From: an uncultured Bacteroidota bacterium
Lineage (GTDB): Bacteria > Bacteroidota > Bacteroidia > Bacteroidales > UBA12481
Assembly: GCA_903851365.1 (NCBI GenBank)
Contig: CAINOB010000064.1
Location: 1 to 64,000, forward strand
Direction of reading: 5' to 3'
DNA length: 64,000 nt
In this document: positions 1 through 64,000 of the stretch, piece by piece
How the letters are laid out: every line of letters begins with the position of its first letter
Numbering within the stretch: the stretch's first letter is position 1
Program-made: the position numbers and the translations under genes
Notes under the pieces: generated by a model
What the model was told of the DNA's origin: nothing
Seen by the model: the letters and a program-made list of their open reading frames with translations, nothing else
Databases searched by the model: none

Positions 1-133
1 GGATCTGAAAAACCAATATGGTATTCCGATCGCCAGCGGTGCTTACATTGTTCATATTAATGCACCGGGAATCGGTGAAAAAGTGGTTAAGTTCTTCGGA
101 GCCTTAAGACCTCAAGACCTTAATTCGCTTTAG
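1..133 (+). CDS. C-terminal fragment of a secreted protein (FlgD/T9SS-like tail)
   Basis: Partial gene running in from before the window. The frame read from base 2 gives 43 residues and a TAG stop at 131-133. The piece GIPIASGAYIVHI followed by GEKVVKFFG resembles the end of FlgD-like or T9SS type A terminal beta-sandwich domains, in which an xxSGxY turn is followed by a Lys-Val-rich last strand. It then has a short polar tail ending in DLNSL. This suggests a surface or secreted protein of the Bacteroidota type. The rest of the protein lies outside the window, so its function cannot be named. Confidence 0.6.
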   Translation, partial: DLKNQYGIPIASGAYIVHINAPGIGEKVVKFFGALRPQDLNSL

Positions 134-259
134 GAAATCAGCGACAATGATGAGATTCGAAAACCAATGCTCAATTTTGAAATTACAGAGTCAAAACTTC
201 GAAAATACCTGAATCTCATACTTTGGAATTCGAAATTCTGAATTGGACTCTCAACTATC

Positions 260-2209
260 TTACTTCAATATAGCAGCGTATCCCCCACCCGGCGCCATCT
301 TGATTTTAATGGTATCACCTGCTTTTACGGTGCTTTCTTTGCGCGCCCAATCCTCAGCATAGCGATCCGCATTGATCCCATCGACGAACTCAATCAGCTT
401 ATAAGTTCCCGGAGGCAGAAAATCCAGTTTAAACTCCATTACCCGGGGAGTCCAATCGGTAATAGCTCCAATAAACCATTCATTTCCCTTTTGGCGCGCC
501 ACCGCAACATAATCGCCAACTTTTCCGGCCAGTGGCTTCGTATCATCCCAGACTGAAGGTACGGCTGAAAGGAATTCCATGATCTCTTTCTCGCGAAGAT
601 AAGCTGATGCCGCGTCGGCCAGCATCTGCAAAGGACTTTCAAAAACAACGTATAATCCAAGCTGGTGACAACGGGTACCCTGGCTCATAGGACGGATAAA
701 ATCAGCCTTAAAATTGGTCTCTTCAGAGTTTCGCATAGCTCCTGGGGTATAATCCATCGGACCGGCAAACATCCTGATGAATGGAAGCGTGCAGTCATGG
801 TCGGGCGTAATTTCAGCGCCCCATTTACAATTTTCCAGTCCTTTCACTCCTTCACGGGTAAGCATATTCGGATACGTCCGCTCCAGTCCGCAAGGCTTGA
901 AGGCACCATGGAAATCCACCATCAGGTGTCGCTCAGCCGCAGCTTTCGAAACTTTAGTATAATAGTTTACCATGGCCTGATCATCGCGCTGCATAAAATC
1001 AACCTTAACCCCTTTTACATCCCAGGCCTTAAACTGATCCAAGGCCTTGTCGAGGTCCTTATCAAGCGCGTTCCACAAGCACCAGAGGATAACATTTACA
1101 CCTTTGCTTTGGGCATATTTACAAATTCCGGGAACATCAACTTCGGGATTAATCTCAAACAGGTCGGCCGGTTTCGACCAGCCTTCATCGAGCATTATAT
1201 ATTCTATGCCATATTGCGCTGCGAAATCAACATAATACTTGTAAGTCGCCGTATTCACGCCGGAAACAAAAGGAACGCCTTTATTATTGTTAGCATTCCA
1301 CCAGTCCCAGGCAACTTTTCCGGGTTTAATCCATGATGTATCATCCAGGCGGCAGGGTGAAGCCAACCGGTAAACAATATCATTGATCAATATATCTTTA
1401 GCTTCTGCTGCAAAAGCAACAACCCTCCATGGAAAATATCGGTTACCGCTGGTTTTGGCAATATAATCAGCTACTTCCACCGGCTTAATGTTGCGATCCC
1501 TGATGAGCTTTTCCTTCAGTACAAAGTGAGGGAACTTCACCTTCAGAGATTTGTTATTGGCCCCGTAAACATACATTCCGGGATAATCCTCGAGATCCGA
1601 CTCTGTGATGAGGACACTAATCCCATCTTTGCGGTCGACCAACAATGGCGTAGATGACAAGGTATCAGGACCAACCTCAGAGAGATGCATATATTGATAC
1701 AACCGCTCACTATGTGTAAACATGGAAACATCAGTCGGTATAAACAGGTTGTCATCGTCAGGAAAAGTAAAGGCTGACTGTTCCGATTTTACAATCATTT
1801 CACCTTCGATATCCGTTTTAATCCTATAAGCCACACCATCATCATAAGCCCTGAATATCAGACGAAACGGCTCCCTGAACAATATCTCCATTTCCGTAAA
1901 ATGATCAGGTATTCGCTTTCTTTTTTGAGCAACCGGCGGAATAATAACCTCATCAACGGTCCTATTATTCACTGTCCTGACTTTTGCTGATTCCCCAAAC
2001 ACTTTACCATCGCCGGTTTCCAGAGCGATCGGACCCAGAACAGTCATTTCCTTGCCTAGGAAAAAACAAGTGGCCGTAATGCCGGATTGCTTATCGACAT
2101 TCACCACAACCTTTGCCTTGCCACCGGGCGACACCAGGACAAATTCCTCAGAGAACCCAATCGCACCGGCATAAACCAAAATTCCTAAAAAAGCAGCTAA
2201 TCGTTTCAT
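260..2209 (-). CDS. GH97 family alpha-glycosidase (SusB-like; possible retaining alpha-galactosidase)
   Basis: 649 residues with an N-terminal signal peptide (about 1-20), so periplasmic or exported. The order is the GH97 N-terminal beta-sandwich (about 22-285), a TIM-barrel core with WDWWNANN (about 301-308) and LDEGWS (340-345), and a C-terminal beta domain. Family members release terminal alpha-linked glucose or galactose. The barrel carries VKVDF with Asp404 and REGVKGLE with Glu453 and Glu459. From family knowledge, an Asp at the KVDF position is the nucleophile of retaining GH97 alpha-galactosidases, while inverting SusB-type enzymes use Glu bases instead. The nearby galM and galK fit galactose release, but this is inference. 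The gene is downstream of the GH172 gene on the same strand with a 49-base gap that holds an octamer repeat, so cotranscription is likely. Confidence 0.88.
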   Translation of the reverse strand: MKRLAAFLGILVYAGAIGFSEEFVLVSPGGKAKVVVNVDKQSGITATCFFLGKEMTVLGPIALETGDGKVFGESAKVRTVNNRTVDEVIIPPVAQKRKRIPDHFTEMEILFREPFRLIFRAYDDGVAYRIKTDIEGEMIVKSEQSAFTFPDDDNLFIPTDVSMFTHSERLYQYMHLSEVGPDTLSSTPLLVDRKDGISVLITESDLEDYPGMYVYGANNKSLKVKFPHFVLKEKLIRDRNIKPVEVADYIAKTSGNRYFPWRVVAFAAEAKDILINDIVYRLASPCRLDDTSWIKPGKVAWDWWNANNNKGVPFVSGVNTATYKYYVDFAAQYGIEYIMLDEGWSKPADLFEINPEVDVPGICKYAQSKGVNVILWCLWNALDKDLDKALDQFKAWDVKGVKVDFMQRDDQAMVNYYTKVSKAAAERHLMVDFHGAFKPCGLERTYPNMLTREGVKGLENCKWGAEITPDHDCTLPFIRMFAGPMDYTPGAMRNSEETNFKADFIRPMSQGTRCHQLGLYVVFESPLQMLADAASAYLREKEIMEFLSAVPSVWDDTKPLAGKVGDYVAVARQKGNEWFIGAITDWTPRVMEFKLDFLPPGTYKLIEFVDGINADRYAEDWARKESTVKAGDTIKIKMAPGGGYAAILK

Positions 2210-2222
2210 TAGTTATTTTTTT

Positions 2223-2254
2223 AATTAGCAAATCAGCAAATTAGCATATTAGCA
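2223..2254. repeat. tandem octamer array (AATTAGCA)x4
   Basis: Four consecutive 8-base units (AATTAGCA, AATCAGCA, AATTAGCA, TATTAGCA) fill most of the gap between the GH172 and GH97 genes. The reverse complement of the same unit occurs again at 9301-9316. No terminator-like hairpin is present here. Confidence 0.7.
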
Positions 2255-2258
2255 CATT

Positions 2259-4331
2259 TCATAGGCTTTGCATCCAGATAAAATCCAGTCCTATTGGAAG
2301 CGGCTTATCTCCTGCCGGCTTAATCGTCAGAACATGCATTCCTTCAGTTAGTTCAACATTATCGCTGGCAATATTCCTCGCCACGCTTCTGAATTTTGTA
2401 GAAACATCGTTAACCGCTGATCCATTGAAATTCAGAGGTTTGCTGTCCAGCATGATTTCCATTTTTCCACCGCCGGCAGTGCGTGCAACAGTGATATTAA
2501 TCCTGAATTTACCTGCTTTCGATGCTGGTAACAGGAGCGTCATGGTTTCACTTTTCGATTGAGGTTTCCAAAGGACCATCTGTTTAGCCGACCACATCGG
2601 ATCCTTCACCAGCTCAATGTTCTGTGGTTTTGAGGCCAGGGTTTCAACCTGATAGAAGATCGAATTACTTGCGGCACCAGCAGATTCGGGCCACCAATCC
2701 GCCGGAGGTTCAAGCTGGCGAACATCAGCCCGGGTAACAGGCAAATGGTCGTCGTGCGCACCAGGCATTGAATAGGTATAGATCATCCGGGCATATGAAA
2801 AATGCTCAACTGGCCTGTGGCTGTATAGTTCCATATAAAAATCGAATCCCTTCTCAAATGGGATATTGTCCAGAATATGCCATCTGTAATTTGTGATAAA
2901 ACCGCGGTTGGCCGGCCCGTCGTTTCTGGGCTGCCCGCAATAACCGTAATCAAAAAGTTCTTCGTCTGACCATGCATAATTATAATAATCCTCTGATCCG
3001 GTACCGATAAATGAAGGCTTGAGATTATCATCGATAAAAATCTTTTCGTCACCCTCACCCCACCAGTTTCCTGCCGATGAAGGCACCGAGGTTGGGTTCA
3101 GCAAGTAACAGACAGCGCCTACCATCCGCCCTTTACCACGGATCATCAGGTAAGGGATGTCTTTAACCTGCCTGGGGTCAGCCAGTAATTCATGGTCCAC
3201 TCGCCAGCGCGCCCTGAAATGCATACTGGTTCCATCCTTCCATGTATAAGGTTCGGTCACGATTTTTGCCGTCACGGTAACTTCCTGATCTCCCATGTTT
3301 TCCATGAATACCTGAGCAGAGTCTTTAAAAGGCATAAAATAGCGGCAGACCATCCTGCCATCCTCCAGTACGGTAAAAGGAAGCGATTCATAAGGATTTA
3401 TCCCGGGTGCAGCGCCAAAAAAATCACCAAGCGGAGATTGCACCTGTCCCGAGGGGGACCCGTCGAAACGAATATCCAGGACAGTTTGCCTGAGGGCCTT
3501 ATCCACATTTTGTGCACTCACATAAGCTGCAATTCGTTTGATTCCGGCACTCCCCTTAATTGATTTCACCACCTTTTTTTCACCTGGCTTTAACCAGATA
3601 GTCTCATACTCAGCATTAAACAATACAGTATCCAGATATTTAAATGGTTCGGTCAGAATCGCCGCGGCATGGTCAAGTTTAGCCTTACAGTCTTTAATGT
3701 CTTCAAGTTTAAATGTCTTTACTCTGCTTCCCTCCTCATATAAACGCAGTTGAACATGATAAAAATGAAGATCCCCAACATTACCTTTCCAAACCATACG
3801 GCATCCTTTTGCAAAGGCTATCGGATAATAACAGGCCATATTCTGGTTAATGCTGCCTGTCCATTCTTTTCGAGGAGTCTCTTTCAACAGAGCCTCATAA
3901 GTGTGCAGAAAAAAAGGTTCTGCTGGTCCGTTATAAAGTGGTTCCTTTTCCTGATCAAGTGTTACAGTCAGATTGCCACTGATCTGTGCTGTCCAAAGCC
4001 TGACAATTGCCCCCGGTCCCTTGATATCACAAATGAGATATTCGCCTATCCCTTTTGCGTCGGGAACCTTTAAAACTTCAACAAAACCAGGTATTGGCTC
4101 ACCACCAAAACCATCATCATTGGCAAACCACCCCGGCTTATCCGGACTAACCGTTCGTCTGTCGTATGATGAATATTGGATGGAATGGTACCCCGGAACA
4201 GGAAATTCTGCCAATTTTCGCAAATCCGTCAATTCCTCTATCAGCGAACCAGTTGTAACTACCTGTCCAATTGATACTTGAAATCCCATTGCGGCAGCTG
4301 CAAAAATTAATGATTTAAGTAATGTTCTCAT
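2259..4331 (-). CDS. GH172 (DUF2961) family glycoside hydrolase
   Basis: 690 residues with a signal peptide (about 1-22). The DUF2961 core, now family GH172, includes FANDDGFGG (69-77), GPGAIVRLW (105-113) and the two signature segments WWGEGDEK (Glu426) and GTGSEDYYNYAW (Glu447). These glutamates are 21 residues apart, the same spacing I recall for the nucleophile and acid/base pair of the characterised alpha-fructofuranosidase of this family (Glu270/Glu291). The C-terminal part (about 565-690) looks like a beta-sandwich carbohydrate-binding or jelly-roll domain. Known GH172 enzymes act on alpha-fructofuranosides or alpha-D-arabinofuranosides, so the substrate here is open. It is probably first in an operon with the GH97 gene. 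Divergent from the C1 peptidase pair across a 92-base gap in which no clear promoter was recognised. Confidence 0.85.
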   Translation of the reverse strand: MRTLLKSLIFAAAAMGFQVSIGQVVTTGSLIEELTDLRKLAEFPVPGYHSIQYSSYDRRTVSPDKPGWFANDDGFGGEPIPGFVEVLKVPDAKGIGEYLICDIKGPGAIVRLWTAQISGNLTVTLDQEKEPLYNGPAEPFFLHTYEALLKETPRKEWTGSINQNMACYYPIAFAKGCRMVWKGNVGDLHFYHVQLRLYEEGSRVKTFKLEDIKDCKAKLDHAAAILTEPFKYLDTVLFNAEYETIWLKPGEKKVVKSIKGSAGIKRIAAYVSAQNVDKALRQTVLDIRFDGSPSGQVQSPLGDFFGAAPGINPYESLPFTVLEDGRMVCRYFMPFKDSAQVFMENMGDQEVTVTAKIVTEPYTWKDGTSMHFRARWRVDHELLADPRQVKDIPYLMIRGKGRMVGAVCYLLNPTSVPSSAGNWWGEGDEKIFIDDNLKPSFIGTGSEDYYNYAWSDEELFDYGYCGQPRNDGPANRGFITNYRWHILDNIPFEKGFDFYMELYSHRPVEHFSYARMIYTYSMPGAHDDHLPVTRADVRQLEPPADWWPESAGAASNSIFYQVETLASKPQNIELVKDPMWSAKQMVLWKPQSKSETMTLLLPASKAGKFRINITVARTAGGGKMEIMLDSKPLNFNGSAVNDVSTKFRSVARNIASDNVELTEGMHVLTIKPAGDKPLPIGLDFIWMQSL

Positions 4332-4423
4332 AGGTTTCTGTTTAGTAAATTCGACGGCTTCAGCGATCTGTGAATTTAAGATTTTTCATTATACAGTTAT
4401 AAAAACAATCTACAATTAGAAGT

Positions 4424-5587
4424 ATGAAACCATTCAGAAAACTCAGGATTCCGGCGTTGTTCCTGATCGGGACATTGGTTTTGAATCCTTTCGCGGTTTC
4501 GGGCCAGGATAAAAAACCTGCCGATACGAAAGCAGATTCAAAACCCGAATTTCAAATGACCATGTTGAAACAAATCCCTGCCACCTCAGTAAAAAGTCAG
4601 GCTTCCACTTCGACATGCTGGTGCTTTTCAACCACCTCGATGATCGAGAGTGAAATCATGCGTCTAGGTAAACCTGAAGTCGGGCTGTCCGAAATGTACA
4701 CAGTGAATAACATGTACAGGGATAAAGCTGAACAGTATGTGAAATTTCACGGTACCTGCAACTTCGCCGAGGGCGGTGAAGGGCACGATGTCACTAATTC
4801 CTTAAAAAAATATGGAATTGTTCCCAGGGATATCTACCCTGGTTTAAACTATGGTGAAACCGTTCATAAGCATGGCGAATTGGTGAATGCCCTGACCGGG
4901 ATCGTTCAGACCATCGTAAAAAATCCGAATGGTAAAATAAGTCCGGTCTGGCTGAAGGGTGTTCAAGGGGTACTTGATGCTTATCTGGGCGAAAGACCAC
5001 TTTCATTTTCTTACAATGGGAAAATGGTCACTCCAAAGGAATTTGTTACTGAAATCGGTATCAATCCTGATGATTATGTTGAGGTTACGTCCTATACACA
5101 TCATCCTTTTTATGAAAAATTCGTACTCGAAATTCCCGATAATTGGGTCCAGTCGCAGGTATATAATGTACCGATCGACGAACTAATGCAAATTGTTGAT
5201 TATTCGCTGAACAAAGGGATCTCTATTTCCTGGGGTGCTGATATCTCCGACCTGAATTTCGCTCAGGGTTACGCGCGAATCCTGGCCAATGGCGGAGACC
5301 TTAAGGATCCTTCGACCAAAGAAAAAGAGGTTTCTCAGGCCGACCGTCAGTATATGTTTGATTCGTGGCAATTGACTGATGACCACGGCATGCACATTAT
5401 CGGACTTGCTCAGGATCAGTTTGGCAACAAATATTATTATGAAAAAAACTCCTGGGGTGAAGGCGGAAAATTTAAAGGATACTCCTATGTTTCCGTTCCT
5501 TTCATGCGTCTCCGCACCATGTCGATCATGCTGCATAAAGACGGGATTCCACCGGAAATAGCTAAAAAAATCGGTTTAAAACAATAA
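4424..5587 (+). CDS. secreted C1-family cysteine peptidase (aminopeptidase C/bleomycin hydrolase-like)
   Basis: 387 residues with a signal peptide (about 1-27) and then a short Lys/Asp-rich linker. The papain-fold catalytic set is visible: Gln59 (KSQAST, oxyanion hole), Cys65 in STCWCFSTTS, His321 in DDHGMHIIG and Asn342 in KNSWGEGG. The CWCFS sequence instead of CWAFS, and the large insert between Cys and His, fit the C1B aminopeptidase C group as seen in Bacteroidota rather than papain itself. It should cleave peptides in the periplasm or outside the cell. The next gene, 12 bases downstream, is a paralog with the same layout, so the two are a tandem duplication in one operon. Unlike classical PepC, this one carries an export signal. 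Confidence 0.88.
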   Translation: MKPFRKLRIPALFLIGTLVLNPFAVSGQDKKPADTKADSKPEFQMTMLKQIPATSVKSQASTSTCWCFSTTSMIESEIMRLGKPEVGLSEMYTVNNMYRDKAEQYVKFHGTCNFAEGGEGHDVTNSLKKYGIVPRDIYPGLNYGETVHKHGELVNALTGIVQTIVKNPNGKISPVWLKGVQGVLDAYLGERPLSFSYNGKMVTPKEFVTEIGINPDDYVEVTSYTHHPFYEKFVLEIPDNWVQSQVYNVPIDELMQIVDYSLNKGISISWGADISDLNFAQGYARILANGGDLKDPSTKEKEVSQADRQYMFDSWQLTDDHGMHIIGLAQDQFGNKYYYEKNSWGEGGKFKGYSYVSVPFMRLRTMSIMLHKDGIPPEIAKKIGLKQ

Positions 5588-5599
5588 CTTCTGCAAGCC

Positions 5600-6742
5600 A
5601 TGAAAAAAACATCATATATCAAACCATTGATTCTGCTGGCCGGAATACTTGTTACTATGCCATATCCAGTGGAAGCTAAAAAGAAAAAAGAACCTGAGGC
5701 TCCCTATAAATTTACCATCGACGTAGAATACCCGCGCATGCCGGTTAAAAGTCAGGGTTCATCGAGCACTTGCTGGTGTTACTCAACCTCCTCATTCCTG
5801 GAAAGCGAAATTCAACGGGCAGGAAAGCCTCCGGTAGAACTTTCGGTCATGCACACCGTAAGGAATATCTATATTGATAAAGCTGAACAATTCATCCGCT
5901 GGAATGGGAAATGCGAGTTTGGCCCTGGCGGAGCCGATCATGATGTCATCAATTCCGTTAAGAAATATGGGATCGTTCCCTGGTCCGTTTATCCGGGTAA
6001 TGAGATCAAGGAAAAAGGCGTGGTCCATAATGAAATGGATGGAGTTTTGAGAGCTTATGTTGATGCAATTGTCAAAAATCCGAACGGAAAACTGAGTACA
6101 GCCTGGAAAAAGGGATTTACCAACCTGGTCGACGCTTATCTGGGTGAAGTGCCGGAGAACTTTGAATATGCCGGAACATCATACACTCCAACCACTTTTG
6201 CAGCCTCACTCGGACTGAATTTTGATGACTATGTGCAAATATCTTCATTCACGCATCATCCGTTTTATGAGAAGTTCGTTCTCGAAGTTCCCGACAATTT
6301 CGTCCGCGGAACAGCCTATAATGTGCCGGTGAATGAGCTGGACCAAATCGTTGAAAACTCCCTGAAAAATGGGTATACCGTTGCCTGGGCCACTGACCTG
6401 GAAAAGGGATTCAACTTTGGTTTGGGAGTTGGCATTGTTCCTCCGGATGGATGGGATGGCAAAACTTATAAGCCGGGTATGGAACCGGATATCACTCAGG
6501 AGCGTAGGCAGATGGAATTTGAAAATTACCAGACCACCGACGATCATGGAATGCACCTGGTTGGTATTGCCCACGACCAGAATGGTGGCAAGTATTATTT
6601 CGAGAAAAATTCCTGGGGACCGTCCAATCAATATAAAGGTTATTCCTACATTTCCTCGGCATACCTGAAACTCAAGAGCACCTGTATTATGGTGAACAAG
6701 AATGGTATACCGGCAGAGATTCGGAAAAAGCTAGGAATCTGA
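5600..6742 (+). CDS. secreted C1-family cysteine peptidase, paralog of the preceding gene
   Basis: 380 residues with a signal peptide (about 1-26) followed by a KKKKEPE linker. Catalytic residues: Gln52 (KSQGSS), Cys58 in STCWCYSTSS, His316 in DDHGMHLVG and Asn337 in KNSWGPSN. It aligns along its whole length with the upstream peptidase (shared blocks VVHNE/VHKHGE, DAYLGE, DDYV, THHPFYEKFVLE). The main differences lie in the segment before the catalytic His, which is Gly/Pro-rich here (about residues 280-305). Probably arose by tandem duplication and then diverged in the specificity region. A factor-independent terminator follows. Confidence 0.88.
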   Translation: MKKTSYIKPLILLAGILVTMPYPVEAKKKKEPEAPYKFTIDVEYPRMPVKSQGSSSTCWCYSTSSFLESEIQRAGKPPVELSVMHTVRNIYIDKAEQFIRWNGKCEFGPGGADHDVINSVKKYGIVPWSVYPGNEIKEKGVVHNEMDGVLRAYVDAIVKNPNGKLSTAWKKGFTNLVDAYLGEVPENFEYAGTSYTPTTFAASLGLNFDDYVQISSFTHHPFYEKFVLEVPDNFVRGTAYNVPVNELDQIVENSLKNGYTVAWATDLEKGFNFGLGVGIVPPDGWDGKTYKPGMEPDITQERRQMEFENYQTTDDHGMHLVGIAHDQNGGKYYFEKNSWGPSNQYKGYSYISSAYLKLKSTCIMVNKNGIPAEIRKKLGI

Positions 6743-6754
6743 GCAGTCAGCATT

Positions 6755-6863
6755 AGGCAGTTAGCAGTTAACAGTTAACAGGATTATAGAAGAGGCCGCC
6801 TCAGAAATGAGACAGCCTCTTTTTTTTTATTCTCTACTGCCGACTGTTGACTGCCAACTGCCT
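6755..6863. repeat. inverted pair of tandem heptamer arrays around a terminator
   Basis: The left array has three 7-base units (GCAGTTA, GCAGTTA, ACAGTTA; 6757-6777). The right array has four units (ACTGCCG, ACTGTTG, ACTGCCA, ACTGCCT; 6836-6863) that are the reverse complement type. Arms 6755-6775 and 6843-6863 match at 19 of 21 positions as an inverted repeat. The right arm runs into the stop codon of the epimerase gene (6862-6864). The terminator hairpin at 6791-6828 sits in the loop. Confidence 0.7.
6791..6828 (+). terminator. factor-independent terminator after the C1 peptidase pair
   Basis: The outer stem AGAGGC/GCCTCT and the inner stem CTCA-gaa-ATGAG are followed by a run of eight T. 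It lies between two convergent genes. The T run is on the plus side only, so it serves the peptidase operon. It resembles the GAPDH terminator at 57348 in sequence. Confidence 0.85.
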
Positions 6864-8016
6864 ACTCTACCCCAAACTTATAAACGGTAGTATGCTTATA
6901 ATGCTGTCCCGGAGACAGAATCGTTGAAGGAAAGGTTGGCTGATTAGGTGAATCGGGGAAATGCTGAGTTTCCAGACAGAATCCCCAGTGCTGGTTATAT
7001 TTAACATTGCCGGTTCCGGTTAGGATGCCATTCAGAAAGTTGCCTGAATAAAACTGCACTCCCGGCTCCGTGGTGAATACTTCCATAATACGGCCGCTCA
7101 CGGGTTCTTTTACCTTTACCACTTTGCGCAAAGGCATTACACTGTCGGAAAGTACATAGTTGTGATCGTAGCCACCATCAACCTGGGCAATCCGTTCACC
7201 AATAGTATGAGGAGTATTGAAATCCATCGGCGTTCCGGCAACCGGTCGGAGCTCGCCTGTTGGGATTAACGTTGAATCAACAACCGTATACCGATTTGCC
7301 AGGATCTGCATTTCATGTCCCAGGATATCAGTTTTGGCATTACCCGAAAGGTTAAAATAACCGTGATGGGTAACATTTACCGGACAAGCCTGATCAATAG
7401 TGCCGTCGTAATCAACCTTGAGGCTGTTATCCTTCATTAAAGTGTAAAAAACGGTTATTGTAAAGTTTCCCGGATAGCCTTCCTCCATGTTCTTACTGAA
7501 GTAACTAAGCTTAACACCTTGTCCCTCATTGTTAGTAAAAGTTTCACTATCCCATACTACCTTATCAAATCCTTTTAAACCGCCGTGAAGTGAATTCGGT
7601 CCGTTATTGATGGCAAGAACATAATCATTGCCGTTCACGGAAAATTTTCCCTTAGCTATCCTGTTGCCGTAGCGGCCTACAATCGAACCCAGATATCCGC
7701 AATTACTCAGGTATGGCTCAGTCCAGTAGGACTCCATTTTATCGAACCCCAAAACAACATTCTCAAACTTTCCGGCTTTATCCGGTGCAGTAAGTTCTGT
7801 TACAATAGCCCCATAACTGGAGATTTTTGCAATCATCCCGTTGGCATTCGTCAGGGTATAGAGTGTAACCTCTTTACCATCCATGAGTCCCACAATTTCC
7901 TTTTTGATTTTCATAGCGTCGTCTGTTGTTTTTGTCTGTTTGCTTTTGCATCCTGAAATCATCAGCAGGGAAAGTCCAATGAAGGACATCTGCATAAATA
8001 AAACCCTGGTTTTCAT
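6862..8016 (-). CDS. galM: aldose 1-epimerase (mutarotase), lipoprotein
   Basis: 384 residues. An N-terminal hydrophobic stretch ends in the lipobox LMISGC (lipidated Cys23), so the enzyme is predicted to be a membrane-anchored periplasmic or outer-membrane lipoprotein rather than the usual cytosolic form. The family core is clear: GRYGNRI (114-120), NSLHGGLKGFD (His144), NVTHHGYFNLSG (His217/218, catalytic acid region), GYDHNYVL (Asp284) and CLETQHFPDSPN (Glu349, catalytic base). It interconverts alpha and beta anomers of aldoses such as galactose, preparing sugar for uptake or for galactokinase. Divergent from galK across a 118-base gap, which suggests coordinated expression. Confidence 0.92.
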   Translation of the reverse strand: MKTRVLFMQMSFIGLSLLMISGCKSKQTKTTDDAMKIKKEIVGLMDGKEVTLYTLTNANGMIAKISSYGAIVTELTAPDKAGKFENVVLGFDKMESYWTEPYLSNCGYLGSIVGRYGNRIAKGKFSVNGNDYVLAINNGPNSLHGGLKGFDKVVWDSETFTNNEGQGVKLSYFSKNMEEGYPGNFTITVFYTLMKDNSLKVDYDGTIDQACPVNVTHHGYFNLSGNAKTDILGHEMQILANRYTVVDSTLIPTGELRPVAGTPMDFNTPHTIGERIAQVDGGYDHNYVLSDSVMPLRKVVKVKEPVSGRIMEVFTTEPGVQFYSGNFLNGILTGTGNVKYNQHWGFCLETQHFPDSPNQPTFPSTILSPGQHYKHTTVYKFGVE

Positions 8017-8134
8017 ACACTTAATTTATGTTGATCGAGTAAAGCAAGTATAGTGTTTTTTGTACAATTATTAACTTGGAGGTCTGATTTTATTCTATTT
8101 TTACCAGAACAAAAAGCTAACATCCAAACATAAA

Positions 8135-9298
8135 ATGACGATAGAGATTTTAAAAAGAGAATTGGAAGCAAGATATTCTGATTCGGGTTCAGCGATCAAT
8201 TATTATTTTTCTCCCGGACGAGTTAATTTGATTGGCGAGCATACCGATTATAATGGTGGATATGTATTCCCCTGCGCCCTCAGTTTTGGGACTTATCTGG
8301 CAATCAGGAAAATCGAAGAGCCTGTAATCCGCATGGCCACCACAAATTTCGATTTTAAAGCCGAAATCCCTATCGGAACTACTTATGAAAAAATTGGAGA
8401 AGAATGGGTCAATTATCCTTTAGGCGTTGTCAGCGAACTTACCAAACGTGGGGATAAAATCTCTGGAATGGAAATGCTTTTTTCCGGTAATATTCCAAAT
8501 AAGAGCGGGTTATCCTCATCAGCATCGATCGAGCTGGTTACCGCCGTGGCCCTGAATGATTTGTTAGGTTTAGGGATTTCACGTATCGATCTGGTCAAGA
8601 TCGGGAGAGCCGCCGAAAACCATTTCGTCGGGGTTAACTGTGGTATCATGGACCAGTTTGCCGTTGGCATGGGTAAAAAAGATCATGCCATCTATTTGAA
8701 TTGCGATACACTCGATTATGAGCTGGTCCCGATAAAACTGGATGGGTATAAGCTGGTTATTGCCAATACGAATAAACCACGTGGACTGGCCGATTCAAAA
8801 TATAATGAGCGGGTGGCAGAATGTCAGACTGCGGTGAAAATGCTGAGTAAAGGTAAACCTATTACCCTGCTGGCACAGTTAAAAATGGCAGATTTCAGTA
8901 AATTAGAGCACCTCATTACCGACGAAGTGATCAAGCGGCGCGCACGACACGTCATATCCGAAAACGACCGGACCTTCGAGGCAGTGGCTATATTAAAGAC
9001 CGGCAACCTGATTAGGTTCGGACAGCTCATGAATGATTCGCACGATTCCTTGCGCGACGACTATGAAGTTACCGGAATCGAACTGGATACCCTCGTTGCA
9101 GAATCTCGTAAAATTCCGGGCGTCATCGGATCCCGCATGACTGGCGCCGGCTTTGGTGGTTGCACCGTTAGCCTGGTAAAAGAAGAAGCGATAGACCATT
9201 TGATCAAAGTGGTGGGTGAAAATTATCTTGCTAAAACCGGTTTGAAAGCTGATTTTTATGTTGCCGAAATCGGAGATGGCGCACAGAAGTTAACATAA
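8135..9298 (+). CDS. galK: galactokinase
   Basis: 387 residues, close to the usual length. GHMP kinase hallmarks: the galactokinase signature GRVNLIGEHTDYNGG near the N-terminus, the ATP-binding loop SGLSSSAS, CGIMDQF with the catalytic Asp, and the C-terminal RMTGAGFGGC loop. It phosphorylates galactose to galactose 1-phosphate in the cytosol. Neither galT nor galE follows, so the rest of the Leloir route must be elsewhere. A weak promoter candidate (TTG at 8076, TATTTTTA at 8096) precedes it but is not strong enough to list. Functionally linked by position to galM and to the symporter downstream. Confidence 0.95.
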   Translation: MTIEILKRELEARYSDSGSAINYYFSPGRVNLIGEHTDYNGGYVFPCALSFGTYLAIRKIEEPVIRMATTNFDFKAEIPIGTTYEKIGEEWVNYPLGVVSELTKRGDKISGMEMLFSGNIPNKSGLSSSASIELVTAVALNDLLGLGISRIDLVKIGRAAENHFVGVNCGIMDQFAVGMGKKDHAIYLNCDTLDYELVPIKLDGYKLVIANTNKPRGLADSKYNERVAECQTAVKMLSKGKPITLLAQLKMADFSKLEHLITDEVIKRRARHVISENDRTFEAVAILKTGNLIRFGQLMNDSHDSLRDDYEVTGIELDTLVAESRKIPGVIGSRMTGAGFGGCTVSLVKEEAIDHLIKVVGENYLAKTGLKADFYVAEIGDGAQKLT

Positions 9299-9393
9299 TG
9301 TGCTAATGTGCTAATTAGTTAATATAGAGCTTTTATAACTAACCCCGGACTTCAGTCTGGGGATTACCCGACACCCCAAACCCCATACCCCAT
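9294..9393. repeat. composite intergenic repeat: octamer array, GC hairpin, heptamer array
   Basis: Three short repeats fill the gap after galK. TGCTAATG/TGCTAATT (9301-9316) is the reverse complement of the octamer at 2223. A hairpin CCCCGGACT-TC-AGTCTGGGG (9343-9362) has no T run. Three 7-base units (ACCCCAA, ACCCCAT, ACCCCAT; 9373-9393) end inside the ATG of the next gene, so the repeat supplies that start codon's first two bases. Confidence 0.65.
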
Positions 9394-10660
9394 GAAACAT
9401 TTCAGCCCCATTTTTCAGTCAATCGCAATTCTGATAATTTTCTCTTTTTTTAGCTTTGGATGTAAAAATCAACCACAAAAAAACCCCATGGAGAATAAAC
9501 CCGAAACAGCAGTTTACCAGCCAGGCACCTTTGGCTATGATCTCAATTTCCTGAATCAGCATAAGAAAACAGTAGTACTCAAGAATGGTGAAGCCATGAT
9601 TGCCCTTATTCCGGGTTACCAGGGAAGGGTAATGACTTCCGCATCAGCCGGTATGAATGGAATGAGTTATGGCTGGATAAACTACAAACTGATTGAATCA
9701 GGCCAGAAAGCAGCGCATTTCAATAATTATGGAGGTGAAGAGCGGCTGTGGCTAGGACCTGAAGGCGGCCAATTCAGTATTTTCTTCGCTCCGGGCGTAC
9801 CGTTTGTGTTCGATAACTGGCAGGTACCTGCTCCGATTGATACTGATGAATTCAATCTGGTAAATTCAAACGACACCATGGCTGTATTCAGCAAGGATAT
9901 TCAGCTGCTCAATTACAGCAAATTTAATTTCAACCTTAAAGTAGAACGTACGGTAAGCCTCCTGACAAAGAAGCAGATCGAAACCCGCACTGGCATCAGT
10001 TTGCCCGCCTCTGTTAAACCCGTAGCCTATGAGTCGGGCAACCAGGTGACGAATACCGGTAAAACTGCCTGGACACGCGATAACGGCTTGCTTTCATTGT
10101 GGATGCTCGGCCAGCTGATCTCTTCGCCAACCAATATTGTGATGGCTCCTTTTGTTGAAGGACCCGATGACAAACTCGGCCCGATAGTCAATGACAGCTA
10201 TTTTGGGAAAGTGCCTGCCGATCGCCTGAAAGTTTTGAAAAATCTTATCCTTTTCAAAGCTGATGGCCTCCAGAGAGGGAAAATCGGATTATCCCCGCTC
10301 CGTGCAAAAAACTTTATTGGCAGCTATGATTTCGATAAGAAAGTTCTCACCCTGGTATTTTACAACAAACCGGATAAATACGAAGGCTATGTCAACTCGA
10401 TGTGGGAAATTCAGAAAAAGCCATTTAATGGTGATGTGCTAAATTCCTATAACGACGGACCATTGGCTGACGGAAGCCAGTTGGGACCATTTTATGAACT
10501 CGAAGATTCCTCTCCCGCAGCCGCACTAAAACCCGGTGAAACGATCAAACACGTTAATACCACCATTCATCTTACAGGTGCAGAACCTGATCTTAATAAC
10601 ATCATTAAAGGGTTATTCGGAATTTCGATTGAGGAAATCAAGCAGGCATTCACCAAATAA
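9392..10660 (+). CDS. lipoprotein of a Bacteroidota family resembling DUF6786
   Basis: 422 residues with an N-terminal hydrophobic segment ending in SFGC (Cys24), a lipoprotein signal. The body reads as a large beta-sandwich: ALIPGYQGRVMTSA, NNYGGEERLWLGPEGGQ, FVFDNWQVP, and near the end GPFYELEDSSPAAALKPGE. These recall the galactose-mutarotase/glycosidase supersandwich fold. I believe the family is the one called DUF6786, but this is from memory. No catalytic residues can be assigned. It lies 9 bases before the SSS symporter gene, which suggests that it binds or processes the symporter's sugar at the membrane. The start codon is formed inside a heptamer repeat. Confidence 0.7.
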   Translation: MKHFSPIFQSIAILIIFSFFSFGCKNQPQKNPMENKPETAVYQPGTFGYDLNFLNQHKKTVVLKNGEAMIALIPGYQGRVMTSASAGMNGMSYGWINYKLIESGQKAAHFNNYGGEERLWLGPEGGQFSIFFAPGVPFVFDNWQVPAPIDTDEFNLVNSNDTMAVFSKDIQLLNYSKFNFNLKVERTVSLLTKKQIETRTGISLPASVKPVAYESGNQVTNTGKTAWTRDNGLLSLWMLGQLISSPTNIVMAPFVEGPDDKLGPIVNDSYFGKVPADRLKVLKNLILFKADGLQRGKIGLSPLRAKNFIGSYDFDKKVLTLVFYNKPDKYEGYVNSMWEIQKKPFNGDVLNSYNDGPLADGSQLGPFYELEDSSPAAALKPGETIKHVNTTIHLTGAEPDLNNIIKGLFGISIEEIKQAFTK

Positions 10661-10669
10661 TCAGGTTCA

Positions 10670-12310
10670 GTGAAGAATAACTTTGGTTCTATTGATTACC
10701 TGGTCTTTATCGGGTACTGTATTGTAATTATTCTGGTTATCCTGTTTGTATCCCGCCCCCGGAAAGGAAAAAAACAAACAGCCAAAGGCTATTTTCTTGC
10801 CAATAACTCACTGCCCTGGTGGGCCATCGGTGCCTCGCTGATCGCATCCAACATCTCCGCCGAGCAATTTATTGGAATGTCGGGAAGCAGCTATGCAATC
10901 GGACTGGCCATCGCTTCCTATGAGTGGATCGCTGCCCTGGGCCTGATCGTAGTGGCAGTTTTCATCCTCCCGGTCTTTCTTAAAAAGGAGATCTACACGA
11001 TGCCGCAATTTCTCCAGATGCGGTTCGATAATCGTGTGCGTACTGTCCTGGCAACTTTCTGGCTCCTGGTTTATGTTTTTGTCAATCTTACCTCGGTGAT
11101 GTGGCTTGGCGCAGTTGCCCTAAATACCATCATCGGCATTCCAGTGTACTGGGGAATCCTGGGACTGGCCCTTTTTGCCGCCCTGATTTCAGTTTATGGC
11201 GGACTCAAGGCAGTGGCCTGGACCGATGTTGTTCAGGTCGTCTTCCTGATCGGAGGAGGTTTACTTACCAGCTTTTTAGCTCTTAAGGCGATCGGAGGCG
11301 GACATGGGGCAATCGCAGGATTTCATAACCTTACCAGCCAGGTGCCTGAAAAATTCCACATGATTATTCACAAAGGAGAATTGATGATTCCTGACGGGAA
11401 AGGCGGCACCAAGGATGCATGGTCCATCCTTCCGGGATTAAGCGTCATAATCGGGGGAATGTGGATAGCCAATATTGCCTATTGGGGATTTAATCAATAC
11501 ATCATACAAAGGGGACTGGCGGCAAAATCAATTAAGGAAGCACAGTATGGACTGGTATTTGCTGGATTTCTCAAACTGTTGATACCATTGATCGTAGTGA
11601 TTCCGGGCATTGCAGCCTACCTGATCTCAAAAAACCCCGGAGCTTACGGACTCGAGGGTGCTGCCATTATAACAAGATCAGACCAGGCATATCCCTGGCT
11701 GCTGCATAATGTCGTTCCTGTTGGCGTTAAAGGACTGGCATTTGCTGCATTGGTTGCTGCCATTGTTTCCGCGCTGGCGTCAATGCTGAATTCCACTTCA
11801 ACCATTTTCACTATGGATATTTACCGGTCGTGGCATAAAGAACCGGTCAGTGAGGCCAAACTCGTGAGGGTTGGACGTATTACCAGCTTTGTTGCCCTCC
11901 TCATTGCCGTATCAGTGGCAAAACCACTTCTCGGAAGCCTTGATCAGGCCTTCCAGTTTATTCAGGAATTTACCGGTTTCATCACCCCTGGCGTCTGTGC
12001 AATTTTCCTTTTCGGACTCTTCTGGAAACGAACCACCTCAAACGCGGCTCTGTGGGGAGTCGGACTCAGCATCCCAATCTCTTTTGGCTTTATGGTTTTT
12101 CTTCCTCAGGTTCCGTTCATGAACCGCTGGGGATATGTGTTTTTGATTCTAGCAGCCATCATGATCATCATGAGCCTCGTTGAATCCAGAGAAGATCATC
12201 CTAAGGCAATTATCCTCGATAAAGGGATCTTTAAGACTACCCCGATGTTTAAATTCTGGACAATTATCCTGATGGGCATTCTCGCAGCATTGTACACTAT
12301 CTTCTGGTAA
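10670..12310 (+). CDS. sodium:solute symporter (SSS/SGLT family), probable sugar uptake
   Basis: 546 residues, starting with GTG 9 bases after the lipoprotein stop. Multiple hydrophobic segments (about 13-14) fit the LeuT-fold SSS family. SGLT-like features are the early SNISAEQFIGMSGSSYAIGL segment, YGGLKAVAWTDVVQ, and NSTSTIFTMDIYR in the later core. This subfamily imports monosaccharides with Na+. The context (GH97, mutarotase, galactokinase, lipoprotein) makes galactose or a related hexose the likely cargo, by inference. A strong terminator follows 20 bases after the stop. Confidence 0.9.
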   Translation: MKNNFGSIDYLVFIGYCIVIILVILFVSRPRKGKKQTAKGYFLANNSLPWWAIGASLIASNISAEQFIGMSGSSYAIGLAIASYEWIAALGLIVVAVFILPVFLKKEIYTMPQFLQMRFDNRVRTVLATFWLLVYVFVNLTSVMWLGAVALNTIIGIPVYWGILGLALFAALISVYGGLKAVAWTDVVQVVFLIGGGLLTSFLALKAIGGGHGAIAGFHNLTSQVPEKFHMIIHKGELMIPDGKGGTKDAWSILPGLSVIIGGMWIANIAYWGFNQYIIQRGLAAKSIKEAQYGLVFAGFLKLLIPLIVVIPGIAAYLISKNPGAYGLEGAAIITRSDQAYPWLLHNVVPVGVKGLAFAALVAAIVSALASMLNSTSTIFTMDIYRSWHKEPVSEAKLVRVGRITSFVALLIAVSVAKPLLGSLDQAFQFIQEFTGFITPGVCAIFLFGLFWKRTTSNAALWGVGLSIPISFGFMVFLPQVPFMNRWGYVFLILAAIMIIMSLVESREDHPKAIILDKGIFKTTPMFKFWTIILMGILAALYTIFW

Positions 12311-12330
12311 CAGCATTTTCCCTCATTTCC

Positions 12331-12364
12331 AAAAGGGCTGATCCGGGTGGTCAGCCCTTTTTTT
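12331..12364 (+). terminator. factor-independent terminator of the galK-symporter unit
   Basis: An 11-bp stem AAAAGGGCTGA/TCAGCCCTTTT with a 9-base loop runs directly into a T run. Confidence 0.9.
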
Positions 12365-12380
12365 CATTGGAAGTTTCTCT

Positions 12381-12388
12381 TACCTTTG
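12381..12388 (+). promoter_or_regulatory. candidate promoter -7 element for the cysH operon
   Basis: TACCTTTG is a perfect match to the Bacteroidota -7 consensus TAnnTTTG, 34 bases before the cysH ATG and just after the upstream terminator. The -33 position is only a T-rich stretch. Confidence 0.55.
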
Positions 12389-12422
12389 CGCTGGCCATAC
12401 AAATGGAAGGAATGATATCTAA

Positions 12423-13157
12423 ATGATAACTAAGGATTTACTGAACAAGGACCTGGTGTTGCAACTGGATAATGAAGTCGCTACTTTGGGTATTCAAGAT
12501 ACCCTGAGGTACCTTTCTACACGATTCCAAGGTGAGATCGTTTTTTCAACCAGTTTTGGTCAGGAGGACCAGGTTATTACCGATATGATTTTTACTTCGG
12601 ATCTTCCGATTCTGGTTTTTACGCTTGATACCGGCAGACATTTTGAAGAAACATATAAGGTAATGAATCAAACCTTGTCGAAATATGAGAAAAAGATAAA
12701 GGTCTGTTTTCCGGATAAAGAGCAGGTCGAGAAACTTATGACGAAAAAAGGACCTTACAGCTTCTATGAATCTGTCGAAAACCGAAAAGAATGCTGCCAT
12801 ATTCGTAAGGTGGAGCCATTACAAAAAGTATTGAGTCTGGCTTCCTGCTGGATTACCGGACTCCGGTCCGGACAGTCGGGTGCGCGGCACCAGCTTAAGC
12901 AGTTCAGTTATGATGTGGCAAATAAGGTGATCAAATATAATCCCTTGATTAAATGGTCCTTGGACGAGGTGAATGAATACCTTAAACTGAACCATGTTCC
13001 GCATAACGTTTTATATGACAGAGGTTTCCTGAGCATTGGCTGCGCTCCTTGCACCAGGGCCGTCGCTGAAGGTGAAAATATCCGTTCGGGGCGCTGGTGG
13101 TGGGAAAGCAATTCAACCAAAGAATGCGGGTTACATCAGAACGATCAAAAAGAATAA
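12423..13157 (+). CDS. cysH: adenylyl-sulfate (APS) reductase, [4Fe-4S] type
   Basis: 244 residues of the PAPS/APS reductase family (STSFGQEDQV at 42-51, TGLRSGQSGARH at 145-156). Two cysteine pairs, Cys124-Cys125 (KECCHIRKVEPL) and Cys207/Cys210 (CAPC), are those that bind the iron-sulfur cluster in the APS-using group. Cys235 in KECGLH is the redox-active cysteine. It reduces APS to sulfite and AMP with thioredoxin, so no APS kinase is needed; none is present here. First gene of a tight operon with cysD and cysN (4- and 12-base gaps). It yields sulfite, yet no sulfite reductase gene follows. Confidence 0.93.
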   Translation: MITKDLLNKDLVLQLDNEVATLGIQDTLRYLSTRFQGEIVFSTSFGQEDQVITDMIFTSDLPILVFTLDTGRHFEETYKVMNQTLSKYEKKIKVCFPDKEQVEKLMTKKGPYSFYESVENRKECCHIRKVEPLQKVLSLASCWITGLRSGQSGARHQLKQFSYDVANKVIKYNPLIKWSLDEVNEYLKLNHVPHNVLYDRGFLSIGCAPCTRAVAEGENIRSGRWWWESNSTKECGLHQNDQKE

Positions 13158-13161
13158 AACA

Positions 13162-14067
13162 ATGACCGCCCACAGTATAAATCACCTCGGAGAGCTCGAA
13201 AACGAATCAATTTATGTGATGCGGGAAGTTGCCGCACAATTCGAAAATCCCGCTCTTCTTTTTTCTGGAGGCAAGGATTCTATCGTAATGGTGCACCTTG
13301 CCCGAAAGGCTTTCTGGCCTCAGAAAATACCCTTTACTCTTGCCCATATCGATACCGGACACAACTTTAAGGAAACCCTGGAATACCGAGATAATCTGGT
13401 CGAAAAACTGGGCGCCCGACTGGTAGTCGGATCCGTTCAAAGCAGTATCGATGAAGGCAGGGCAACCGAAGAATCCGGGTTCAATGCCAGCAGAAATGTG
13501 TTGCAAACGGTTACTTTGCTTGATACAATTGAGAAGTACAAATTCGATGTAGCAATAGGTGGCGGCAGGCGCGACGAAGAAAAAGCACGCGCCAAGGAAC
13601 GCTTCTTTTCACATCGTGATGAGTTTGGCCAGTGGGATCCAAAAAATCAGCGCCCTGAACTCTGGAATATCTTCAATGGGAAAAAACGCATGGGCGAGCA
13701 TTTTCGGGTATTTCCACTGTCAAACTGGACGGAAATGGATGTTTGGCAATATATCTATCAGGAAAATATTGAGATGCCCAGCCTCTATTTTACGCATCGA
13801 AGAAAAGCATTCTATCGCGATGGCGTTTGGCTGGCCTGGGCGCCTTTCATGAAGCTAAAGCCTACGGAAACAGTGGTGGAAGACGATTTCCGCTGTCGAA
13901 CCATCGGTGATATCACCTGCACCGGACTGTCAGTCTCAAAAGCAAATTCCCTGGTGGATATTATCCGTGAAATAGCCGCTACACGGGTAACCGAAAGAGG
14001 TGGCCGGTTTGATGACCGACGCTCCGAAGCTGCTATGGAAGACCGTAAAAGAGAAGGTTACTTTTAA
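13162..14067 (+). CDS. cysD: sulfate adenylyltransferase subunit 2
   Basis: 301 residues from the ATG at 13162. The frame is open further upstream, inside cysH, but the family normally begins close to this Met (HLGELENESIYVMREV). The PP-loop ATP-binding motif LFSGGKDSIVM is near residue 35, and the family blocks GGGRRDEEKARAKER and LSNWTEMDVWQYI are present. With CysN it makes APS from sulfate and ATP. Its ATG is 4 bases after the cysH stop, so translation is probably coupled. Confidence 0.95.
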   Translation: MTAHSINHLGELENESIYVMREVAAQFENPALLFSGGKDSIVMVHLARKAFWPQKIPFTLAHIDTGHNFKETLEYRDNLVEKLGARLVVGSVQSSIDEGRATEESGFNASRNVLQTVTLLDTIEKYKFDVAIGGGRRDEEKARAKERFFSHRDEFGQWDPKNQRPELWNIFNGKKRMGEHFRVFPLSNWTEMDVWQYIYQENIEMPSLYFTHRRKAFYRDGVWLAWAPFMKLKPTETVVEDDFRCRTIGDITCTGLSVSKANSLVDIIREIAATRVTERGGRFDDRRSEAAMEDRKREGYF

Positions 14068-14079
14068 CCCCCCGCTAAT

Positions 14080-15360
14080 ATGTTTGAATCTGATTTTAGT
14101 TCCGAAGCCTATCTGAATATGCAGCTCCTGCGCTTCACAACCGCAGGTAGTGTCGATGATGGAAAATCCACCCTGATCGGAAGGCTTTTGTATGATAGCA
14201 AATCAATATTTGAAGATCAACTGGAAGCAGTTGAACGCGATAGTATACGTCGGGGAAATGAACAAATCAACCTGGCACTGCTGACCGATGGCCTCAGAGC
14301 CGAACGGGAACAAGGAATAACAATTGATGTGGCTTACCGATATTTCGCCACGCCTCTTCGGAAATTCATCATCGCCGATACCCCCGGACATATTCAGTAT
14401 ACCCGAAACATGGTCACCGGCGCCTCCACAGCAAACCTTGCACTGATTCTTATTGATGCCAGAAACGGGGTATACGAACAAACCATCCGTCATTCCTATA
14501 TTGCTCATCTGCTTCAGATACCACATCTGATTATTTGTGTCAACAAAATGGACCTGATGGAATTTTCCGAATCAACCTTTAACCAGATACGGGAAGATTT
14601 TCTCGCCATGTCGGCCAAATTATCGATCCCCGATCTGCAATTCCTCCCCATCAGTGCCCTGAACGGCGATAATGTTGTTCACCCATCGGCGAACATGCCC
14701 TGGTACACCGGCCCTACGCTACTTCACTTGCTCGAAACCGTGGATATCACTTCCGACCTCAACCGGGTCAACGCACGGTTCCCTGTTCAATATGTAATCC
14801 GACCGATTTCCGACGAGTTCCATGATTACAGGGGTTATGCAGGCAGAGTGGCAGGCGGCTCCTTCTCGAAGGGAGATCAGGTAGTTGTCCTTCCCGGAAT
14901 GAAAGAATCAACCATCGAATCCATCGACCTGTTTGAATCTTCAATACCCGAAGCGCTGGTTTCAGAATCTGTAACCATCAGGCTGGCAGATGATATCGAT
15001 ATCAGCCGGGGTGATATGATTGTCAAAAGGGGAAATCTTCCGTCGGTTAATCAGGAGATCGATCTGATGATCTGCTGGTTTAACGAGAAACCGCTGAATC
15101 CCGCAGGCAGATACATTATCCGCCATACCTCCCGCGAGGCAAAATGCCTGATTCGGGAGATAGATTTTAAAATGGACATTAATACGCTCGAGCATAACCG
15201 GACCGACCTTACCATCGGCATGAACGATATCGGAAAAATCCGAATTAAAACCACCCAAGCCCTGTTCTTCGATTCCTACTTTCAGAACAGGATCACCGGA
15301 AGTGTGGTATTTGTTGATGAGGGAACTTTTGAAACTGTTGGCGCAGGGATGATCATTTAA
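14080..15360 (+). CDS. cysN: sulfate adenylyltransferase subunit 1 (GTPase)
   Basis: 426 residues. EF-Tu-like GTPase motifs: G1 GSVDDGKST (23-31), EREQGITIDVAYRYF (switch region), DTPGH (G3) and NKMD (G4), followed by two beta-barrel domains. GTP hydrolysis drives APS synthesis by CysD. The length shows there is no fused CysC kinase domain, in keeping with the APS-type reductase at the head of the operon. Third gene of the operon, 10 bases before the PLP enzyme. Confidence 0.95.
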   Translation: MFESDFSSEAYLNMQLLRFTTAGSVDDGKSTLIGRLLYDSKSIFEDQLEAVERDSIRRGNEQINLALLTDGLRAEREQGITIDVAYRYFATPLRKFIIADTPGHIQYTRNMVTGASTANLALILIDARNGVYEQTIRHSYIAHLLQIPHLIICVNKMDLMEFSESTFNQIREDFLAMSAKLSIPDLQFLPISALNGDNVVHPSANMPWYTGPTLLHLLETVDITSDLNRVNARFPVQYVIRPISDEFHDYRGYAGRVAGGSFSKGDQVVVLPGMKESTIESIDLFESSIPEALVSESVTIRLADDIDISRGDMIVKRGNLPSVNQEIDLMICWFNEKPLNPAGRYIIRHTSREAKCLIREIDFKMDINTLEHNRTDLTIGMNDIGKIRIKTTQALFFDSYFQNRITGSVVFVDEGTFETVGAGMII

Positions 15361-15370
15361 TTCATGAACG

Positions 15371-16693
15371 ATGGAAAGCACTAAATATCAATTCATTTGC
15401 CGAACTTGTGGTCATAAGATCGATGGATTCGGCCAGTGGTTTGCTGAGGGTCAAAAGTGCCCGGCATGCAACGGTAAATGGGTTGAGACCAAGTATACCC
15501 ATGGCTATTTGAAACTCCCCGACCTGATTAATAACCGGGCGGGTCATCCTGATTCCATGTTCCATTATTTCGACTATTTGCCTTTGCACGACCGGAACAA
15601 TATAGTTTCGGAAGGTGAAGGCGTAATACCAGTGGACCATTGGAAGTTTCTTGAAGATTTTGCCCTCGAGAATTACAATCTCGATCTTACTGTTCTTGCT
15701 TATCGGAACGATGAAAATCCTGCAACCGGGACTTTTAAGGATGTGGCAGCTGCAGTGGTGGCTTCGGTTCTGAAAGAAAATGGGATTCAGGAATATTGTG
15801 TGGCCAGTACCGGAAATATCGCAAATGCATTTGCTCATTACCTCGCCCTTGCAGGGATCTCGTTGTCAGTATTTATTCCTGATGACGCTCTAAAGGCCAA
15901 TGAAGCCGGAGTCGGTTGCTATGGTCAAAGGGTTTTCAGGGTAATGGGAGATTATTCACTGGCCAAGAAATTGTGTGCAGAATTTTCTTCCAGATATAAT
16001 ATTCCAATGTCAGGGGGAAATATTGATCCTGCCCGCGTTGAGGCCAAGAAAACTCAGGTTTTTGAGTGGTTAAGACAACTGGGATATCTACCCGATGTCT
16101 ATATCCAGGCACTTGCCGGAGGCACCGGTCCTATCGCTATTCAAAAAGGCATTGAAGATATCCGGCACCTTAAATTATTCGAAAAGGAACCAAGATATAT
16201 TCTGGTACAGCCCAGCAAATGCAACCCGATGACCATGGCCTGGGAACAGGCTAAGAAAGAAGGCTTTACTGAGGGTTGGAAACAACGCTTTCCGATATTG
16301 GATAGTCCGAGAACCTGTATCCCGACGCTAGCGAACGGAAATCCCCAGACCTACCCCATCCTGTCGCATCTTGTACATAACACAGGAGGCGAATTCTTGA
16401 CTTTCGATGAAGACCTGCACGTGGCAGTGGCTAGACTCGTTGCCTTCGAATCTTCGGTTCGTATTGGCCCGGCAGCAGCAATTGCCGTTGGCGGTTTCTT
16501 TGAAGCGCTTAGGTCCGGCACTTTGAAAAGCGGCGAAAAAGTAATGATCAATATTGGGGAAGGCATCCAGCGGGCACCTGAACTGTTGGAAAAAATGATC
16601 TATACAACGGAAAATGTTTATACGGTGGATGAGTGCCTGCCATTCAGGCGCATCGATTATCGACGGAAATTATACCAGCCTTTTCTGCCCTGA
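15371..16693 (+). CDS. PLP-dependent threonine-synthase-like enzyme; candidate cysteate synthase
   Basis: 440 residues. The N-terminal zinc ribbon has Cys10/Cys13 and Cys30/Cys33, followed by a fold-type II PLP enzyme with ATGTFKDVAAA (Lys123 as probable Schiff-base lysine), ASTGNIANAFAHYLAL (phosphate/substrate loop), QALAGGTGPIAIQ (Gly-rich PLP phosphate loop) and IGEGIQ near the end. General annotation would be threonine synthase (thrC). However, it sits 10 bases after cysN in a sulfite-producing operon. The SFKDR motif typical of threonine synthase is TFKDV here, and the SAGN-type loop with AFAH recalls archaeal cysteate synthase, which makes cysteate from O-phosphoserine and sulfite. The exact substrate is therefore uncertain. 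The PLP-enzyme call is firm; the cysteate role is inference. It ends 8 bases from a convergent gene, with no terminator. Confidence 0.8.
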   Translation: MESTKYQFICRTCGHKIDGFGQWFAEGQKCPACNGKWVETKYTHGYLKLPDLINNRAGHPDSMFHYFDYLPLHDRNNIVSEGEGVIPVDHWKFLEDFALENYNLDLTVLAYRNDENPATGTFKDVAAAVVASVLKENGIQEYCVASTGNIANAFAHYLALAGISLSVFIPDDALKANEAGVGCYGQRVFRVMGDYSLAKKLCAEFSSRYNIPMSGGNIDPARVEAKKTQVFEWLRQLGYLPDVYIQALAGGTGPIAIQKGIEDIRHLKLFEKEPRYILVQPSKCNPMTMAWEQAKKEGFTEGWKQRFPILDSPRTCIPTLANGNPQTYPILSHLVHNTGGEFLTFDEDLHVAVARLVAFESSVRIGPAAAIAVGGFFEALRSGTLKSGEKVMINIGEGIQRAPELLEKMIYTTENVYTVDECLPFRRIDYRRKLYQPFLP

Positions 16694-16701
16694 GAACTGG
16701 T

Positions 16702-19700
16702 CTACTCTCTAATAACCTTTTGAACACCAATGTATTTACTATCCCTGAAAAAACGGATAAAGTAAATCCCTTTTGCCCAGACCGCTGTATTAAGGACAAT
16801 TAAATTGTTTTCGGGCTGTGATAATTCCTCAATCGCCTGATTCAGAACATTCACCACCTGAATCGTGCTGGCAGGCTGCGACAATTCTATAGTCAACCTT
16901 TCGGTAAACGGATTAGGATAAGCCTTGATACTCTCAAACCACAATTTATCATCAATTCTGGTATCAATACTTACCGTGATATAATAATCAGTGGTTGATC
17001 CATCTTCGGCCTCAACAGTATAGGTAACCATTTTGGAAAAGTCGTTTGGCGTTGTTCCGCTCACTTGCTGCACCAAACCCACAAAGGCTTTAGCTTCGGG
17101 TGACAAACTAAAATATCCCACCAGCGATGTGAAAGAAGTTCCGGCAGGAACCTTCACGAAAATGTCGGAGCCCACTATTTGTCCTACGGCTGGAGGATTG
17201 ATATCATCAAAACTAAAGGAAAGGATGGATTTTAATTGACTGGCATCGTTTACAATGCTGAAATCCACACTCGCTGTTGAAATATTTCCATGAATATCAA
17301 CAGCATAAGCCCTGTAATTTCCGGCAAACAGTTGGTAAGTACTGATTTGAATATCAGTATTTGCCTTTGAGACGGCAGCTTTCTGACCTTTATGAGCGCC
17401 AACAGCGGCTTCAAGCTGCTGCAGCGTATACCTCGCAACCCCCTCCAGTATCAGATAAATGGTACCGCTGTTTTCGGAACTCTGAGCTAAAATAAAATTC
17501 GACGGAGCATTGGATATTGATTGCGGCCGCATAAAAACATCCGGAGCTAAAACATCCATAACCGTGATCGAGTTAATCCCGGGCAGAGATTTATTTCCAG
17601 GTCCATCAATGGCAAATGTCAGATATAACCCTTGCTCCAGAGTATAAGTTGAAATATCGATATCAGTATTTGCCTTCGTAACCGTAGCCGACCTGCCAGA
17701 ACCGGCAACAACCGCTCTCTCAAGATCCGCTACTGTTTCATGTGGTACGTCGCTCCGAATGAGGTAAACTTTTCCAGTCGCCTCATTACTCTGAAGTACG
17801 GCAAACTGACCGGTATCATTAGTCAGCAGCTGCGACTCATTTATTACGATAGGAGGTACCGTATCAGGCAAAACATTTACAATAACGGTATAAGCGACAG
17901 AAGAACCATTTTGGGCAACAACATGATAAATTACCGGATAGGTATAATCATTAACATTTACACCGCTGATTTGAGTCCCCTTTCCATCAATATTCACGCT
18001 CGACAACGGTGAATTCTCAAAAGTTGCCCTCAGCGAACTGATGTCGGTACCATCAAACACGACGATGGTGATTACCTTCGATATTTCATCAATTTCACCT
18101 ACACTGATCGGGTCGAGATCCTCAAAGGCAAAATAGGTAATAGCTTTCTCGGAGCTACCTGATTCATTGGTTACCGATACAATATACTCATTGATCAAAC
18201 CACTTTCCGAAGTGCACCGGTATACCACAGGAAAGCTGAAATCATTGGTTGTTAAACCGCTATTCTGGGCAATTCCATCGATACTCACTGCCGAAAAAAG
18301 CGAATTTGTGAAAATGGCAGTCAAGGAGCTATGCGCCGAACCAAATGGTAGAACCACGTGGATGGTCCTTGCTGTTTGATCGATCGTGCAGGCAACCAGT
18401 GATATTTCACTAAAACTGAACGAAGTAATCTGATTTCCACTTAATGCTGCACTTTTCAGAACAATGACCTGATAATCCTGGGTTGAATAATCCTCAGCCT
18501 TAACAGTATAAGTGCGCATATAATTAAAATCATTGGCTGTATTTCCAGACAATTGATAAGAATCTCCAATCCAAACGGTGGATTTATCCGACGAAGTAAA
18601 AGTGGCAATCAAATGGGAACGACTGGCACTGAACGGAACATGAACAACAATTGTTTTTCCGATCGAATCAATCACTCCTGCTGCCGCTACCCCAAGATCA
18701 TTAAACCCAAAGGTGAGCATCTTCTTTTCCACATTGGGTCCAACAAAGACGAGTATCGAATAAATTTTAATCGAATTATCTTCAGCAATGACCGAGAATA
18801 AAACAGGGTCGGAAAAATCGTTTGGTGTAAAACCACTCACCTGGGTAGCGCCTCCAACCCTTGCAAAAGCATAAGGCGACAAACTAAATCTGGCTACCAG
18901 ACTTTTTACATTGGTTTCACCCGGAACACGCACGGTTACAGTCATCCTGGACTGATCAATGACCCCGATAGCTTCTCTTAACAATCCGTCAAATCTAAAG
19001 GTCAGGATATCTTTGCTACTGCTGGCCCGGTCATGCAAAACAGTAACAGTATAAAGATTTATTGAACCATCCTCAGCAACACATTTGTAAATCACCGGAT
19101 TGGTAAAGTCGTTCGAGGTAACTCCACTAACCTGAGGTACTGATTCAATAAACACCTTGGAGAAAGGACTGGTGACGAATGAGGCCCTCAGGGAAGTAAC
19201 ACTTTGAGAAAGAGGAACCGTCAGCCTGATTGTTTTTGCCAATGTATCAACAAGACCGATAATATCAGGATCAAATTGGGCTTCAAAATTAAAACTGAGG
19301 AAGGATTTACCAATGGCAGCGGGTGCTTTGACAACCGTTACCGCATAATTTTTAACGATACCGTTTTCAGCAGTTACGACATACGTCAGAGGCAATGTGA
19401 AATTATTCGGGGTTACTCCACTCGTCTGACCGGCATTACCGATTTTTACGGTTGACAACGGTGAGTTTGTAAAAACTGCTACCAGATTTGTGATGTCCGC
19501 AGCAAAAGGAATCACAACGCTGATAGTTCCGGTTTGTTCATTAATCACTCCAACCGAAGGTGATGACAACCCGTTAAATCTGAAATCAGTGATCTTGGCT
19601 TCACTATTTGGTGGGTCGTTGGTGACCGTGACAGTGTAGATCTGCTTATTGTTGTTCGAGGTGGTGTAATCCTGTGCAAAAACAGTGTAGGCAACTGTTG

Positions 19701-22700
19701 ATGAAAAATTATTTGCAGTGACTCCAGATGTCTGGTCGTTTGTCCCAGCCTTAACTGTTGCATTAGTCGATTTGGTAAAAGTGGCCACAAGGCTATTCCT
19801 GCTGACACTGTAAGGAACATTGACCTGAATCGTTTTGAGTGCCTCATTGATGATACCCGATACTGGAGGAGTGAGTGACTTAAATTCGAAAGAATATAAT
19901 CGCTTTTCATTATTGGGATCAACGGTAACGTTTACCGTAAAAAAGCTCTCGGAATTATCCTCAGCAACAACCCTGTAAATAACCGGCTTCGAGAAATCAT
20001 TCGGCGTTTCACCGCTGACTTGCAGGATCCCGCCAATATCAGTTCTGGCCATTGGAGAAAGACCAAAAGAGGCTACGAGATAGGTAATATCTGTTCCAAA
20101 AGGAACATGAATCTTTACTGTCGAAGCAACATAATCGATGGCACCTATTGAGACAGAATTAGCCAGATTGAAGCGGAAATCAAGAATATTCCTGGCATTG
20201 CTTGCCGGAGAATGGGTTACAATTACGGTATAAAGTTCTGTTGAGCCATCCTCAGCGCGACACGAATAGGTTAAAGGATAAGAAAAATTATTTGGGGTTA
20301 CTCCACTTTGCTGAAGCGTGGACGCAAAGTAAAGTGAAGCTGACCGACTACAGGTAAAAGAGGGAATCAATCCGGTAACATCGCAGGAATAAGGAACAAT
20401 CAATAGAATTGTTTTGGCAGAATTATCGATGGTTCCAGTAATTGGCGGATTGAACTGGGTTTCAAAATTGAAAGTCAGAATGGTATTCCCTGTTGCTGCA
20501 GCGTCCCTGTTAACGATTATTGAATAGTTTTTTGTCTGCCCATTTTCTGCGGTAACCACATAAATGACCGGCGAGGAAAATTGGTTGATGGTTGTTCCGC
20601 TCATCTGTAAAACCGATCCCACTTTTACCGTTGACAATGGGGAGTTCGTAAAAGTTGCCGGTAATGCATTAATATCTGCCGACCAGGGAATAGTCACGAT
20701 TATAGTTCCTGCAACTTCATCAATGGTTCCGATGGCATCTGCAGCTAATCCATTAAACCTGAAATCAGTAATTTGTTTAGCTGAACTAACCGGATCGCGC
20801 ACAACATTAACTGAATAATTCTGGGAGCTGCCATCTTCAGCAAAAACCCGGTAGTTCAATCCATAAGTAAAGTTATTGGCAGTCTGGCCTGATATCTGAA
20901 CCGTATCTCCCACCTTAACTGTAGCAAGGTAGGATGCTGTAAACGATGCTTGCAATGCTGTCACACTGGTACTGAAGGGCACATGAACAGTGATTTGATG
21001 GGTCTGCTGATCTACTATCCCTTCCGATGGAGGGATAAGACCCTGGAAAGAAAATGATTCTAAAATGTGTTCTGTCCTTACCGGGTCCCTCACAATATTA
21101 ATATAGTAATACCGGATGGATCCATTCTCCGCCCGGATAGAGTAGGTAACCGGAGAAGTAAAGTTGTTGGCAGTTAAACCGCTTGTTTGCAATACACCGC
21201 CAATAAAGGCCTTGGCCAGCGGTGAAATGGTAAAACTGGCAACCAATCCATTTACCGATTGGCTCACAGGCAGATGCAGGGTTACAGAATAGGAATCCTG
21301 ATCGATAACGCCAATAACATCCGGCTCCAGATCATTAAACCGGAAAGTGAGCAGGCTATTCAGCGTTATGGCCTCAGCATGTGATACTGTAACAATATAA
21401 GTTGCTACAGATCCGTCCTCTGCACGGCAATAATAGGTTACAGGTCCGGTGAAATTATTAGGTGTGGTGCCGCTTACCTGGTGCGTCGATCCAACCAGTA
21501 CGGAGGAATACGGGCTGCTCGTAAAGGAAGCGACCAGCGACGAAGCATCCTGCGAATAAGGAATGACCAGATGTATTGTCCTGACTGTTTCATCAATCAC
21601 CCCGGTAATATCAGGATCAAACTGTGATTCAAAATTAAAACTTAGAATGGCATTCCCTTTGGCTGCCGGCCCTTTAACCACCCTCACAAAATAGTTCCGG
21701 CTTGTGCCGTTCTGCGCAGTGACAGTATAATAAACAATGGTACTGAAATCATTAATCGTTTGACCACTGACTTGTACCACCGCACCAATCTTGACAACCG
21801 AGAATTGAGAACTGGAGAAACTTGCAACCAGATGGGTGATATCGGCCCCCCATGGTATGGTTATCAGGATTGATCCGGTAGTTTCATTAATCGTGCCAAT
21901 GGCTGGTGCCGATAAACCGTTAAACCTAAAATCGGAAAATTGATTGGCTGAGCTGGCTGCCTGGACAGTAGCTGTTACCGTATAGTCAACATAAGTATCA
22001 TCCTCAGCGATAACCCGATATTTCACTGGATTGGTAAAATCATTCACTGAGGTACCACTGGTCTGGCGGGTAGTTCCGATTTTGACCCTTGAGATCATCG
22101 AGGTTGTTTCGAATGAAGCAACAAGATTGCTCAAAACAGTTCCGAAAGGCAACACGGCGGTTATCTTCCGCGAGCTTTCATCAATTACACAACCAACATG
22201 CGGATTTAATCCGTTAAAGCTAAAGGATACTATTTGCTTCTTGTTCTCCTTTGGATTATTGGTAACAGTAACTGTATAGGTGGTTACTGTGCCATCAGAG
22301 GCTAAAAGCTGATAGATTTTGGCATTTGTGAAGTCATTGATTGTAACCCCTGAAGTTTGCCCAATACCGCCAATAAAAGAGCTTGTATTGGGGGTTAAGG
22401 AATAGGTTGCAATCATTACAGTTCTGGGTGCTGAATAGGGAATATTAACCTGGATAGTATGCGCAACGTCATTGATGATTCCGTAGGAAACACAATTAAC
22501 AGGATCTCCTCCGATGCTAAACGAGGATGTCAGGGAGAAGCTAAGAAACCGCTTCTCCATCTCATTACTTCCGTACAAATGACTCCCGGCTTCAGCCTTG
22601 ACTGAAATCGAAGTGAGACAGCAAACCAGAGTGATCAGTAAGACCGATGCCGGCCTATTGATACTTAAAACAGCAGACCTCCAAAATTTAATAGGGCTTA

Positions 22701-22707
22701 CTATCAA
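16702..22707 (-). CDS. giant secreted repeat protein (17 beta-sandwich repeats, T9SS type A C-terminus)
   Basis: 2001 residues. An N-terminal export signal (about 14-38) is followed by 16 repeats of about 96 residues (about 51-1600), two Ig-like units that contain KANTDI..STY (about 1600-1815), a 17th repeat and a T9SS type A sorting domain that starts at AYPNPF and ends in GVQKVIRE. The repeat pattern is F-x-F-x-x-L...G-x-I-D...VPF...L-x-A-x-F...SG-x-T-x-N-D-F...Y-x-V-x-A-E-D-G-S...Y-x-V-x-V, which matches what I know as DUF5018-like or cadherin-like sandwiches. Repeats 3-6, 7-10 and 11-14 are three copies of one four-repeat supermodule. Likely exported through the T9SS and surface-anchored or released; an adhesive or scaffold role is a guess. 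Lies 12 bases after its paralog, so the two form an operon. Confidence 0.85.
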   Translation of the reverse strand: MIVSPIKFWRSAVLSINRPASVLLITLVCCLTSISVKAEAGSHLYGSNEMEKRFLSFSLTSSFSIGGDPVNCVSYGIINDVAHTIQVNIPYSAPRTVMIATYSLTPNTSSFIGGIGQTSGVTINDFTNAKIYQLLASDGTVTTYTVTVTNNPKENKKQIVSFSFNGLNPHVGCVIDESSRKITAVLPFGTVLSNLVASFETTSMISRVKIGTTRQTSGTSVNDFTNPVKYRVIAEDDTYVDYTVTATVQAASSANQFSDFRFNGLSAPAIGTINETTGSILITIPWGADITHLVASFSSSQFSVVKIGAVVQVSGQTINDFSTIVYYTVTAQNGTSRNYFVRVVKGPAAKGNAILSFNFESQFDPDITGVIDETVRTIHLVIPYSQDASSLVASFTSSPYSSVLVGSTHQVSGTTPNNFTGPVTYYCRAEDGSVATYIVTVSHAEAITLNSLLTFRFNDLEPDVIGVIDQDSYSVTLHLPVSQSVNGLVASFTISPLAKAFIGGVLQTSGLTANNFTSPVTYSIRAENGSIRYYYINIVRDPVRTEHILESFSFQGLIPPSEGIVDQQTHQITVHVPFSTSVTALQASFTASYLATVKVGDTVQISGQTANNFTYGLNYRVFAEDGSSQNYSVNVVRDPVSSAKQITDFRFNGLAADAIGTIDEVAGTIIVTIPWSADINALPATFTNSPLSTVKVGSVLQMSGTTINQFSSPVIYVVTAENGQTKNYSIIVNRDAAATGNTILTFNFETQFNPPITGTIDNSAKTILLIVPYSCDVTGLIPSFTCSRSASLYFASTLQQSGVTPNNFSYPLTYSCRAEDGSTELYTVIVTHSPASNARNILDFRFNLANSVSIGAIDYVASTVKIHVPFGTDITYLVASFGLSPMARTDIGGILQVSGETPNDFSKPVIYRVVAEDNSESFFTVNVTVDPNNEKRLYSFEFKSLTPPVSGIINEALKTIQVNVPYSVSRNSLVATFTKSTNATVKAGTNDQTSGVTANNFSSTVAYTVFAQDYTTSNNNKQIYTVTVTNDPPNSEAKITDFRFNGLSSPSVGVINEQTGTISVVIPFAADITNLVAVFTNSPLSTVKIGNAGQTSGVTPNNFTLPLTYVVTAENGIVKNYAVTVVKAPAAIGKSFLSFNFEAQFDPDIIGLVDTLAKTIRLTVPLSQSVTSLRASFVTSPFSKVFIESVPQVSGVTSNDFTNPVIYKCVAEDGSINLYTVTVLHDRASSSKDILTFRFDGLLREAIGVIDQSRMTVTVRVPGETNVKSLVARFSLSPYAFARVGGATQVSGFTPNDFSDPVLFSVIAEDNSIKIYSILVFVGPNVEKKMLTFGFNDLGVAAAGVIDSIGKTIVVHVPFSASRSHLIATFTSSDKSTVWIGDSYQLSGNTANDFNYMRTYTVKAEDYSTQDYQVIVLKSAALSGNQITSFSFSEISLVACTIDQTARTIHVVLPFGSAHSSLTAIFTNSLFSAVSIDGIAQNSGLTTNDFSFPVVYRCTSESGLINEYIVSVTNESGSSEKAITYFAFEDLDPISVGEIDEISKVITIVVFDGTDISSLRATFENSPLSSVNIDGKGTQISGVNVNDYTYPVIYHVVAQNGSSVAYTVIVNVLPDTVPPIVINESQLLTNDTGQFAVLQSNEATGKVYLIRSDVPHETVADLERAVVAGSGRSATVTKANTDIDISTYTLEQGLYLTFAIDGPGNKSLPGINSITVMDVLAPDVFMRPQSISNAPSNFILAQSSENSGTIYLILEGVARYTLQQLEAAVGAHKGQKAAVSKANTDIQISTYQLFAGNYRAYAVDIHGNISTASVDFSIVNDASQLKSILSFSFDDINPPAVGQIVGSDIFVKVPAGTSFTSLVGYFSLSPEAKAFVGLVQQVSGTTPNDFSKMVTYTVEAEDGSTTDYYITVSIDTRIDDKLWFESIKAYPNPFTERLTIELSQPASTIQVVNVLNQAIEELSQPENNLIVLNTAVWAKGIYFIRFFRDSKYIGVQKVIRE
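18450..19615 (-). repeat. supermodule copy 3 (repeats 11-14) of the giant protein
   Basis: A coding unit of about 1.17 kb. Its four repeats start with ITDFRFNGL, LSFNFEAQF, ILTFRFDGL and MLTFGFNDL, the same order as in the two neighbouring copies. Boundaries are approximate and placed at the linkers between repeats. Confidence 0.65.
19616..20795 (-). repeat. supermodule copy 2 (repeats 7-10) of the giant protein
   Basis: The same four-repeat order: ITDFRFNGL, LTFNFETQF, ILDFRFNLA and LYSFEFKSL. The last repeat has a few extra residues (TTSNNNKQIY), which accounts for its slightly greater length. Confidence 0.65.
20796..21961 (-). repeat. supermodule copy 1 (repeats 3-6) of the giant protein
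   Basis: Repeats begin FSDFRFNGL, LSFNFESQF, LLTFRFNDL and LESFSFQGL. The equivalent single copy in the upstream paralog is at about 24479-25695. Confidence 0.65.
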
Positions 22708-22719
22708 TTTTCTTTATGC

Positions 22720-25700
22720 TTAATTCTTAATTATCTTTTGTACTCCAATGAACTTCTTCTCACAGTAATATCTGATAAAATACATTCCCTTCATCCAGGA
22801 ATCCGTTTGAACCTGAATAGTGGTTTGTCCAGAATTCCGGATATCTTCAATCACCTGGCCAACGCTGTTCATGATAACTACCTGATTCAACGGAAGCTGG
22901 GATTCGATATTTAAGCTGTTGGAGACCGGATTAGGATAAGATTTAATGCTGGTCAGCCAATCACTCTCTTCAATGCCCGTATTGTATTCAACGGTAACGG
23001 TATACACCAGTGAGGAACCGTCTTCAGCAGTAACGATATAATGAACAGGTGATGTGAAATCGTTAGGAGTAATTCCCGAAACCTGAGGTGTAAGACCCAC
23101 ATGAACCTGGCTTAATGGAGAGATAATAAAAGTAGCAACCAAATTGGTAATCGGGGTTCCTACCCTTACTACCACATTAATATCTGTGCCAACAATCTGT
23201 CCGATTGCTGGAGGATCGAGCTGATTAAAGCTATAAGAAAGAATCGATTTTATTCTGCTGGCTTCAGTAACTACCACAATATTGGTACTCGGTGCCGACA
23301 TATTATTAGCCAAGCTGATATCAACAGAATAAGCGTGATAATTACCTGGAGCCAATTGATAAACGCTCACGGCAACCGGGGTATTTGGAGAAAGCACCAA
23401 TCCTTTGGCTCCGTGTTTTGCAGTCACAGCTGCATCAAGATCAGATTTTGATCCCTGTGGCACACCTTCCAAAATCAGGTAAACAATACCATTTTTACTG
23501 CTGGTTATAGCAACAGTTTTATTCAATGAATTCGTAACTGTTTGGGCATCTACGCTTACTGTTGGCGGGAGTCGGTCAATAATTGTTATCCGGTTAATTC
23601 CCATGGCTGATTTGTTTCCTGCTGCATCAATTGCATAGGTATTATAATTTCCTTCTGCCATATTCGCGGTGGAAATTGGAATATCTGCATTGGCTGCATT
23701 AACATAAGCTGATCGGCCAAGTTTGGCAGCTACCGAAGCTTCAAGGTCCGCAACCGTCGTTTGACTGGCGGAATTGCTGATAATATAAACTTTTCCCGAA
23801 GCTTCATTACTGCGAAGGATGACATACTGACCGGCAAGATTGCTGACAGTTTGGTTTGTATTTGAAACAACAGGTTTCGTAGTGTCCGGAGCTTCAAAAA
23901 TATTTACCACATATGATTTTATGCTACCATCCTGGGCAGTAACCTCATAACTGATAGGTACCCTGAAATCATTCACGGTAATACCACTTTGCTGAATTCC
24001 CATGTTGGCAACCCTGACAGTAGATAAAGCCGAGTTGGTAAAGAAGGCTCTCAAAGCCCCGCGATTGGTTCCGTTCGGGACCGTTCCGGTAATATTAAGC
24101 GTGGATTGGTTAATCGTGCAAACCACATCAGGATTGAGGTCTTCAAATGCAAAATAGGTAATATCCTTTGCTGAACTTCCGGGTGTCACTGTGATGGTAA
24201 CAACGTAGTCATGCGGCGATCCGCTTTCGGAGGTACAACGGTAAGTCACAGGGTTAGTAAAGTCGTTTACAGTAAGTCCGCTGGTTTGGTTAACTCCATT
24301 AACCGTGACCGATGAATAATATGAATTAGTGAATGCTGCAACAAGCGTTGTACGACTGGTGCCAAAGGGTAAAACTGCCGTAATGGTATTCAATGTCTGA
24401 TTTACCGTTGCAACAACCGGTGGGGTTAAGGCATTAAAGCTGAAAGTACCTATCAGGTTGGCTGTGGAAGGGGTATTATGCGTAACCGTTACCAGATAAA
24501 CCTGTGTAGTATTATCCTGTGCTTTAACAACATATGAGCGCGGAAGAGTAAAATCATTTGCAGTAACACCTGAAACCTGAGCAGTACCGTCGAGCAGAAC
24601 CGTAGCATTAACCGATTGGGTAAAAGTGGCAATCAGGTTCGTGTGGCTCGTTGTAGCGGCAATAGCTACCTGAACAGTATGTGCAGTTTCGTCGATGGTG
24701 CCCGTTATCGGAGGTGTTAAACCACTAAACGAAAATGTAAGCAATTTCTTTTCTGTATTCGGATCAACAATTACTGTAACTGTGTATACCTGAACAGATA
24801 ATGCATCCTCAGCATAGATCCGGTATTGAACAGGTGAGGTGAAATTATTCCAGGTGTTACCGGAAACCTGGAGGATTCCTGTCGTTGCGCTGGTGCCTCC
24901 GACTCGTGCGGTGGCATAAGAAGACAAAGTGAAAGTAGCAACTACCGCAGTAACAGGTGTTCCAAATGGCACGTGAATAGTTACTGTTTGGGCCGTCTGA
25001 TTTATTGTACCCGTGGCATCCACGTCACTCAGGTTGGAGTTCAGACCATTGAAAGTAAAAGTCAATAACTGGTTCATCGTACTCGGCAGGTTCCTGATAA
25101 CGGAAACGGTATAAACATTGATCGACAATCCATCTTCAGCAATACATTTAATACTGACAGGATTGGTGAAATTTATCGGAGTTACCCCTGAGGTCAATGG
25201 GACATCAACACCGTTGGTAAACTGTTTTAAAACGGATAAAGGACTACTTGTAAATGTTGGAATTAAAGCGGTAATATTTTGTGAGTATGCAACATACAAT
25301 GTTATTGTCAAATTACTCTCAGATACTGTTCCGATAACATCCGGATCAACTCCTACGACAAAGTCGAAGGTTAAAATTGATTTCGCGGTGGAAGCTGCTG
25401 TTTTTGTAACACTTACGACAAAAGTCCTGGATGTTCCATCTTCAGCAGTTATGGTATAAGTAACCGGTGAGGTAAAATCATTCACGGTAGTACCACTTAC
25501 CTGGCTGGTTGTGCCAATTTTAACCGACTGCACAAGCGGTGATGTGGTAAAGGTTGCAATCAGAGTGGTGATATTTGATGCATAGGGAATAATTGCGGTA
25601 ATGGTTCCGAGTGTAGCATCAACCGTACCATTAACATTCGGGGTCAGGTTTGAAAACTTAAAAGTGACAAAATCTTTCGCACTGCTGGGTGCTACTCTGC

Positions 25701-26649
25701 TTACCGTTACTGCGTAATCCTGAGTTAATCCGTCTTCGGCAACAACAGTGTAAACAACCGGGTTAACACCTGAAAAATCATTTACTGTTATGCCGCTCAC
25801 CTGTGTGGCACTTCCAATTTTCACGGTTGCCATCAGCGAAGTGGTGAAAGTTGCTACAAGTGTTGCCCTGTTAACTGCATAAGGAACAGTCAAAGCGACA
25901 GTATGAAGAGTCTCATCAATTGTACCGCTAACTGCCGGCGATAGTGCATTAAATCCGAAAGTCACTAATTGCTTGCCATGCTGAGCAACATCCCTGACAA
26001 TGGATACAATATAAACATGGGTTGATCCATTTTCCGCTTGAACAACATAACTGACAGGATTGCCAAAGTTATTTGTTGTGACTCCACTGGTCTGAATCAG
26101 ATTGTTGACTTTAACTATCGCAATCGGTGAAACCGTGAACGTCGCAGCCAGTGCCGTAACGTTCAATGTGAGAGGAACAACCACGGAAACAGTTGAAAGG
26201 GTTTCATTTATAGTTCCTACTGCACTGGTGCCGCCGGGCAACGGAAGACTAAACGTCAGTAGCTGGCGTTCAAGGCTCGGTAATTTTCGTTGGATACTTA
26301 CTTTCCAGTTTTTCACTGCCGTACCGTTGCTAACACGATAAACAACTGTACTTGTATAATTATTCCTGGTTGTCCCTGACACTTGCGCAAGACCATTAAC
26401 CGTAACAGTCGCACCGGCGGAAACCGTGAATATTGCTGCAATGCTGTTAACATCTGCAGTATTATAAACAGGTACCGTTATTGTTGTATCCGAGAGAGAT
26501 TTAATTTCGGTAAAAGAGGGACTCAGGGCCAGATTAAATGCAGTAAAATCTGCCTGTGCCTGGGTTTTGTTGACAAATCCAAAACCTGCTAAAATGACAG
26601 TTAATACAACTGCCATCTTCTTCATAGCTAGGAAAACCGAATTCTTCAT
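22720..26649 (-). CDS. giant secreted repeat protein (10 beta-sandwich repeats, T9SS type A C-terminus)
   Basis: About 1309 residues from the Met at 26649 (MKNSVF), which gives a normal signal peptide ending in NKTQAQ. The frame opens further upstream, to 26706. Nine repeats of about 96 residues are followed by two Ig-like units, a tenth repeat and a T9SS type A domain (SYPNPV...GVQKIIKN). Repeats 8 and 9, both Ig-like units, the last repeat and the sorting domain match the downstream 2001-residue paralog one for one (shared block KDITYFAFEDL / KAITYFAFEDL). The difference of seven repeats accounts for almost all of the length difference. Repeats 4-7 are a single copy of the supermodule that is tripled in the paralog. 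Predicted T9SS cargo; no enzymatic motif seen. Confidence 0.85.
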   Translation of the reverse strand: MKNSVFLAMKKMAVVLTVILAGFGFVNKTQAQADFTAFNLALSPSFTEIKSLSDTTITVPVYNTADVNSIAAIFTVSAGATVTVNGLAQVSGTTRNNYTSTVVYRVSNGTAVKNWKVSIQRKLPSLERQLLTFSLPLPGGTSAVGTINETLSTVSVVVPLTLNVTALAATFTVSPIAIVKVNNLIQTSGVTTNNFGNPVSYVVQAENGSTHVYIVSIVRDVAQHGKQLVTFGFNALSPAVSGTIDETLHTVALTVPYAVNRATLVATFTTSLMATVKIGSATQVSGITVNDFSGVNPVVYTVVAEDGLTQDYAVTVSRVAPSSAKDFVTFKFSNLTPNVNGTVDATLGTITAIIPYASNITTLIATFTTSPLVQSVKIGTTSQVSGTTVNDFTSPVTYTITAEDGTSRTFVVSVTKTAASTAKSILTFDFVVGVDPDVIGTVSESNLTITLYVAYSQNITALIPTFTSSPLSVLKQFTNGVDVPLTSGVTPINFTNPVSIKCIAEDGLSINVYTVSVIRNLPSTMNQLLTFTFNGLNSNLSDVDATGTINQTAQTVTIHVPFGTPVTAVVATFTLSSYATARVGGTSATTGILQVSGNTWNNFTSPVQYRIYAEDALSVQVYTVTVIVDPNTEKKLLTFSFSGLTPPITGTIDETAHTVQVAIAATTSHTNLIATFTQSVNATVLLDGTAQVSGVTANDFTLPRSYVVKAQDNTTQVYLVTVTHNTPSTANLIGTFSFNALTPPVVATVNQTLNTITAVLPFGTSRTTLVAAFTNSYYSSVTVNGVNQTSGLTVNDFTNPVTYRCTSESGSPHDYVVTITVTPGSSAKDITYFAFEDLNPDVVCTINQSTLNITGTVPNGTNRGALRAFFTNSALSTVRVANMGIQQSGITVNDFRVPISYEVTAQDGSIKSYVVNIFEAPDTTKPVVSNTNQTVSNLAGQYVILRSNEASGKVYIISNSASQTTVADLEASVAAKLGRSAYVNAANADIPISTANMAEGNYNTYAIDAAGNKSAMGINRITIIDRLPPTVSVDAQTVTNSLNKTVAITSSKNGIVYLILEGVPQGSKSDLDAAVTAKHGAKGLVLSPNTPVAVSVYQLAPGNYHAYSVDISLANNMSAPSTNIVVVTEASRIKSILSYSFNQLDPPAIGQIVGTDINVVVRVGTPITNLVATFIISPLSQVHVGLTPQVSGITPNDFTSPVHYIVTAEDGSSLVYTVTVEYNTGIEESDWLTSIKSYPNPVSNSLNIESQLPLNQVVIMNSVGQVIEDIRNSGQTTIQVQTDSWMKGMYFIRYYCEKKFIGVQKIIKN

Positions 26650-26723
26650 ATGACTATATTGGTTGATTAAAGCAAAATTAATTCTAAATTGTAGTTTTTG
26701 TAACATACATGGTGATTCGTTAT

Positions 26724-26731
26724 CAAATATA
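26724..26731 (-). promoter_or_regulatory. candidate -7 element for the giant-protein operon
   Basis: On the minus strand this reads TATATTTG, a perfect TAnnTTTG, 75 bases before the preferred start at 26649. No convincing -33 TTG is seen at the normal spacing, so support is moderate. Confidence 0.35.
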
Positions 26732-26830
26732 CGCTATTATTTGTAACATGTTTATCCAAAATATGGATTTGACTGGGACAGGGATAATTGGAATGAAATT
26801 TGATCGAACCCTTTATAAACTATTAAAATC

Positions 26831-27424
26831 ATGAAAAACAGACGTAACCTTTGGATTATCGTAATTGTCGTAATTATTGCCATGATCGGTTTCTCAGCTT
26901 ACAGTAACTATAACAGTATGGTTACAAAGAATGAAAAAGTGGATGAACAATGGTCTAACGTCGGAACTGCCTACCAGCGCCGCGCCGACCTGATTCCTAA
27001 CCTGGTTAATACCGTCAAGGGGTATGCCGATTTTGAAAGCAAAACTCTTACCGCTGTGATTGAAGCCAGAGCAAAAGCCACCTCGGTACAGGTGGATCCG
27101 AAAAATATGACGGATGCAGATATGAAACGCTTTCAGGATGCACAGGCTGGATTAAGCGGTTCTTTATCAAGGCTTATGGTAACTGTTGAACAGTACCCAA
27201 ATCTCAAGGCTAACCAAAACTTTCTTGACCTGCAGTCACAGTTGGAAGGAACAGAAAACCGGATCAGCACCGAAAGGAGGAAATTCAATGAAATGGCTCG
27301 TGATTACAACACATTTATCAGAATGTTTCCAAAAAACATTTGGTCGGGAATGTTTAAATTCGACAAGAAGCCTTACTTCGAAGCAGCTGAAGGTGCTGAT
27401 AAAGCTCCTGCTGTAAAATTCTAA
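26831..27424 (+). CDS. lemA: LemA family protein
   Basis: 197 residues. One N-terminal membrane segment (about 7-24, IIVIVVIIAMIGF) is followed by the helical LemA domain with NEKVDEQWSNV, YQRRADLIPNLVNTVKGYA and, later, NFLDLQSQLEGTENRI and RRKFNEMARDYN. LemA proteins are membrane-anchored with a helical bundle outside the cytoplasm; their molecular role is poorly defined. It heads a three-gene unit with two TPM-domain proteins (4- and 11-base gaps), a pairing common in bacteria. Confidence 0.93.
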   Translation: MKNRRNLWIIVIVVIIAMIGFSAYSNYNSMVTKNEKVDEQWSNVGTAYQRRADLIPNLVNTVKGYADFESKTLTAVIEARAKATSVQVDPKNMTDADMKRFQDAQAGLSGSLSRLMVTVEQYPNLKANQNFLDLQSQLEGTENRISTERRKFNEMARDYNTFIRMFPKNIWSGMFKFDKKPYFEAAEGADKAPAVKF

Positions 27425-27428
27425 TCAG

Positions 27429-27866
27429 ATGAACGCACGAAAATTCTTTAGTGTAGAAGACCAGCAGGCCATTAAAAACGCCATCATGCAGGCCGAAAAA
27501 AACACCTCGGGTGAGATACGGGTGCACATCGAATCCTCCTTTAAGGGCGATGTTCTGGATCAGGCTGCCTTCATTTTCAAAAAGCTGAAAATGCATAATA
27601 CGGAGCAACGCAACGGAGTGCTGTTCTATCTCGCCGTAAACAACAGAAAGTTTGCCATTCTCGGAGATGTCGGAATCAACAAAGTGGTTCCCGAAGGATT
27701 CTGGGACCGCATCAGTGAAATCATGACTGAACATTTCCGGAATAGCAGGTTTACCGATGGCCTGGTTGATGGAATTAAGCTCACAGGTGAAAAACTCGTC
27801 GAGTTCTTCCCTTACCTGGTGAATGATACGAATGAATTGCCGGATGATATATCATTTGGTAAATAA
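27429..27866 (+). CDS. TPM-domain protein, small soluble form
   Basis: 145 residues, almost all one TPM (DUF477) domain: SGEIRVHIESSF, AAFIFKKLKMHNTEQRNGVLFYLAVNNRKFAI (split here by normal loop positions) and LVDGIKLTGEKLVEFFP. There is no signal peptide or membrane segment, so it is probably cytosolic or peripheral. Proteins with this domain have been linked to membrane-protein or photosystem repair and to phosphatase activity in plants, but the bacterial role is unclear. It lies between lemA and a membrane-anchored TPM protein, so the three probably form one complex or pathway. Confidence 0.88.
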   Translation: MNARKFFSVEDQQAIKNAIMQAEKNTSGEIRVHIESSFKGDVLDQAAFIFKKLKMHNTEQRNGVLFYLAVNNRKFAILGDVGINKVVPEGFWDRISEIMTEHFRNSRFTDGLVDGIKLTGEKLVEFFPYLVNDTNELPDDISFGK

Positions 27867-27877
27867 TAATAGGTCAA

Positions 27878-28669
27878 ATGAAAAAACTACTGGCACTTAG
27901 CCTGATACTTTCGCTGTTTACTCCTATGCTGCGAGCTCAGGAATTTCCTGAACCCATGCAGCCTCCAAGGCTGGTTAATGATTTCACTAAACTTTTCAGT
28001 CAGGCAGATGCTGAAAACCTGGAGGGCAAATTGCTCGACTTTAACAACAGAACCTCAACCCAGATTTTCGTGGTAACTGTTCCAACCCTGCACGGCTTTG
28101 AACCCAACGATTATACCACCCGACTGGCGGAGAAATGGAAGGTTGGCGTCAAAGGCAAGGACAACGGAGTGATGATACTTTTAAAGCCAAAAACTGCTGA
28201 TGAAAAAGGGCAGGTCTATATTGCAGTGGGATACGGATTAGAGCCGGTTCTTACTGATTTGCAGGCAAATCAAATCGTTGATATCGAGATGATCCCCAGA
28301 TTCAAGCAAAATGACTATGCTGGCGGAATCGATGCAGCTATCAATGTAATTATGAAAATCACTTCCGGTGAATTCACTGCTGATCAGTATCTCAAGCGGG
28401 GAAATAGCGGTAAAAGATCGAACCCGATACTCGGCCTGATCATTATGGCCATTCTGTTTTCAATCATTTTCGGCGGAAGATCACGCATGAACCGTCACAA
28501 TGGAATCGGCGGAAGCGGGTTGCCATTGCTTTTATTGATGGGTATGATGGGCGGTCGTGGTAATGGCGGCTCCTTTGGTGGATTTTCTTCGGGAGGTGGA
28601 TTTGGCGGCGGATTCGGTGGTGGCGGCGGCGGAAGCTTCGGCGGCGGCGGTGCAGGAGGCAGCTGGTAG
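27878..28669 (+). CDS. TPM-domain membrane protein with Gly-rich tail (YgcG family)
   Basis: 263 residues: a signal peptide (about 1-20, ending LRAQ), a TPM domain (about 30-165, with VNDFTKLF, TQIFVVTVPTL, DNGVMILL and VGYGLE), a membrane segment (about 182-196), a second short hydrophobic stretch, and a low-complexity tail of GGGFGGG repeats ending in AGGSW. This is the classic layout of the YgcG-like partner of LemA. The TPM domain should face the periplasm. The stop codon TAG (28667-28669) abuts the stop codon of the convergent gene, with no base between. Confidence 0.9.
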   Translation: MKKLLALSLILSLFTPMLRAQEFPEPMQPPRLVNDFTKLFSQADAENLEGKLLDFNNRTSTQIFVVTVPTLHGFEPNDYTTRLAEKWKVGVKGKDNGVMILLKPKTADEKGQVYIAVGYGLEPVLTDLQANQIVDIEMIPRFKQNDYAGGIDAAINVIMKITSGEFTADQYLKRGNSGKRSNPILGLIIMAILFSIIFGGRSRMNRHNGIGGSGLPLLLLMGMMGGRGNGGSFGGFSSGGGFGGGFGGGGGGSFGGGGAGGSW

Positions 28670-30133
28670 CTATTTATCCAGTTCCCTGAGTGCTGCCTGA
28701 GCCTGACGGTTTATTCCTTCGCGATAACCGTAATTGTTCAGATCCAGACAAATATGATAGTATTTTCGGGCCAGCTCAGTCTGGCCCGATTTTTTATACA
28801 GATATCCCACCTGCAAAGCCGAATTTGGAACAAAATAGCTATTGATCTTTTCCGCTCTGCCAATCACTTCTTTATAAGTTTCTATTGCCGGCAAAACTCT
28901 ACCCAATCGCTGCTGACATCTGGCTTTCCGATATAATAACTCTCCATCCTCAGGTCCCGAGTAACCACCCGCAAGAAGCATACTTTCACAGGTGGTGAGG
29001 CAATCATTATAATACCCGCCATCAAATAAAAATCTGATTTTCAATAAATAGGACTTAGGCAATTTCTCGGCCGAAGATTCAATCAGTGCCTGTTTATCCG
29101 CAACGGTAAGGGGGGCTGAAAAATTTTTCATTTTTTCCAGATACTTATTAGCCTGATCCTGTTTACCATGTATAAAGTAATACTCGGCTGCCAGGAGTGT
29201 GGCCGAGTGCCTGTAATTTTCCCCGCCGGGATCCTGTAGAAACCGATCAAAACAGATCACAGATTCAGGATTATCCTGATAAAGCTTGGTCCGGCCCAAT
29301 AGATAATTCCAGTAAGGAAAAGTAACCTGAGCTTTTGCCGGTAATGGAATCTCTAATAATTCCACCGCTTTATCGCAATTTCCGGCTTTCAGCGCCGCCA
29401 TCGCACACTGATATCTGACGAGTGGGTTTTCGAACATCGGCATTCCCTCAGCGGTAACAAAATTCCAGGATGCTGCCGGATCCTGACTGAACTCCTTCAG
29501 AGTCGTAACCAACAGCAGGAATCCTTCCATCCTGTCCGCTGTCCCGGGCAAGGCTGATCCATAATATCGCTCGAGTCCATTGAAACCGCTCAATCCTGAT
29601 GTACGCACTCCAAGTAATTTCAGGTATTTAACATATTGATCTGGAACCTGATGGAAAATTATACCCAGGAATCCCGACAATTTATTCCTGTCACTGGTTG
29701 TGAAATCGCTGCCGAATCTTGCGACGATCTTATACGAAGCAATCAGTTCCGTTGCTGTCGTTTTATAATCTGATATCTGGGATGTTAATACTGACCGGTA
29801 AAGATGGATTTCAGCCAGTGCAACCTGAATGGATATTCCGGCATCGTGCAACCTGTCGAGCGATTGAATCCATGGGCCTGATTCAGTTAAATATTGCTCA
29901 ACATTTTTTTTTGACTGATGTAGAAGGCTGATCAGAAACTCGCGGTAACTGAGTAATCTGATAAAATCCGGACTATTTACCTTATACCGCTGTATCAGCA
30001 GTCGGTTACCGCCAAGGGTATCAAGGTTTAGATATAGCTTTCTTATTTCCGGATCGAAAGGTACTGATTGGGCTGCAAGATAGTTTCCGGATAATAGCAG
30101 AGCTGAAAGTACTATCAGGAAACCTTTCCTCAT
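28670..30133 (-). CDS. exported TPR-like protein, function unknown
   Basis: 487 residues with a signal peptide (about 1-22, ending LAAQS). The rest is helical, with tetratricopeptide-like units such as ALKAGNCDKAVELLEIP, YFIHGKQDQANKYLEKM, RKARCQQRLGRVLPAIETY and YLYKKSGQTELARKYY. No catalytic motif was recognised. It is the last gene of a five-gene minus-strand operon (14 bases after the zinc-ribbon gene), so it may take part in envelope assembly, but nothing more specific can be said. Confidence 0.75.
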   Translation of the reverse strand: MRKGFLIVLSALLLSGNYLAAQSVPFDPEIRKLYLNLDTLGGNRLLIQRYKVNSPDFIRLLSYREFLISLLHQSKKNVEQYLTESGPWIQSLDRLHDAGISIQVALAEIHLYRSVLTSQISDYKTTATELIASYKIVARFGSDFTTSDRNKLSGFLGIIFHQVPDQYVKYLKLLGVRTSGLSGFNGLERYYGSALPGTADRMEGFLLLVTTLKEFSQDPAASWNFVTAEGMPMFENPLVRYQCAMAALKAGNCDKAVELLEIPLPAKAQVTFPYWNYLLGRTKLYQDNPESVICFDRFLQDPGGENYRHSATLLAAEYYFIHGKQDQANKYLEKMKNFSAPLTVADKQALIESSAEKLPKSYLLKIRFLFDGGYYNDCLTTCESMLLAGGYSGPEDGELLYRKARCQQRLGRVLPAIETYKEVIGRAEKINSYFVPNSALQVGYLYKKSGQTELARKYYHICLDLNNYGYREGINRQAQAALRELDK

Positions 30134-30147
30134 CGTCGGTATGGAAA

Positions 30148-30924
30148 TTATTCCGTAGGTATGGCAACCCCGGCAATTTCATCATCAACCAGGATTCTTC
30201 CGCAATATTCGCAAACAATGATTTTTCTGCGCGAACGGATATCCAGCTGTCTTTGTGGTGGTATGAGATTGAAACAGCCACCGCATGCATCACGCTGAAC
30301 AGTAACAACTCCTAAACCGTTGCGTGCATTTTTCCTGATACGGCGATAAGCTGAGAGCAACCTTTCATCAATCCTCTGGCTGATCAGTTTTGACCGCATA
30401 TAGAGGTTCTCTTCTTCGATCTTCGTCTCTGAAATTATCTCATCCAGCTCATGTTTCTTTGCTTCGAGATCGTGTTTTCTTTCTTCAAACATGGACCTTG
30501 AATCTGCAGTAACTGTCTGTTTGTCAGATAAGCGAATCGCAAATTCCTTAATTCTCTTTTCACTGAGCTGAATTTCCAGTGACTGAAATTCAATTTCTTT
30601 GGAAAGTGAATCAAACTCACGGTTATTCCTGACATTGTTCTGCTGAGTTTCATATTTCTTGATCAGACCTTGAGCATCCGTTATTTCAACTTTTTTCTTT
30701 GAAATAGCAGCTTCAAGCTCTTTTACCTCGTCTTCAAAGTTCTTGATCCTGGTTTCCAACCCAACCAACTCATCCTCAAGATCCTGTACTTCAAGAGGAA
30801 GTTCTCCGCGCAGTGTCTGAATCTTATCAATTTCTGATTCAACCTTCTGTAGTTCAAATATATCTCTCAGTTTTTCTTCTACGTTAGCGCCCTGATCCTT
30901 GGTTCCTGTTTTTGTTGCTGTCAT
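30148..30924 (-). CDS. C4-type zinc-ribbon coiled-coil protein
   Basis: 258 residues. A long coiled coil (about 15-185, rich in Glu, Lys and Leu) is followed by a C-terminal zinc ribbon with Cys214/Cys217 (CGGC) and Cys238/Cys241 (CEYC). This is the DUF164 / zf-RING_7 family, thought to bind nucleic acid or act as a chaperone-like scaffold; function not established. Often linked to nif3-like genes, as here (2-base gap), which suggests shared expression. Confidence 0.88.
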   Translation of the reverse strand: MTATKTGTKDQGANVEEKLRDIFELQKVESEIDKIQTLRGELPLEVQDLEDELVGLETRIKNFEDEVKELEAAISKKKVEITDAQGLIKKYETQQNNVRNNREFDSLSKEIEFQSLEIQLSEKRIKEFAIRLSDKQTVTADSRSMFEERKHDLEAKKHELDEIISETKIEEENLYMRSKLISQRIDERLLSAYRRIRKNARNGLGVVTVQRDACGGCFNLIPPQRQLDIRSRRKIIVCEYCGRILVDDEIAGVAIPTE

Positions 30925-30926
30925 AG

Positions 30927-32027
30927 CTATATCAAATAGTTTATCGGATTGGTATTTACCTCAGTTAAACAAACCGCAAATTTAGGGAATTTTTCGATAA
31001 GAGAATCGGCCAATACGTTAATCGTAAATCGCTCACTTTCAAAATGTCCTATATCTGCAAGAACAATTTGGCCCGGAAGATCGAACCAAAAATGGTATTT
31101 TATGTCGGCAGTAAGGTAAATATCTGCACCTGATGATGCGGCCTGTTTTATAAAATCAGCGCCACTTCCTCCGCAGAGAGCTACTTTCCTGATTTGCCGG
31201 TTGAAAAGCTTTGAATGGCGGATAACCGGAACCCCGAAAACCTCTTTTACCTGTTTCAGAAAATCTGTTTCAGAACATTCCTGTGACAGCTCCCCGACGA
31301 TTCCCAATCCTTGCGACGGATTTTTATTGATTAACGGGTATAAATCATAAGCCACTTCCTCATAAGGATGATGTTCGAGCATGGCTTTAATCACCGCCTT
31401 TAACTTGTGCTTTGGTAATATGGTCTCAAACCTGGTTTCCGGCTCATAATGCGTAATTCCAACGGTTCCGGTATATGGATGGGTTCCTTCACCGGCCCTG
31501 AATGTCCCATTTCCACTTAACTGATAGGAACAATGATCATAATTTCCGATGGACCCGGCACCAGCAGCAAAAATCGCATTGCTGACAAGTTCAAGATGTG
31601 ATGCCGGAATAAAGCATACCAGCTTTAGCAGGTCATCCTCCCGGGGAATAAGTATCTTTTGGTTGATAAGACCAAGCCTGTCAGCCATTTTCCCGCTCAC
31701 ACCATAGACAACTGAATCAAGATTGGTATGACTGGCGTAAAGAATGAGGTTGTTTTTAATGGCTTTTACCAGAATTTCCTCCTGAAGTGAATTTCCTGAA
31801 AACTTTTTCATCCCACTGAAAAAGGGAGGATGATGCGATAAAATAAAATTGCATCCACGTTGCAAGGCCTCGTCTAAAATAGCAGGAATCACATCAAGGC
31901 ATACCAGAACTCCGGTAACTTTCAGGTCTTTATGCCCGGTAAGCAAACCGGCATTATCATAAGATTCCTGTAGCCCCAGTGGCGCTTTGGATTCCAAAAC
32001 GGAAATGATGTCTTTTACGAGAACCAT
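30927..32027 (-). CDS. Nif3-like dinuclear metal centre protein
   Basis: 366 residues of the Nif3/YqfO (GTP cyclohydrolase I type 2-like) family. Metal-binding motifs: SHHPPFF (His65/His66), ASHTNLDS (His100, Asp104) and, near the C-terminus, DIGHFESE. A middle insert (about 130-235) matches the CutA-like domain of the longer YqfO type. Known members form hexameric toroids with a two-metal site; the substrate is debated. Lies between a MerR regulator and the zinc-ribbon gene with gaps of 8 and 2 bases. Confidence 0.92.
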   Translation of the reverse strand: MVLVKDIISVLESKAPLGLQESYDNAGLLTGHKDLKVTGVLVCLDVIPAILDEALQRGCNFILSHHPPFFSGMKKFSGNSLQEEILVKAIKNNLILYASHTNLDSVVYGVSGKMADRLGLINQKILIPREDDLLKLVCFIPASHLELVSNAIFAAGAGSIGNYDHCSYQLSGNGTFRAGEGTHPYTGTVGITHYEPETRFETILPKHKLKAVIKAMLEHHPYEEVAYDLYPLINKNPSQGLGIVGELSQECSETDFLKQVKEVFGVPVIRHSKLFNRQIRKVALCGGSGADFIKQAASSGADIYLTADIKYHFWFDLPGQIVLADIGHFESERFTINVLADSLIEKFPKFAVCLTEVNTNPINYLI

Positions 32028-32035
32028 GACTTTAA

Positions 32036-32371
32036 TTAAAGTTCGTCACGCATACCGGTAAGTAAATCTCTGATTTGCTGCAGCTTCTTAACAATCTGAT
32101 GATTACTCTCAGTATCATTTCGATTGTCTTTAAGCTTTTGTTGAGCGCCGGAAAGAGTCATTCCCTTTTCTTTAACCAGATGGTAAACCAGGTGGATCTG
32201 CTCAATATCCTTGAGCATATAGTGTCTTTTACCACCGGGTGTTTTCCTGGGATTGATATTTTCGAATTGACTTTCCCAGTAGCGTATTAGCGAGGGATTA
32301 ACCTCAAACATTTCTGCTACTTCGCCAATGGAGTAATAGATCTTTTCTATTTGCGGTTCTTTATATGGCAA
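32036..32371 (-). CDS. MerR family transcriptional regulator (small)
   Basis: 111 residues. A winged helix-turn-helix of MerR type at 11-78 (YSIGEVAEMFEVNPSLIRYW, RYWESQF, GGKRHYMLKDIEQI) is followed by a short helix and no effector-binding domain or metal-binding cysteines. Small MerR proteins of this form are common in Bacteroidota next to M23 peptidase genes. The target is unknown; its position within an operon suggests that it may regulate the operon itself. Confidence 0.9.
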   Translation of the reverse strand: MPYKEPQIEKIYYSIGEVAEMFEVNPSLIRYWESQFENINPRKTPGGKRHYMLKDIEQIHLVYHLVKEKGMTLSGAQQKLKDNRNDTESNHQIVKKLQQIRDLLTGMRDEL

Positions 32372-32382
32372 CTTTACTGAAA

Positions 32383-33357
32383 TTAGTCAAGTGACTGTCC
32401 GCCAAGTTTCGACATTTCAATCAATTGCTGGTACTCAAGCGGGGTAATATCTGTAAAAAGATAGTTGATCGGATCAACAGGAACACCATTGTGGTGAATC
32501 TCAAAATGAAGGTGCGGGGCTATTGTCAGACCAGTGTTTCCGCTAAGCGCGATAATCTGACCTCTTTTAACGTGGTCACCCACCTGCACAAGCGCTTTGT
32601 TAAGATGAGCATAAAAGGTTTCATAAGAATAACCATGATTGATCGTAATGGTAATTCCATATCCTGAAAATCCTTTTACCGGATTCACTTCAACAACAAC
32701 TCCATCACCGGCGGCACGAACCTTCGTTCCAACCGGAGCAGTGAAGTCAATCCCGTTATGTGGCCGATAAACCTTGAGTATCGGATGTAGCCGATGGGCT
32801 GAGAAAAATGAACCGATCCTTGTATAATGCTCCATAGGAATAATACTGGGGATGGCAGTCAGCATTTTCTGCTTGTCCTTTCCCAGGTTAAAAAGAAGAT
32901 CGTAGGATTTCGACTGGACATAAAGCTTATTCATGATGTCGTCGAGCTTTTGAGAAGTCTCCTTAACAATCGCAGAGTTCTTGTAACCATCCAGGTCGGC
33001 ATATCGGTTAACGCCCCCGAATCCAGCATTTCTGATTGATGACGGTACCGGATCGGCTTCAAAAATGACACGGTAAATATTGTCGTCGCGGTTTTGCAAC
33101 TCAGTAAGCACACTCTGAGCCTGCTCCATTTTCTTATTTGTCAGCTCAAATTGTGTTCTTAAAAACGCCAATTCACGAGTTAAAATTCTTTCTTTGGGAA
33201 GATCCGTAAACATCGAAATAAACAGGAGAAGTCCGCCACCAACGACAAGACTCGACATCAGATAGGCAATAACCCTGAACAATTTCTGGCCGATCGTTAA
33301 ACGAATTCGGTCGAAGGAAAGTGATTCCGGATTAAAATGATATTTGAACTTTGCCAT
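32383..33357 (-). CDS. M23 family metallopeptidase (LytM/peptidoglycan endopeptidase)
   Basis: 324 residues: a membrane segment (about 28-48), a coiled coil (about 55-100), then a LytM domain with His200 and Asp204 (HNGIDFTAP), His251 (YAHLN) and His282/His284 (PHLHFEI). All zinc and catalytic residues are present, so an active peptidoglycan cross-link hydrolase on the outer face of the inner membrane is expected. First gene of the five-gene minus-strand operon. Its candidate promoter overlaps the alaS promoter in the divergent gap. Confidence 0.92.
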   Translation of the reverse strand: MAKFKYHFNPESLSFDRIRLTIGQKLFRVIAYLMSSLVVGGGLLLFISMFTDLPKERILTRELAFLRTQFELTNKKMEQAQSVLTELQNRDDNIYRVIFEADPVPSSIRNAGFGGVNRYADLDGYKNSAIVKETSQKLDDIMNKLYVQSKSYDLLFNLGKDKQKMLTAIPSIIPMEHYTRIGSFFSAHRLHPILKVYRPHNGIDFTAPVGTKVRAAGDGVVVEVNPVKGFSGYGITITINHGYSYETFYAHLNKALVQVGDHVKRGQIIALSGNTGLTIAPHLHFEIHHNGVPVDPINYLFTDITPLEYQQLIEMSKLGGQSLD

Positions 33358-33400
33358 ACTGATCCACTGCTTACACTAGCACTAAACGCTACAGGAGGTG

Positions 33401-33430
33401 CAAAATTATCGAAAATATCTAACTTTGCAA
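33401..33430 (-). promoter_or_regulatory. candidate promoter of the M23-MerR-Nif3 operon
   Basis: On the minus strand: TTG (33428-33430), 19 bases, then TAATTTTG (33401-33408). Both fit the Bacteroidota -33/-7 consensus. The start codon is 44 bases downstream. The -33 element lies next to the -7 of the opposite promoter. Confidence 0.6.
33420..33427 (+). promoter_or_regulatory. candidate -7 element of alaS
   Basis: TAACTTTG is a perfect TAnnTTTG, 39 bases before the alaS ATG. The matching -33 region is poor (GTG at 33398) and falls beside the -7 of the divergent promoter. Confidence 0.5.
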
Positions 33431-33465
33431 CTCTTTATTCAAACCAGTAAATTAAGATAAACCTG

Positions 33466-36090
33466 ATGAATTCCAAAATTATACGGCAAAAATTCAAGGA
33501 TTTTTTCGAAACCAAAGGCCATCTTATTGTGCCATCGGCACCTATGGTTGTCAAGGATGATCCGACACTCATGTTCACAAATGCCGGAATGAATCAGTTC
33601 AAAGATTATTTTCTGGGTAACCAAACTCCGAAGTCATTGAGGGTGGCAAATTCGCAGAAATGTTTACGGGTTTCCGGGAAACATAATGATCTTGAGGAAG
33701 TTGGCCATGACACGTATCATCATACAATGTTTGAGATGCTGGGTAACTGGTCGTTTGGCGATTATTTTAAAACCGAAGCTATCGACTGGGCCTGGGAATT
33801 TCTTACCGTTTGGATGGGACTCAACCCGGAAAAACTTTATGTAACCATCTTTGAAGGCGACAAAACGGAATCGATCGAAAGGGATAATGAAGCCTTTAAT
33901 CTCTGGTTAAAGCACACGTCTAAAGATAAGATTCTGGAAGGTTCAAAAAAGGACAACTTTTGGGAAATGGGCGATACCGGCCCATGCGGACCCTGTTCCG
34001 AAATACATGTTGACCTGCGTTCGGATGCCGACCGTGCGCTGATCGCAGGCCGTGATCTCGTGAATAAGGGACATCCTCAGGTAATTGAAATATGGAATCT
34101 GGTATTTATACAATATAATAGAAGGGCTGATGGATCGCTGGTTCAATTGCCTCACAAACATGTAGATACAGGAATGGGCTTTGAGCGACTAACCATGGCG
34201 CTGCAAGGAAAACAATCGAACTACGACACCGATATCTTTCAACCGGTAATCCGTCAACTCTCTGAAATCACCGGTATAAAATACGGGGCAGCCGATGATT
34301 CGGATATCGCAATGCGTGTTATCGCTGACCATATCAGGGCAATAGCATTTTCCATTGCCGACGGGCAACTGCCGTCGAATACGGGAGCAGGTTATGTCAT
34401 CAGAAGAATTCTTCGCCGTGCCGTTCGCTATGGATTCAACTTTTTGAATCTGAAAGAGCCTTTTATGTATGGTCTGATACCCGTACTTATTGAGAATATG
34501 GGAGATGCCTTCCCTGAATTAAAAACACAGCAGCAGCTCATAACCAGAGTGATTGGGGAAGAAGAGAACTCCTTCCTCCGTACGCTTGATACTGGCATCA
34601 CTTTGCTGGAAAACCTTGTGAATGCTCAGAAATCGAAAGATCTTCCTTTTAGCGGAAAAGCAGCTTTTGAATTGTACGACACTTACGGATTTCCTCTCGA
34701 TCTCACCGAGCTGATCCTTCACGAGAAGGGCATGAAGGTGAATATTCCCGAATTCCACGAAGAAATGGCCAAGCAAAAATCCAGGTCACGTCAGGCTTCC
34801 GGCCAGGAAACTGCCGACTGGATTATTTTGCAGGATCAGGATGAGCAAGAATTTGTCGGATACGATCAGCTCTCGCTTGAGGTTAAAATCATGCGTTACC
34901 GGCTCGTTAAAACTCCTAAAAAATCATTTTATCAGCTGGTATTTGATAAAACCCCATTTTATGCGGAAAGCGGCGGACAGGTGGGTGATACAGGCACACT
35001 TAAGTCGGCCGGAGAATTGGTGCATATTGAGGATACCCGAAAAGAAAATAATCTTACCGTTCATATTACCAGCCAGTTACCTAAAGATCCTGGTGCCAGG
35101 TTTGTGGCTTCGGTGGATGAGAATTCAAGGTTGAACACTATGCGCAACCATTCGGCCGCGCATCTTTTACAATTTGCCCTGCGGACCGTCCTTGGGAATC
35201 ATGTTGAACAAAAAGGATCCTTGGTTGATCCTGACTATCTGAGATTCGACTTTTCGCATTTCCAGAAATTAACCGAAGAGGAAACCGACCAGGTTGAAAT
35301 CCTGGTAAACAAGCTTATCCGTCAGAATATCCAACTTGCAGAGCTGCGGGCAGTACCGATTGCCAAAGCGCGCGAGATGGGAGCGATGGCCCTGTTTGGT
35401 GAAAAGTATGGCGATCAGGTCAGGGTGATCAAGTTTGGGGAATCCATAGAACTGTGCGGAGGAACACATGTGGCCGCTACCGGGCAAATCGGATATTTCA
35501 GAATCGTTTCGGAGAGCAGCATCGCATCGGGAATACGCCGTATTGAAGCACAAACCGGCCAAAAAGCAGAAGAAAATATCAGGGAACAGCAAAAAACCAT
35601 ACGGGAGCTTAATCTCCTGGCGAAAACGAATCATGGAATAGTGGATTCTTTTATCCAATTGATGGAAGAAAACCAGCAACTCCGTAAGAAGATTGAACAG
35701 TTTGATAAAGAGCAGCTAAAGCATATCAAGAACGATCTGCGATCACGAATTGTAGCTTTAAATGGAGTTAATCTCATTTGCGAAAGAGTGGATTTGCCGG
35801 ATGCTGCCCAGATCAAGGACCTGGCATATCAGATCAAAGGCGAAACAGAAAATCTCTATCTGGTCATCGGCTCGATAATCCAGGGTAAACCAATATTGAC
35901 AGTGATGATTTCAGAGAGCCTCGTCAGCAGTCTCGGCTTGCATGCCGGTAATATTATCCGCGATAGTGCAAAAGAGATTCAGGGAGGCGGAGGAGGACAG
36001 CCATTTTTTGCAACTGCAGGGGGTAAAGACGTTTCGGGGATCGACAGGGCAATGGCAAAGGCCCGCGAAGCATTAATGAACCTATTGTAG
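33466..36090 (+). CDS. alaS: alanine--tRNA ligase
   Basis: 874 residues, the normal full length. Class II catalytic core at the N-terminus ([37 protein letters not shown]), editing domain with the zinc/catalytic residues in [12 protein letters not shown] and [13 protein letters not shown], and C-Ala domain with the Gly-rich [14 protein letters not shown]. It charges tRNA-Ala and hydrolyses mischarged Ser/Gly in the cytosol. Monocistronic: the next gene is convergent, 29 bases away. Confidence 0.97.
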
Positions 36091-36119
36091 GGAGGCATAA
36101 AGGCGACACAAACGCCCAA

Positions 36120-37043
36120 TCAAGGTATTAAAAACGGCATCGCTGCGGGCAGGCATTTGTAAATTACAGGTGCCTGTCCTGCTATTTCACCGTCGGCTTC
36201 CACAATGGCAAGATTTCCCACCGGTTCAACCGACAGTTCATTGACCCTGTAATAATGCGCTTCGGGATGTATGACGTGTTTAGCTTTACGAACCGTTGCA
36301 TAGTGCTTCAGGTAATCAATGATACTGAGATCGGCAAAGATCACCACCTCAAACAAACCGTCATCCTGCCTGGCATCAGGAGCAATACCTAATCCGCTGC
36401 CAAAATATCTGCCATTGGCAACTACGACGCTAAGTACCCGACCTTCCCAACTGAACCCATCCCAGGAAACCTTGATCTTTTTGTGCTTATAGGTAAAAAA
36501 AGTAATAAGGACGGCCAGAAAGAATGTCAGGGTTCCTCCAAGTATTTTCTTTCTGAGATGAACACCATTGACCTGAACAACCACATCCGCACCTATGCCC
36601 AGATCGGCAATATTGTCGAAATAATGGATTTTCACTGATGAGTCGGGAAGCTGAAACTCCATACATCCTGCATCAATCAATGCCGGTGAATTTTGTTTTA
36701 ACAGGCTCGATAGCTGATCAATGCTTCTTAAAATTCCCAGGCCACGGGCAAAATCATTACCTGTTCCATAGGGTAGCACACCGAGCACGGTGTTAAATTT
36801 CGTTCTTCCGCCGGACTTTAGAAATCCGTTAACCATCTCGTTTAAAGTACCATCACCTCCTACCGCTATCATAAAATCGCAACCATCATTTAAAGCCTGC
36901 ATGGTTAACCCCTCGGCATGCCGGGGATGAGCGGTTTCATAAAAATTCACAATATAATCTACTGTAAATCTTTCAGTAAGGGACTCCTTTATCGACTTCT
37001 TTCCTCGTATTTTACCATGAAGAATAAATGCTATTTTCTCCAT
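36120..37043 (-). CDS. diacylglycerol/sphingosine kinase family lipid kinase
   Basis: 307 residues of the YegS/DAGK catalytic family: AVGGDGTLNEMVNG (GGDGT at 62-66) and LPYGTGNDFARG (about 90-101) form the nucleotide site. The central hydrophobic patch ILGGTLTFFLAVLITFFTY may touch the membrane. Family members phosphorylate diacylglycerol or related lipids with ATP. In Bacteroidota, sphingoid bases or capnoid lipids are also possible substrates, but nothing in the sequence decides this. Divergent from the aldo/keto reductase gene. Confidence 0.9.
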   Translation of the reverse strand: MEKIAFILHGKIRGKKSIKESLTERFTVDYIVNFYETAHPRHAEGLTMQALNDGCDFMIAVGGDGTLNEMVNGFLKSGGRTKFNTVLGVLPYGTGNDFARGLGILRSIDQLSSLLKQNSPALIDAGCMEFQLPDSSVKIHYFDNIADLGIGADVVVQVNGVHLRKKILGGTLTFFLAVLITFFTYKHKKIKVSWDGFSWEGRVLSVVVANGRYFGSGLGIAPDARQDDGLFEVVIFADLSIIDYLKHYATVRKAKHVIHPEAHYYRVNELSVEPVGNLAIVEADGEIAGQAPVIYKCLPAAMPFLIP

Positions 37044-37168
37044 CCCACTTCCGGTCCGCGCTTAGGTTTCACAAACCGGGTACAATTTAATAACAATTTC
37101 AGGGAATTATGAAACGCAGTTTTCAATTTGGCAAACAGTGTTATTTTTACATCTTTACATAAATAACT

Positions 37169-38164
37169 ATGGTCATGGATTTCATTGCACAGGATAACAG
37201 ATACGAAAAGATGCCTTACCGCCGCTGCGGAAGAAGTGGAGTTAGCCTTCCGGTCCTTTCAGTTGGACTGTGGCATAATTTCGGAGGTGTCGACGAATTT
37301 GAGACTGGAAGAGAGATTATCCGGTATGCTTTTGATCAGGGAGTTACCCATTTCGATCTGGCAAATAATTATGGCCCGCCGCCTGGATCTGCAGAATCCA
37401 ATTTTGGTAAAATTCTAAAAAAAGATCTTAAACCATATCGCGATGAGCTGATTATCAGCACTAAAGCAGGTTACCTTATGTGGCCCGGACCCTATGGTGA
37501 TAATGGTTCACGCAAATACCTTCTTGCTTCACTCGATCAGAGTCTCAACCGGATGAATCTGGATTATGTGGATATTTTTTATTCACACCGGTATGATCCG
37601 CTGACTCCCCTGGAAGAAACGATGGGCGCTCTGGCACAGGCAGTCCGATCGGGCAAAGCTTTATATGCAGGAATATCAAATTATCCACCCGATGAAACTT
37701 TGGAAGCAGCGCGGATCCTCGCTGAAATGGGAACTCCCTGCCTGATTCACCAAGTTAAATATTCTTTATTCAAACGGGAAGCTGAAGATGGCCTGGCAGC
37801 TGTTCTCCGGGAAAAAATGATCGGATGTATAGCATTTTCACCTTTGGCACAAGGACTTCTGACCGATCGATACCTGCATGGGATCCCGGCAGACTCCAGA
37901 GCCGCAAAGCCCCATGGATTTCTTAAAACTGATCAAATAACTCCTGATATACAATCCGTTGTTATAAAACTTAACAGTATAGCTACCGAGCTTGGCTTAA
38001 CATTGGCCGAACTGGCCCTGAACTGGGTTAAGAGCCACGATTTCATTACCTCCGTGCTGATTGGGATCAGCTCGAAACAACAACTGCAGACTAACCTACG
38101 CATCCTGGATCTCCCCGACTTCACCCAGGATCAGATCAATAAAATAAATTCATGTTTAACCTAA
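37169..38164 (+). CDS. aldo/keto reductase, YghZ-like
   Basis: 331 residues; ATG at 37169, with a second possible start at 37175. The catalytic tetrad is complete: Asp63, Tyr68 (FDLANNYGPPPGSAE), Lys99 (STKAGY) and His140 (YSHRYDP). Loop features (MWPGPYGDNGSRKYL) match the YghZ/GPR group, which reduces glyceraldehyde 3-phosphate and methylglyoxal with NADPH, so an aldehyde-detoxification role is likely. It ends 20 bases before the most likely start of the acyl-CoA synthetase gene and probably shares its transcript. Confidence 0.9.
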   Translation: MVMDFIAQDNRYEKMPYRRCGRSGVSLPVLSVGLWHNFGGVDEFETGREIIRYAFDQGVTHFDLANNYGPPPGSAESNFGKILKKDLKPYRDELIISTKAGYLMWPGPYGDNGSRKYLLASLDQSLNRMNLDYVDIFYSHRYDPLTPLEETMGALAQAVRSGKALYAGISNYPPDETLEAARILAEMGTPCLIHQVKYSLFKREAEDGLAAVLREKMIGCIAFSPLAQGLLTDRYLHGIPADSRAAKPHGFLKTDQITPDIQSVVIKLNSIATELGLTLAELALNWVKSHDFITSVLIGISSKQQLQTNLRILDLPDFTQDQINKINSCLT

Positions 38165-38184
38165 ACAACCTAACCTTAATAACT

Positions 38185-39969
38185 ATGGAAATACGAAGAA
38201 CATTCGATGTACTGGATTATGCTATAAAGACATACCCGCGTACCGATGCACTCGCCTCGAAAGTTGACGGGCAGTGGGTCACCTGGTCCACAGCTGAGTA
38301 TGAGAGGATAGCGAACCAGATCAGTTACGGATTACTCGCAATGGGCTTGAAAAAGGGTGATAAAATCGTTAGCGCCTCCAATAATCGTCCCGAATGGAAT
38401 TTCCTCGATATGGGAATGATGCAGATCGGTGTGGTTCATGTTCCGATATACCCCACTCTAAGCGATGAGGAGACGGCATACATTATGGAACATTCAGATT
38501 CAAGACTAGCCCTGGTTTCCGATACGGCTCTGTATAAAAAATTCGCCAAAAACAGGACCCCGAATATCGAAAACATCTACACTTTTAATGAGGTGGAAGG
38601 AGCGAGCAACTGGCAGGAAATAGCTGAGCTTGGAGAGAAAAACGAAAAATTCTGGGCCGACAAACTTCCCCAGATCAAAGATTCCATTCAGGCTGAGGAC
38701 CTTTTTACCATTATATATACTTCAGGAACTACAGGTGTTCCAAAGGGTGTTATGCTCTCGCACAAGAATATGATGTCAAATCTTTCCGATGCGCTGCACA
38801 TTCTCGATCTCGAAACCAGCGCCCGCGTTCTGAGCTTTCTGCCGCTTTGCCATGTATTGGAACGTATTGTCCATTATGGCTACCAGCTTCAGGGTTACGG
38901 ATTGTATTACGCTGAAAATCTTGGCACTATCGGTGCTGATCTGAAAGAAATTAAAGCCAGCACCTTTGTTACGGTTCCCAGGATATTGGAAGTGATGTAC
39001 GATAAGATCCTCGCGAAAGGCAAGGCTCTGAAAGGCATCAAGAAACAGGTATTTTTCTGGGCCGTAAATATCGGCCTGCGCTATGAACATGGCGGTGTTA
39101 ACGGATCATGGTATGCCTTCCAGCATCGGATTGTGGATAAGCTTGTTTTCTCGAAATGGAGGGAAGGTTTGGGCAATAACCTGCAGATGGCCTTCTCGGG
39201 AGGCGCTGCTTTGCAACCCAGACTGGCAAGGGTATTTACCGCTGCCGGAATTCGTATCCAGGAAGGCTACGGACTCACCGAAACCTCTCCTGTTATCGCG
39301 ATAAATGAGAAGAATTATCCAGATAATATGTTTGGTACGGTTGGCCTGATATTAAAAAGCGTGGAAGTCAAGATCGCAGGCGACGGTGAGATTCTCATGA
39401 AAGGGCCCAACCTTATGATGGGATATTATAAAAATGAGGAATTAACCCGCGAGGTTATCGACAGCGATGGATGGTTTCACACTGGAGATATCGGCGAAAT
39501 TATTGATGGCAGGTTCTTGAAAATCACAGACCGGAAAAAGGAAATCTTCAAGAATTCAGGAGGTAAATATATTGCTCCTCAATCGATTGAGAATAAAATA
39601 AAAGAATCATTCTTTATCGATAATGCTTTGATCATTGGTGAGAATCAGAAATTCACTTCCGCAATTATCTCACCGAACTTCCGGTTCCTGCATGATTACT
39701 GTGCCAAGAAAAGTATCCATTATCGGGATAACCAGGAATTAATCACCAAACCGCAGATTATTTCCAGATATCAGCAGGAAATCAATGCGATCAATAAGAA
39801 CCTGGGACCGCATGAACAGGTTAAAAGATTCCGACTGGTTGTTGATGAGTGGACCTCGGCAACGGGTGAATTATCTCCGACATTAAAGCTGAAAAGGAAA
39901 TTCCTGCACGAGAAATACGATGCCCTGATCAAGGAGATTTATTTTATTTCGAAGACCGAAGACGAATAA
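38185..39969 (+). CDS. fadD: long-chain fatty acid--CoA ligase
   Basis: 594 residues from the ATG at 38185 (MEIRRTFDVL), preferred over the upstream in-frame ATG at 38152, which lies inside the aldo/keto reductase gene. Adenylate-forming family: FTIIYTSGTTGVPKGVMLSH (P-loop-like), FSGGAALQPRLARVF, IQEGYGLTETSPV (A5), GWFHTGDIG (A7) and DRKKEIFKNSGGKYIAP (A8/A10). It activates long-chain fatty acids to acyl-CoA at the inner membrane. The last 26 bases overlap the 3' end of the convergent symporter gene. Confidence 0.92.
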   Translation: MEIRRTFDVLDYAIKTYPRTDALASKVDGQWVTWSTAEYERIANQISYGLLAMGLKKGDKIVSASNNRPEWNFLDMGMMQIGVVHVPIYPTLSDEETAYIMEHSDSRLALVSDTALYKKFAKNRTPNIENIYTFNEVEGASNWQEIAELGEKNEKFWADKLPQIKDSIQAEDLFTIIYTSGTTGVPKGVMLSHKNMMSNLSDALHILDLETSARVLSFLPLCHVLERIVHYGYQLQGYGLYYAENLGTIGADLKEIKASTFVTVPRILEVMYDKILAKGKALKGIKKQVFFWAVNIGLRYEHGGVNGSWYAFQHRIVDKLVFSKWREGLGNNLQMAFSGGAALQPRLARVFTAAGIRIQEGYGLTETSPVIAINEKNYPDNMFGTVGLILKSVEVKIAGDGEILMKGPNLMMGYYKNEELTREVIDSDGWFHTGDIGEIIDGRFLKITDRKKEIFKNSGGKYIAPQSIENKIKESFFIDNALIIGENQKFTSAIISPNFRFLHDYCAKKSIHYRDNQELITKPQIISRYQQEINAINKNLGPHEQVKRFRLVVDEWTSATGELSPTLKLKRKFLHEKYDALIKEIYFISKTEDE

Positions 39970-41395
39970 ACCAGAGAAAGAGGAAAGTCAGCAATCCGTT
40001 GATCAGAAGTAACTCGAAACTGAAAACATAATTAATCCAGTGCTGCGAAAAGTGCTGTATTAAATAGGTAAGAACAGGTGAAATGACCACCACATAAGGT
40101 ACGAGGTGGTCATTTACTTTGTAGCGGGTAAACATGCCGAAAGCATAGAGTCCCAGCAATGGACCATAAGTATAACCGGCAATAGTAAATATGCTATCAA
40201 TAATACTTCGGTCGTTCAGGGCCCTGAATAGCAGTATCACCATCAAAAAAACCAGCGACAGAAGTATATGCACCCTGTTTCTGACCCTTCTGGTAACCTC
40301 CTCAGGAGCATTTTCTTTATTCAGGATATCAATAGTCACTGAAGTTGTCAGGGCTGTTAATGCCGAATCCGAACTGGAAAAGGCCGCTCCAACAAGACCT
40401 ACGATAAAAATAATCCCAACTACAGGAGGCAGATATCCGCCCATGGCAATCATCGGGAACAAGCTGTCGGAGGCTGCCGGGATAGGAATATTACGTGAGC
40501 GGGCAAAAATGATCAGCAAAGCACCCATCGTGAGAAAGAGAAGGTTAATCGGAACCAGCGATAAGCTAAACCAGGTCATGTTTTTCTGTGAATCCTTCAA
40601 TGTTTTACAACTCAGGTTTTTCTGCATCAGATCCTGATCAAGGCCGGTCATCGTGATGGTGATAAACATCCCGCCCAAAAAATACTTGATGAAATGCTTT
40701 CGGTCGCCGCCAAAATCATCCCAGAAAAAAATCTTACCCAAGCCTGATTCACGAATCTGGCCAATAAGTTGCGGCCATCCGAGGTTAAGATCCTTCATCA
40801 CCAGCACGATAGTCAGGATCAATGCTGTAATAAACATCATAGCCAGAATCGAATCTGTCCAGATAATTGTCTTTATCCCTCCTTTATAGGTATAGAGATA
40901 AATCAAGCCCATGATAATCAAAACATTAAGCGCAAACGGAATGTGAAGGGCATCAAAAAAGGCAATTTGCAGGACCGCCGAAACTAAAAAAAGGCGGGCA
41001 GCAGAGCCAATGGTCCGAGACAATAGAAAGAAAGATGCTCCTGATTTATACGACCAATAGCCAAAACGTTGCTCCAGATAACCATATATAGAAGTAAGGC
41101 GAAGCTTATAATACATGGGCAGCAACAACCAAATAATTACTTGATAACCTGCAAGATAACCTATAATCATCTGCATATAGGCAAATTGGCTGGATACCAC
41201 CCAACCCGGTACCGAAATAAAGGTAACGCCGGAAATCGAGGCTCCTACCATGCCGATTGCAACAATATACCATGGTGATTTTCTGTTTCCTATAAAGAAA
41301 CCGGCGTTGTCAGCGCCTTTGCTCGTCAGATGAGAAATGAACAGGAGAAGTCCGAAATAGCTGATTAGTATGAGTGCAATCCAGATTGGGTTCAT
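39944..41395 (-). CDS. sodium:solute symporter (SSS family)
   Basis: 483 residues with about 13 hydrophobic segments and the SSS fold (GNRKSPWYIVAIGMVGASISG, YLEQRFGYWSYK, TDSILAMMF, SSDSALTALTTSVTIDIL). Substrate not clear. It differs from the sugar symporter at 10670 and more resembles the group that carries organic acids, amino-acid-like or sialic-acid-type solutes. Monocistronic. The 3' end overlaps fadD by 26 bases; divergent from recR. Confidence 0.88.
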   Translation of the reverse strand: MNPIWIALILISYFGLLLFISHLTSKGADNAGFFIGNRKSPWYIVAIGMVGASISGVTFISVPGWVVSSQFAYMQMIIGYLAGYQVIIWLLLPMYYKLRLTSIYGYLEQRFGYWSYKSGASFFLLSRTIGSAARLFLVSAVLQIAFFDALHIPFALNVLIIMGLIYLYTYKGGIKTIIWTDSILAMMFITALILTIVLVMKDLNLGWPQLIGQIRESGLGKIFFWDDFGGDRKHFIKYFLGGMFITITMTGLDQDLMQKNLSCKTLKDSQKNMTWFSLSLVPINLLFLTMGALLIIFARSRNIPIPAASDSLFPMIAMGGYLPPVVGIIFIVGLVGAAFSSSDSALTALTTSVTIDILNKENAPEEVTRRVRNRVHILLSLVFLMVILLFRALNDRSIIDSIFTIAGYTYGPLLGLYAFGMFTRYKVNDHLVPYVVVISPVLTYLIQHFSQHWINYVFSFELLLINGLLTFLFLWFIRLRSSK

Positions 41396-41431
41396 TGTTT
41401 TCGGGTCGATACGGCAAATAAAGTCAAAAAA

Positions 41432-41462
41432 TTGCTATTCGATCGCAACGATGTTACTTTTG
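41432..41462 (+). promoter_or_regulatory. candidate promoter of recR
   Basis: TTG (41432-41434), 20 bases, TACTTTTG (41455-41462): a near-ideal Bacteroidota promoter. Expected transcription start about 41469, giving a leader of only about 10 bases before the recR ATG at 41480. Confidence 0.65.
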
Positions 41463-41479
41463 AGAATTAATCGAAGAAA

Positions 41480-42109
41480 ATGGATTCTTCAAAATACACG
41501 TCCAGACTGCTTGAGAAAGCAGTAAATGAATTTGCCAAATTACCAGGGATAGGCCGAAAAACGGCTCTGCGACTGGTTTTGCATTTGCTCAGGCAGGATG
41601 TTTCCGAATCGGAATCATTGGCCGGCAGCCTTCTGCAATTGCGAAAGGAAATACACCACTGCAAAATTTGCCACAATATCTCTGATCAGGAAATCTGCCA
41701 GGTGTGTTCAAATCCGGCCCGCGACCGGTCACAGATCTGCGTGGTTGAGAATATCCGCGACGTGATGGCTCTCGAATCAACCCAGCAATATACTGGTGTA
41801 TACCATGTTCTGGGCGGGATACTGTCGCCGATGGATGGTATCGGACCATCCAATATTTCCGTAGGGTCCCTGGCAGAGCGAGTTTCCACAGGCGATGTCC
41901 GGGAGGTGATACTGGCGCTTAGTGCGACCATGGAAGGCGATGCAACCAATTTTTTCATTTACAGGAAGTTATCGGAACATTCAGTTAAAATTACTACACT
42001 TGCACGAGGAGTAGCCATTGGCAATGAACTCGAATATACTGATGAGATTACTCTTGGCCGCTCATTGCTTAACCGTACCCTGTTTGAAGAATCCATACAC
42101 AAACCCTAA
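41480..42109 (+). CDS. recR: recombination protein RecR
   Basis: 209 residues. Helix-hairpin-helix [15 protein letters not shown], a zinc finger formed by CKIC...CQVC, and a Toprim domain with [25 protein letters not shown] (listed as consecutive short motifs) and [12 protein letters not shown]. Part of the RecFOR pathway that loads RecA at single-strand gaps. Followed after 6 bases by the large glycosyltransferase fusion, so the two may be cotranscribed despite unrelated roles. Confidence 0.96.
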
Positions 42110-42115
42110 GAATTC

Positions 42116-45001
42116 ATGAAACCTGTGAGGATTTCGGTTATCATCGTCAGCTATAACGTTAAGTTCTTTCTTGAGCAATGCATCAAGTCGGTTTACCGTG
42201 CTGCCGGAGCAATGCCGATTGAGGTTTTCGTGGTTGATAATAATTCCGCCGATGGATCCTGTGTCATGGTGAGAAACCAGTTCCCGAACGTTAAGCTGAT
42301 CGAAAACACTGAAAACACCGGATTCTCTAAGGCAAATAATCAGGCTATGCGTATCGCGGAAGGCGAATTCCAGCTCATTCTCAATCCGGATACGGTAGTC
42401 GAGGAATCCACCTTTCAGAAGATACTGGAATTCATGGATAGTCACCCCGATGCAGGGGCATTGGGAGTCAGAATGATAAATGGTAAGGGAACATTTCTTC
42501 CGGAATCAAAAAGAGCCCTTCCCACCCCATGGGTTTCCTTTTATAAGGTTTTTGGATTGTCCGCTTTGTTTCCCCGATCGCATAAATTTGGACAGTACCA
42601 CTTAGGATATCTTCCTCAGGATCAAATCAATCCAGTGGACATACTTCCGGGTGCATTTATGTTTATCCGAAAATCAGTTCTGGAAAAGACCGGTTATTTC
42701 GATGAAACTTTTTTTATGTATGGTGAGGATATAGACCTTTCATACCGCATACTTCAGGCTGGCTACAAGAACTTTTACTTTCCTGAAACCACTATTATTC
42801 ATTATAAAGGGGAGAGCACAAAGAAGTCAAGCATCAATTATGTGTTGATGTTTTATCAGGCGATGATCATTTTTGCCACTAAACATTTTACAAAAAGTAA
42901 TGCCCGCTGGTTCTCCTTTTTCATCCATCTGTCCGTGTATTTCAGAGCAGGAATCTCTCTTTTGCGCAGGGTAGCAAAACGGATGTTCCTTCCGCTCGCC
43001 GATGCTGCAATTTCCTTTCTGGGGTTCCTTTTGATAAACCCTACCTGGGAAGCAATAAAATTCCCCGGCGGCGGTCATCATCCGCCTGAATTTTTAACCT
43101 TCTTTGTCCCGGCATACATAGTCATCTGGCTTTTAGCGATTTATTTTTCCGGAGGATACGATCTTCCGGTAAAATTAGTGCGCATACTCAGAGGGATTAT
43201 TTATGGTACCGCCATGATATTGGTGGTTTATTCATTGCTTCCTGAAGAGTACAGGTTTTCCCGAGCCCTGATTATTATGGGTTCAGCATGGACCTTGGCC
43301 GGAATTTTCCTCATCAGAATACTTCTTCATTTCGCCGGAGCTCATGGATACAGGCTCGATATCGGCAAACGTAAAAAGCTGGTTATTGTAGGCAGGCCGG
43401 ATGAAGCCGACCGGGTAAGCCGCATCATCGACCAGTCGAGTCAGCCCGTTGAAATATTCGGATATGTGGCTCCTGATCAGGCAATTGAATCAGGAAAATA
43501 CCTTGGCTCGGTTGTTCAGTTAAACGACATCATCAGGATTAACCATATTGATGAAGTAATATTTTGCTCAAAAGATTTAAGCACTAATGAAATCATAAAA
43601 TATATGCTGGCTCTCAGTTCATTGGAAACCGAATATAAAATTGCTCCGGATGCTGCCGAATCCATCATCGGAAGTAATTCCGCCAATACAGCCGGTGACC
43701 TGTATGTTATTCCCATCAATTCAGTTGGTGAGCCCAATAACCGTCGGATCAAAAGAGTTTTCGATGTCTTGGTTTCCTTACTTCTTCTGGTTACATCACC
43801 CATCGCGGTATGGTTTTTCCTGCCCCGACCATGGCTTATGCTATGGAACTGTATATTAGTACTATCCGGAGCTCGGAGCTGGGTGGGTTATGCGCAAACC
43901 GGTATACACTCGGGATATAATCTACCACCGTTGAGAAAAGGGATACTGAATCCCGAAAATGGTTCTGATACAGTCGATTATAATGCTCAAACCTGGCTGG
44001 ATATCAACTTGCATTATGCCCGGGATTATCGGTTAATGAAAGATTTTCGTATTCTAACAACGGGGTACCGTACTATTGCTCAAAAAGGGAAGAAGATTTT
44101 GCTCTCATTGGTCATCATGATGGCAACGCTTTCAATCGAAGGCCAGGACTTCAAGGACCAGATAAACATGATCAGGCCGGCACCGGAAAATTGCCTTGTT
44201 TACGGGGTCGTATCGCAGCAAAACAGTGAATTGCTGCCTGATGTGAAAATAAGCCTTATCTATAAAACAACCCATGAGATTTCCGAAGTTATCAGGACTG
44301 ACCGGAACGCCTGGTACCTATTTTCAGCAAAAAGAGGGCAGCCCTATGGACTGCTCATCGAAAAGAGTGGCTATTTCCCCTATTATACGGAGAATGCCAT
44401 TCCGATGGATCAGGCTGATAATAAATTGGAAAGAAATATCGTGTTGCCGGATGACCTGAAAAACGATTTCACTTTGTATTATCCTGCCTCGGACACAAAT
44501 CTTGGTGAAAAAAGTAAAGCACTTGTAGCTCAATTGTCCAGGTTATTAAATAAGCAGCGCACTCTCACCGCATGGTTCGATCCCCAGGGCGATTCATTGG
44601 ATTTTGCAAGGATCAACGGACTTACCATAACTTTTTTGAAAGATGGCATTCCAATTTCCAGACTCTGGTCCGGCGCTAAACCTGATTCAACTGAAACTTT
44701 CATCAGGATAGAAATAAACACCGGGGCCGAAAATGCGGTTCTGATGCAAGCTCCGGAAAAGGACCAGCCGGATAATGATTCCTGGACCATACAGTTTGCC
44801 GCCTCAAAAACCCCTTTGGATAAAAAATCATTCAAGAGCCTGGATCCGGTTCATGAATTTAAAGGGAGAGATGGCTTTTACAGATATGCCTTTGGCACCT
44901 TTAAATCTCAGACTGAGGCGAATAAAAAGCTTCAGATGGTGAAAAAGAAGGGATTTAATCAGGCATTTGCAAAATCGGTGGGCTCAATCAAGAAGCTCTA
45001 A
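42116..45001 (+). CDS. GT2 glycosyltransferase - degenerate polyprenyl-phosphate sugar transferase - SPOR fusion protein
   Basis: 961 residues with three parts. (1) About 1-250: a GT2 (rhamnosyltransferase-like) domain with VSYNVKFFLEQC, DNNSADGS, the nucleotide-sugar NPD (90-92) and GEDIDLSYR. (2) About 290-660: four membrane segments (about 293-310, 325-345, 355-375, 385-405), a Rossmann-like domain (KKLVIVGRPDEADRV at 420), then RRIKRVFDVLVSLLLLVTSP (543-562), the start of a Bac_transf sugar transferase. This jumps straight to LWNCILVLSGARSWVGY, so the catalytic stretch with FRSM and the Asp-Glu pair is absent. (3) About 660-961: a signal-like segment ILLSLVIMMATLSIEG, a carboxypeptidase-regulatory-like region and a C-terminal SPOR-like domain (about 888-955). 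No frameshift or stop interrupts it. Likely inner-membrane, with a cytosolic GT2 and the SPOR end in the periplasm. Confidence 0.8.
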   Translation: MKPVRISVIIVSYNVKFFLEQCIKSVYRAAGAMPIEVFVVDNNSADGSCVMVRNQFPNVKLIENTENTGFSKANNQAMRIAEGEFQLILNPDTVVEESTFQKILEFMDSHPDAGALGVRMINGKGTFLPESKRALPTPWVSFYKVFGLSALFPRSHKFGQYHLGYLPQDQINPVDILPGAFMFIRKSVLEKTGYFDETFFMYGEDIDLSYRILQAGYKNFYFPETTIIHYKGESTKKSSINYVLMFYQAMIIFATKHFTKSNARWFSFFIHLSVYFRAGISLLRRVAKRMFLPLADAAISFLGFLLINPTWEAIKFPGGGHHPPEFLTFFVPAYIVIWLLAIYFSGGYDLPVKLVRILRGIIYGTAMILVVYSLLPEEYRFSRALIIMGSAWTLAGIFLIRILLHFAGAHGYRLDIGKRKKLVIVGRPDEADRVSRIIDQSSQPVEIFGYVAPDQAIESGKYLGSVVQLNDIIRINHIDEVIFCSKDLSTNEIIKYMLALSSLETEYKIAPDAAESIIGSNSANTAGDLYVIPINSVGEPNNRRIKRVFDVLVSLLLLVTSPIAVWFFLPRPWLMLWNCILVLSGARSWVGYAQTGIHSGYNLPPLRKGILNPENGSDTVDYNAQTWLDINLHYARDYRLMKDFRILTTGYRTIAQKGKKILLSLVIMMATLSIEGQDFKDQINMIRPAPENCLVYGVVSQQNSELLPDVKISLIYKTTHEISEVIRTDRNAWYLFSAKRGQPYGLLIEKSGYFPYYTENAIPMDQADNKLERNIVLPDDLKNDFTLYYPASDTNLGEKSKALVAQLSRLLNKQRTLTAWFDPQGDSLDFARINGLTITFLKDGIPISRLWSGAKPDSTETFIRIEINTGAENAVLMQAPEKDQPDNDSWTIQFAASKTPLDKKSFKSLDPVHEFKGRDGFYRYAFGTFKSQTEANKKLQMVKKKGFNQAFAKSVGSIKKL

Positions 45002-45006
45002 ATTAC

Positions 45007-45582
45007 ATGGAACCACTAAAAGGAAACAGGATCAGGCTTAGGGCCATTGAACCCGAAGATGAAGATCTCCTGTTCAAATGGGAAAATGATCAGAGTATCT
45101 GGCAGGTGAGCAATACTCTTGCACCATTTTCAAGGAAAATATTAAGAGAATACCTTGCTCAGGCGCATCTTGATATTTTTCAAGCCCGCCAGCTCAGGCT
45201 GGTTATCGAAACATTGGAAGAATCCATGCCGGTTGGGCTGATCGATTTATTCGATTTCGACCCCCATAACCAGAGGGCTGGAATCGGTATTCTCATCGGC
45301 GAATCAGCAGAATGGGGAAAAGGATATGCCAAGGACGGATTGAAGACTTTATTGAATTATGTTTTTAAAGTCCTGCTGCTTAATCAAGTATACTGCTCCA
45401 TTGATGAATCGAACATTGCCAGTCTCAACCTGTTTAAGAACGCAGGTTTCAGAATTACCGGAATAAAAGAAAAATGGAACCGGAGTTTTGCGGGCTGGTC
45501 AAATGAATGGTTCCTTCAGATCACATCGGATGACTGGTCGGCAAAAGAAAGGAAAGAAGGAATTTCTTTAAGAAATTCATAA
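45007..45582 (+). CDS. GNAT family N-acetyltransferase (RimJ/RimL-like)
   Basis: 191 residues. A GNAT fold with RLRAIEPEDEDLLFKWEND at the start, IGILIGESAEWGKGYAKDGL (acetyl-CoA loop) and SCSIDESNIASLNLFKNAGF-like motif order (here YCSIDESNIASLNLFKNAGF). It probably acetylates a small molecule or a protein N-terminus in the cytosol; the substrate cannot be told. Its last 67 bases overlap the convergent nuclease-domain gene. Confidence 0.9.
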   Translation: MEPLKGNRIRLRAIEPEDEDLLFKWENDQSIWQVSNTLAPFSRKILREYLAQAHLDIFQARQLRLVIETLEESMPVGLIDLFDFDPHNQRAGIGILIGESAEWGKGYAKDGLKTLLNYVFKVLLLNQVYCSIDESNIASLNLFKNAGFRITGIKEKWNRSFAGWSNEWFLQITSDDWSAKERKEGISLRNS

Positions 45583-45989
45583 GTTGATGCTTCGGGATCC
45601 ATCCTGATGCAAAAATGTGTCAGCCCATTGGTCACCAAAAGTATTTTTACCCCAAGAACCATGTTGTACCGGGCAATCTGATCAAAGGTTTTCTGATTAA
45701 GGACAACTTCAGGCGCTTTGCATTCAACGAGGACGATAGGTTCAGCTTTTCGGTTAAAAACGACGATATCACATCTGCGGGTCAATGTATTATGGGTAAT
45801 GGACCCTTCAAGCAGGAGTAAGCTTTCAGGGTAACCGAGACCTTCGCACAGATACCTGGCAAAATTCTGACGCACCCATTCTTCCGGGGTAAGAAGGTAC
45901 CAGTTCCTCCTAAAAATATCAAAAATCCACTGCCGCTCTTCCCGGGATTTTAAATTGAATGAATAAGTTGGTAAATTTAACCGCTGCAT
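45516..45989 (-). CDS. solitary HsdR N-terminal-type nuclease domain protein
   Basis: 157 residues, a stand-alone copy of the domain found at the start of type I restriction R subunits (HSDR_N_2 type). PD-(D/E)XK elements: Asp74 in RRCDIVVFN, Glu89 and Lys91 in VLVECKAPE, preceded by an EEWVRQNFARYL helix with a possible Glu (36/37). No helicase, HsdM or HsdS gene is nearby, so this is not a restriction locus. The role is unknown; a nuclease or a DNA-binding remnant are both possible. Overlaps the GNAT gene tail to tail by 67 bases. Confidence 0.85.
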   Translation of the reverse strand: MQRLNLPTYSFNLKSREERQWIFDIFRRNWYLLTPEEWVRQNFARYLCEGLGYPESLLLLEGSITHNTLTRRCDIVVFNRKAEPIVLVECKAPEVVLNQKTFDQIARYNMVLGVKILLVTNGLTHFCIRMDPEASTYEFLKEIPSFLSFADQSSDVI

Positions 45990-46036
45990 GATGGTGTAAA
46001 ATCGGCATAAATATACTGATCACTGGCAAACTCTTC

Positions 46037-46804
46037 ATGAAAACCAAAAAGGAAATAGTTGAAAACTGGCTGCCCAGATATACCGGGAGAAAGCTGGAGG
46101 ACTTTACGAAATATATTATTCTCACGAATTTTAACCATTACGTTGAAAGCTTTGCAATGGTTAATAACGTAGAAATGATCCGTGATGTGAATATGCCAAA
46201 TGCATCAGCGAACGGGATAACCATAATAAATTTCGGAATGGGTTCGGCGAATGCAGCCACCATCATGGATCTTCTCAGCGCCATTCATCCTGTTGCCTGC
46301 TTGTTTTTGGGAAAATGCGGCGGATTGAAAAAGAAAAACAAACTCGGCGACCTTATTTTGCCCATTGCGGCCATCCGGAGTGAGGGAACTTCCAATGACT
46401 ACCTTCCCGCCGAAGTTCCAGCACTACCAGCATTTATGCTCCAGCGTGCTGTTTCCACCGCTATAAGGGATTACGGACGCGACTACTTTACCGGCACTGT
46501 TTATACCACCAACAAACGGGTTTGGGAATATGACAGCCGGTTTAAAAAGTTCCTCGTTAAAACGCGTTCCATGGCCATTGACATGGAAACCGCTACCATC
46601 TTTATTGTAGGCTTTGATAATGAGATACCATCGGGTGCACTGTTACTCGTTACGGACCAGCCTATGATTTCCACCGGAGTCAAAACAGCGGAAAGTGACA
46701 GGGACGTTACGCAGAAATATGTTACCGACCATCTTAATATCGGGATACTTGCCATGCAGGAAATTATTGGCGAGGGCAGGTCCGTTAAACATCTCAGGTT
46801 TTAA
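46037..46804 (+). CDS. amn: AMP nucleosidase (short Bacteroidota type)
   Basis: 255 residues of the nucleoside phosphorylase superfamily: INFGMGSANAATIMDLL, FLGKCGGLKK, YTTNKRVWEYD, AIDMETATIF and VTDQPM with the catalytic Asp. The family splits AMP to adenine and ribose 5-phosphate. Lacks the extra N-terminal domain of the E. coli enzyme, as is normal for the short type. First gene of a tight operon (2, 4 and 4 base gaps) with holA, a rhomboid protease and the class IV aminotransferase homolog. Confidence 0.9.
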   Translation: MKTKKEIVENWLPRYTGRKLEDFTKYIILTNFNHYVESFAMVNNVEMIRDVNMPNASANGITIINFGMGSANAATIMDLLSAIHPVACLFLGKCGGLKKKNKLGDLILPIAAIRSEGTSNDYLPAEVPALPAFMLQRAVSTAIRDYGRDYFTGTVYTTNKRVWEYDSRFKKFLVKTRSMAIDMETATIFIVGFDNEIPSGALLLVTDQPMISTGVKTAESDRDVTQKYVTDHLNIGILAMQEIIGEGRSVKHLRF

Positions 46805-46806
46805 AA

Positions 46807-47820
46807 ATGGCTTCACAAATGACCTTCGAGCAGATTATTTCCGATATCCAGAATCGTAAATTCTATCCGATTTACCTGCTTATGGGCGAAGAGCCCTATT
46901 TTATTGATCAGATCTCTGACCTACTCCAGAATACTGTTCTTGATGAAGGGCAAAAGGCATTCAACCTTAGTATTCTGTATGGAAAGGATGTTGAAGGAGC
47001 CCAGATCGACAATGCTTCACGCCGCTTTCCGATGGGAGCAGATTATAACGTGATCATCGTAAAAGAGGCCCAGATGATCCAAAAAATTGACAATCTGCAA
47101 TATTTCGCGGCTAACCCTCTGAAATCTACAATTCTCGTTCTCTGCTATAAGTACGAACTCCTCGACAAACGTAAAAAACTTTACAAATCCATCGATCAGA
47201 ACGGAGTCGTTCTCGCAACCAAGAAAATATACGAAGATCAGGTCCCCAGGTGGATAGAATCATATCTTAAACGGGCGGGTTACCATATTGAACCTGGTGC
47301 AGCCATGATCCTGACTGAATATCTCGGCAATGATTTGTCGAGGATATCAGGAGAAATTGAAAAACTCCTGATTACACTCCCCCAGGGACAACTAAAAATC
47401 ACTCCTGAGCATATAGAGGAAAACAGCGGAATAAGTAAGGAATTCAATAGTTTTGAGCTGGTTAAAGCACTGTCACGCAAGAACATTCTTAAGGCAAATC
47501 GAATAATCAACTACCTTGGTGAAAACCAGAAGAACAATCACATTTCCATCACTATTTCTGCCCTTTTCTATTATTTCGCCAAGTTGCTTGCCTACCATTT
47601 CATGGATGATAAAAGCCCACGAAATGTCAGCTCGTCTCTCGGCATCAATTCTTATTTTGTCCCTGATTATCAGCAGGGAAGCCTGCATTATCCCAGAAAG
47701 AAAGTGATTCAGATTATTTCACTTCTTCGTGAGTTTGATCTGAAATCAAAAGGATTCGGCAATATCTCCGCCGATGAGGGAGAATTATTAAAGGAACTAA
47801 TTTTCAAGATATTACACTAG
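46807..47820 (+). CDS. holA: DNA polymerase III subunit delta
   Basis: 337 residues. The family start FYPIYLLMGEEPYFIDQI (AAA+-like P-loop remnant), LVLCYKYELLDKRKKLYKSI and GNDLSRISGEIEKLL are present. The delta subunit opens the sliding clamp as part of the clamp loader. Begins 2 bases after the AMP nucleosidase stop, so the two are translationally linked. Confidence 0.93.
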   Translation: MASQMTFEQIISDIQNRKFYPIYLLMGEEPYFIDQISDLLQNTVLDEGQKAFNLSILYGKDVEGAQIDNASRRFPMGADYNVIIVKEAQMIQKIDNLQYFAANPLKSTILVLCYKYELLDKRKKLYKSIDQNGVVLATKKIYEDQVPRWIESYLKRAGYHIEPGAAMILTEYLGNDLSRISGEIEKLLITLPQGQLKITPEHIEENSGISKEFNSFELVKALSRKNILKANRIINYLGENQKNNHISITISALFYYFAKLLAYHFMDDKSPRNVSSSLGINSYFVPDYQQGSLHYPRKKVIQIISLLREFDLKSKGFGNISADEGELLKELIFKILH

Positions 47821-47824
47821 TACT

Positions 47825-48433
47825 ATGCTAACCCTTGTTATTGTACTTGTCACTTCGGTAATTTCAATTATAGCCTTCAACCAGCATAGCCTGATCTATA
47901 AATACCAATTCAATCCCTATCAGATCATTAACCGGCGGCAATATTCCCGGTTGATTGTCCATGCTTTTCTTCATGCCAGCTGGACACATTTGATAGTCAA
48001 CATGCTGGTCCTATATAGTTTCGGTACTGCTCTGGAACGACATTTCCAGCTGAATTTTGGTGCCAACTGGATACCTTATTACCTGATACTCTACTTTGGC
48101 GCCATACTGGTTTCTCCTTTATATTCCCTGTATAAACACCGCAAGGATTACAATTACAGTGCTATCGGAGCTTCAGGCGCCGTTTCGGCGGTAGTTTTCG
48201 CGGCGATATTTTTTGATCCCTGGAATAAAATCTATTTTTTTATGATGATTCCGATGCCAGGGATTGTTTTTGCTGTTTTGTACCTGGTATACAGCTGGTT
48301 GATGAGCAACCGCAGCAAAGACAATATTGCGCATGACGCTCACTTCTTCGGGGCTGTTTTCGGTTTTCTTTTACCAATTTTCCTGAACCCGAATCTGTTT
48401 ACGGTCTTCATACATCACCTTCTGGAAAGGTAA
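47825..48433 (+). CDS. rhomboid family intramembrane serine protease
   Basis: 202 residues, six hydrophobic segments. The catalytic dyad is Ser117 in GASGA and His173 in HDAHFFGA; the oxyanion region HASWTHLIVNM (His55, Asn59) is also present. It should cleave transmembrane substrates inside the inner membrane. Third gene of the amn-holA operon. Confidence 0.93.
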   Translation: MLTLVIVLVTSVISIIAFNQHSLIYKYQFNPYQIINRRQYSRLIVHAFLHASWTHLIVNMLVLYSFGTALERHFQLNFGANWIPYYLILYFGAILVSPLYSLYKHRKDYNYSAIGASGAVSAVVFAAIFFDPWNKIYFFMMIPMPGIVFAVLYLVYSWLMSNRSKDNIAHDAHFFGAVFGFLLPIFLNPNLFTVFIHHLLER

Positions 48434-48437
48434 AATT

Positions 48438-49319
48438 TTGGCTAACAGATATATACTATACAATCAATCGGTTATTCCGAGGGATTCTCTGCATTTGAGT
48501 CCTGAAGAGTGGTTTGATATTTCGAGTCAATGCATCCGTCAAAGTCTTTTTGCATCAGGAAACCGGATACCATTTCTTAAACTCTGGCTCGAAATGCTCG
48601 CAAAGCGGTTTGAATCTGTTGGCTGGCATCTTCCGGATGAGTTTAACTTTCCCGAATTCAAACTCCAGCTAGAGAAGTTATTAAACAGGAACCGCCTCTT
48701 TAAAGGTAGCTGGATCAACCTCATCATCATTCCTGTTTACCCATCAACCGAACTTGATTTTGGTCCCTCATTCAAGTGCATCGGACTGACTGAAGAAATT
48801 GAATACGACTATTTCCCACTGAATATCAAAGGGATATCTATCGGTATATCAGAAAAATATCACAATACGGCAGATCCATTCTACAGTTCAATGGTACGCA
48901 ATCCTCTGCGCAACCTGATGATCAGCCAGGAAGCAGCTATGAACGGATGGGACGAGATCATACTGACCGATCAGAATGGGTACCTCTCAGAAACGACCGG
49001 CAGTAATATCTTTATCAAAATAAAAGATCAGATTTTCACTCCTTCCCCTGTTAACCACGGATTCCCTCGGATGGTAACAGGAATTGTAAAAAGCCTGATT
49101 CCAAAAACAGATTGTTCGCTCGTCATAAGCGAAAAGATGAAGCCGGACCAACTTAATAAGGCCGATGAGATTTTTTTAACGGATGATCAGTACGGGATAC
49201 GATGGGTATTGGGGTTTGATAAGAAACGATATTACCGGAAGATATCTTCAGTTCTTCATGAAGAGCTCAGCGAACTGATAAGAACGACCGATCAGTTCCA
49301 ACCGGGATCTTCAGGATAG
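48438..49319 (+). CDS. class IV aminotransferase homolog lacking the PLP lysine (probable pseudoenzyme)
   Basis: 293 residues; starts at TTG 4 bases after the rhomboid stop, with no good ATG alternative before residue 53. The fold of class IV PLP aminotransferases is recognisable from NRIPFLKLWLEML (39-54), EAAMNGWDEIILTDQNGY (165-182), LSETTGSNIFIK (Glu185) and HGFPRMVTG. In the family the Schiff-base lysine lies before N-x4-N-x4-QEA-type residues. The aligned residue here is Met152 (SMVRNPLRNL), and the phosphate-binding Arg of HLxRL is Met53 (WLEML). Both PLP contacts are gone, so transamination is unlikely. It is intact over its full length, so it may keep another role. Confidence 0.82.
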   Translation: MANRYILYNQSVIPRDSLHLSPEEWFDISSQCIRQSLFASGNRIPFLKLWLEMLAKRFESVGWHLPDEFNFPEFKLQLEKLLNRNRLFKGSWINLIIIPVYPSTELDFGPSFKCIGLTEEIEYDYFPLNIKGISIGISEKYHNTADPFYSSMVRNPLRNLMISQEAAMNGWDEIILTDQNGYLSETTGSNIFIKIKDQIFTPSPVNHGFPRMVTGIVKSLIPKTDCSLVISEKMKPDQLNKADEIFLTDDQYGIRWVLGFDKKRYYRKISSVLHEELSELIRTTDQFQPGSSG

Positions 49320-49888
49320 CGGGTCCACATCTGGTATCTCTCGTCCTCATTCTTTAGAATATTTTCCCAAAGGCGTATATCAGCGCCATGCATGACATCC
49401 AGCCTGTCGATATTGGTTACCAGCCAGGAGTTTTCCTCAATTTCCCGCTCGAGCTGACCGGCATGCCAGCTTGAATATCCAACAAAAAAACGGATCTGGT
49501 ACTCCTTAATCCATCCTTCCCTGATACCCGATTTAATTGCCTCGAGATTACCTCCCCAATATACCTGCTCCATGATTTTTTCGGAGTCAGGTATCATGTG
49601 GCCGAGTGTGTGTATGTAATGAATAGTATCTGTACGTACGGGGCCGCCGATGGAAACCAACGAATTAATCGCAGGAAAATCTTTCAGGATTTCATCGATC
49701 TCAAAATCAATAGGATTATTTAAGACAAAACCCAGAGTCCCCTCATTATTATGCTCGGTCAGCAAAACTACCGAACGCTTGAAATAGGAATCTTTCAGAA
49801 ATGGCTCAGCAACAAGAACCCTGCCTTTTTCAGGCAGGTTATCGTTATGCTGAATTTTGAAAAAATCGAGGTTTTCTTTCTTATCCAT
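49292..49888 (-). CDS. YqgE/AlgH family protein
   Basis: 198 residues. Family blocks: GRVLVAEPFLKDSYFKRSVVLL, EGTLGFVLN, GGPVRTDTIHYIH and FVGYSSWHAGQLEREIEENSW (given as separate motifs). The function is not established; in some bacteria it is tied to alginate regulation, and it is often next to apbE or yqgF. Its 3' end overlaps the aminotransferase homolog by 28 bases. Follows apbE after 13 bases. Confidence 0.93.
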   Translation of the reverse strand: MDKKENLDFFKIQHNDNLPEKGRVLVAEPFLKDSYFKRSVVLLTEHNNEGTLGFVLNNPIDFEIDEILKDFPAINSLVSIGGPVRTDTIHYIHTLGHMIPDSEKIMEQVYWGGNLEAIKSGIREGWIKEYQIRFFVGYSSWHAGQLEREIEENSWLVTNIDRLDVMHGADIRLWENILKNEDERYQMWTRYPEDPGWN

Positions 49889-49901
49889 TTTTATTTTTCC
49901 T

Positions 49902-50897
49902 CTAATTCTGAATCATGGCTTGCACACCCGGCGACCACCAGGTTTTAAGTGAACCTGTTGAATCGCTGTAAATCAAATAGACCTGTATCCCCGGAATCCG
50001 GGCATAAAACTCCTTGGATTTTTCAAACCCGATAACCATCAGCACGGTAGCATAGGCATCGGCATAAATGCACTTATCGGCAAACACTGTTGCTGACAGT
50101 AAATTGCTGCGTGCAGGATACCCTGTCTTTGGATCAATTTCATGCGAATATTTTACGCCGTCTTCCACGTAAAATTTACGATAATTTCCTGATGTTGCAA
50201 CTGAGACATGCTCTAAATGAAATACTTGCTGAATTTCCCGTTCGGCCAGGTTTTCGATAGGCTTATCGACACCGACCCGCCAGTCGTTTCCTTCCTTATT
50301 CTTGCCTTTGCACCTCAATTCCCCTCCAACTTCGACCAGATAATTCTTGAGTCCCAATGAATCAAAGAAATCCGCGACTACATCAGAAGAATAACCAGGT
50401 GTTATTGCATTCGGGTCAATCATGATCCGCGGATCTTCCTTGATAAGCCGGTCACCCTCAACATGCACTTTTGTGTAACCGGTAAATTGCAGCAGACTGT
50501 CGATCAATGCCGGGGTAACTTTCGCCCGGGCCGTAAAACCAAAGCCCCAGGCATTCACCAAAGGGGCCACCGTCATATCGAAAGCTCCGCCTGACTCCCT
50601 GGAAACCTGCCAGCCAACATCGAGTACACGCTTCATATCAGGGTCGACACGAGCGGTGGTGTCATTCATGTTAAGCCTGGATAAATTAGACTTCGGGTCG
50701 TAGGTCGACATGGATACATTGATTCGGTCCAATATTGCGGTAATCTCCTTTTCGAGCGATACCGACGATTTATATTCATACGTAATATGATAAGTCGACC
50801 CATAAATAGGGCCCTGCTGAAAATGATAGGTCCATCCGGCTTTGCATGAAGCTAGCATGGGTATCAGAATGGCGAGTAAAAATATTCTGGAGCTCAT
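49902..50897 (-). CDS. apbE: FAD:protein FMN transferase (ApbE), lipoprotein
   Basis: 331 residues. Lipobox MLASC (Cys18), so it is membrane-anchored in the periplasm. ApbE motifs: MSTYDPKSNLSRLN, GGAFDMTVAPLVNAWGF, GGELRCKGKN, YSHEIDPKTGYPA and ADAYATVLMVIG (Asp/Thr metal and FAD site). It attaches FMN covalently to a threonine of target flavoproteins such as Na+-NQR or Rnf subunits. Likely first gene of an operon with yqgE. Divergent from the T9SS plug-like gene. Confidence 0.93.
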   Translation of the reverse strand: MSSRIFLLAILIPMLASCKAGWTYHFQQGPIYGSTYHITYEYKSSVSLEKEITAILDRINVSMSTYDPKSNLSRLNMNDTTARVDPDMKRVLDVGWQVSRESGGAFDMTVAPLVNAWGFGFTARAKVTPALIDSLLQFTGYTKVHVEGDRLIKEDPRIMIDPNAITPGYSSDVVADFFDSLGLKNYLVEVGGELRCKGKNKEGNDWRVGVDKPIENLAEREIQQVFHLEHVSVATSGNYRKFYVEDGVKYSHEIDPKTGYPARSNLLSATVFADKCIYADAYATVLMVIGFEKSKEFYARIPGIQVYLIYSDSTGSLKTWWSPGVQAMIQN

Positions 50898-50935
50898 GGA
50901 TGCAAAGTTGAAAACTTTTCCGGTAAATGTTTAAT

Positions 50936-50943
50936 TACCTTTG
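50936..50943 (+). promoter_or_regulatory. candidate -7 element of the T9SS plug-like gene
   Basis: TACCTTTG, a perfect TAnnTTTG. It lies inside the upstream-extended frame of the gene and so favours the start at 50984 over an in-frame ATG at 50927. Confidence 0.5.
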
Positions 50944-50983
50944 GCACTTCAATGGCATATTATTTGAGTGGGGGCATCACCAT

Positions 50984-52285
50984 ATGAGACTAGTCATTCA
51001 TCGGATCATACTGATTATTGCAGGTATCTGCTGCGGAACCCTTTTCGTCAATGCAGCCGGCGAAAAATTCAAGTATGATAACCGGACCTACCTTGATAAT
51101 ATTAAAACGGTTGAAATGTACCGCTCAGGCTGGAGGCTTTCACCGCCAATTCGCAACCTGCGCGATACTTCATCACTGATACTCGAGTTTGATGATCTTT
51201 CCGAAGTCACTCCGCAGTACACCTATACTCTGATTCATTGCACAGCTGAATGGGAGCCTTCGGATATTGTAAATACGGAGTACTTGTCCGGTATGGCGGT
51301 CAATGAAATCATGGATTACCATTTTTCGAGAAATACTTTAAAAACCTTTACGCATTATAAGGTGTCAATACCCAACAAGGATGTTCAGATCAAGCTGCCG
51401 GGGAACTATATTTTATATGTATACAAAGAGTTCGATCAGGACCAGCCAGTCCTCACACGTCGGTTTTTCATTATCGATCCTCTGGCAATGGTTACGACGG
51501 ATGTGCATCGGACCGATGATGTCCGATATCTATCTACAGATCAGGAAGTTGATTTTACTATTTCTTACCAATCCCTGCAACCTGATGATCCCAGACGGAA
51601 TTTCAAGATAAATATTTACCAGAACCTCGACTGGCAGGCGGCGATAACCAACCTGTTGCCCAAATACATACAACCTGGAGAACTGGTATATAATTACGAG
51701 GAGGAAAACCTTTTCCAAGGTGGCAGCGAATTCCTTCATTTCGACACTAAAAGTCTGAAATACAACTCCGACCGGGTTCAGGAAATTCGGTTTGAGCGTC
51801 CAATAAAACATATTTACCTGCTGCCGGATATTCCAAAAGCTTCTAAATCATATGAGTTTCAGGAGGATATCAATGGTAAATTTCTGGTTAAGTGGGATGA
51901 TGCTTTTGATTCCGATCTGGAAGCCGATTATTTAATGGTGCACTTTCTCCTGAAAACCGGGGATTCTCTTCCCGGGACCGATGTATTTCTTTTTGGCGGA
52001 CTTACGGACTGGAAAACCGAAGATCAGAATAAATGCATTTACAATCCCGAAAAAGAGGGCTATGAGATCAACCTTTTATTGAAACAGGGGTATTATAATT
52101 ACAGTTATGCCACCCGGAAGCGCCCTGGACAGAAAATTGATCTGACTGCGATTAATGGAAATCATTATGAAACCGAAAATGATTATTACATTTTTGTTTA
52201 TTATCGCGACATCAGAGAAAGATTCGACAGGCTGGTTGGCATGGCTGTTGCTAATTCGGTAAAACTTCCTAAGTCTGGTAAATAA
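50984..52285 (+). CDS. type IX secretion plug-like protein (DUF5103)
   Basis: 433 residues from the ATG at 50984 (MRLVIHRIILIIAG), which gives a clean signal peptide ending FVNAAG. The remainder matches the Bacteroidota DUF5103 family: DNIKTVEMYRSGW, YTLIHCTAEWEPSDI, DVHRTDDVRYLSTDQEVDF, LFGGLTDWKTEDQNKC and YYRDIRERFDRLVG. From established knowledge, this family includes the Plug protein that closes the SprA translocon of the T9SS. Consistent with the T9SS cargo proteins in this window, including the one two genes downstream. Confidence 0.87.
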   Translation: MRLVIHRIILIIAGICCGTLFVNAAGEKFKYDNRTYLDNIKTVEMYRSGWRLSPPIRNLRDTSSLILEFDDLSEVTPQYTYTLIHCTAEWEPSDIVNTEYLSGMAVNEIMDYHFSRNTLKTFTHYKVSIPNKDVQIKLPGNYILYVYKEFDQDQPVLTRRFFIIDPLAMVTTDVHRTDDVRYLSTDQEVDFTISYQSLQPDDPRRNFKINIYQNLDWQAAITNLLPKYIQPGELVYNYEEENLFQGGSEFLHFDTKSLKYNSDRVQEIRFERPIKHIYLLPDIPKASKSYEFQEDINGKFLVKWDDAFDSDLEADYLMVHFLLKTGDSLPGTDVFLFGGLTDWKTEDQNKCIYNPEKEGYEINLLLKQGYYNYSYATRKRPGQKIDLTAINGNHYETENDYYIFVYYRDIRERFDRLVGMAVANSVKLPKSGK

Positions 52286-52299
52286 ATTTCGAAATTCAC

Positions 52300-52307
52300 T
52301 ATATTTG
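52300..52307 (+). promoter_or_regulatory. candidate -7 element of the outer-membrane protein gene
   Basis: TATATTTG, a perfect TAnnTTTG. A start of transcription near 52314 leaves almost no leader for the ATG at 52318, which favours the ATG at 52327. Confidence 0.45.
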
Positions 52308-52326
52308 TATAGGCAGGATGAGATCT

Positions 52327-53103
52327 ATGCTAAACAAAGTTGTTCCCTTGTTATTTCTGGTGTTCTTTGCCATTAGTTTTAGTGGTTTTTCACAAGGCGA
52401 AATTGACAAACAAGACAAAGTGTTTTTCAGGAACGAGCGTTCCTGGTCAGGAAGTCTGAATTCCAATGGCTGGGGGCTCAACTACCGCTATGCCAAAAGA
52501 CTTACAGCTTTCAGCAGTCTTGTTTTCGATGTTGATTTTGCCAGTATTCGCCATCCTAAGGAAATCAAAAGCCAGAGTCCTTATAAAGGCGGCTGGGGCC
52601 GGTCATATGTTTTCGGAAAAACCAATGAGGCATTCTCCATTCGCGGCGGAACCGGGTATCAGAAGGAGCTGTTTAAGAAATTCGATCAAGGTGGAATTTC
52701 TGTCCGGTTTTTTTCTGGTGGCGGGTTATCGCTGGCATGGTTAAAACCGGTTTATTATCAGAAGGTCACCGGGTATAATCCAAACACGATGGAACTCACC
52801 TATGAGTCATCGCTTTTCGATCCCGATTATATGCAAAGCGTATATGACATTCTCGATAAGGAGTCCTTTTTTAAAGGAATGAATGAGTCGAAATTCCTTC
52901 CCGGAGTTTTTGCCAGAGCCGGTCTTTGCTTTGAGTACAGTGCTGAAGACAGGTTGATTCACGCATTGGAAGGAGGTGTGCAATTTGAAGGTTTTTTGAA
53001 GAAATTACCGATTCTGGCCATTGAGGATAACCAGCAATTTTTTATTACGCTGTTCGTAACTTACCGATTTGGTAAGGTAATCGATGCTAAAGGTCAAAAA
53101 TAG
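52327..53103 (+). CDS. predicted outer-membrane beta-barrel protein
   Basis: 258 residues from the ATG at 52327 (MLNKVVPLLF), with a signal peptide ending SGFSQ. An ATG nine bases upstream is possible. The body alternates short amphipathic strands with aromatic ends (GWGLNYRYAKRL, SSLVFDVDFASI, FSIRGGTGYQKELF, ISVRFFSGGGLSLAW, GVFARAGLCFEYSA, FFITLFVTYRFG), typical of a small barrel of 8-10 strands. No named family was recognised. It sits between the T9SS plug-like gene and a T9SS cargo gene. Confidence 0.72.
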   Translation: MLNKVVPLLFLVFFAISFSGFSQGEIDKQDKVFFRNERSWSGSLNSNGWGLNYRYAKRLTAFSSLVFDVDFASIRHPKEIKSQSPYKGGWGRSYVFGKTNEAFSIRGGTGYQKELFKKFDQGGISVRFFSGGGLSLAWLKPVYYQKVTGYNPNTMELTYESSLFDPDYMQSVYDILDKESFFKGMNESKFLPGVFARAGLCFEYSAEDRLIHALEGGVQFEGFLKKLPILAIEDNQQFFITLFVTYRFGKVIDAKGQK

Positions 53104-53114
53104 TCCCCCATTTT

Positions 53115-53143
53115 TTGAAATATTCATTTTTTTTGTATTTTTA
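53115..53143 (+). promoter_or_regulatory. candidate promoter of the large T9SS cargo gene
   Basis: TTG (53115-53117), 18 bases, TATTTTTA (53136-53143), one mismatch to TAnnTTTG at the last base. It leaves a leader of about 40 bases before the ATG at 53193. Confidence 0.35.
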
Positions 53144-53192
53144 GAGCCTATAGTCTCAGGGAGACTTGTGCTTTTATCGAAATTTTAAGATT

Positions 53193-56159
53193 ATGAAAAA
53201 CAAACATTTACTCTTTGCTCTTACTCTTGTTTTATCCATTGGATTCACTGCCTTTGGCCAGGTGGCTGGGGAAGGAAAGATCCTGCTTTCCGGAGACGGC
53301 AACCAAACCGTCAAGGACCTTGACCCGATGAACTCTGCTAACTGGCTGAGTGCCCGTCGGGTTAACCAGTTTACAGGTGCTGTTGATGTTGCGGATATCG
53401 CCAAGGCTCAGGAACAAGTTAAAGCCCTCTCCCTTAAAGGCGGAAATTCGCTGAATATGGCCTGGACTGAAGTCGGCCCGAATAATATCGGCGGCCGGAC
53501 ACGTGCATTCCTGATCGACAAAGACAATGCTGATGTTTGTTTTGCAGGCAGCGTTAGCGGCGGATTGTGGAGAACAACAACCGGCGGTACCTCCTGGGAA
53601 AAAACCAGTTCCGCTACAGGCGAACTTTTCGAGAACTTGGCAGTGTCCTCCATTTGCCAGGCTGCGAACGGTGATATTTATTTTGGTACTGGCGAAGGCC
53701 CAGCTACCACCACCGGAATTAATCAGGATGCTCATATTGGTGTGGTTGGCCAGGGTATCTGGAAATCAACCGATCATGGTTTGACTTTCAGCAGATTGGA
53801 ATCAACCTGGTCAAGCGCTGATTCAAAACTTACTTTTGTTTTGGTTTATGCTGTTGCAGCTGACCCGACAAATGCATCGAAAATTTATGCCGCCACAGTT
53901 AAAGGTCTCCGCGTTTCAACCGACGGTGGACAATCATGGACAAACCCCATTCCAGATAAAGTTTTAACGGCATTTGACGTTAAAGTTGCTACAGATGGTA
54001 CCGTCCTTACTTCGGTTGGTAACGTAGCCTATCGTTCACCCAGTGGCGATGCCGGAACTTTCGTTGCAGTATCAGCTGCTGACGGTCTGAAGAAAACCCT
54101 CATCCAGGACAAGGATGTTTCCCGTATGATGTTTGCTTTCGCACCAAGCGATCCTAACTATGTATATTGTGTTGCCGTTGGAACGACGAAAACAGGTACA
54201 GTGGTTACTGGTAACCCTCTGAGTCAGATATATCAGTCAAAAGATAAAGGCTTAACATGGTCAGTGATCGGCCCGGGCGGATCAGGATATTTCCAGCCAC
54301 TCGGAACCGAAGGTAACTATGCATGCGCTCTTGGAGTGAATCCAATAGATCCAGGTTACATTATGATCGGTGGAAAAGATGTTTATTCATGGTCATACAA
54401 AACAGGATGGGAACGCATTACCCTCGATGAACCAATGACATTGGCCAACCGCGGATTCTATGTTCACCGCGATCAGCATACTATCGTTTTTCATCCAACC
54501 GATCCGAATACCGTATTTATCGGAACCAGCGGAGGTGTAACTGTTACCAACAACCAGGGCAGAACCTGGAGAACCTTGAATCGTAATTATAATGTAACTC
54601 AAGCCATGACAGTTGGTTTCTCCCCAAAAGGTGAAATTTTGTCAGGTTCAATGGATAACGGAATTCTTTATATGGACTTCCAGAGCAACGACCCGAAATA
54701 TGCTACATGGTGGGCAGGTGCTTTATTCTCTGCTTTCCTGAATTTCCGTCATGGTGGTGAGTGTGCTATTTCAACTCTCGATCCAAGCTTCAAATTCTAT
54801 ACAACTCCTGGTGGAGATATTCATCGCCGTATGGTTGTTGAAGGTCAAACCACTTATCAGGAATACTGGGGTTTAGGTGAAGGCGGAGCATGGTTGTCGC
54901 CTATGACATTGTGGGAAAGTTTCAACGATACCAAATCCTGGGATTCTGTAAACTTTATCGCTGACCGCGATTATTCAGCAGGCGAAACTGTTGTTGCACA
55001 GAGCATGATTAAAAAACTCCCGCTGCGCAAAGTCCTCAATCGGCCTATGGTTACTGGCGATACCGTTAAAATTCAGGATACCTACCAGGCAATGCTGGTC
55101 TTTGGAAAAAATGGTCTGGCTGGTCTTAAAGTTAATCGTCACCCACTCAGTGGAGTTGATGTTTATAAAACACAAGCTTATTGCATTATTGTAAGGAAAC
55201 GTTTACAAGGAACAGCTCCGAACGTGGATCAGGTTGTTTCCCTGGCCATTTCGCAGGATGGCAACCATATCTATGGCGCCGTTTGGGATGCTTCAGAAAA
55301 GAAATATAAGATCTACAGGATTTCCAACATGGAAAATGCCAGAATCAGAAGGAATCTGGATACTGCTACCGCTTTCGACGGAATCACCGGTTTGCCAACC
55401 TATGTTGAAACTACCGCCACTATCGGGTCGTTTACCCAGGTAGTAACCAGCATAGCTGTAGATCCTACCGATCCTAACAAAGTTTTGGTTTCCACCGGTA
55501 ACTATGGCAACCCGAACTTCATTTATCGTTGTACCAATGCTACCACGGCAAAAGATTCCACGGAAAACTTTACTGCTATTCAGGGGAACCTTCCGCAGGC
55601 ACCGGTTTATTCAGTATGTTTCAATGCACGCAACAGCAGCGAAGTTATTGTCGGAACTGAATACGGTGTTTATTCAACTTCCAATGTTTACGCTTCAACC
55701 CCTGATTGGGCAAGCGAAAACAGAAACGGAATGGAAATCGTTCCTGTATTCCAGATCCGTCAGCAGCATTTTGACAACAATGCCGAATTTGGTATCGAAA
55801 ATCACGGCATGATTTACGCAGCAACTTTCGGAAGGGGTATTTTCACCTCTGATACTTTTGCTTCCAAAGGCGGAACTTCTTCAGCTCCCGCAACCGCTCT
55901 CAGTAATCTTGATGTTCAGATTTCCCCGAACCCGGTTAACGGCGTTGCAGTTATTCGTTATAACATGAAAAGCAATTCGGATATCAACTTCCAGATTTAC
56001 GATCTGCAGGGTAAAGTTGTTAAAACCATTAACCTGTCTAACCAGATGGCTGGCAACAATGAATTAAGCATTGATGCCTCACAGTTTAGTGCGGGAACCT
56101 ATCTGATCCGCATGACTGCCGGAACTCAGCAGGCTGCCTCAAAATTTGTAGTTAAGTAA
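53193..56159 (+). CDS. large T9SS cargo protein with sialidase/VPS10-like beta-propeller
   Basis: 988 residues from the ATG at 53193 (MKNKHLLF); the frame opens at a TTG at 53166. Signal peptide ending TAFGQ. The main part carries bladed-propeller repeats of the sortilin/BNR type: WTEVGPNNIGGRTRAFLID, GSVSGGLWRTTTGGTSWEK, GTGEGP, GIWKSTDHGLTFSRL, VSTDGGQSWTNP, IYQSKDKGLTWSVI and GVTVTNNQGRTWRTL. The T9SS type A sorting domain is at the end (ISPNPVNGVAVIRY, SAGTYLIRM, KFVVK). No active-site set was identified, so a glycan-binding or structural role is as likely as an enzymatic one. Strong terminator downstream. Codon use looks even and highly expressed-like, but this was not computed. Confidence 0.87.
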   Translation: MKNKHLLFALTLVLSIGFTAFGQVAGEGKILLSGDGNQTVKDLDPMNSANWLSARRVNQFTGAVDVADIAKAQEQVKALSLKGGNSLNMAWTEVGPNNIGGRTRAFLIDKDNADVCFAGSVSGGLWRTTTGGTSWEKTSSATGELFENLAVSSICQAANGDIYFGTGEGPATTTGINQDAHIGVVGQGIWKSTDHGLTFSRLESTWSSADSKLTFVLVYAVAADPTNASKIYAATVKGLRVSTDGGQSWTNPIPDKVLTAFDVKVATDGTVLTSVGNVAYRSPSGDAGTFVAVSAADGLKKTLIQDKDVSRMMFAFAPSDPNYVYCVAVGTTKTGTVVTGNPLSQIYQSKDKGLTWSVIGPGGSGYFQPLGTEGNYACALGVNPIDPGYIMIGGKDVYSWSYKTGWERITLDEPMTLANRGFYVHRDQHTIVFHPTDPNTVFIGTSGGVTVTNNQGRTWRTLNRNYNVTQAMTVGFSPKGEILSGSMDNGILYMDFQSNDPKYATWWAGALFSAFLNFRHGGECAISTLDPSFKFYTTPGGDIHRRMVVEGQTTYQEYWGLGEGGAWLSPMTLWESFNDTKSWDSVNFIADRDYSAGETVVAQSMIKKLPLRKVLNRPMVTGDTVKIQDTYQAMLVFGKNGLAGLKVNRHPLSGVDVYKTQAYCIIVRKRLQGTAPNVDQVVSLAISQDGNHIYGAVWDASEKKYKIYRISNMENARIRRNLDTATAFDGITGLPTYVETTATIGSFTQVVTSIAVDPTDPNKVLVSTGNYGNPNFIYRCTNATTAKDSTENFTAIQGNLPQAPVYSVCFNARNSSEVIVGTEYGVYSTSNVYASTPDWASENRNGMEIVPVFQIRQQHFDNNAEFGIENHGMIYAATFGRGIFTSDTFASKGGTSSAPATALSNLDVQISPNPVNGVAVIRYNMKSNSDINFQIYDLQGKVVKTINLSNQMAGNNELSIDASQFSAGTYLIRMTAGTQQAASKFVVK

Positions 56160-56177
56160 TTACTTATCATAATTATT

Positions 56178-56211
56178 AAAACCCCGGATCTTCGGATTCC
56201 GGGGTTTTTTT
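56178..56211 (+). terminator. factor-independent terminator after the T9SS cargo gene
   Basis: A 9-10 bp stem AAACCCCGGA/TTCCGGGGTTT with loop TCTTCGG, followed by a T run. Confidence 0.9.
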
Positions 56212-56245
56212 ATGCTGTTTTTCTAATAACAAACCTCCTTAATCG

Positions 56246-56277
56246 TTTGAAAAACGACACCCTTTTTATTACCTTTG
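56246..56277 (+). promoter_or_regulatory. candidate promoter of gapA
   Basis: TTTG (56246-56249), 20 bases, TACCTTTG (56270-56277): the best match to the Bacteroidota promoter consensus in the window. Leader of about 40 bases before the ATG at 56326. It fits strong expression of a glycolytic gene. Confidence 0.7.
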
Positions 56278-56316
56278 TGGGCGAAAATTTGAAACAAAAG
56301 AACGATTAATAATTAA

Positions 56317-57330
<1,014 letters not shown>

Positions 57331-57347
57331 TCCCTGATTGGAAAACA

Positions 57348-57385
57348 AAAAAGAGGCTGCCCTCCCTTTCGGACAGCCTCTTTTT
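57348..57385. terminator. bidirectional terminator between gapA and the permease gene
   Basis: The stem AAAAGAGGCTG/CAGCCTCTTTT has A and T runs on either side, so it can stop transcripts from both convergent genes. Its AGAGGC(T/C)GCC...ACAGCCTCT core matches the terminator at 6791. Confidence 0.85.
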
Positions 57386-57441
57386 ATTTTTCGCGTTTCG
57401 ATCTTTTCTTCCGTCCCCCGATCTTCTTCTTCGTCTATCGT

Positions 57442-58671
57442 TTACTCAAATCTCAGCGACTCGATAGGATCAAGCCTTGAAGCCTTCATGGCCGGGTAAA
57501 TTCCAGAAACTACTCCAACAATCAGGCACAAAAGGAAACCCATAATCATCCAGGCCCACGGAATCACGAAAACGCCGCCGGCAATCAATGGTATGAGGTT
57601 CCCCACAACCATTCCAAGGACAATTCCGACCATGCCACCAATCTGACCAACCAATACAGCTTCGAACAGAAACTGTTGCTGAATGGTCTTGTTATTCGCT
57701 CCGATCGCTTTACGGATTCCAATTTCCTGGGTGCGCTCCGCAACTGCAACCAACATAATGTTCATTAAGCCAATGGCAGCACCAAGCAAGGTGATAATGC
57801 CAATCAAGGTGGCAGCGATCGTTATGCTCGACAATGAGCTGATCATCAATTCGGCAATACTATCGCTCTTAACAATATAAAAATCCGTGGCATCAAGAGG
57901 TTCCAATCCCCTGATTACCCGAAATAAATTCTCGGCTTCTCCCATGGCTTCCGACATCCCTACCCCCTCATTCGGTAATACCGTTATATTAAACGACATA
58001 TTAGGATAGGAAAAATATTGACGCACATTGGTCACCGGGATAATGCACAGTCGGTCACCACTGCCGATCATGGAAGCGCCTTTAGCTTTGAGAACCCCGA
58101 TAATCCGGTACTTCCCATTTGAAATAGTAATCATTTTGTCAATTGGATCCTGGCCTTGTTTAAACAGGCTGGTCACCACCTCGGCACCCACCACCACGGC
58201 ATTCTCACCACTCCGGATATCGGCATCGGTGAAATTCCTACCCTTTGATATCTCATAACCTGCCGTAATCAGGTAATTCTCATCAACCCCCCTGACAGAA
58301 ACGTTCGGATTAGTTTTCTCCGACTCATATTTAATAGTAGCATTGCCCGAAGCACCAATGGAAACCGACACTGCTGCCGGGATTTTGTACTCATCTTTAA
58401 ACCGCTTAGCCTCACTGTAGGAGACCCTTGAAAAGTTTTTCGTCCTCTCCCGGTGGTTTCCGATCTGAACATTATAAGCCCGGCTGCGAATGCTGAATGA
58501 ATTTGCCCCCATCGCTGAGAATGATGAATTTACCGATCGCTTGAGAGAATCGATAGTTGTCAGGATCCCGACCAGGGCCATTATTCCAAAGGCAATAATC
58601 AGAACAGTCAAAGTAGTCCTGAGTAGATTTGATCGGATGGATATAAAGGAGATTCTGAAATTCTCCTTCAT
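57442..58671 (-). CDS. ABC transporter permease, MacB/FtsX type
   Basis: 409 residues from the Met at 58671 (MKENFRISF); an in-frame Met 57 bases upstream gives a poor N-terminus. One membrane segment (about 20-42), a periplasmic MacB-type domain (about 45-265, SIRSRAYN, RGVDENYL, GRNFTDADIRSGENAVV) and three C-terminal membrane segments with the FtsX loop RTQEIGIRKAIGA. Family members work with an ATPase in export or mechanotransmission of lipoproteins, peptides or drugs. No ATPase gene lies beside it. Confidence 0.92.
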   Translation of the reverse strand: MKENFRISFISIRSNLLRTTLTVLIIAFGIMALVGILTTIDSLKRSVNSSFSAMGANSFSIRSRAYNVQIGNHRERTKNFSRVSYSEAKRFKDEYKIPAAVSVSIGASGNATIKYESEKTNPNVSVRGVDENYLITAGYEISKGRNFTDADIRSGENAVVVGAEVVTSLFKQGQDPIDKMITISNGKYRIIGVLKAKGASMIGSGDRLCIIPVTNVRQYFSYPNMSFNITVLPNEGVGMSEAMGEAENLFRVIRGLEPLDATDFYIVKSDSIAELMISSLSSITIAATLIGIITLLGAAIGLMNIMLVAVAERTQEIGIRKAIGANNKTIQQQFLFEAVLVGQIGGMVGIVLGMVVGNLIPLIAGGVFVIPWAWMIMGFLLCLIVGVVSGIYPAMKASRLDPIESLRFE

Positions 58672-58794
58672 CAACGCTATTTTCCTAAAATATTGGCTGG
58701 ATTTTTTCACGATTATAAAATTCGGCACCGCAAATTACGGAAACCAAAGCAGAACAGGAATTTTCTCGCTATTTTTAACTCTTTACAACCATTA

Positions 58795-59799
58795 ATGGAT
58801 CTAAAAACCCGGATATCATCTTTTGTTGCACTTGGAAAATTACTTCCCCAACTGATCCAAAGCAGTTTGCCGGACGAAGCTTTTCAGGCTAATAACTGGT
58901 TCACTAAAAGCGAATTGGAAAGGGCTCTCAATTCCTGGTCTAACATTCTGACTGAAGTGAACTTGCTGCGCTGGATTGCTCCTTACCCAATTCCTGAAAT
59001 TTCATCGATCCGTAAAATTTTGGTTATCACGGCAGGGAACCTCCCACTGGTTGGATTTCATGATTTTCTTTCTGTCCTGATGCTGGGATACCGGTTTATT
59101 GGAAAACTTTCATCACGCGATGATATCCTCCTCAATGTTCTGGCAAATGAATTGAAACTTATCCATCCGGATTTTAAGGATTTGATCGACCTTACTGGGA
59201 AAACTCAAGCTTCGGATGCTGTTATCGCCACGGGCAGCAATAATAGTTCGAGATATTTTCAAATGGAGTACGGCAAAATTCCGCACATCATCAGAAAGAA
59301 CCGGACCTCGGCAGCCGTGCTAGATGCAACCGAGGATGAAAATGATTTAAAGAATCTGGTATCTGATATCCTGTACTATTTCGGATTGGGCTGCAGAAGC
59401 GTATCGCACCTTTACTTCCCTTACGGATATTCGTTGGAAACCCTTCAACTCCATCTGTCCGCCTTCAAACAAGTGGATCCATGTTTATTATATTCTGATA
59501 ATCTGCGTTTTCAAAAAGCAAGGTTATCCATGCTTAACACCAGCTTTAAAGATGCCGGCAACACATTACTCGTTGAAAATGAAAGCCTTCACTCCCCAAT
59601 CGGAGTGGTCCACTTCAGCTATTATGATGACAGCGAATTGCTATTCAACAACTTAAATTCCAAAGAGAATGACATTCAGTGTTTAGTGGGCAACAAGCAT
59701 CTTAACCCTGCACTGATCCCATTCGGAACCGCCCAGAAACCCGATCTTTGGGATTATGCCGATAATGTTGACACCCTGGAATTTCTCATGAATATTTAA
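58795..59799 (+). CDS. acyl-CoA reductase-like protein (LuxC family)
   Basis: 334 residues from the ATG at 58795 (MDLKTRISSF), chosen because the longer frame overlaps the divergent permease start. LuxC-type aldehyde-dehydrogenase fold: ILVITAGNLPLVGFHDFLSVL, VIATGSNNSSRYF, KNRTSAAVLDATE, and FGLGCRSVSHLYFPY with Cys200 as the likely catalytic thiol. LuxC enzymes reduce acyl-CoA or acyl thioesters to aldehydes. No luxD, luxE or luciferase genes are near. Role here unknown, perhaps lipid aldehyde metabolism. miaA follows after 3 bases. Confidence 0.85.
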   Translation: MDLKTRISSFVALGKLLPQLIQSSLPDEAFQANNWFTKSELERALNSWSNILTEVNLLRWIAPYPIPEISSIRKILVITAGNLPLVGFHDFLSVLMLGYRFIGKLSSRDDILLNVLANELKLIHPDFKDLIDLTGKTQASDAVIATGSNNSSRYFQMEYGKIPHIIRKNRTSAAVLDATEDENDLKNLVSDILYYFGLGCRSVSHLYFPYGYSLETLQLHLSAFKQVDPCLLYSDNLRFQKARLSMLNTSFKDAGNTLLVENESLHSPIGVVHFSYYDDSELLFNNLNSKENDIQCLVGNKHLNPALIPFGTAQKPDLWDYADNVDTLEFLMNI

Positions 59800-59802
59800 C
59801 CG

Positions 59803-60705
59803 ATGCCTCCAATCTTACTGATAATTGCAGGCCCAACCGCTTCAGGAAAAACTGATGTGAGCATTAAACTGGCTCAGCATTGGAAAACCGAAATTATTTC
59901 CTGTGATTCCAGACAGATGTACCGTGAAATGTCCATCGGCACCGCCAAACCAAATCCTGAGCAGCTGGCCACTGTGCCTCATCACCTCATTGATAATCTT
60001 TCGATCCACGATTACTATTCCGCCTTCCAATTTGAGCAGGACGCACTTGAATTGCTGAGAACGCTGTTTTTAAAACATCAAATCGTAATCATGACCGGCG
60101 GTACCGGATTATATATGGATGCCATTATCAATGGTATCGACGATATTCCTGATCCTGATCCGGAGATTCGTTTAATGCTAAAGCAACGATATGAATCAGA
60201 GGGACTTGATCTCCTGTTGTCTGAAATTTCCCAACTTGATCCCGAGTATTATGCCAAGGTCGATAAAAAGAATCCGGCACGGGTATTGAGAGGATTGGAA
60301 GTTTGCCTGACCACGGGAAAACCATTTTCCTCCTTCCGAATTAAACAACCCGTTAAAAGAGATTTTGATATCATCCTAACCGGATTGGAATTACCCAGGG
60401 AAACACTTTACGAACGTATCGACAGGCGTGTTGATATCATGATTGCCAATGGCTTGGTCAAAGAAGCAGAGCAACTCTACCCGATGAGGAACCTTAATGG
60501 GTTAAACACCGTGGGTTATAGGGAAATTTTCGAAATGATGGATGGGAATTTTGATCTGACTGAAGCTATCCGGTTAATCAAAAGAAATACCCGGCATTAT
60601 GCCAAGAGGCAGATTACCTGGAACAACCGATACCCGGCGATGAAATATTTTAACCCGGAAAATTTTGAAGATTTGAAAGTCCGGATCAATTCTTTGTTGT
60701 CCTGA
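59803..60705 (+). CDS. miaA: tRNA dimethylallyltransferase
   Basis: 300 residues. P-loop AGPTASGKT (9-17), ISCDSRQMYREMSIGTAKP with the catalytic Asp, MTGGTGLYMDAI, and NTRHYAKRQITWNNR near the C-terminus. Transfers a dimethylallyl group to A37 of tRNAs reading UNN codons. Its last 20 bases overlap the convergent glycosyltransferase gene. Confidence 0.97.
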   Translation: MPPILLIIAGPTASGKTDVSIKLAQHWKTEIISCDSRQMYREMSIGTAKPNPEQLATVPHHLIDNLSIHDYYSAFQFEQDALELLRTLFLKHQIVIMTGGTGLYMDAIINGIDDIPDPDPEIRLMLKQRYESEGLDLLLSEISQLDPEYYAKVDKKNPARVLRGLEVCLTTGKPFSSFRIKQPVKRDFDIILTGLELPRETLYERIDRRVDIMIANGLVKEAEQLYPMRNLNGLNTVGYREIFEMMDGNFDLTEAIRLIKRNTRHYAKRQITWNNRYPAMKYFNPENFEDLKVRINSLLS

Positions 60706-61708
60706 CCCGGTAAAAACCCTTTTTCATTACGCCATATTTATCTTTCCTGAGGATAAGCAGCGTCCAGGCAGCACCCAGGAAACCACACCCATATCCGCAT
60801 AATTGAATAAACGAGGCAACGACCGAGACTACTCCCGTGATAACGGATTTGTTTTTAAGGGTTGCGTCAATAAAAACCATTGCGATCCATAAAAACAGTG
60901 GCAGCAAAGCCCAGAAACCTATAATAGCTGACAGGGCGATCAGAAAAATACATCCGACTAAAAAAGCAGCAGGAGCCAGATAAAATAAGTTAAAGGTTTC
61001 GGGATAAACTTTGGATATGATCAGTCGCGTTTTGCCAAATCCGAATACCTGCCTGAAAAATCTGGTGAGTGCGGTCCGTCTTTTATGGTAAACAAATGCA
61101 TTCTGAATAAACCCTGATGGGAATCCGTTTTTTATCAGTTCGATGCTTAAAACCATATCTTCACCAGGGTGCATTTTGGTTTCGGGGTAGCCACCCACCT
61201 TAAAAAAAGCTTGCCGGGAGATTCCCATATTGAAGCTGCGGGGATAAAATTTGTCAATCTTTTTCTTTCCGCCGCGAATTCCTCCAGTGGTAAGGAAGGA
61301 AGTCATGGCATAGGAGATGGATTTCTGGACCAGATTAAAATCTTCGGATGCCCTGTCGGGGCCCCCAAAAAAATCAACCGGGTTGTTTTCCAGATAGTGA
61401 TTAACGTTTTTCAGATAATCAATCGGCAGAATGCAATCGCTGTCGACATACAGAAAATAAGTCCCCCGTGCAGCTCTGGTACCCACATTACGAGCCAGGG
61501 AGGGGCCGCTGTGAAGTAAATCGAGGTATTCTATTTCAAGTTTATCGGAATATTTTGCAATCAGTTTGTCTGATCTTAGGTCGGATCCATCTTCGACAAC
61601 GATCACCTCAAAATTGGTATAACTCTGCATGGCCATGCTCTCGAGGAGTTCTGCAAGTTCCTCCGGCCGGTTATAAACTGGAACAATGAATGAATAAAAG
61701 TGTTCCAT
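60686..61708 (-). CDS. GT2 family glycosyltransferase with C-terminal membrane segments
   Basis: 340 residues. GT-A fold: VVEDGSDLRSD, LARNVGTRAARG, YVDSDC (DxD), and the acceptor-side GEDMVLSIELIKNG. About three hydrophobic segments lie after residue 235. It probably adds a sugar to a lipid-linked or surface glycan at the inner membrane. Last gene of a tight minus-strand operon; its start shares one base with the stop of the methyltransferase gene. Confidence 0.9.
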   Translation of the reverse strand: MEHFYSFIVPVYNRPEELAELLESMAMQSYTNFEVIVVEDGSDLRSDKLIAKYSDKLEIEYLDLLHSGPSLARNVGTRAARGTYFLYVDSDCILPIDYLKNVNHYLENNPVDFFGGPDRASEDFNLVQKSISYAMTSFLTTGGIRGGKKKIDKFYPRSFNMGISRQAFFKVGGYPETKMHPGEDMVLSIELIKNGFPSGFIQNAFVYHKRRTALTRFFRQVFGFGKTRLIISKVYPETFNLFYLAPAAFLVGCIFLIALSAIIGFWALLPLFLWIAMVFIDATLKNKSVITGVVSVVASFIQLCGYGCGFLGAAWTLLILRKDKYGVMKKGFYRVRTTKN

Positions 61709-62472
61709 CAGGGTTTTAAGGCAATATATAATGTTTCATCAGGGGCCAGGCGATAGCGGCTGACCTCATCAGAGCTAAATGTTTGCGATACCGGGTGTTC
61801 TTCAACAATAAATCCGCATTTTCTAAGGCGACCGGCGTAGTCACGTCCATAAACCCGTACATGGTCTTTCTGTCCGAAATGTTTTTCCCGTTCCTGTGGG
61901 TCAGTGATGGAAGGATCTTCAAAGGTGTTTTCGCGGTGTGGCTCAAGTGGCACCTGAAGAATGGCAAATCCTCCCGGACGCAAAATGCGCAGGAATTCAT
62001 CCATCACCCTGCGATCGTCGGTTACATGCTCCAGCACATGGTTGCACAGGATCATATCAAAGGAATCCTGATCAAAAGGGATGTCATGCAAATCAAAATG
62101 GTAGTCGGCAAGCGGCGATTCCAGATCAGCAGTGATATATTCGATATGTTTTAATTGCTTGAACCGATTATAAAAACACTGTTCAGGAGCAACATGCAAC
62201 AGTTTACGGGGCTTGGTGAGAAAGTCCGACTGGGTTTGCAGCCAGAGCCAGATCAGCCGGTGACGTTCGAGTGAAAGGCATTCAGGACATAAAACATTTG
62301 ACCTTGAATACACTCCGTAGGGTAAAAATTTTCGAAAAGTTGATCCGCAAACCGGACATTCAACAGCATTACCCTTGAGGAATGGTTTGAAAAGTCCCAT
62401 AAACAAATAGCTTACCCGGATCAGAAATGGCCTGGGAAAAATCCGAAGAGCCCATCGAATCAGGCTTTTCAT
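61708..62472 (-). CDS. class I SAM methyltransferase with N-terminal zinc ribbon
   Basis: 254 residues. A zinc ribbon Cys39/Cys42 (CPVC) and Cys62/Cys65 (CPEC) precedes a Rossmann methyltransferase domain (KLLHVAPEQCF, YITADLESPLADYHFDL, FDMILCNHVLEHV, LRILRPGGFAILQVPL). The Cys4 plus HVLEHV pattern recalls methyltransferases found in glycan and O-antigen loci. The substrate is probably a sugar or lipid-linked glycan, from context between two GT2 genes. Overlaps the upstream GT2 by 4 bases and the downstream one by 1, so strongly coupled. Confidence 0.87.
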   Translation of the reverse strand: MKSLIRWALRIFPRPFLIRVSYLFMGLFKPFLKGNAVECPVCGSTFRKFLPYGVYSRSNVLCPECLSLERHRLIWLWLQTQSDFLTKPRKLLHVAPEQCFYNRFKQLKHIEYITADLESPLADYHFDLHDIPFDQDSFDMILCNHVLEHVTDDRRVMDEFLRILRPGGFAILQVPLEPHRENTFEDPSITDPQEREKHFGQKDHVRVYGRDYAGRLRKCGFIVEEHPVSQTFSSDEVSRYRLAPDETLYIALKP

Positions 62473-63416
62473 ATCTCTTCAGCGATCAGGTATTTATTCC
62501 GGTCGGTGGCGGAGCGGGAGACCAGCTCAGCCAGGAACCCGGTCAAAAACAACTGTACTCCAATGATAACCGCCAATAACGCAAGATAAAACAGAGGTTG
62601 GGCAGTTATTTCCCTGGGTATGATATGATGAGTGATATCATGAATCTTGATTCCAATTAACCAAGCAGTTACAATCGCACCAAAAAGCATCATAAGCATG
62701 CCCATAGATCCGAAAAAGTGCATTGGCTTTTTGGCAAATCGGGTGATAAAACTTACAGTCAGCAAATCCAGAGCCCCGGTGAATAATCGGCCAATCCCGT
62801 ATTTCGATTTTCCATATTTGCGCTCCTGATGAGCAACAATTTTCTCACCAATATGTCCAAAGCCGCTTCTTTTTGCCAAAATTGGAGTGTACCGATGCAT
62901 ATCACCAAAAACCTCGATACTCTTAACCACTTCGTTCCGGTAGGCTTTCAGTCCGCAATTAAAATCATGGATCTTTATTCCGCTATTCAGCCGGGCGACA
63001 AAATTGAAAAACTTTGATGGCCAGCGTTTCGAAACCGGGTCTTTTCTTTTCTTTTTCCATCCTGATACGAGATCAAATCCATCCTGACGGATCATCTTCA
63101 CGAGGCCTGGAATCTCATCTGGGCTATCCTGAAGATCAGCATCCATGGTAATTACCACATCTCCTTTTGCCAGGCTGAAACCGCATTGCAGTGCTGCCGC
63201 CTTTCCGTAATTGCGCTGAAAACGAACACCCCTAACCTCAGGATATTGCGTTGAGAGTGCCCTGATTGCTGCCCAGGATCCATCGCGGCTGCCATCGTCA
63301 ACCAGAATGACTTCATGGGTCAGCCGTTCATTTTTTGTAACGCGTGTAATCCATTGAAGCAGTTCGGGTAAAGACTCAGCCTCATTAAATAAAGGAATGA
63401 TTATCGATAGGTCCAT
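62469..63416 (-). CDS. GT2 family polyprenyl-phosphate glycosyltransferase (DPM1/GtrB-like)
   Basis: 315 residues. GT-A motifs: PLFNEAESLPELL, VDDGSRDGSW, QRNYGKAAALQCGF, DADLQDSPDEIP, NCGLKAYR. Two membrane segments at the C-terminus (about 230-250 and 270-292) match the DPM1/GtrB subgroup, which charges polyprenyl phosphate with a sugar for use on the outer side of the membrane. Second gene of the operon, 16 bases after the DUF4199 gene. Confidence 0.92.
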   Translation of the reverse strand: MDLSIIIPLFNEAESLPELLQWITRVTKNERLTHEVILVDDGSRDGSWAAIRALSTQYPEVRGVRFQRNYGKAAALQCGFSLAKGDVVITMDADLQDSPDEIPGLVKMIRQDGFDLVSGWKKKRKDPVSKRWPSKFFNFVARLNSGIKIHDFNCGLKAYRNEVVKSIEVFGDMHRYTPILAKRSGFGHIGEKIVAHQERKYGKSKYGIGRLFTGALDLLTVSFITRFAKKPMHFFGSMGMLMMLFGAIVTAWLIGIKIHDITHHIIPREITAQPLFYLALLAVIIGVQLFLTGFLAELVSRSATDRNKYLIAEEI

Positions 63417-63432
63417 AGCAGCTTGTAATTGA

Positions 63433-63987
63433 CTATTCCTCAGTATGATCTATTTCCGACATAGCCTGTTGGTAAGGATCGCCCTCTTTTTTAATAAAAA
63501 TGGATACAACGAGCGATATAATTACTCCGAGAAAGGTTGTGGAGATGATTACCGAAAAGAATTGCATTCCCGGGTTATGAAGCTTTGCAGCAAAACTCAT
63601 TGCGGCAGATACCTGTTCCTCAGTAAATCCTCGTTTGTAATATTCATCCTCCATAATACTGAGCATATGATCGATAGCTTTCGGATCGATCCAGGTCAGA
63701 TAGATCATATTATAAAACGCGTAGATTATTGAAGCGCAGAACATAAATAAAATACCTGCACTCAGCGCTTTTCCATAGCGGATATATCCTCCGTTATGTT
63801 GATCCCTCCAGTTTTTCAGGCAAAAATAGAGCACTACAAAATAGGCGGCCCAATTGATCCACTGCATCCACCAGGCACTTTCAAGTCCAAAAACCCATAC
63901 CGAAATAGCAAGTATGATGATAACCAAGGCAATAATCAGACCATAGGTCATGGCTGGTTTTAAAATCGGAGGACGATTGGATTCCAT
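63433..63987 (-). CDS. DUF4199 family membrane protein
   Basis: 184 residues with four hydrophobic segments (about 12-32, 38-57, 73-97, 145-165), as in the DUF4199 family of Bacteroidota. KALSAGILFMFCASIIYAFYN and GFTEEQVSAAM are typical blocks. Function unknown. First gene of the envelope-glycan operon within the window; upstream sequence ends 13 bases later, so earlier genes cannot be excluded. Confidence 0.88.
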   Translation of the reverse strand: MESNRPPILKPAMTYGLIIALVIIILAISVWVFGLESAWWMQWINWAAYFVVLYFCLKNWRDQHNGGYIRYGKALSAGILFMFCASIIYAFYNMIYLTWIDPKAIDHMLSIMEDEYYKRGFTEEQVSAAMSFAAKLHNPGMQFFSVIISTTFLGVIISLVVSIFIKKEGDPYQQAMSEIDHTEE

Positions 63988-64000
63988 ATTCTGTTGTCGA

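Follow-up and report, generated by a model that had tools for sequence, protein, structure and literature searches.

The locus described here raises two questions: whether a frame that joins a glycosyltransferase, a sugar-phosphate transferase (PGT) scaffold and a SPOR-containing end is a genuine gene, and what such a scaffold could do when its active site is missing. The window, a 64,000-nucleotide stretch of DNA from an uncultured member of the Bacteroidales, was analysed using domain searches, structure prediction and comparison with relatives from across the phylum Bacteroidota.

The fused frame and its authenticity

Positions 42116-45001 (+) form a single 961-aa frame with no internal stops, in which a GT2 domain is followed by a WbaP/WcaJ-type large PGT (Lg-PGT) scaffold without its catalytic core and then by a SPOR-containing end. 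The original prediction of one uninterrupted 961-residue frame made up of a GT2, a PGT scaffold and a SPOR-like end was borne out by the ORF list and domain searches. The features of the frame and of the genes on either side of it are as follows.

41480..42109, +, recR, 6 bp upstream of the fused frame, a conserved neighbour in Bacteroidia (ORF list, relatives' loci)
42116..45001, +, whole fused frame, 961 aa; a same-length frame (963 aa) is present in four other assemblies (L026-L029)
42128..42850, +, GT2 glycosyltransferase domain (aa 5-245) with intact NPD and GED motifs (PF00535/PF13641; 44-68% identity across the phylum)
42959..43336, +, four-helix transmembrane bundle (aa 282-407; hydropathy, AlphaFold helices, WbaP match)
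43370..43645, +, Rossmann-like CoA_binding_3 / Lg-PGT DUF domain (about aa 419-510; PF13727, Foldseek to 3nkl and 8t53)
43661..43723, +, conserved IIGSNSxNTAGDLYxI beta-hairpin-like segment (aa 516-536; family alignment, low local pLDDT)
43736..44080, +, PGT remnant (aa 541-655) with membrane hairpin, WxxxLVLSGxxSWVGY, LPxLRKGIL and C-terminal helix (alignments, L107 same-locus comparison)
44090..44143, +, retained signal peptide of the fused downstream gene (aa 659-676), cleavage-like motif SIEG|QD (hydropathy, sequence inspection)
44189..44446, +, carboxypeptidase-regulatory / transthyretin-like domain (aa 692-777; PF13620 sub-threshold, Foldseek 5aq0 TMt 0.76)
44465..44722, +, beta-alpha-beta-alpha-beta domain reminiscent of OmpA C-terminal (aa 784-869), no Pfam match (model secondary structure)
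44783..44995, +, SPOR-like domain (aa 890-960; PF05036, beta-alpha-beta-beta-alpha-beta order at low confidence, weak 1x60 match)
45007..45582, +, GNAT-like acetyltransferase, named from sequence alone, 5 bp downstream, a conserved neighbour (ORF list, relatives' loci)

The genome of the window is a multi-contig assembly split over 130 contigs, which leaves some room for an assembly or sequencing artefact that joined separate genes, and an assembly join near 44090 had been named beforehand as a point to check. However, independent assemblies carry full-length fused relatives with 69-80% identity over the PGT/SPOR part, L026-L029 have the full frame, and L011 also has the C-terminal fusion. The same core deletion is seen in 37 aligned relatives across the phylum. 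Chance or assembly error was ruled out by the deletion in these 37 relatives together with the full-length frame in the four other species, and the likelihood of an artefact is considered negligible. The deletion join itself is located at approximately 43830, and not at 44090, which is close to the GT/SPOR gene-fusion point.

The GT2 domain was matched by PF00535 at aa 7-156 (E 7.2e-24) and by PF13641 at aa 5-238, and the motifs LNPDT and GEDIDLSYRI were read in the window sequence. The window protein therefore combines a PF00535 match with the NPD/DXD and catalytic acid motifs by which GT2 membership is recognised, in agreement with the earlier claim that the domain has an intact NPD. Its score against the rhamnosyltransferase-like model TIGR01556 was far below the cut-off.

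Within Bacteroidia, members of the family to which this gene belongs, here called GT2-pseudo-PGT, are mostly found directly after recR, an adjacency that says little about function. A 157-aa HSDR_N (PF13588) protein is encoded at 45516-45989 (-); its gene converges on the GNAT-like gene, the 3' end of which it overlaps, and this placement is conserved in relatives. Elsewhere in the window, the 2001-aa protein encoded at 16702-22707 (-) carries a C-terminal sorting domain for type IX secretion (PF18962).

The PGT scaffold and its missing core

TIGR03025 (polyprenyl glycosylphosphotransferase, NCBIfam) matched aa 295-565 with an E value of 1e-21, ending where the catalytic core should start, and CoA_binding_3 (PF13727, Pfam) matched aa 357-484. 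The AlphaFold model of the module contains four TM helices, a Rossmann-like domain, a membrane hairpin and C-terminal helices (pLDDT 70.6, pTM 0.49). Its best PDB match was WbaP 8T53 (Foldseek, E 4.5e-9), with a loose superposition (TM 0.31, rmsd 16 A), and sequence profile searches of the module also retrieved WbaP and PglC-type entries. A four-TM bundle and a CoA_binding_3/DUF domain ahead of the membrane hairpin, the layout of an Lg-PGT scaffold, are thus indicated by TIGR03025, PF13727, the AlphaFold helices and Foldseek 8T53. A structural check against PglC/WcaJ-type transferases had been proposed; the model matches WbaP best, the profiles match WbaP and PglC-type entries, and alignment confirms the loss of the core. 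In WbaP, the dimer is formed by the TM bundle and the DUF hairpin (PMC10942596), and the aa 516-536 segment probably sits where this hairpin does.

The deletion was mapped by alignment with nine intact large PGTs, one of which (L068) is from the window's own genome. Approximately 55-60 residues (SxGPxxYxQxRVGxxGKxFxxxKFRSM...DExPQ) are gone between FFLPRPW and LWNCILVL, with the join at about 43823-43843, and a further 10-20 residues (PRPERPxFVxxLxxEIPxYKRR) are gone after SWVGY, at about 43892 in the PGT remnant; the two losses match the earlier estimate of 60-100 missing active-site residues. PF02397 (Bac_transf, Pfam), which a monotopic PGT should match over its full length, gave no match in the window protein. 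KFRxM, DExPQ and VGPRP were absent in 40 of 40 long members scanned across the phylum (two rows being the same protein), and the catalytic Asp-Glu dyad and KFRxM of monotopic PGTs are accordingly missing from both the alignment and these members. In favour of PGT activity persisting through a rearranged active site stand distant members such as L107, in which the C-terminal half of PF02397 is recognisable; L107 matches positions 96-178 of 179 only, against 1-178 for the intact PGT of that locus. However, every long member tested is without the KFRSM segment, the PRP loop and the region of the Asp-Glu dyad, and residual activity of this kind is regarded as extremely improbable.

The architecture had been put forward as one without a known described counterpart, but a GT2 followed by a core-deleted PGT occurs across the phylum; what is local is the SPOR extension. 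Of 296 genomes sampled from across the phylum, 208 carry a GT2 orthologue (E 1e-50 or better); among the matches listed, about four in five lie in frames of 610-760 aa, the rest being mostly 370-430 aa. In the same order, 149 of 198 genomes gave a match at E 1e-60, with most frames about 620-760 aa. A tree of the module, read as unrooted, placed pseudo and intact PGTs on the two sides of one 100/100 branch, as would be expected if the catalytic core was lost a single time in an ancestor of the family. No paper describing the GT2-pseudo-PGT family was found in the openly licensed literature, nor one on a pseudo-PGT, nor a relevant one on a GT2 fused to an inactive PGT in Bacteroidetes.

Ten sampled short orthologues (L123-L132, 318-405 aa) consist of the GT2 and mostly a Rossmann stub, with neither TM helices nor a PGT remnant, and nine of the ten form one group within Bacteroidia (support 95/87). 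These short forms appear to represent a further stage of domain erosion in some lineages. Within the genus, pN/pS was 0.09 for the GT2, 0.15 for the TM and Rossmann regions, 0.25 for the PGT remnant, 0.20 for the SPOR part, 0.20-0.26 for the C-terminal domains and 0.52 for the linker plus signal peptide. These values indicate purifying selection on every domain, with the strongest constraint on the GT2. It is possible, if not the expected explanation, that the PGT module is a decaying leftover and passive membrane anchor and that the GT2 is the sole working part. The graded series from 610-760 aa to 318-405 aa with a Rossmann stub only, the grouping of the short forms, and the drop in constraint from GT2 to PGT remnant would all fit such decay. 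However, the full module, with an invariant residue set, is kept in nearly all sampled non-Bacteroidia families and in most of the order, the remnant is still under purifying selection, and an intact Lg-PGT nearby in seven loci suggests a linked role.

These seven loci belong to deep-branching classes (L104, L106-L111), in which the intact Lg-PGT is located 2-3 genes from the GT2-pseudo-PGT gene on the same strand. A small GT2, polyprenol-phosphate mannose synthase-like by sequence (Pfam: GT2 only), adjoins and is followed by accA; glycosyltransferases are present, and several of the loci also hold a Polysacc_synt-type flippase. The presence of the intact Lg-PGT, small GT2 and flippase nearby ties GT2-pseudo-PGT to lipid-linked glycan assembly. 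No intact PGT was adjacent to GT2-pseudo-PGT in the Bacteroidia loci examined, and partnership with one is putative there. In L109, gene 12 (827 aa, G251:C17), located upstream of GT2-pseudo-PGT, is an apparent fusion of a MraY/WecA-like polytopic PGT, a half judged by sequence, with an intact large monotopic PGT that retains KFRSM, DEVPQ and VGPRP.

The C-terminal SPOR part

PF05036 matched aa 905-951 with 19.6 bits in the whole protein and 22.3 bits when the C-terminal piece was searched alone (cut-off 21); three unfused orthologues scored 23.4-28.5 bits and two scored 19.8 and 20.7 against the same cut-off. The model of the SPOR region shows the beta-alpha-beta-beta-alpha-beta order with a pLDDT of only about 40-69. 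The C-terminal model has an overall pLDDT of 72, and its transthyretin-like regulatory domain matches 5aq0. An OmpA C-terminal identity for aa 784-869 was considered and rejected, the likeness being one of secondary-structure order only, and Pfam OmpA gave no match up to E 1 in the fusion or in five unfused orthologues.

Searches with aa 665-961 gave orthologues aligned over most of this length in genomes of the window's own family only, and the SPOR part is absent from most members of the wider GT2-pseudo-PGT family. In L030, L013, L014 and L016 the SPOR gene is separate, downstream, and starts with a signal peptide. In L018 (G005:C147), from the same genus as the window, the stop of GT2-pseudo-PGT and the ATG of the SPOR gene overlap as ATGA (L018:2409-2412), apparently an intermediate towards fusion, and in six species the two are fused. 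From this comparison the SPOR end is the product of a neighbouring gene, fused in frame recently and locally in the window's group.

All six fusions retain the signal peptide, whose hydrophobic core spans about 13-16 residues. The cleavage-like motifs (SIEG|QD, YASG|QD, YAKS|QD, HAES|QD, YSQG|QD and GGWS|QD) have a small residue (G or S) at -1 and a small or aliphatic residue at -3, and are followed by QD. A separate internal start for the SPOR part was rejected as a shared route: no start codon is conserved among the fusions, and one of them, L028, lacks any in-frame ATG, GTG or TTG from the end of the GT part up to the hydrophobic segment, so that separate initiation is probably not a route common to them. 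With the motif judged by eye, the C-terminal part is probably exported and cut off by signal peptidase; alternatively, it may remain as a membrane-anchored periplasmic tail.

The original prediction was that the SPOR end could direct the protein to denuded septal peptidoglycan, in which case the fusion would stay whole and SPOR would keep the glycosyltransferase there. A SPOR-containing end is present, the fusion is retained in six species, its SPOR part is under purifying selection, the topology would put SPOR in the periplasm, and L028 speaks against internal initiation. Septal targeting is nevertheless weakened by the origin of this end, as unfused orthologues encode a SPOR protein with its own signal peptide, and retention of that peptide with an acceptable signal-peptidase motif in all six fusions makes cleavage as likely as septal targeting. 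The Pfam SPOR score is borderline, peptidoglycan binding is putative, and the wider family mostly lacks the SPOR part; an intact fusion held at the septum is thought improbable.

Proposed role and comparison with known systems

The reading that we favour, with moderate confidence, is that of a GT2 of undecaprenyl-PP-glycan assembly joined to a non-catalytic PGT docking/dimerisation module and to a recently fused, probably processed periplasmic protein. The GT2 would add a sugar from a nucleotide-sugar to a presumed substrate, an undecaprenyl-pyrophosphate-linked glycan, at the inner membrane face. The Lg-PGT module, with its core probably lost once in the family ancestor, is predicted to keep the four-helix bundle, Rossmann-like DUF, hairpin segment, re-entrant membrane helix and C-terminal helices, and may act as a membrane-docking and dimerisation platform that would pair either with itself or with an intact Lg-PGT responsible for the first lipid-PP-sugar. 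In the window's genus, the downstream gene for a Sec-exported protein with carboxypeptidase-regulatory-like and SPOR domains has been fused in frame, and the retained signal peptide would still export the fused part, which signal peptidase probably cuts free. The earlier idea of a non-catalytic scaffold that recruits or positions lipid-linked sugars seems reasonable, since the core is absent and the remnant is under purifying selection. Counted against the favoured reading are the short orthologues without TM helices and PGT remnant, in whose lineages the module is dispensable.

It is doubtful that, throughout the phylum, the core-deleted module heterodimerises with an active Lg-PGT and passes new undecaprenyl-PP-sugar straight to the attached GT2. 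The synthesis machinery of the conserved core of Bacteroidota O-glycans is stated to be unidentified (PMC12871550). A role of GT2-pseudo-PGT in serving this core is speculative, as many Bacteroidia genomes have no match to the GT2 at E 1e-50.

A glycosyltransferase family of most Bacteroidota thus carries a sugar-phosphate transferase module whose active site appears to have been lost a single time, the module itself being retained thereafter. Database labels derived from its scaffold (exopolysaccharide polyprenyl glycosylphosphotransferase) would be misleading. If the module does dock an active PGT, it would offer a genetic handle on the hand-over of lipid-linked sugars between membrane enzymes. 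In the gene pair, the joining of a membrane enzyme to an exported protein can also be followed step by step, from gap to ATGA overlap to fusion with the signal peptide retained, and the pair is a direct test case for bacterial polyprotein processing.

Bacterial fused precursors split by signal peptidase are known, for example the Bradyrhizobium FbcH cytochrome b/c1, although no paper on this precedent was found in the openly licensed literature. As in FbcH, a single frame encodes a membrane protein, an internal signal peptide and then an exported protein; cleavage of the window protein, in contrast, is predicted from its motif. With Bacteroidota SPOR periplasmic proteins that have a carboxypeptidase-regulatory-like domain, the C-terminal part shares a signal peptide, the regulatory-like domain and a candidate C-terminal SPOR domain, but it is fused behind a cytoplasmic-membrane glycosyltransferase in six species and separate in five other family members. 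The intact GT-A fold motifs NPD and GED are common to the window protein and the GT2s of polysaccharide assembly (PF00535), whereas the window protein additionally bears a PGT-derived module. That module has in common with large monotopic PGTs (WbaP, WcaJ; TIGR03025/TIGR03022/TIGR03023) the four-helix bundle, Rossmann-like DUF (CoA_binding_3), hairpin-like segment, KRxxD membrane hairpin, WxxVLxG...VG segment and C-terminal helices, but differs from them in being preceded by a GT2 domain and in lacking the KFRSM-to-DExPQ core and the PRP segment.
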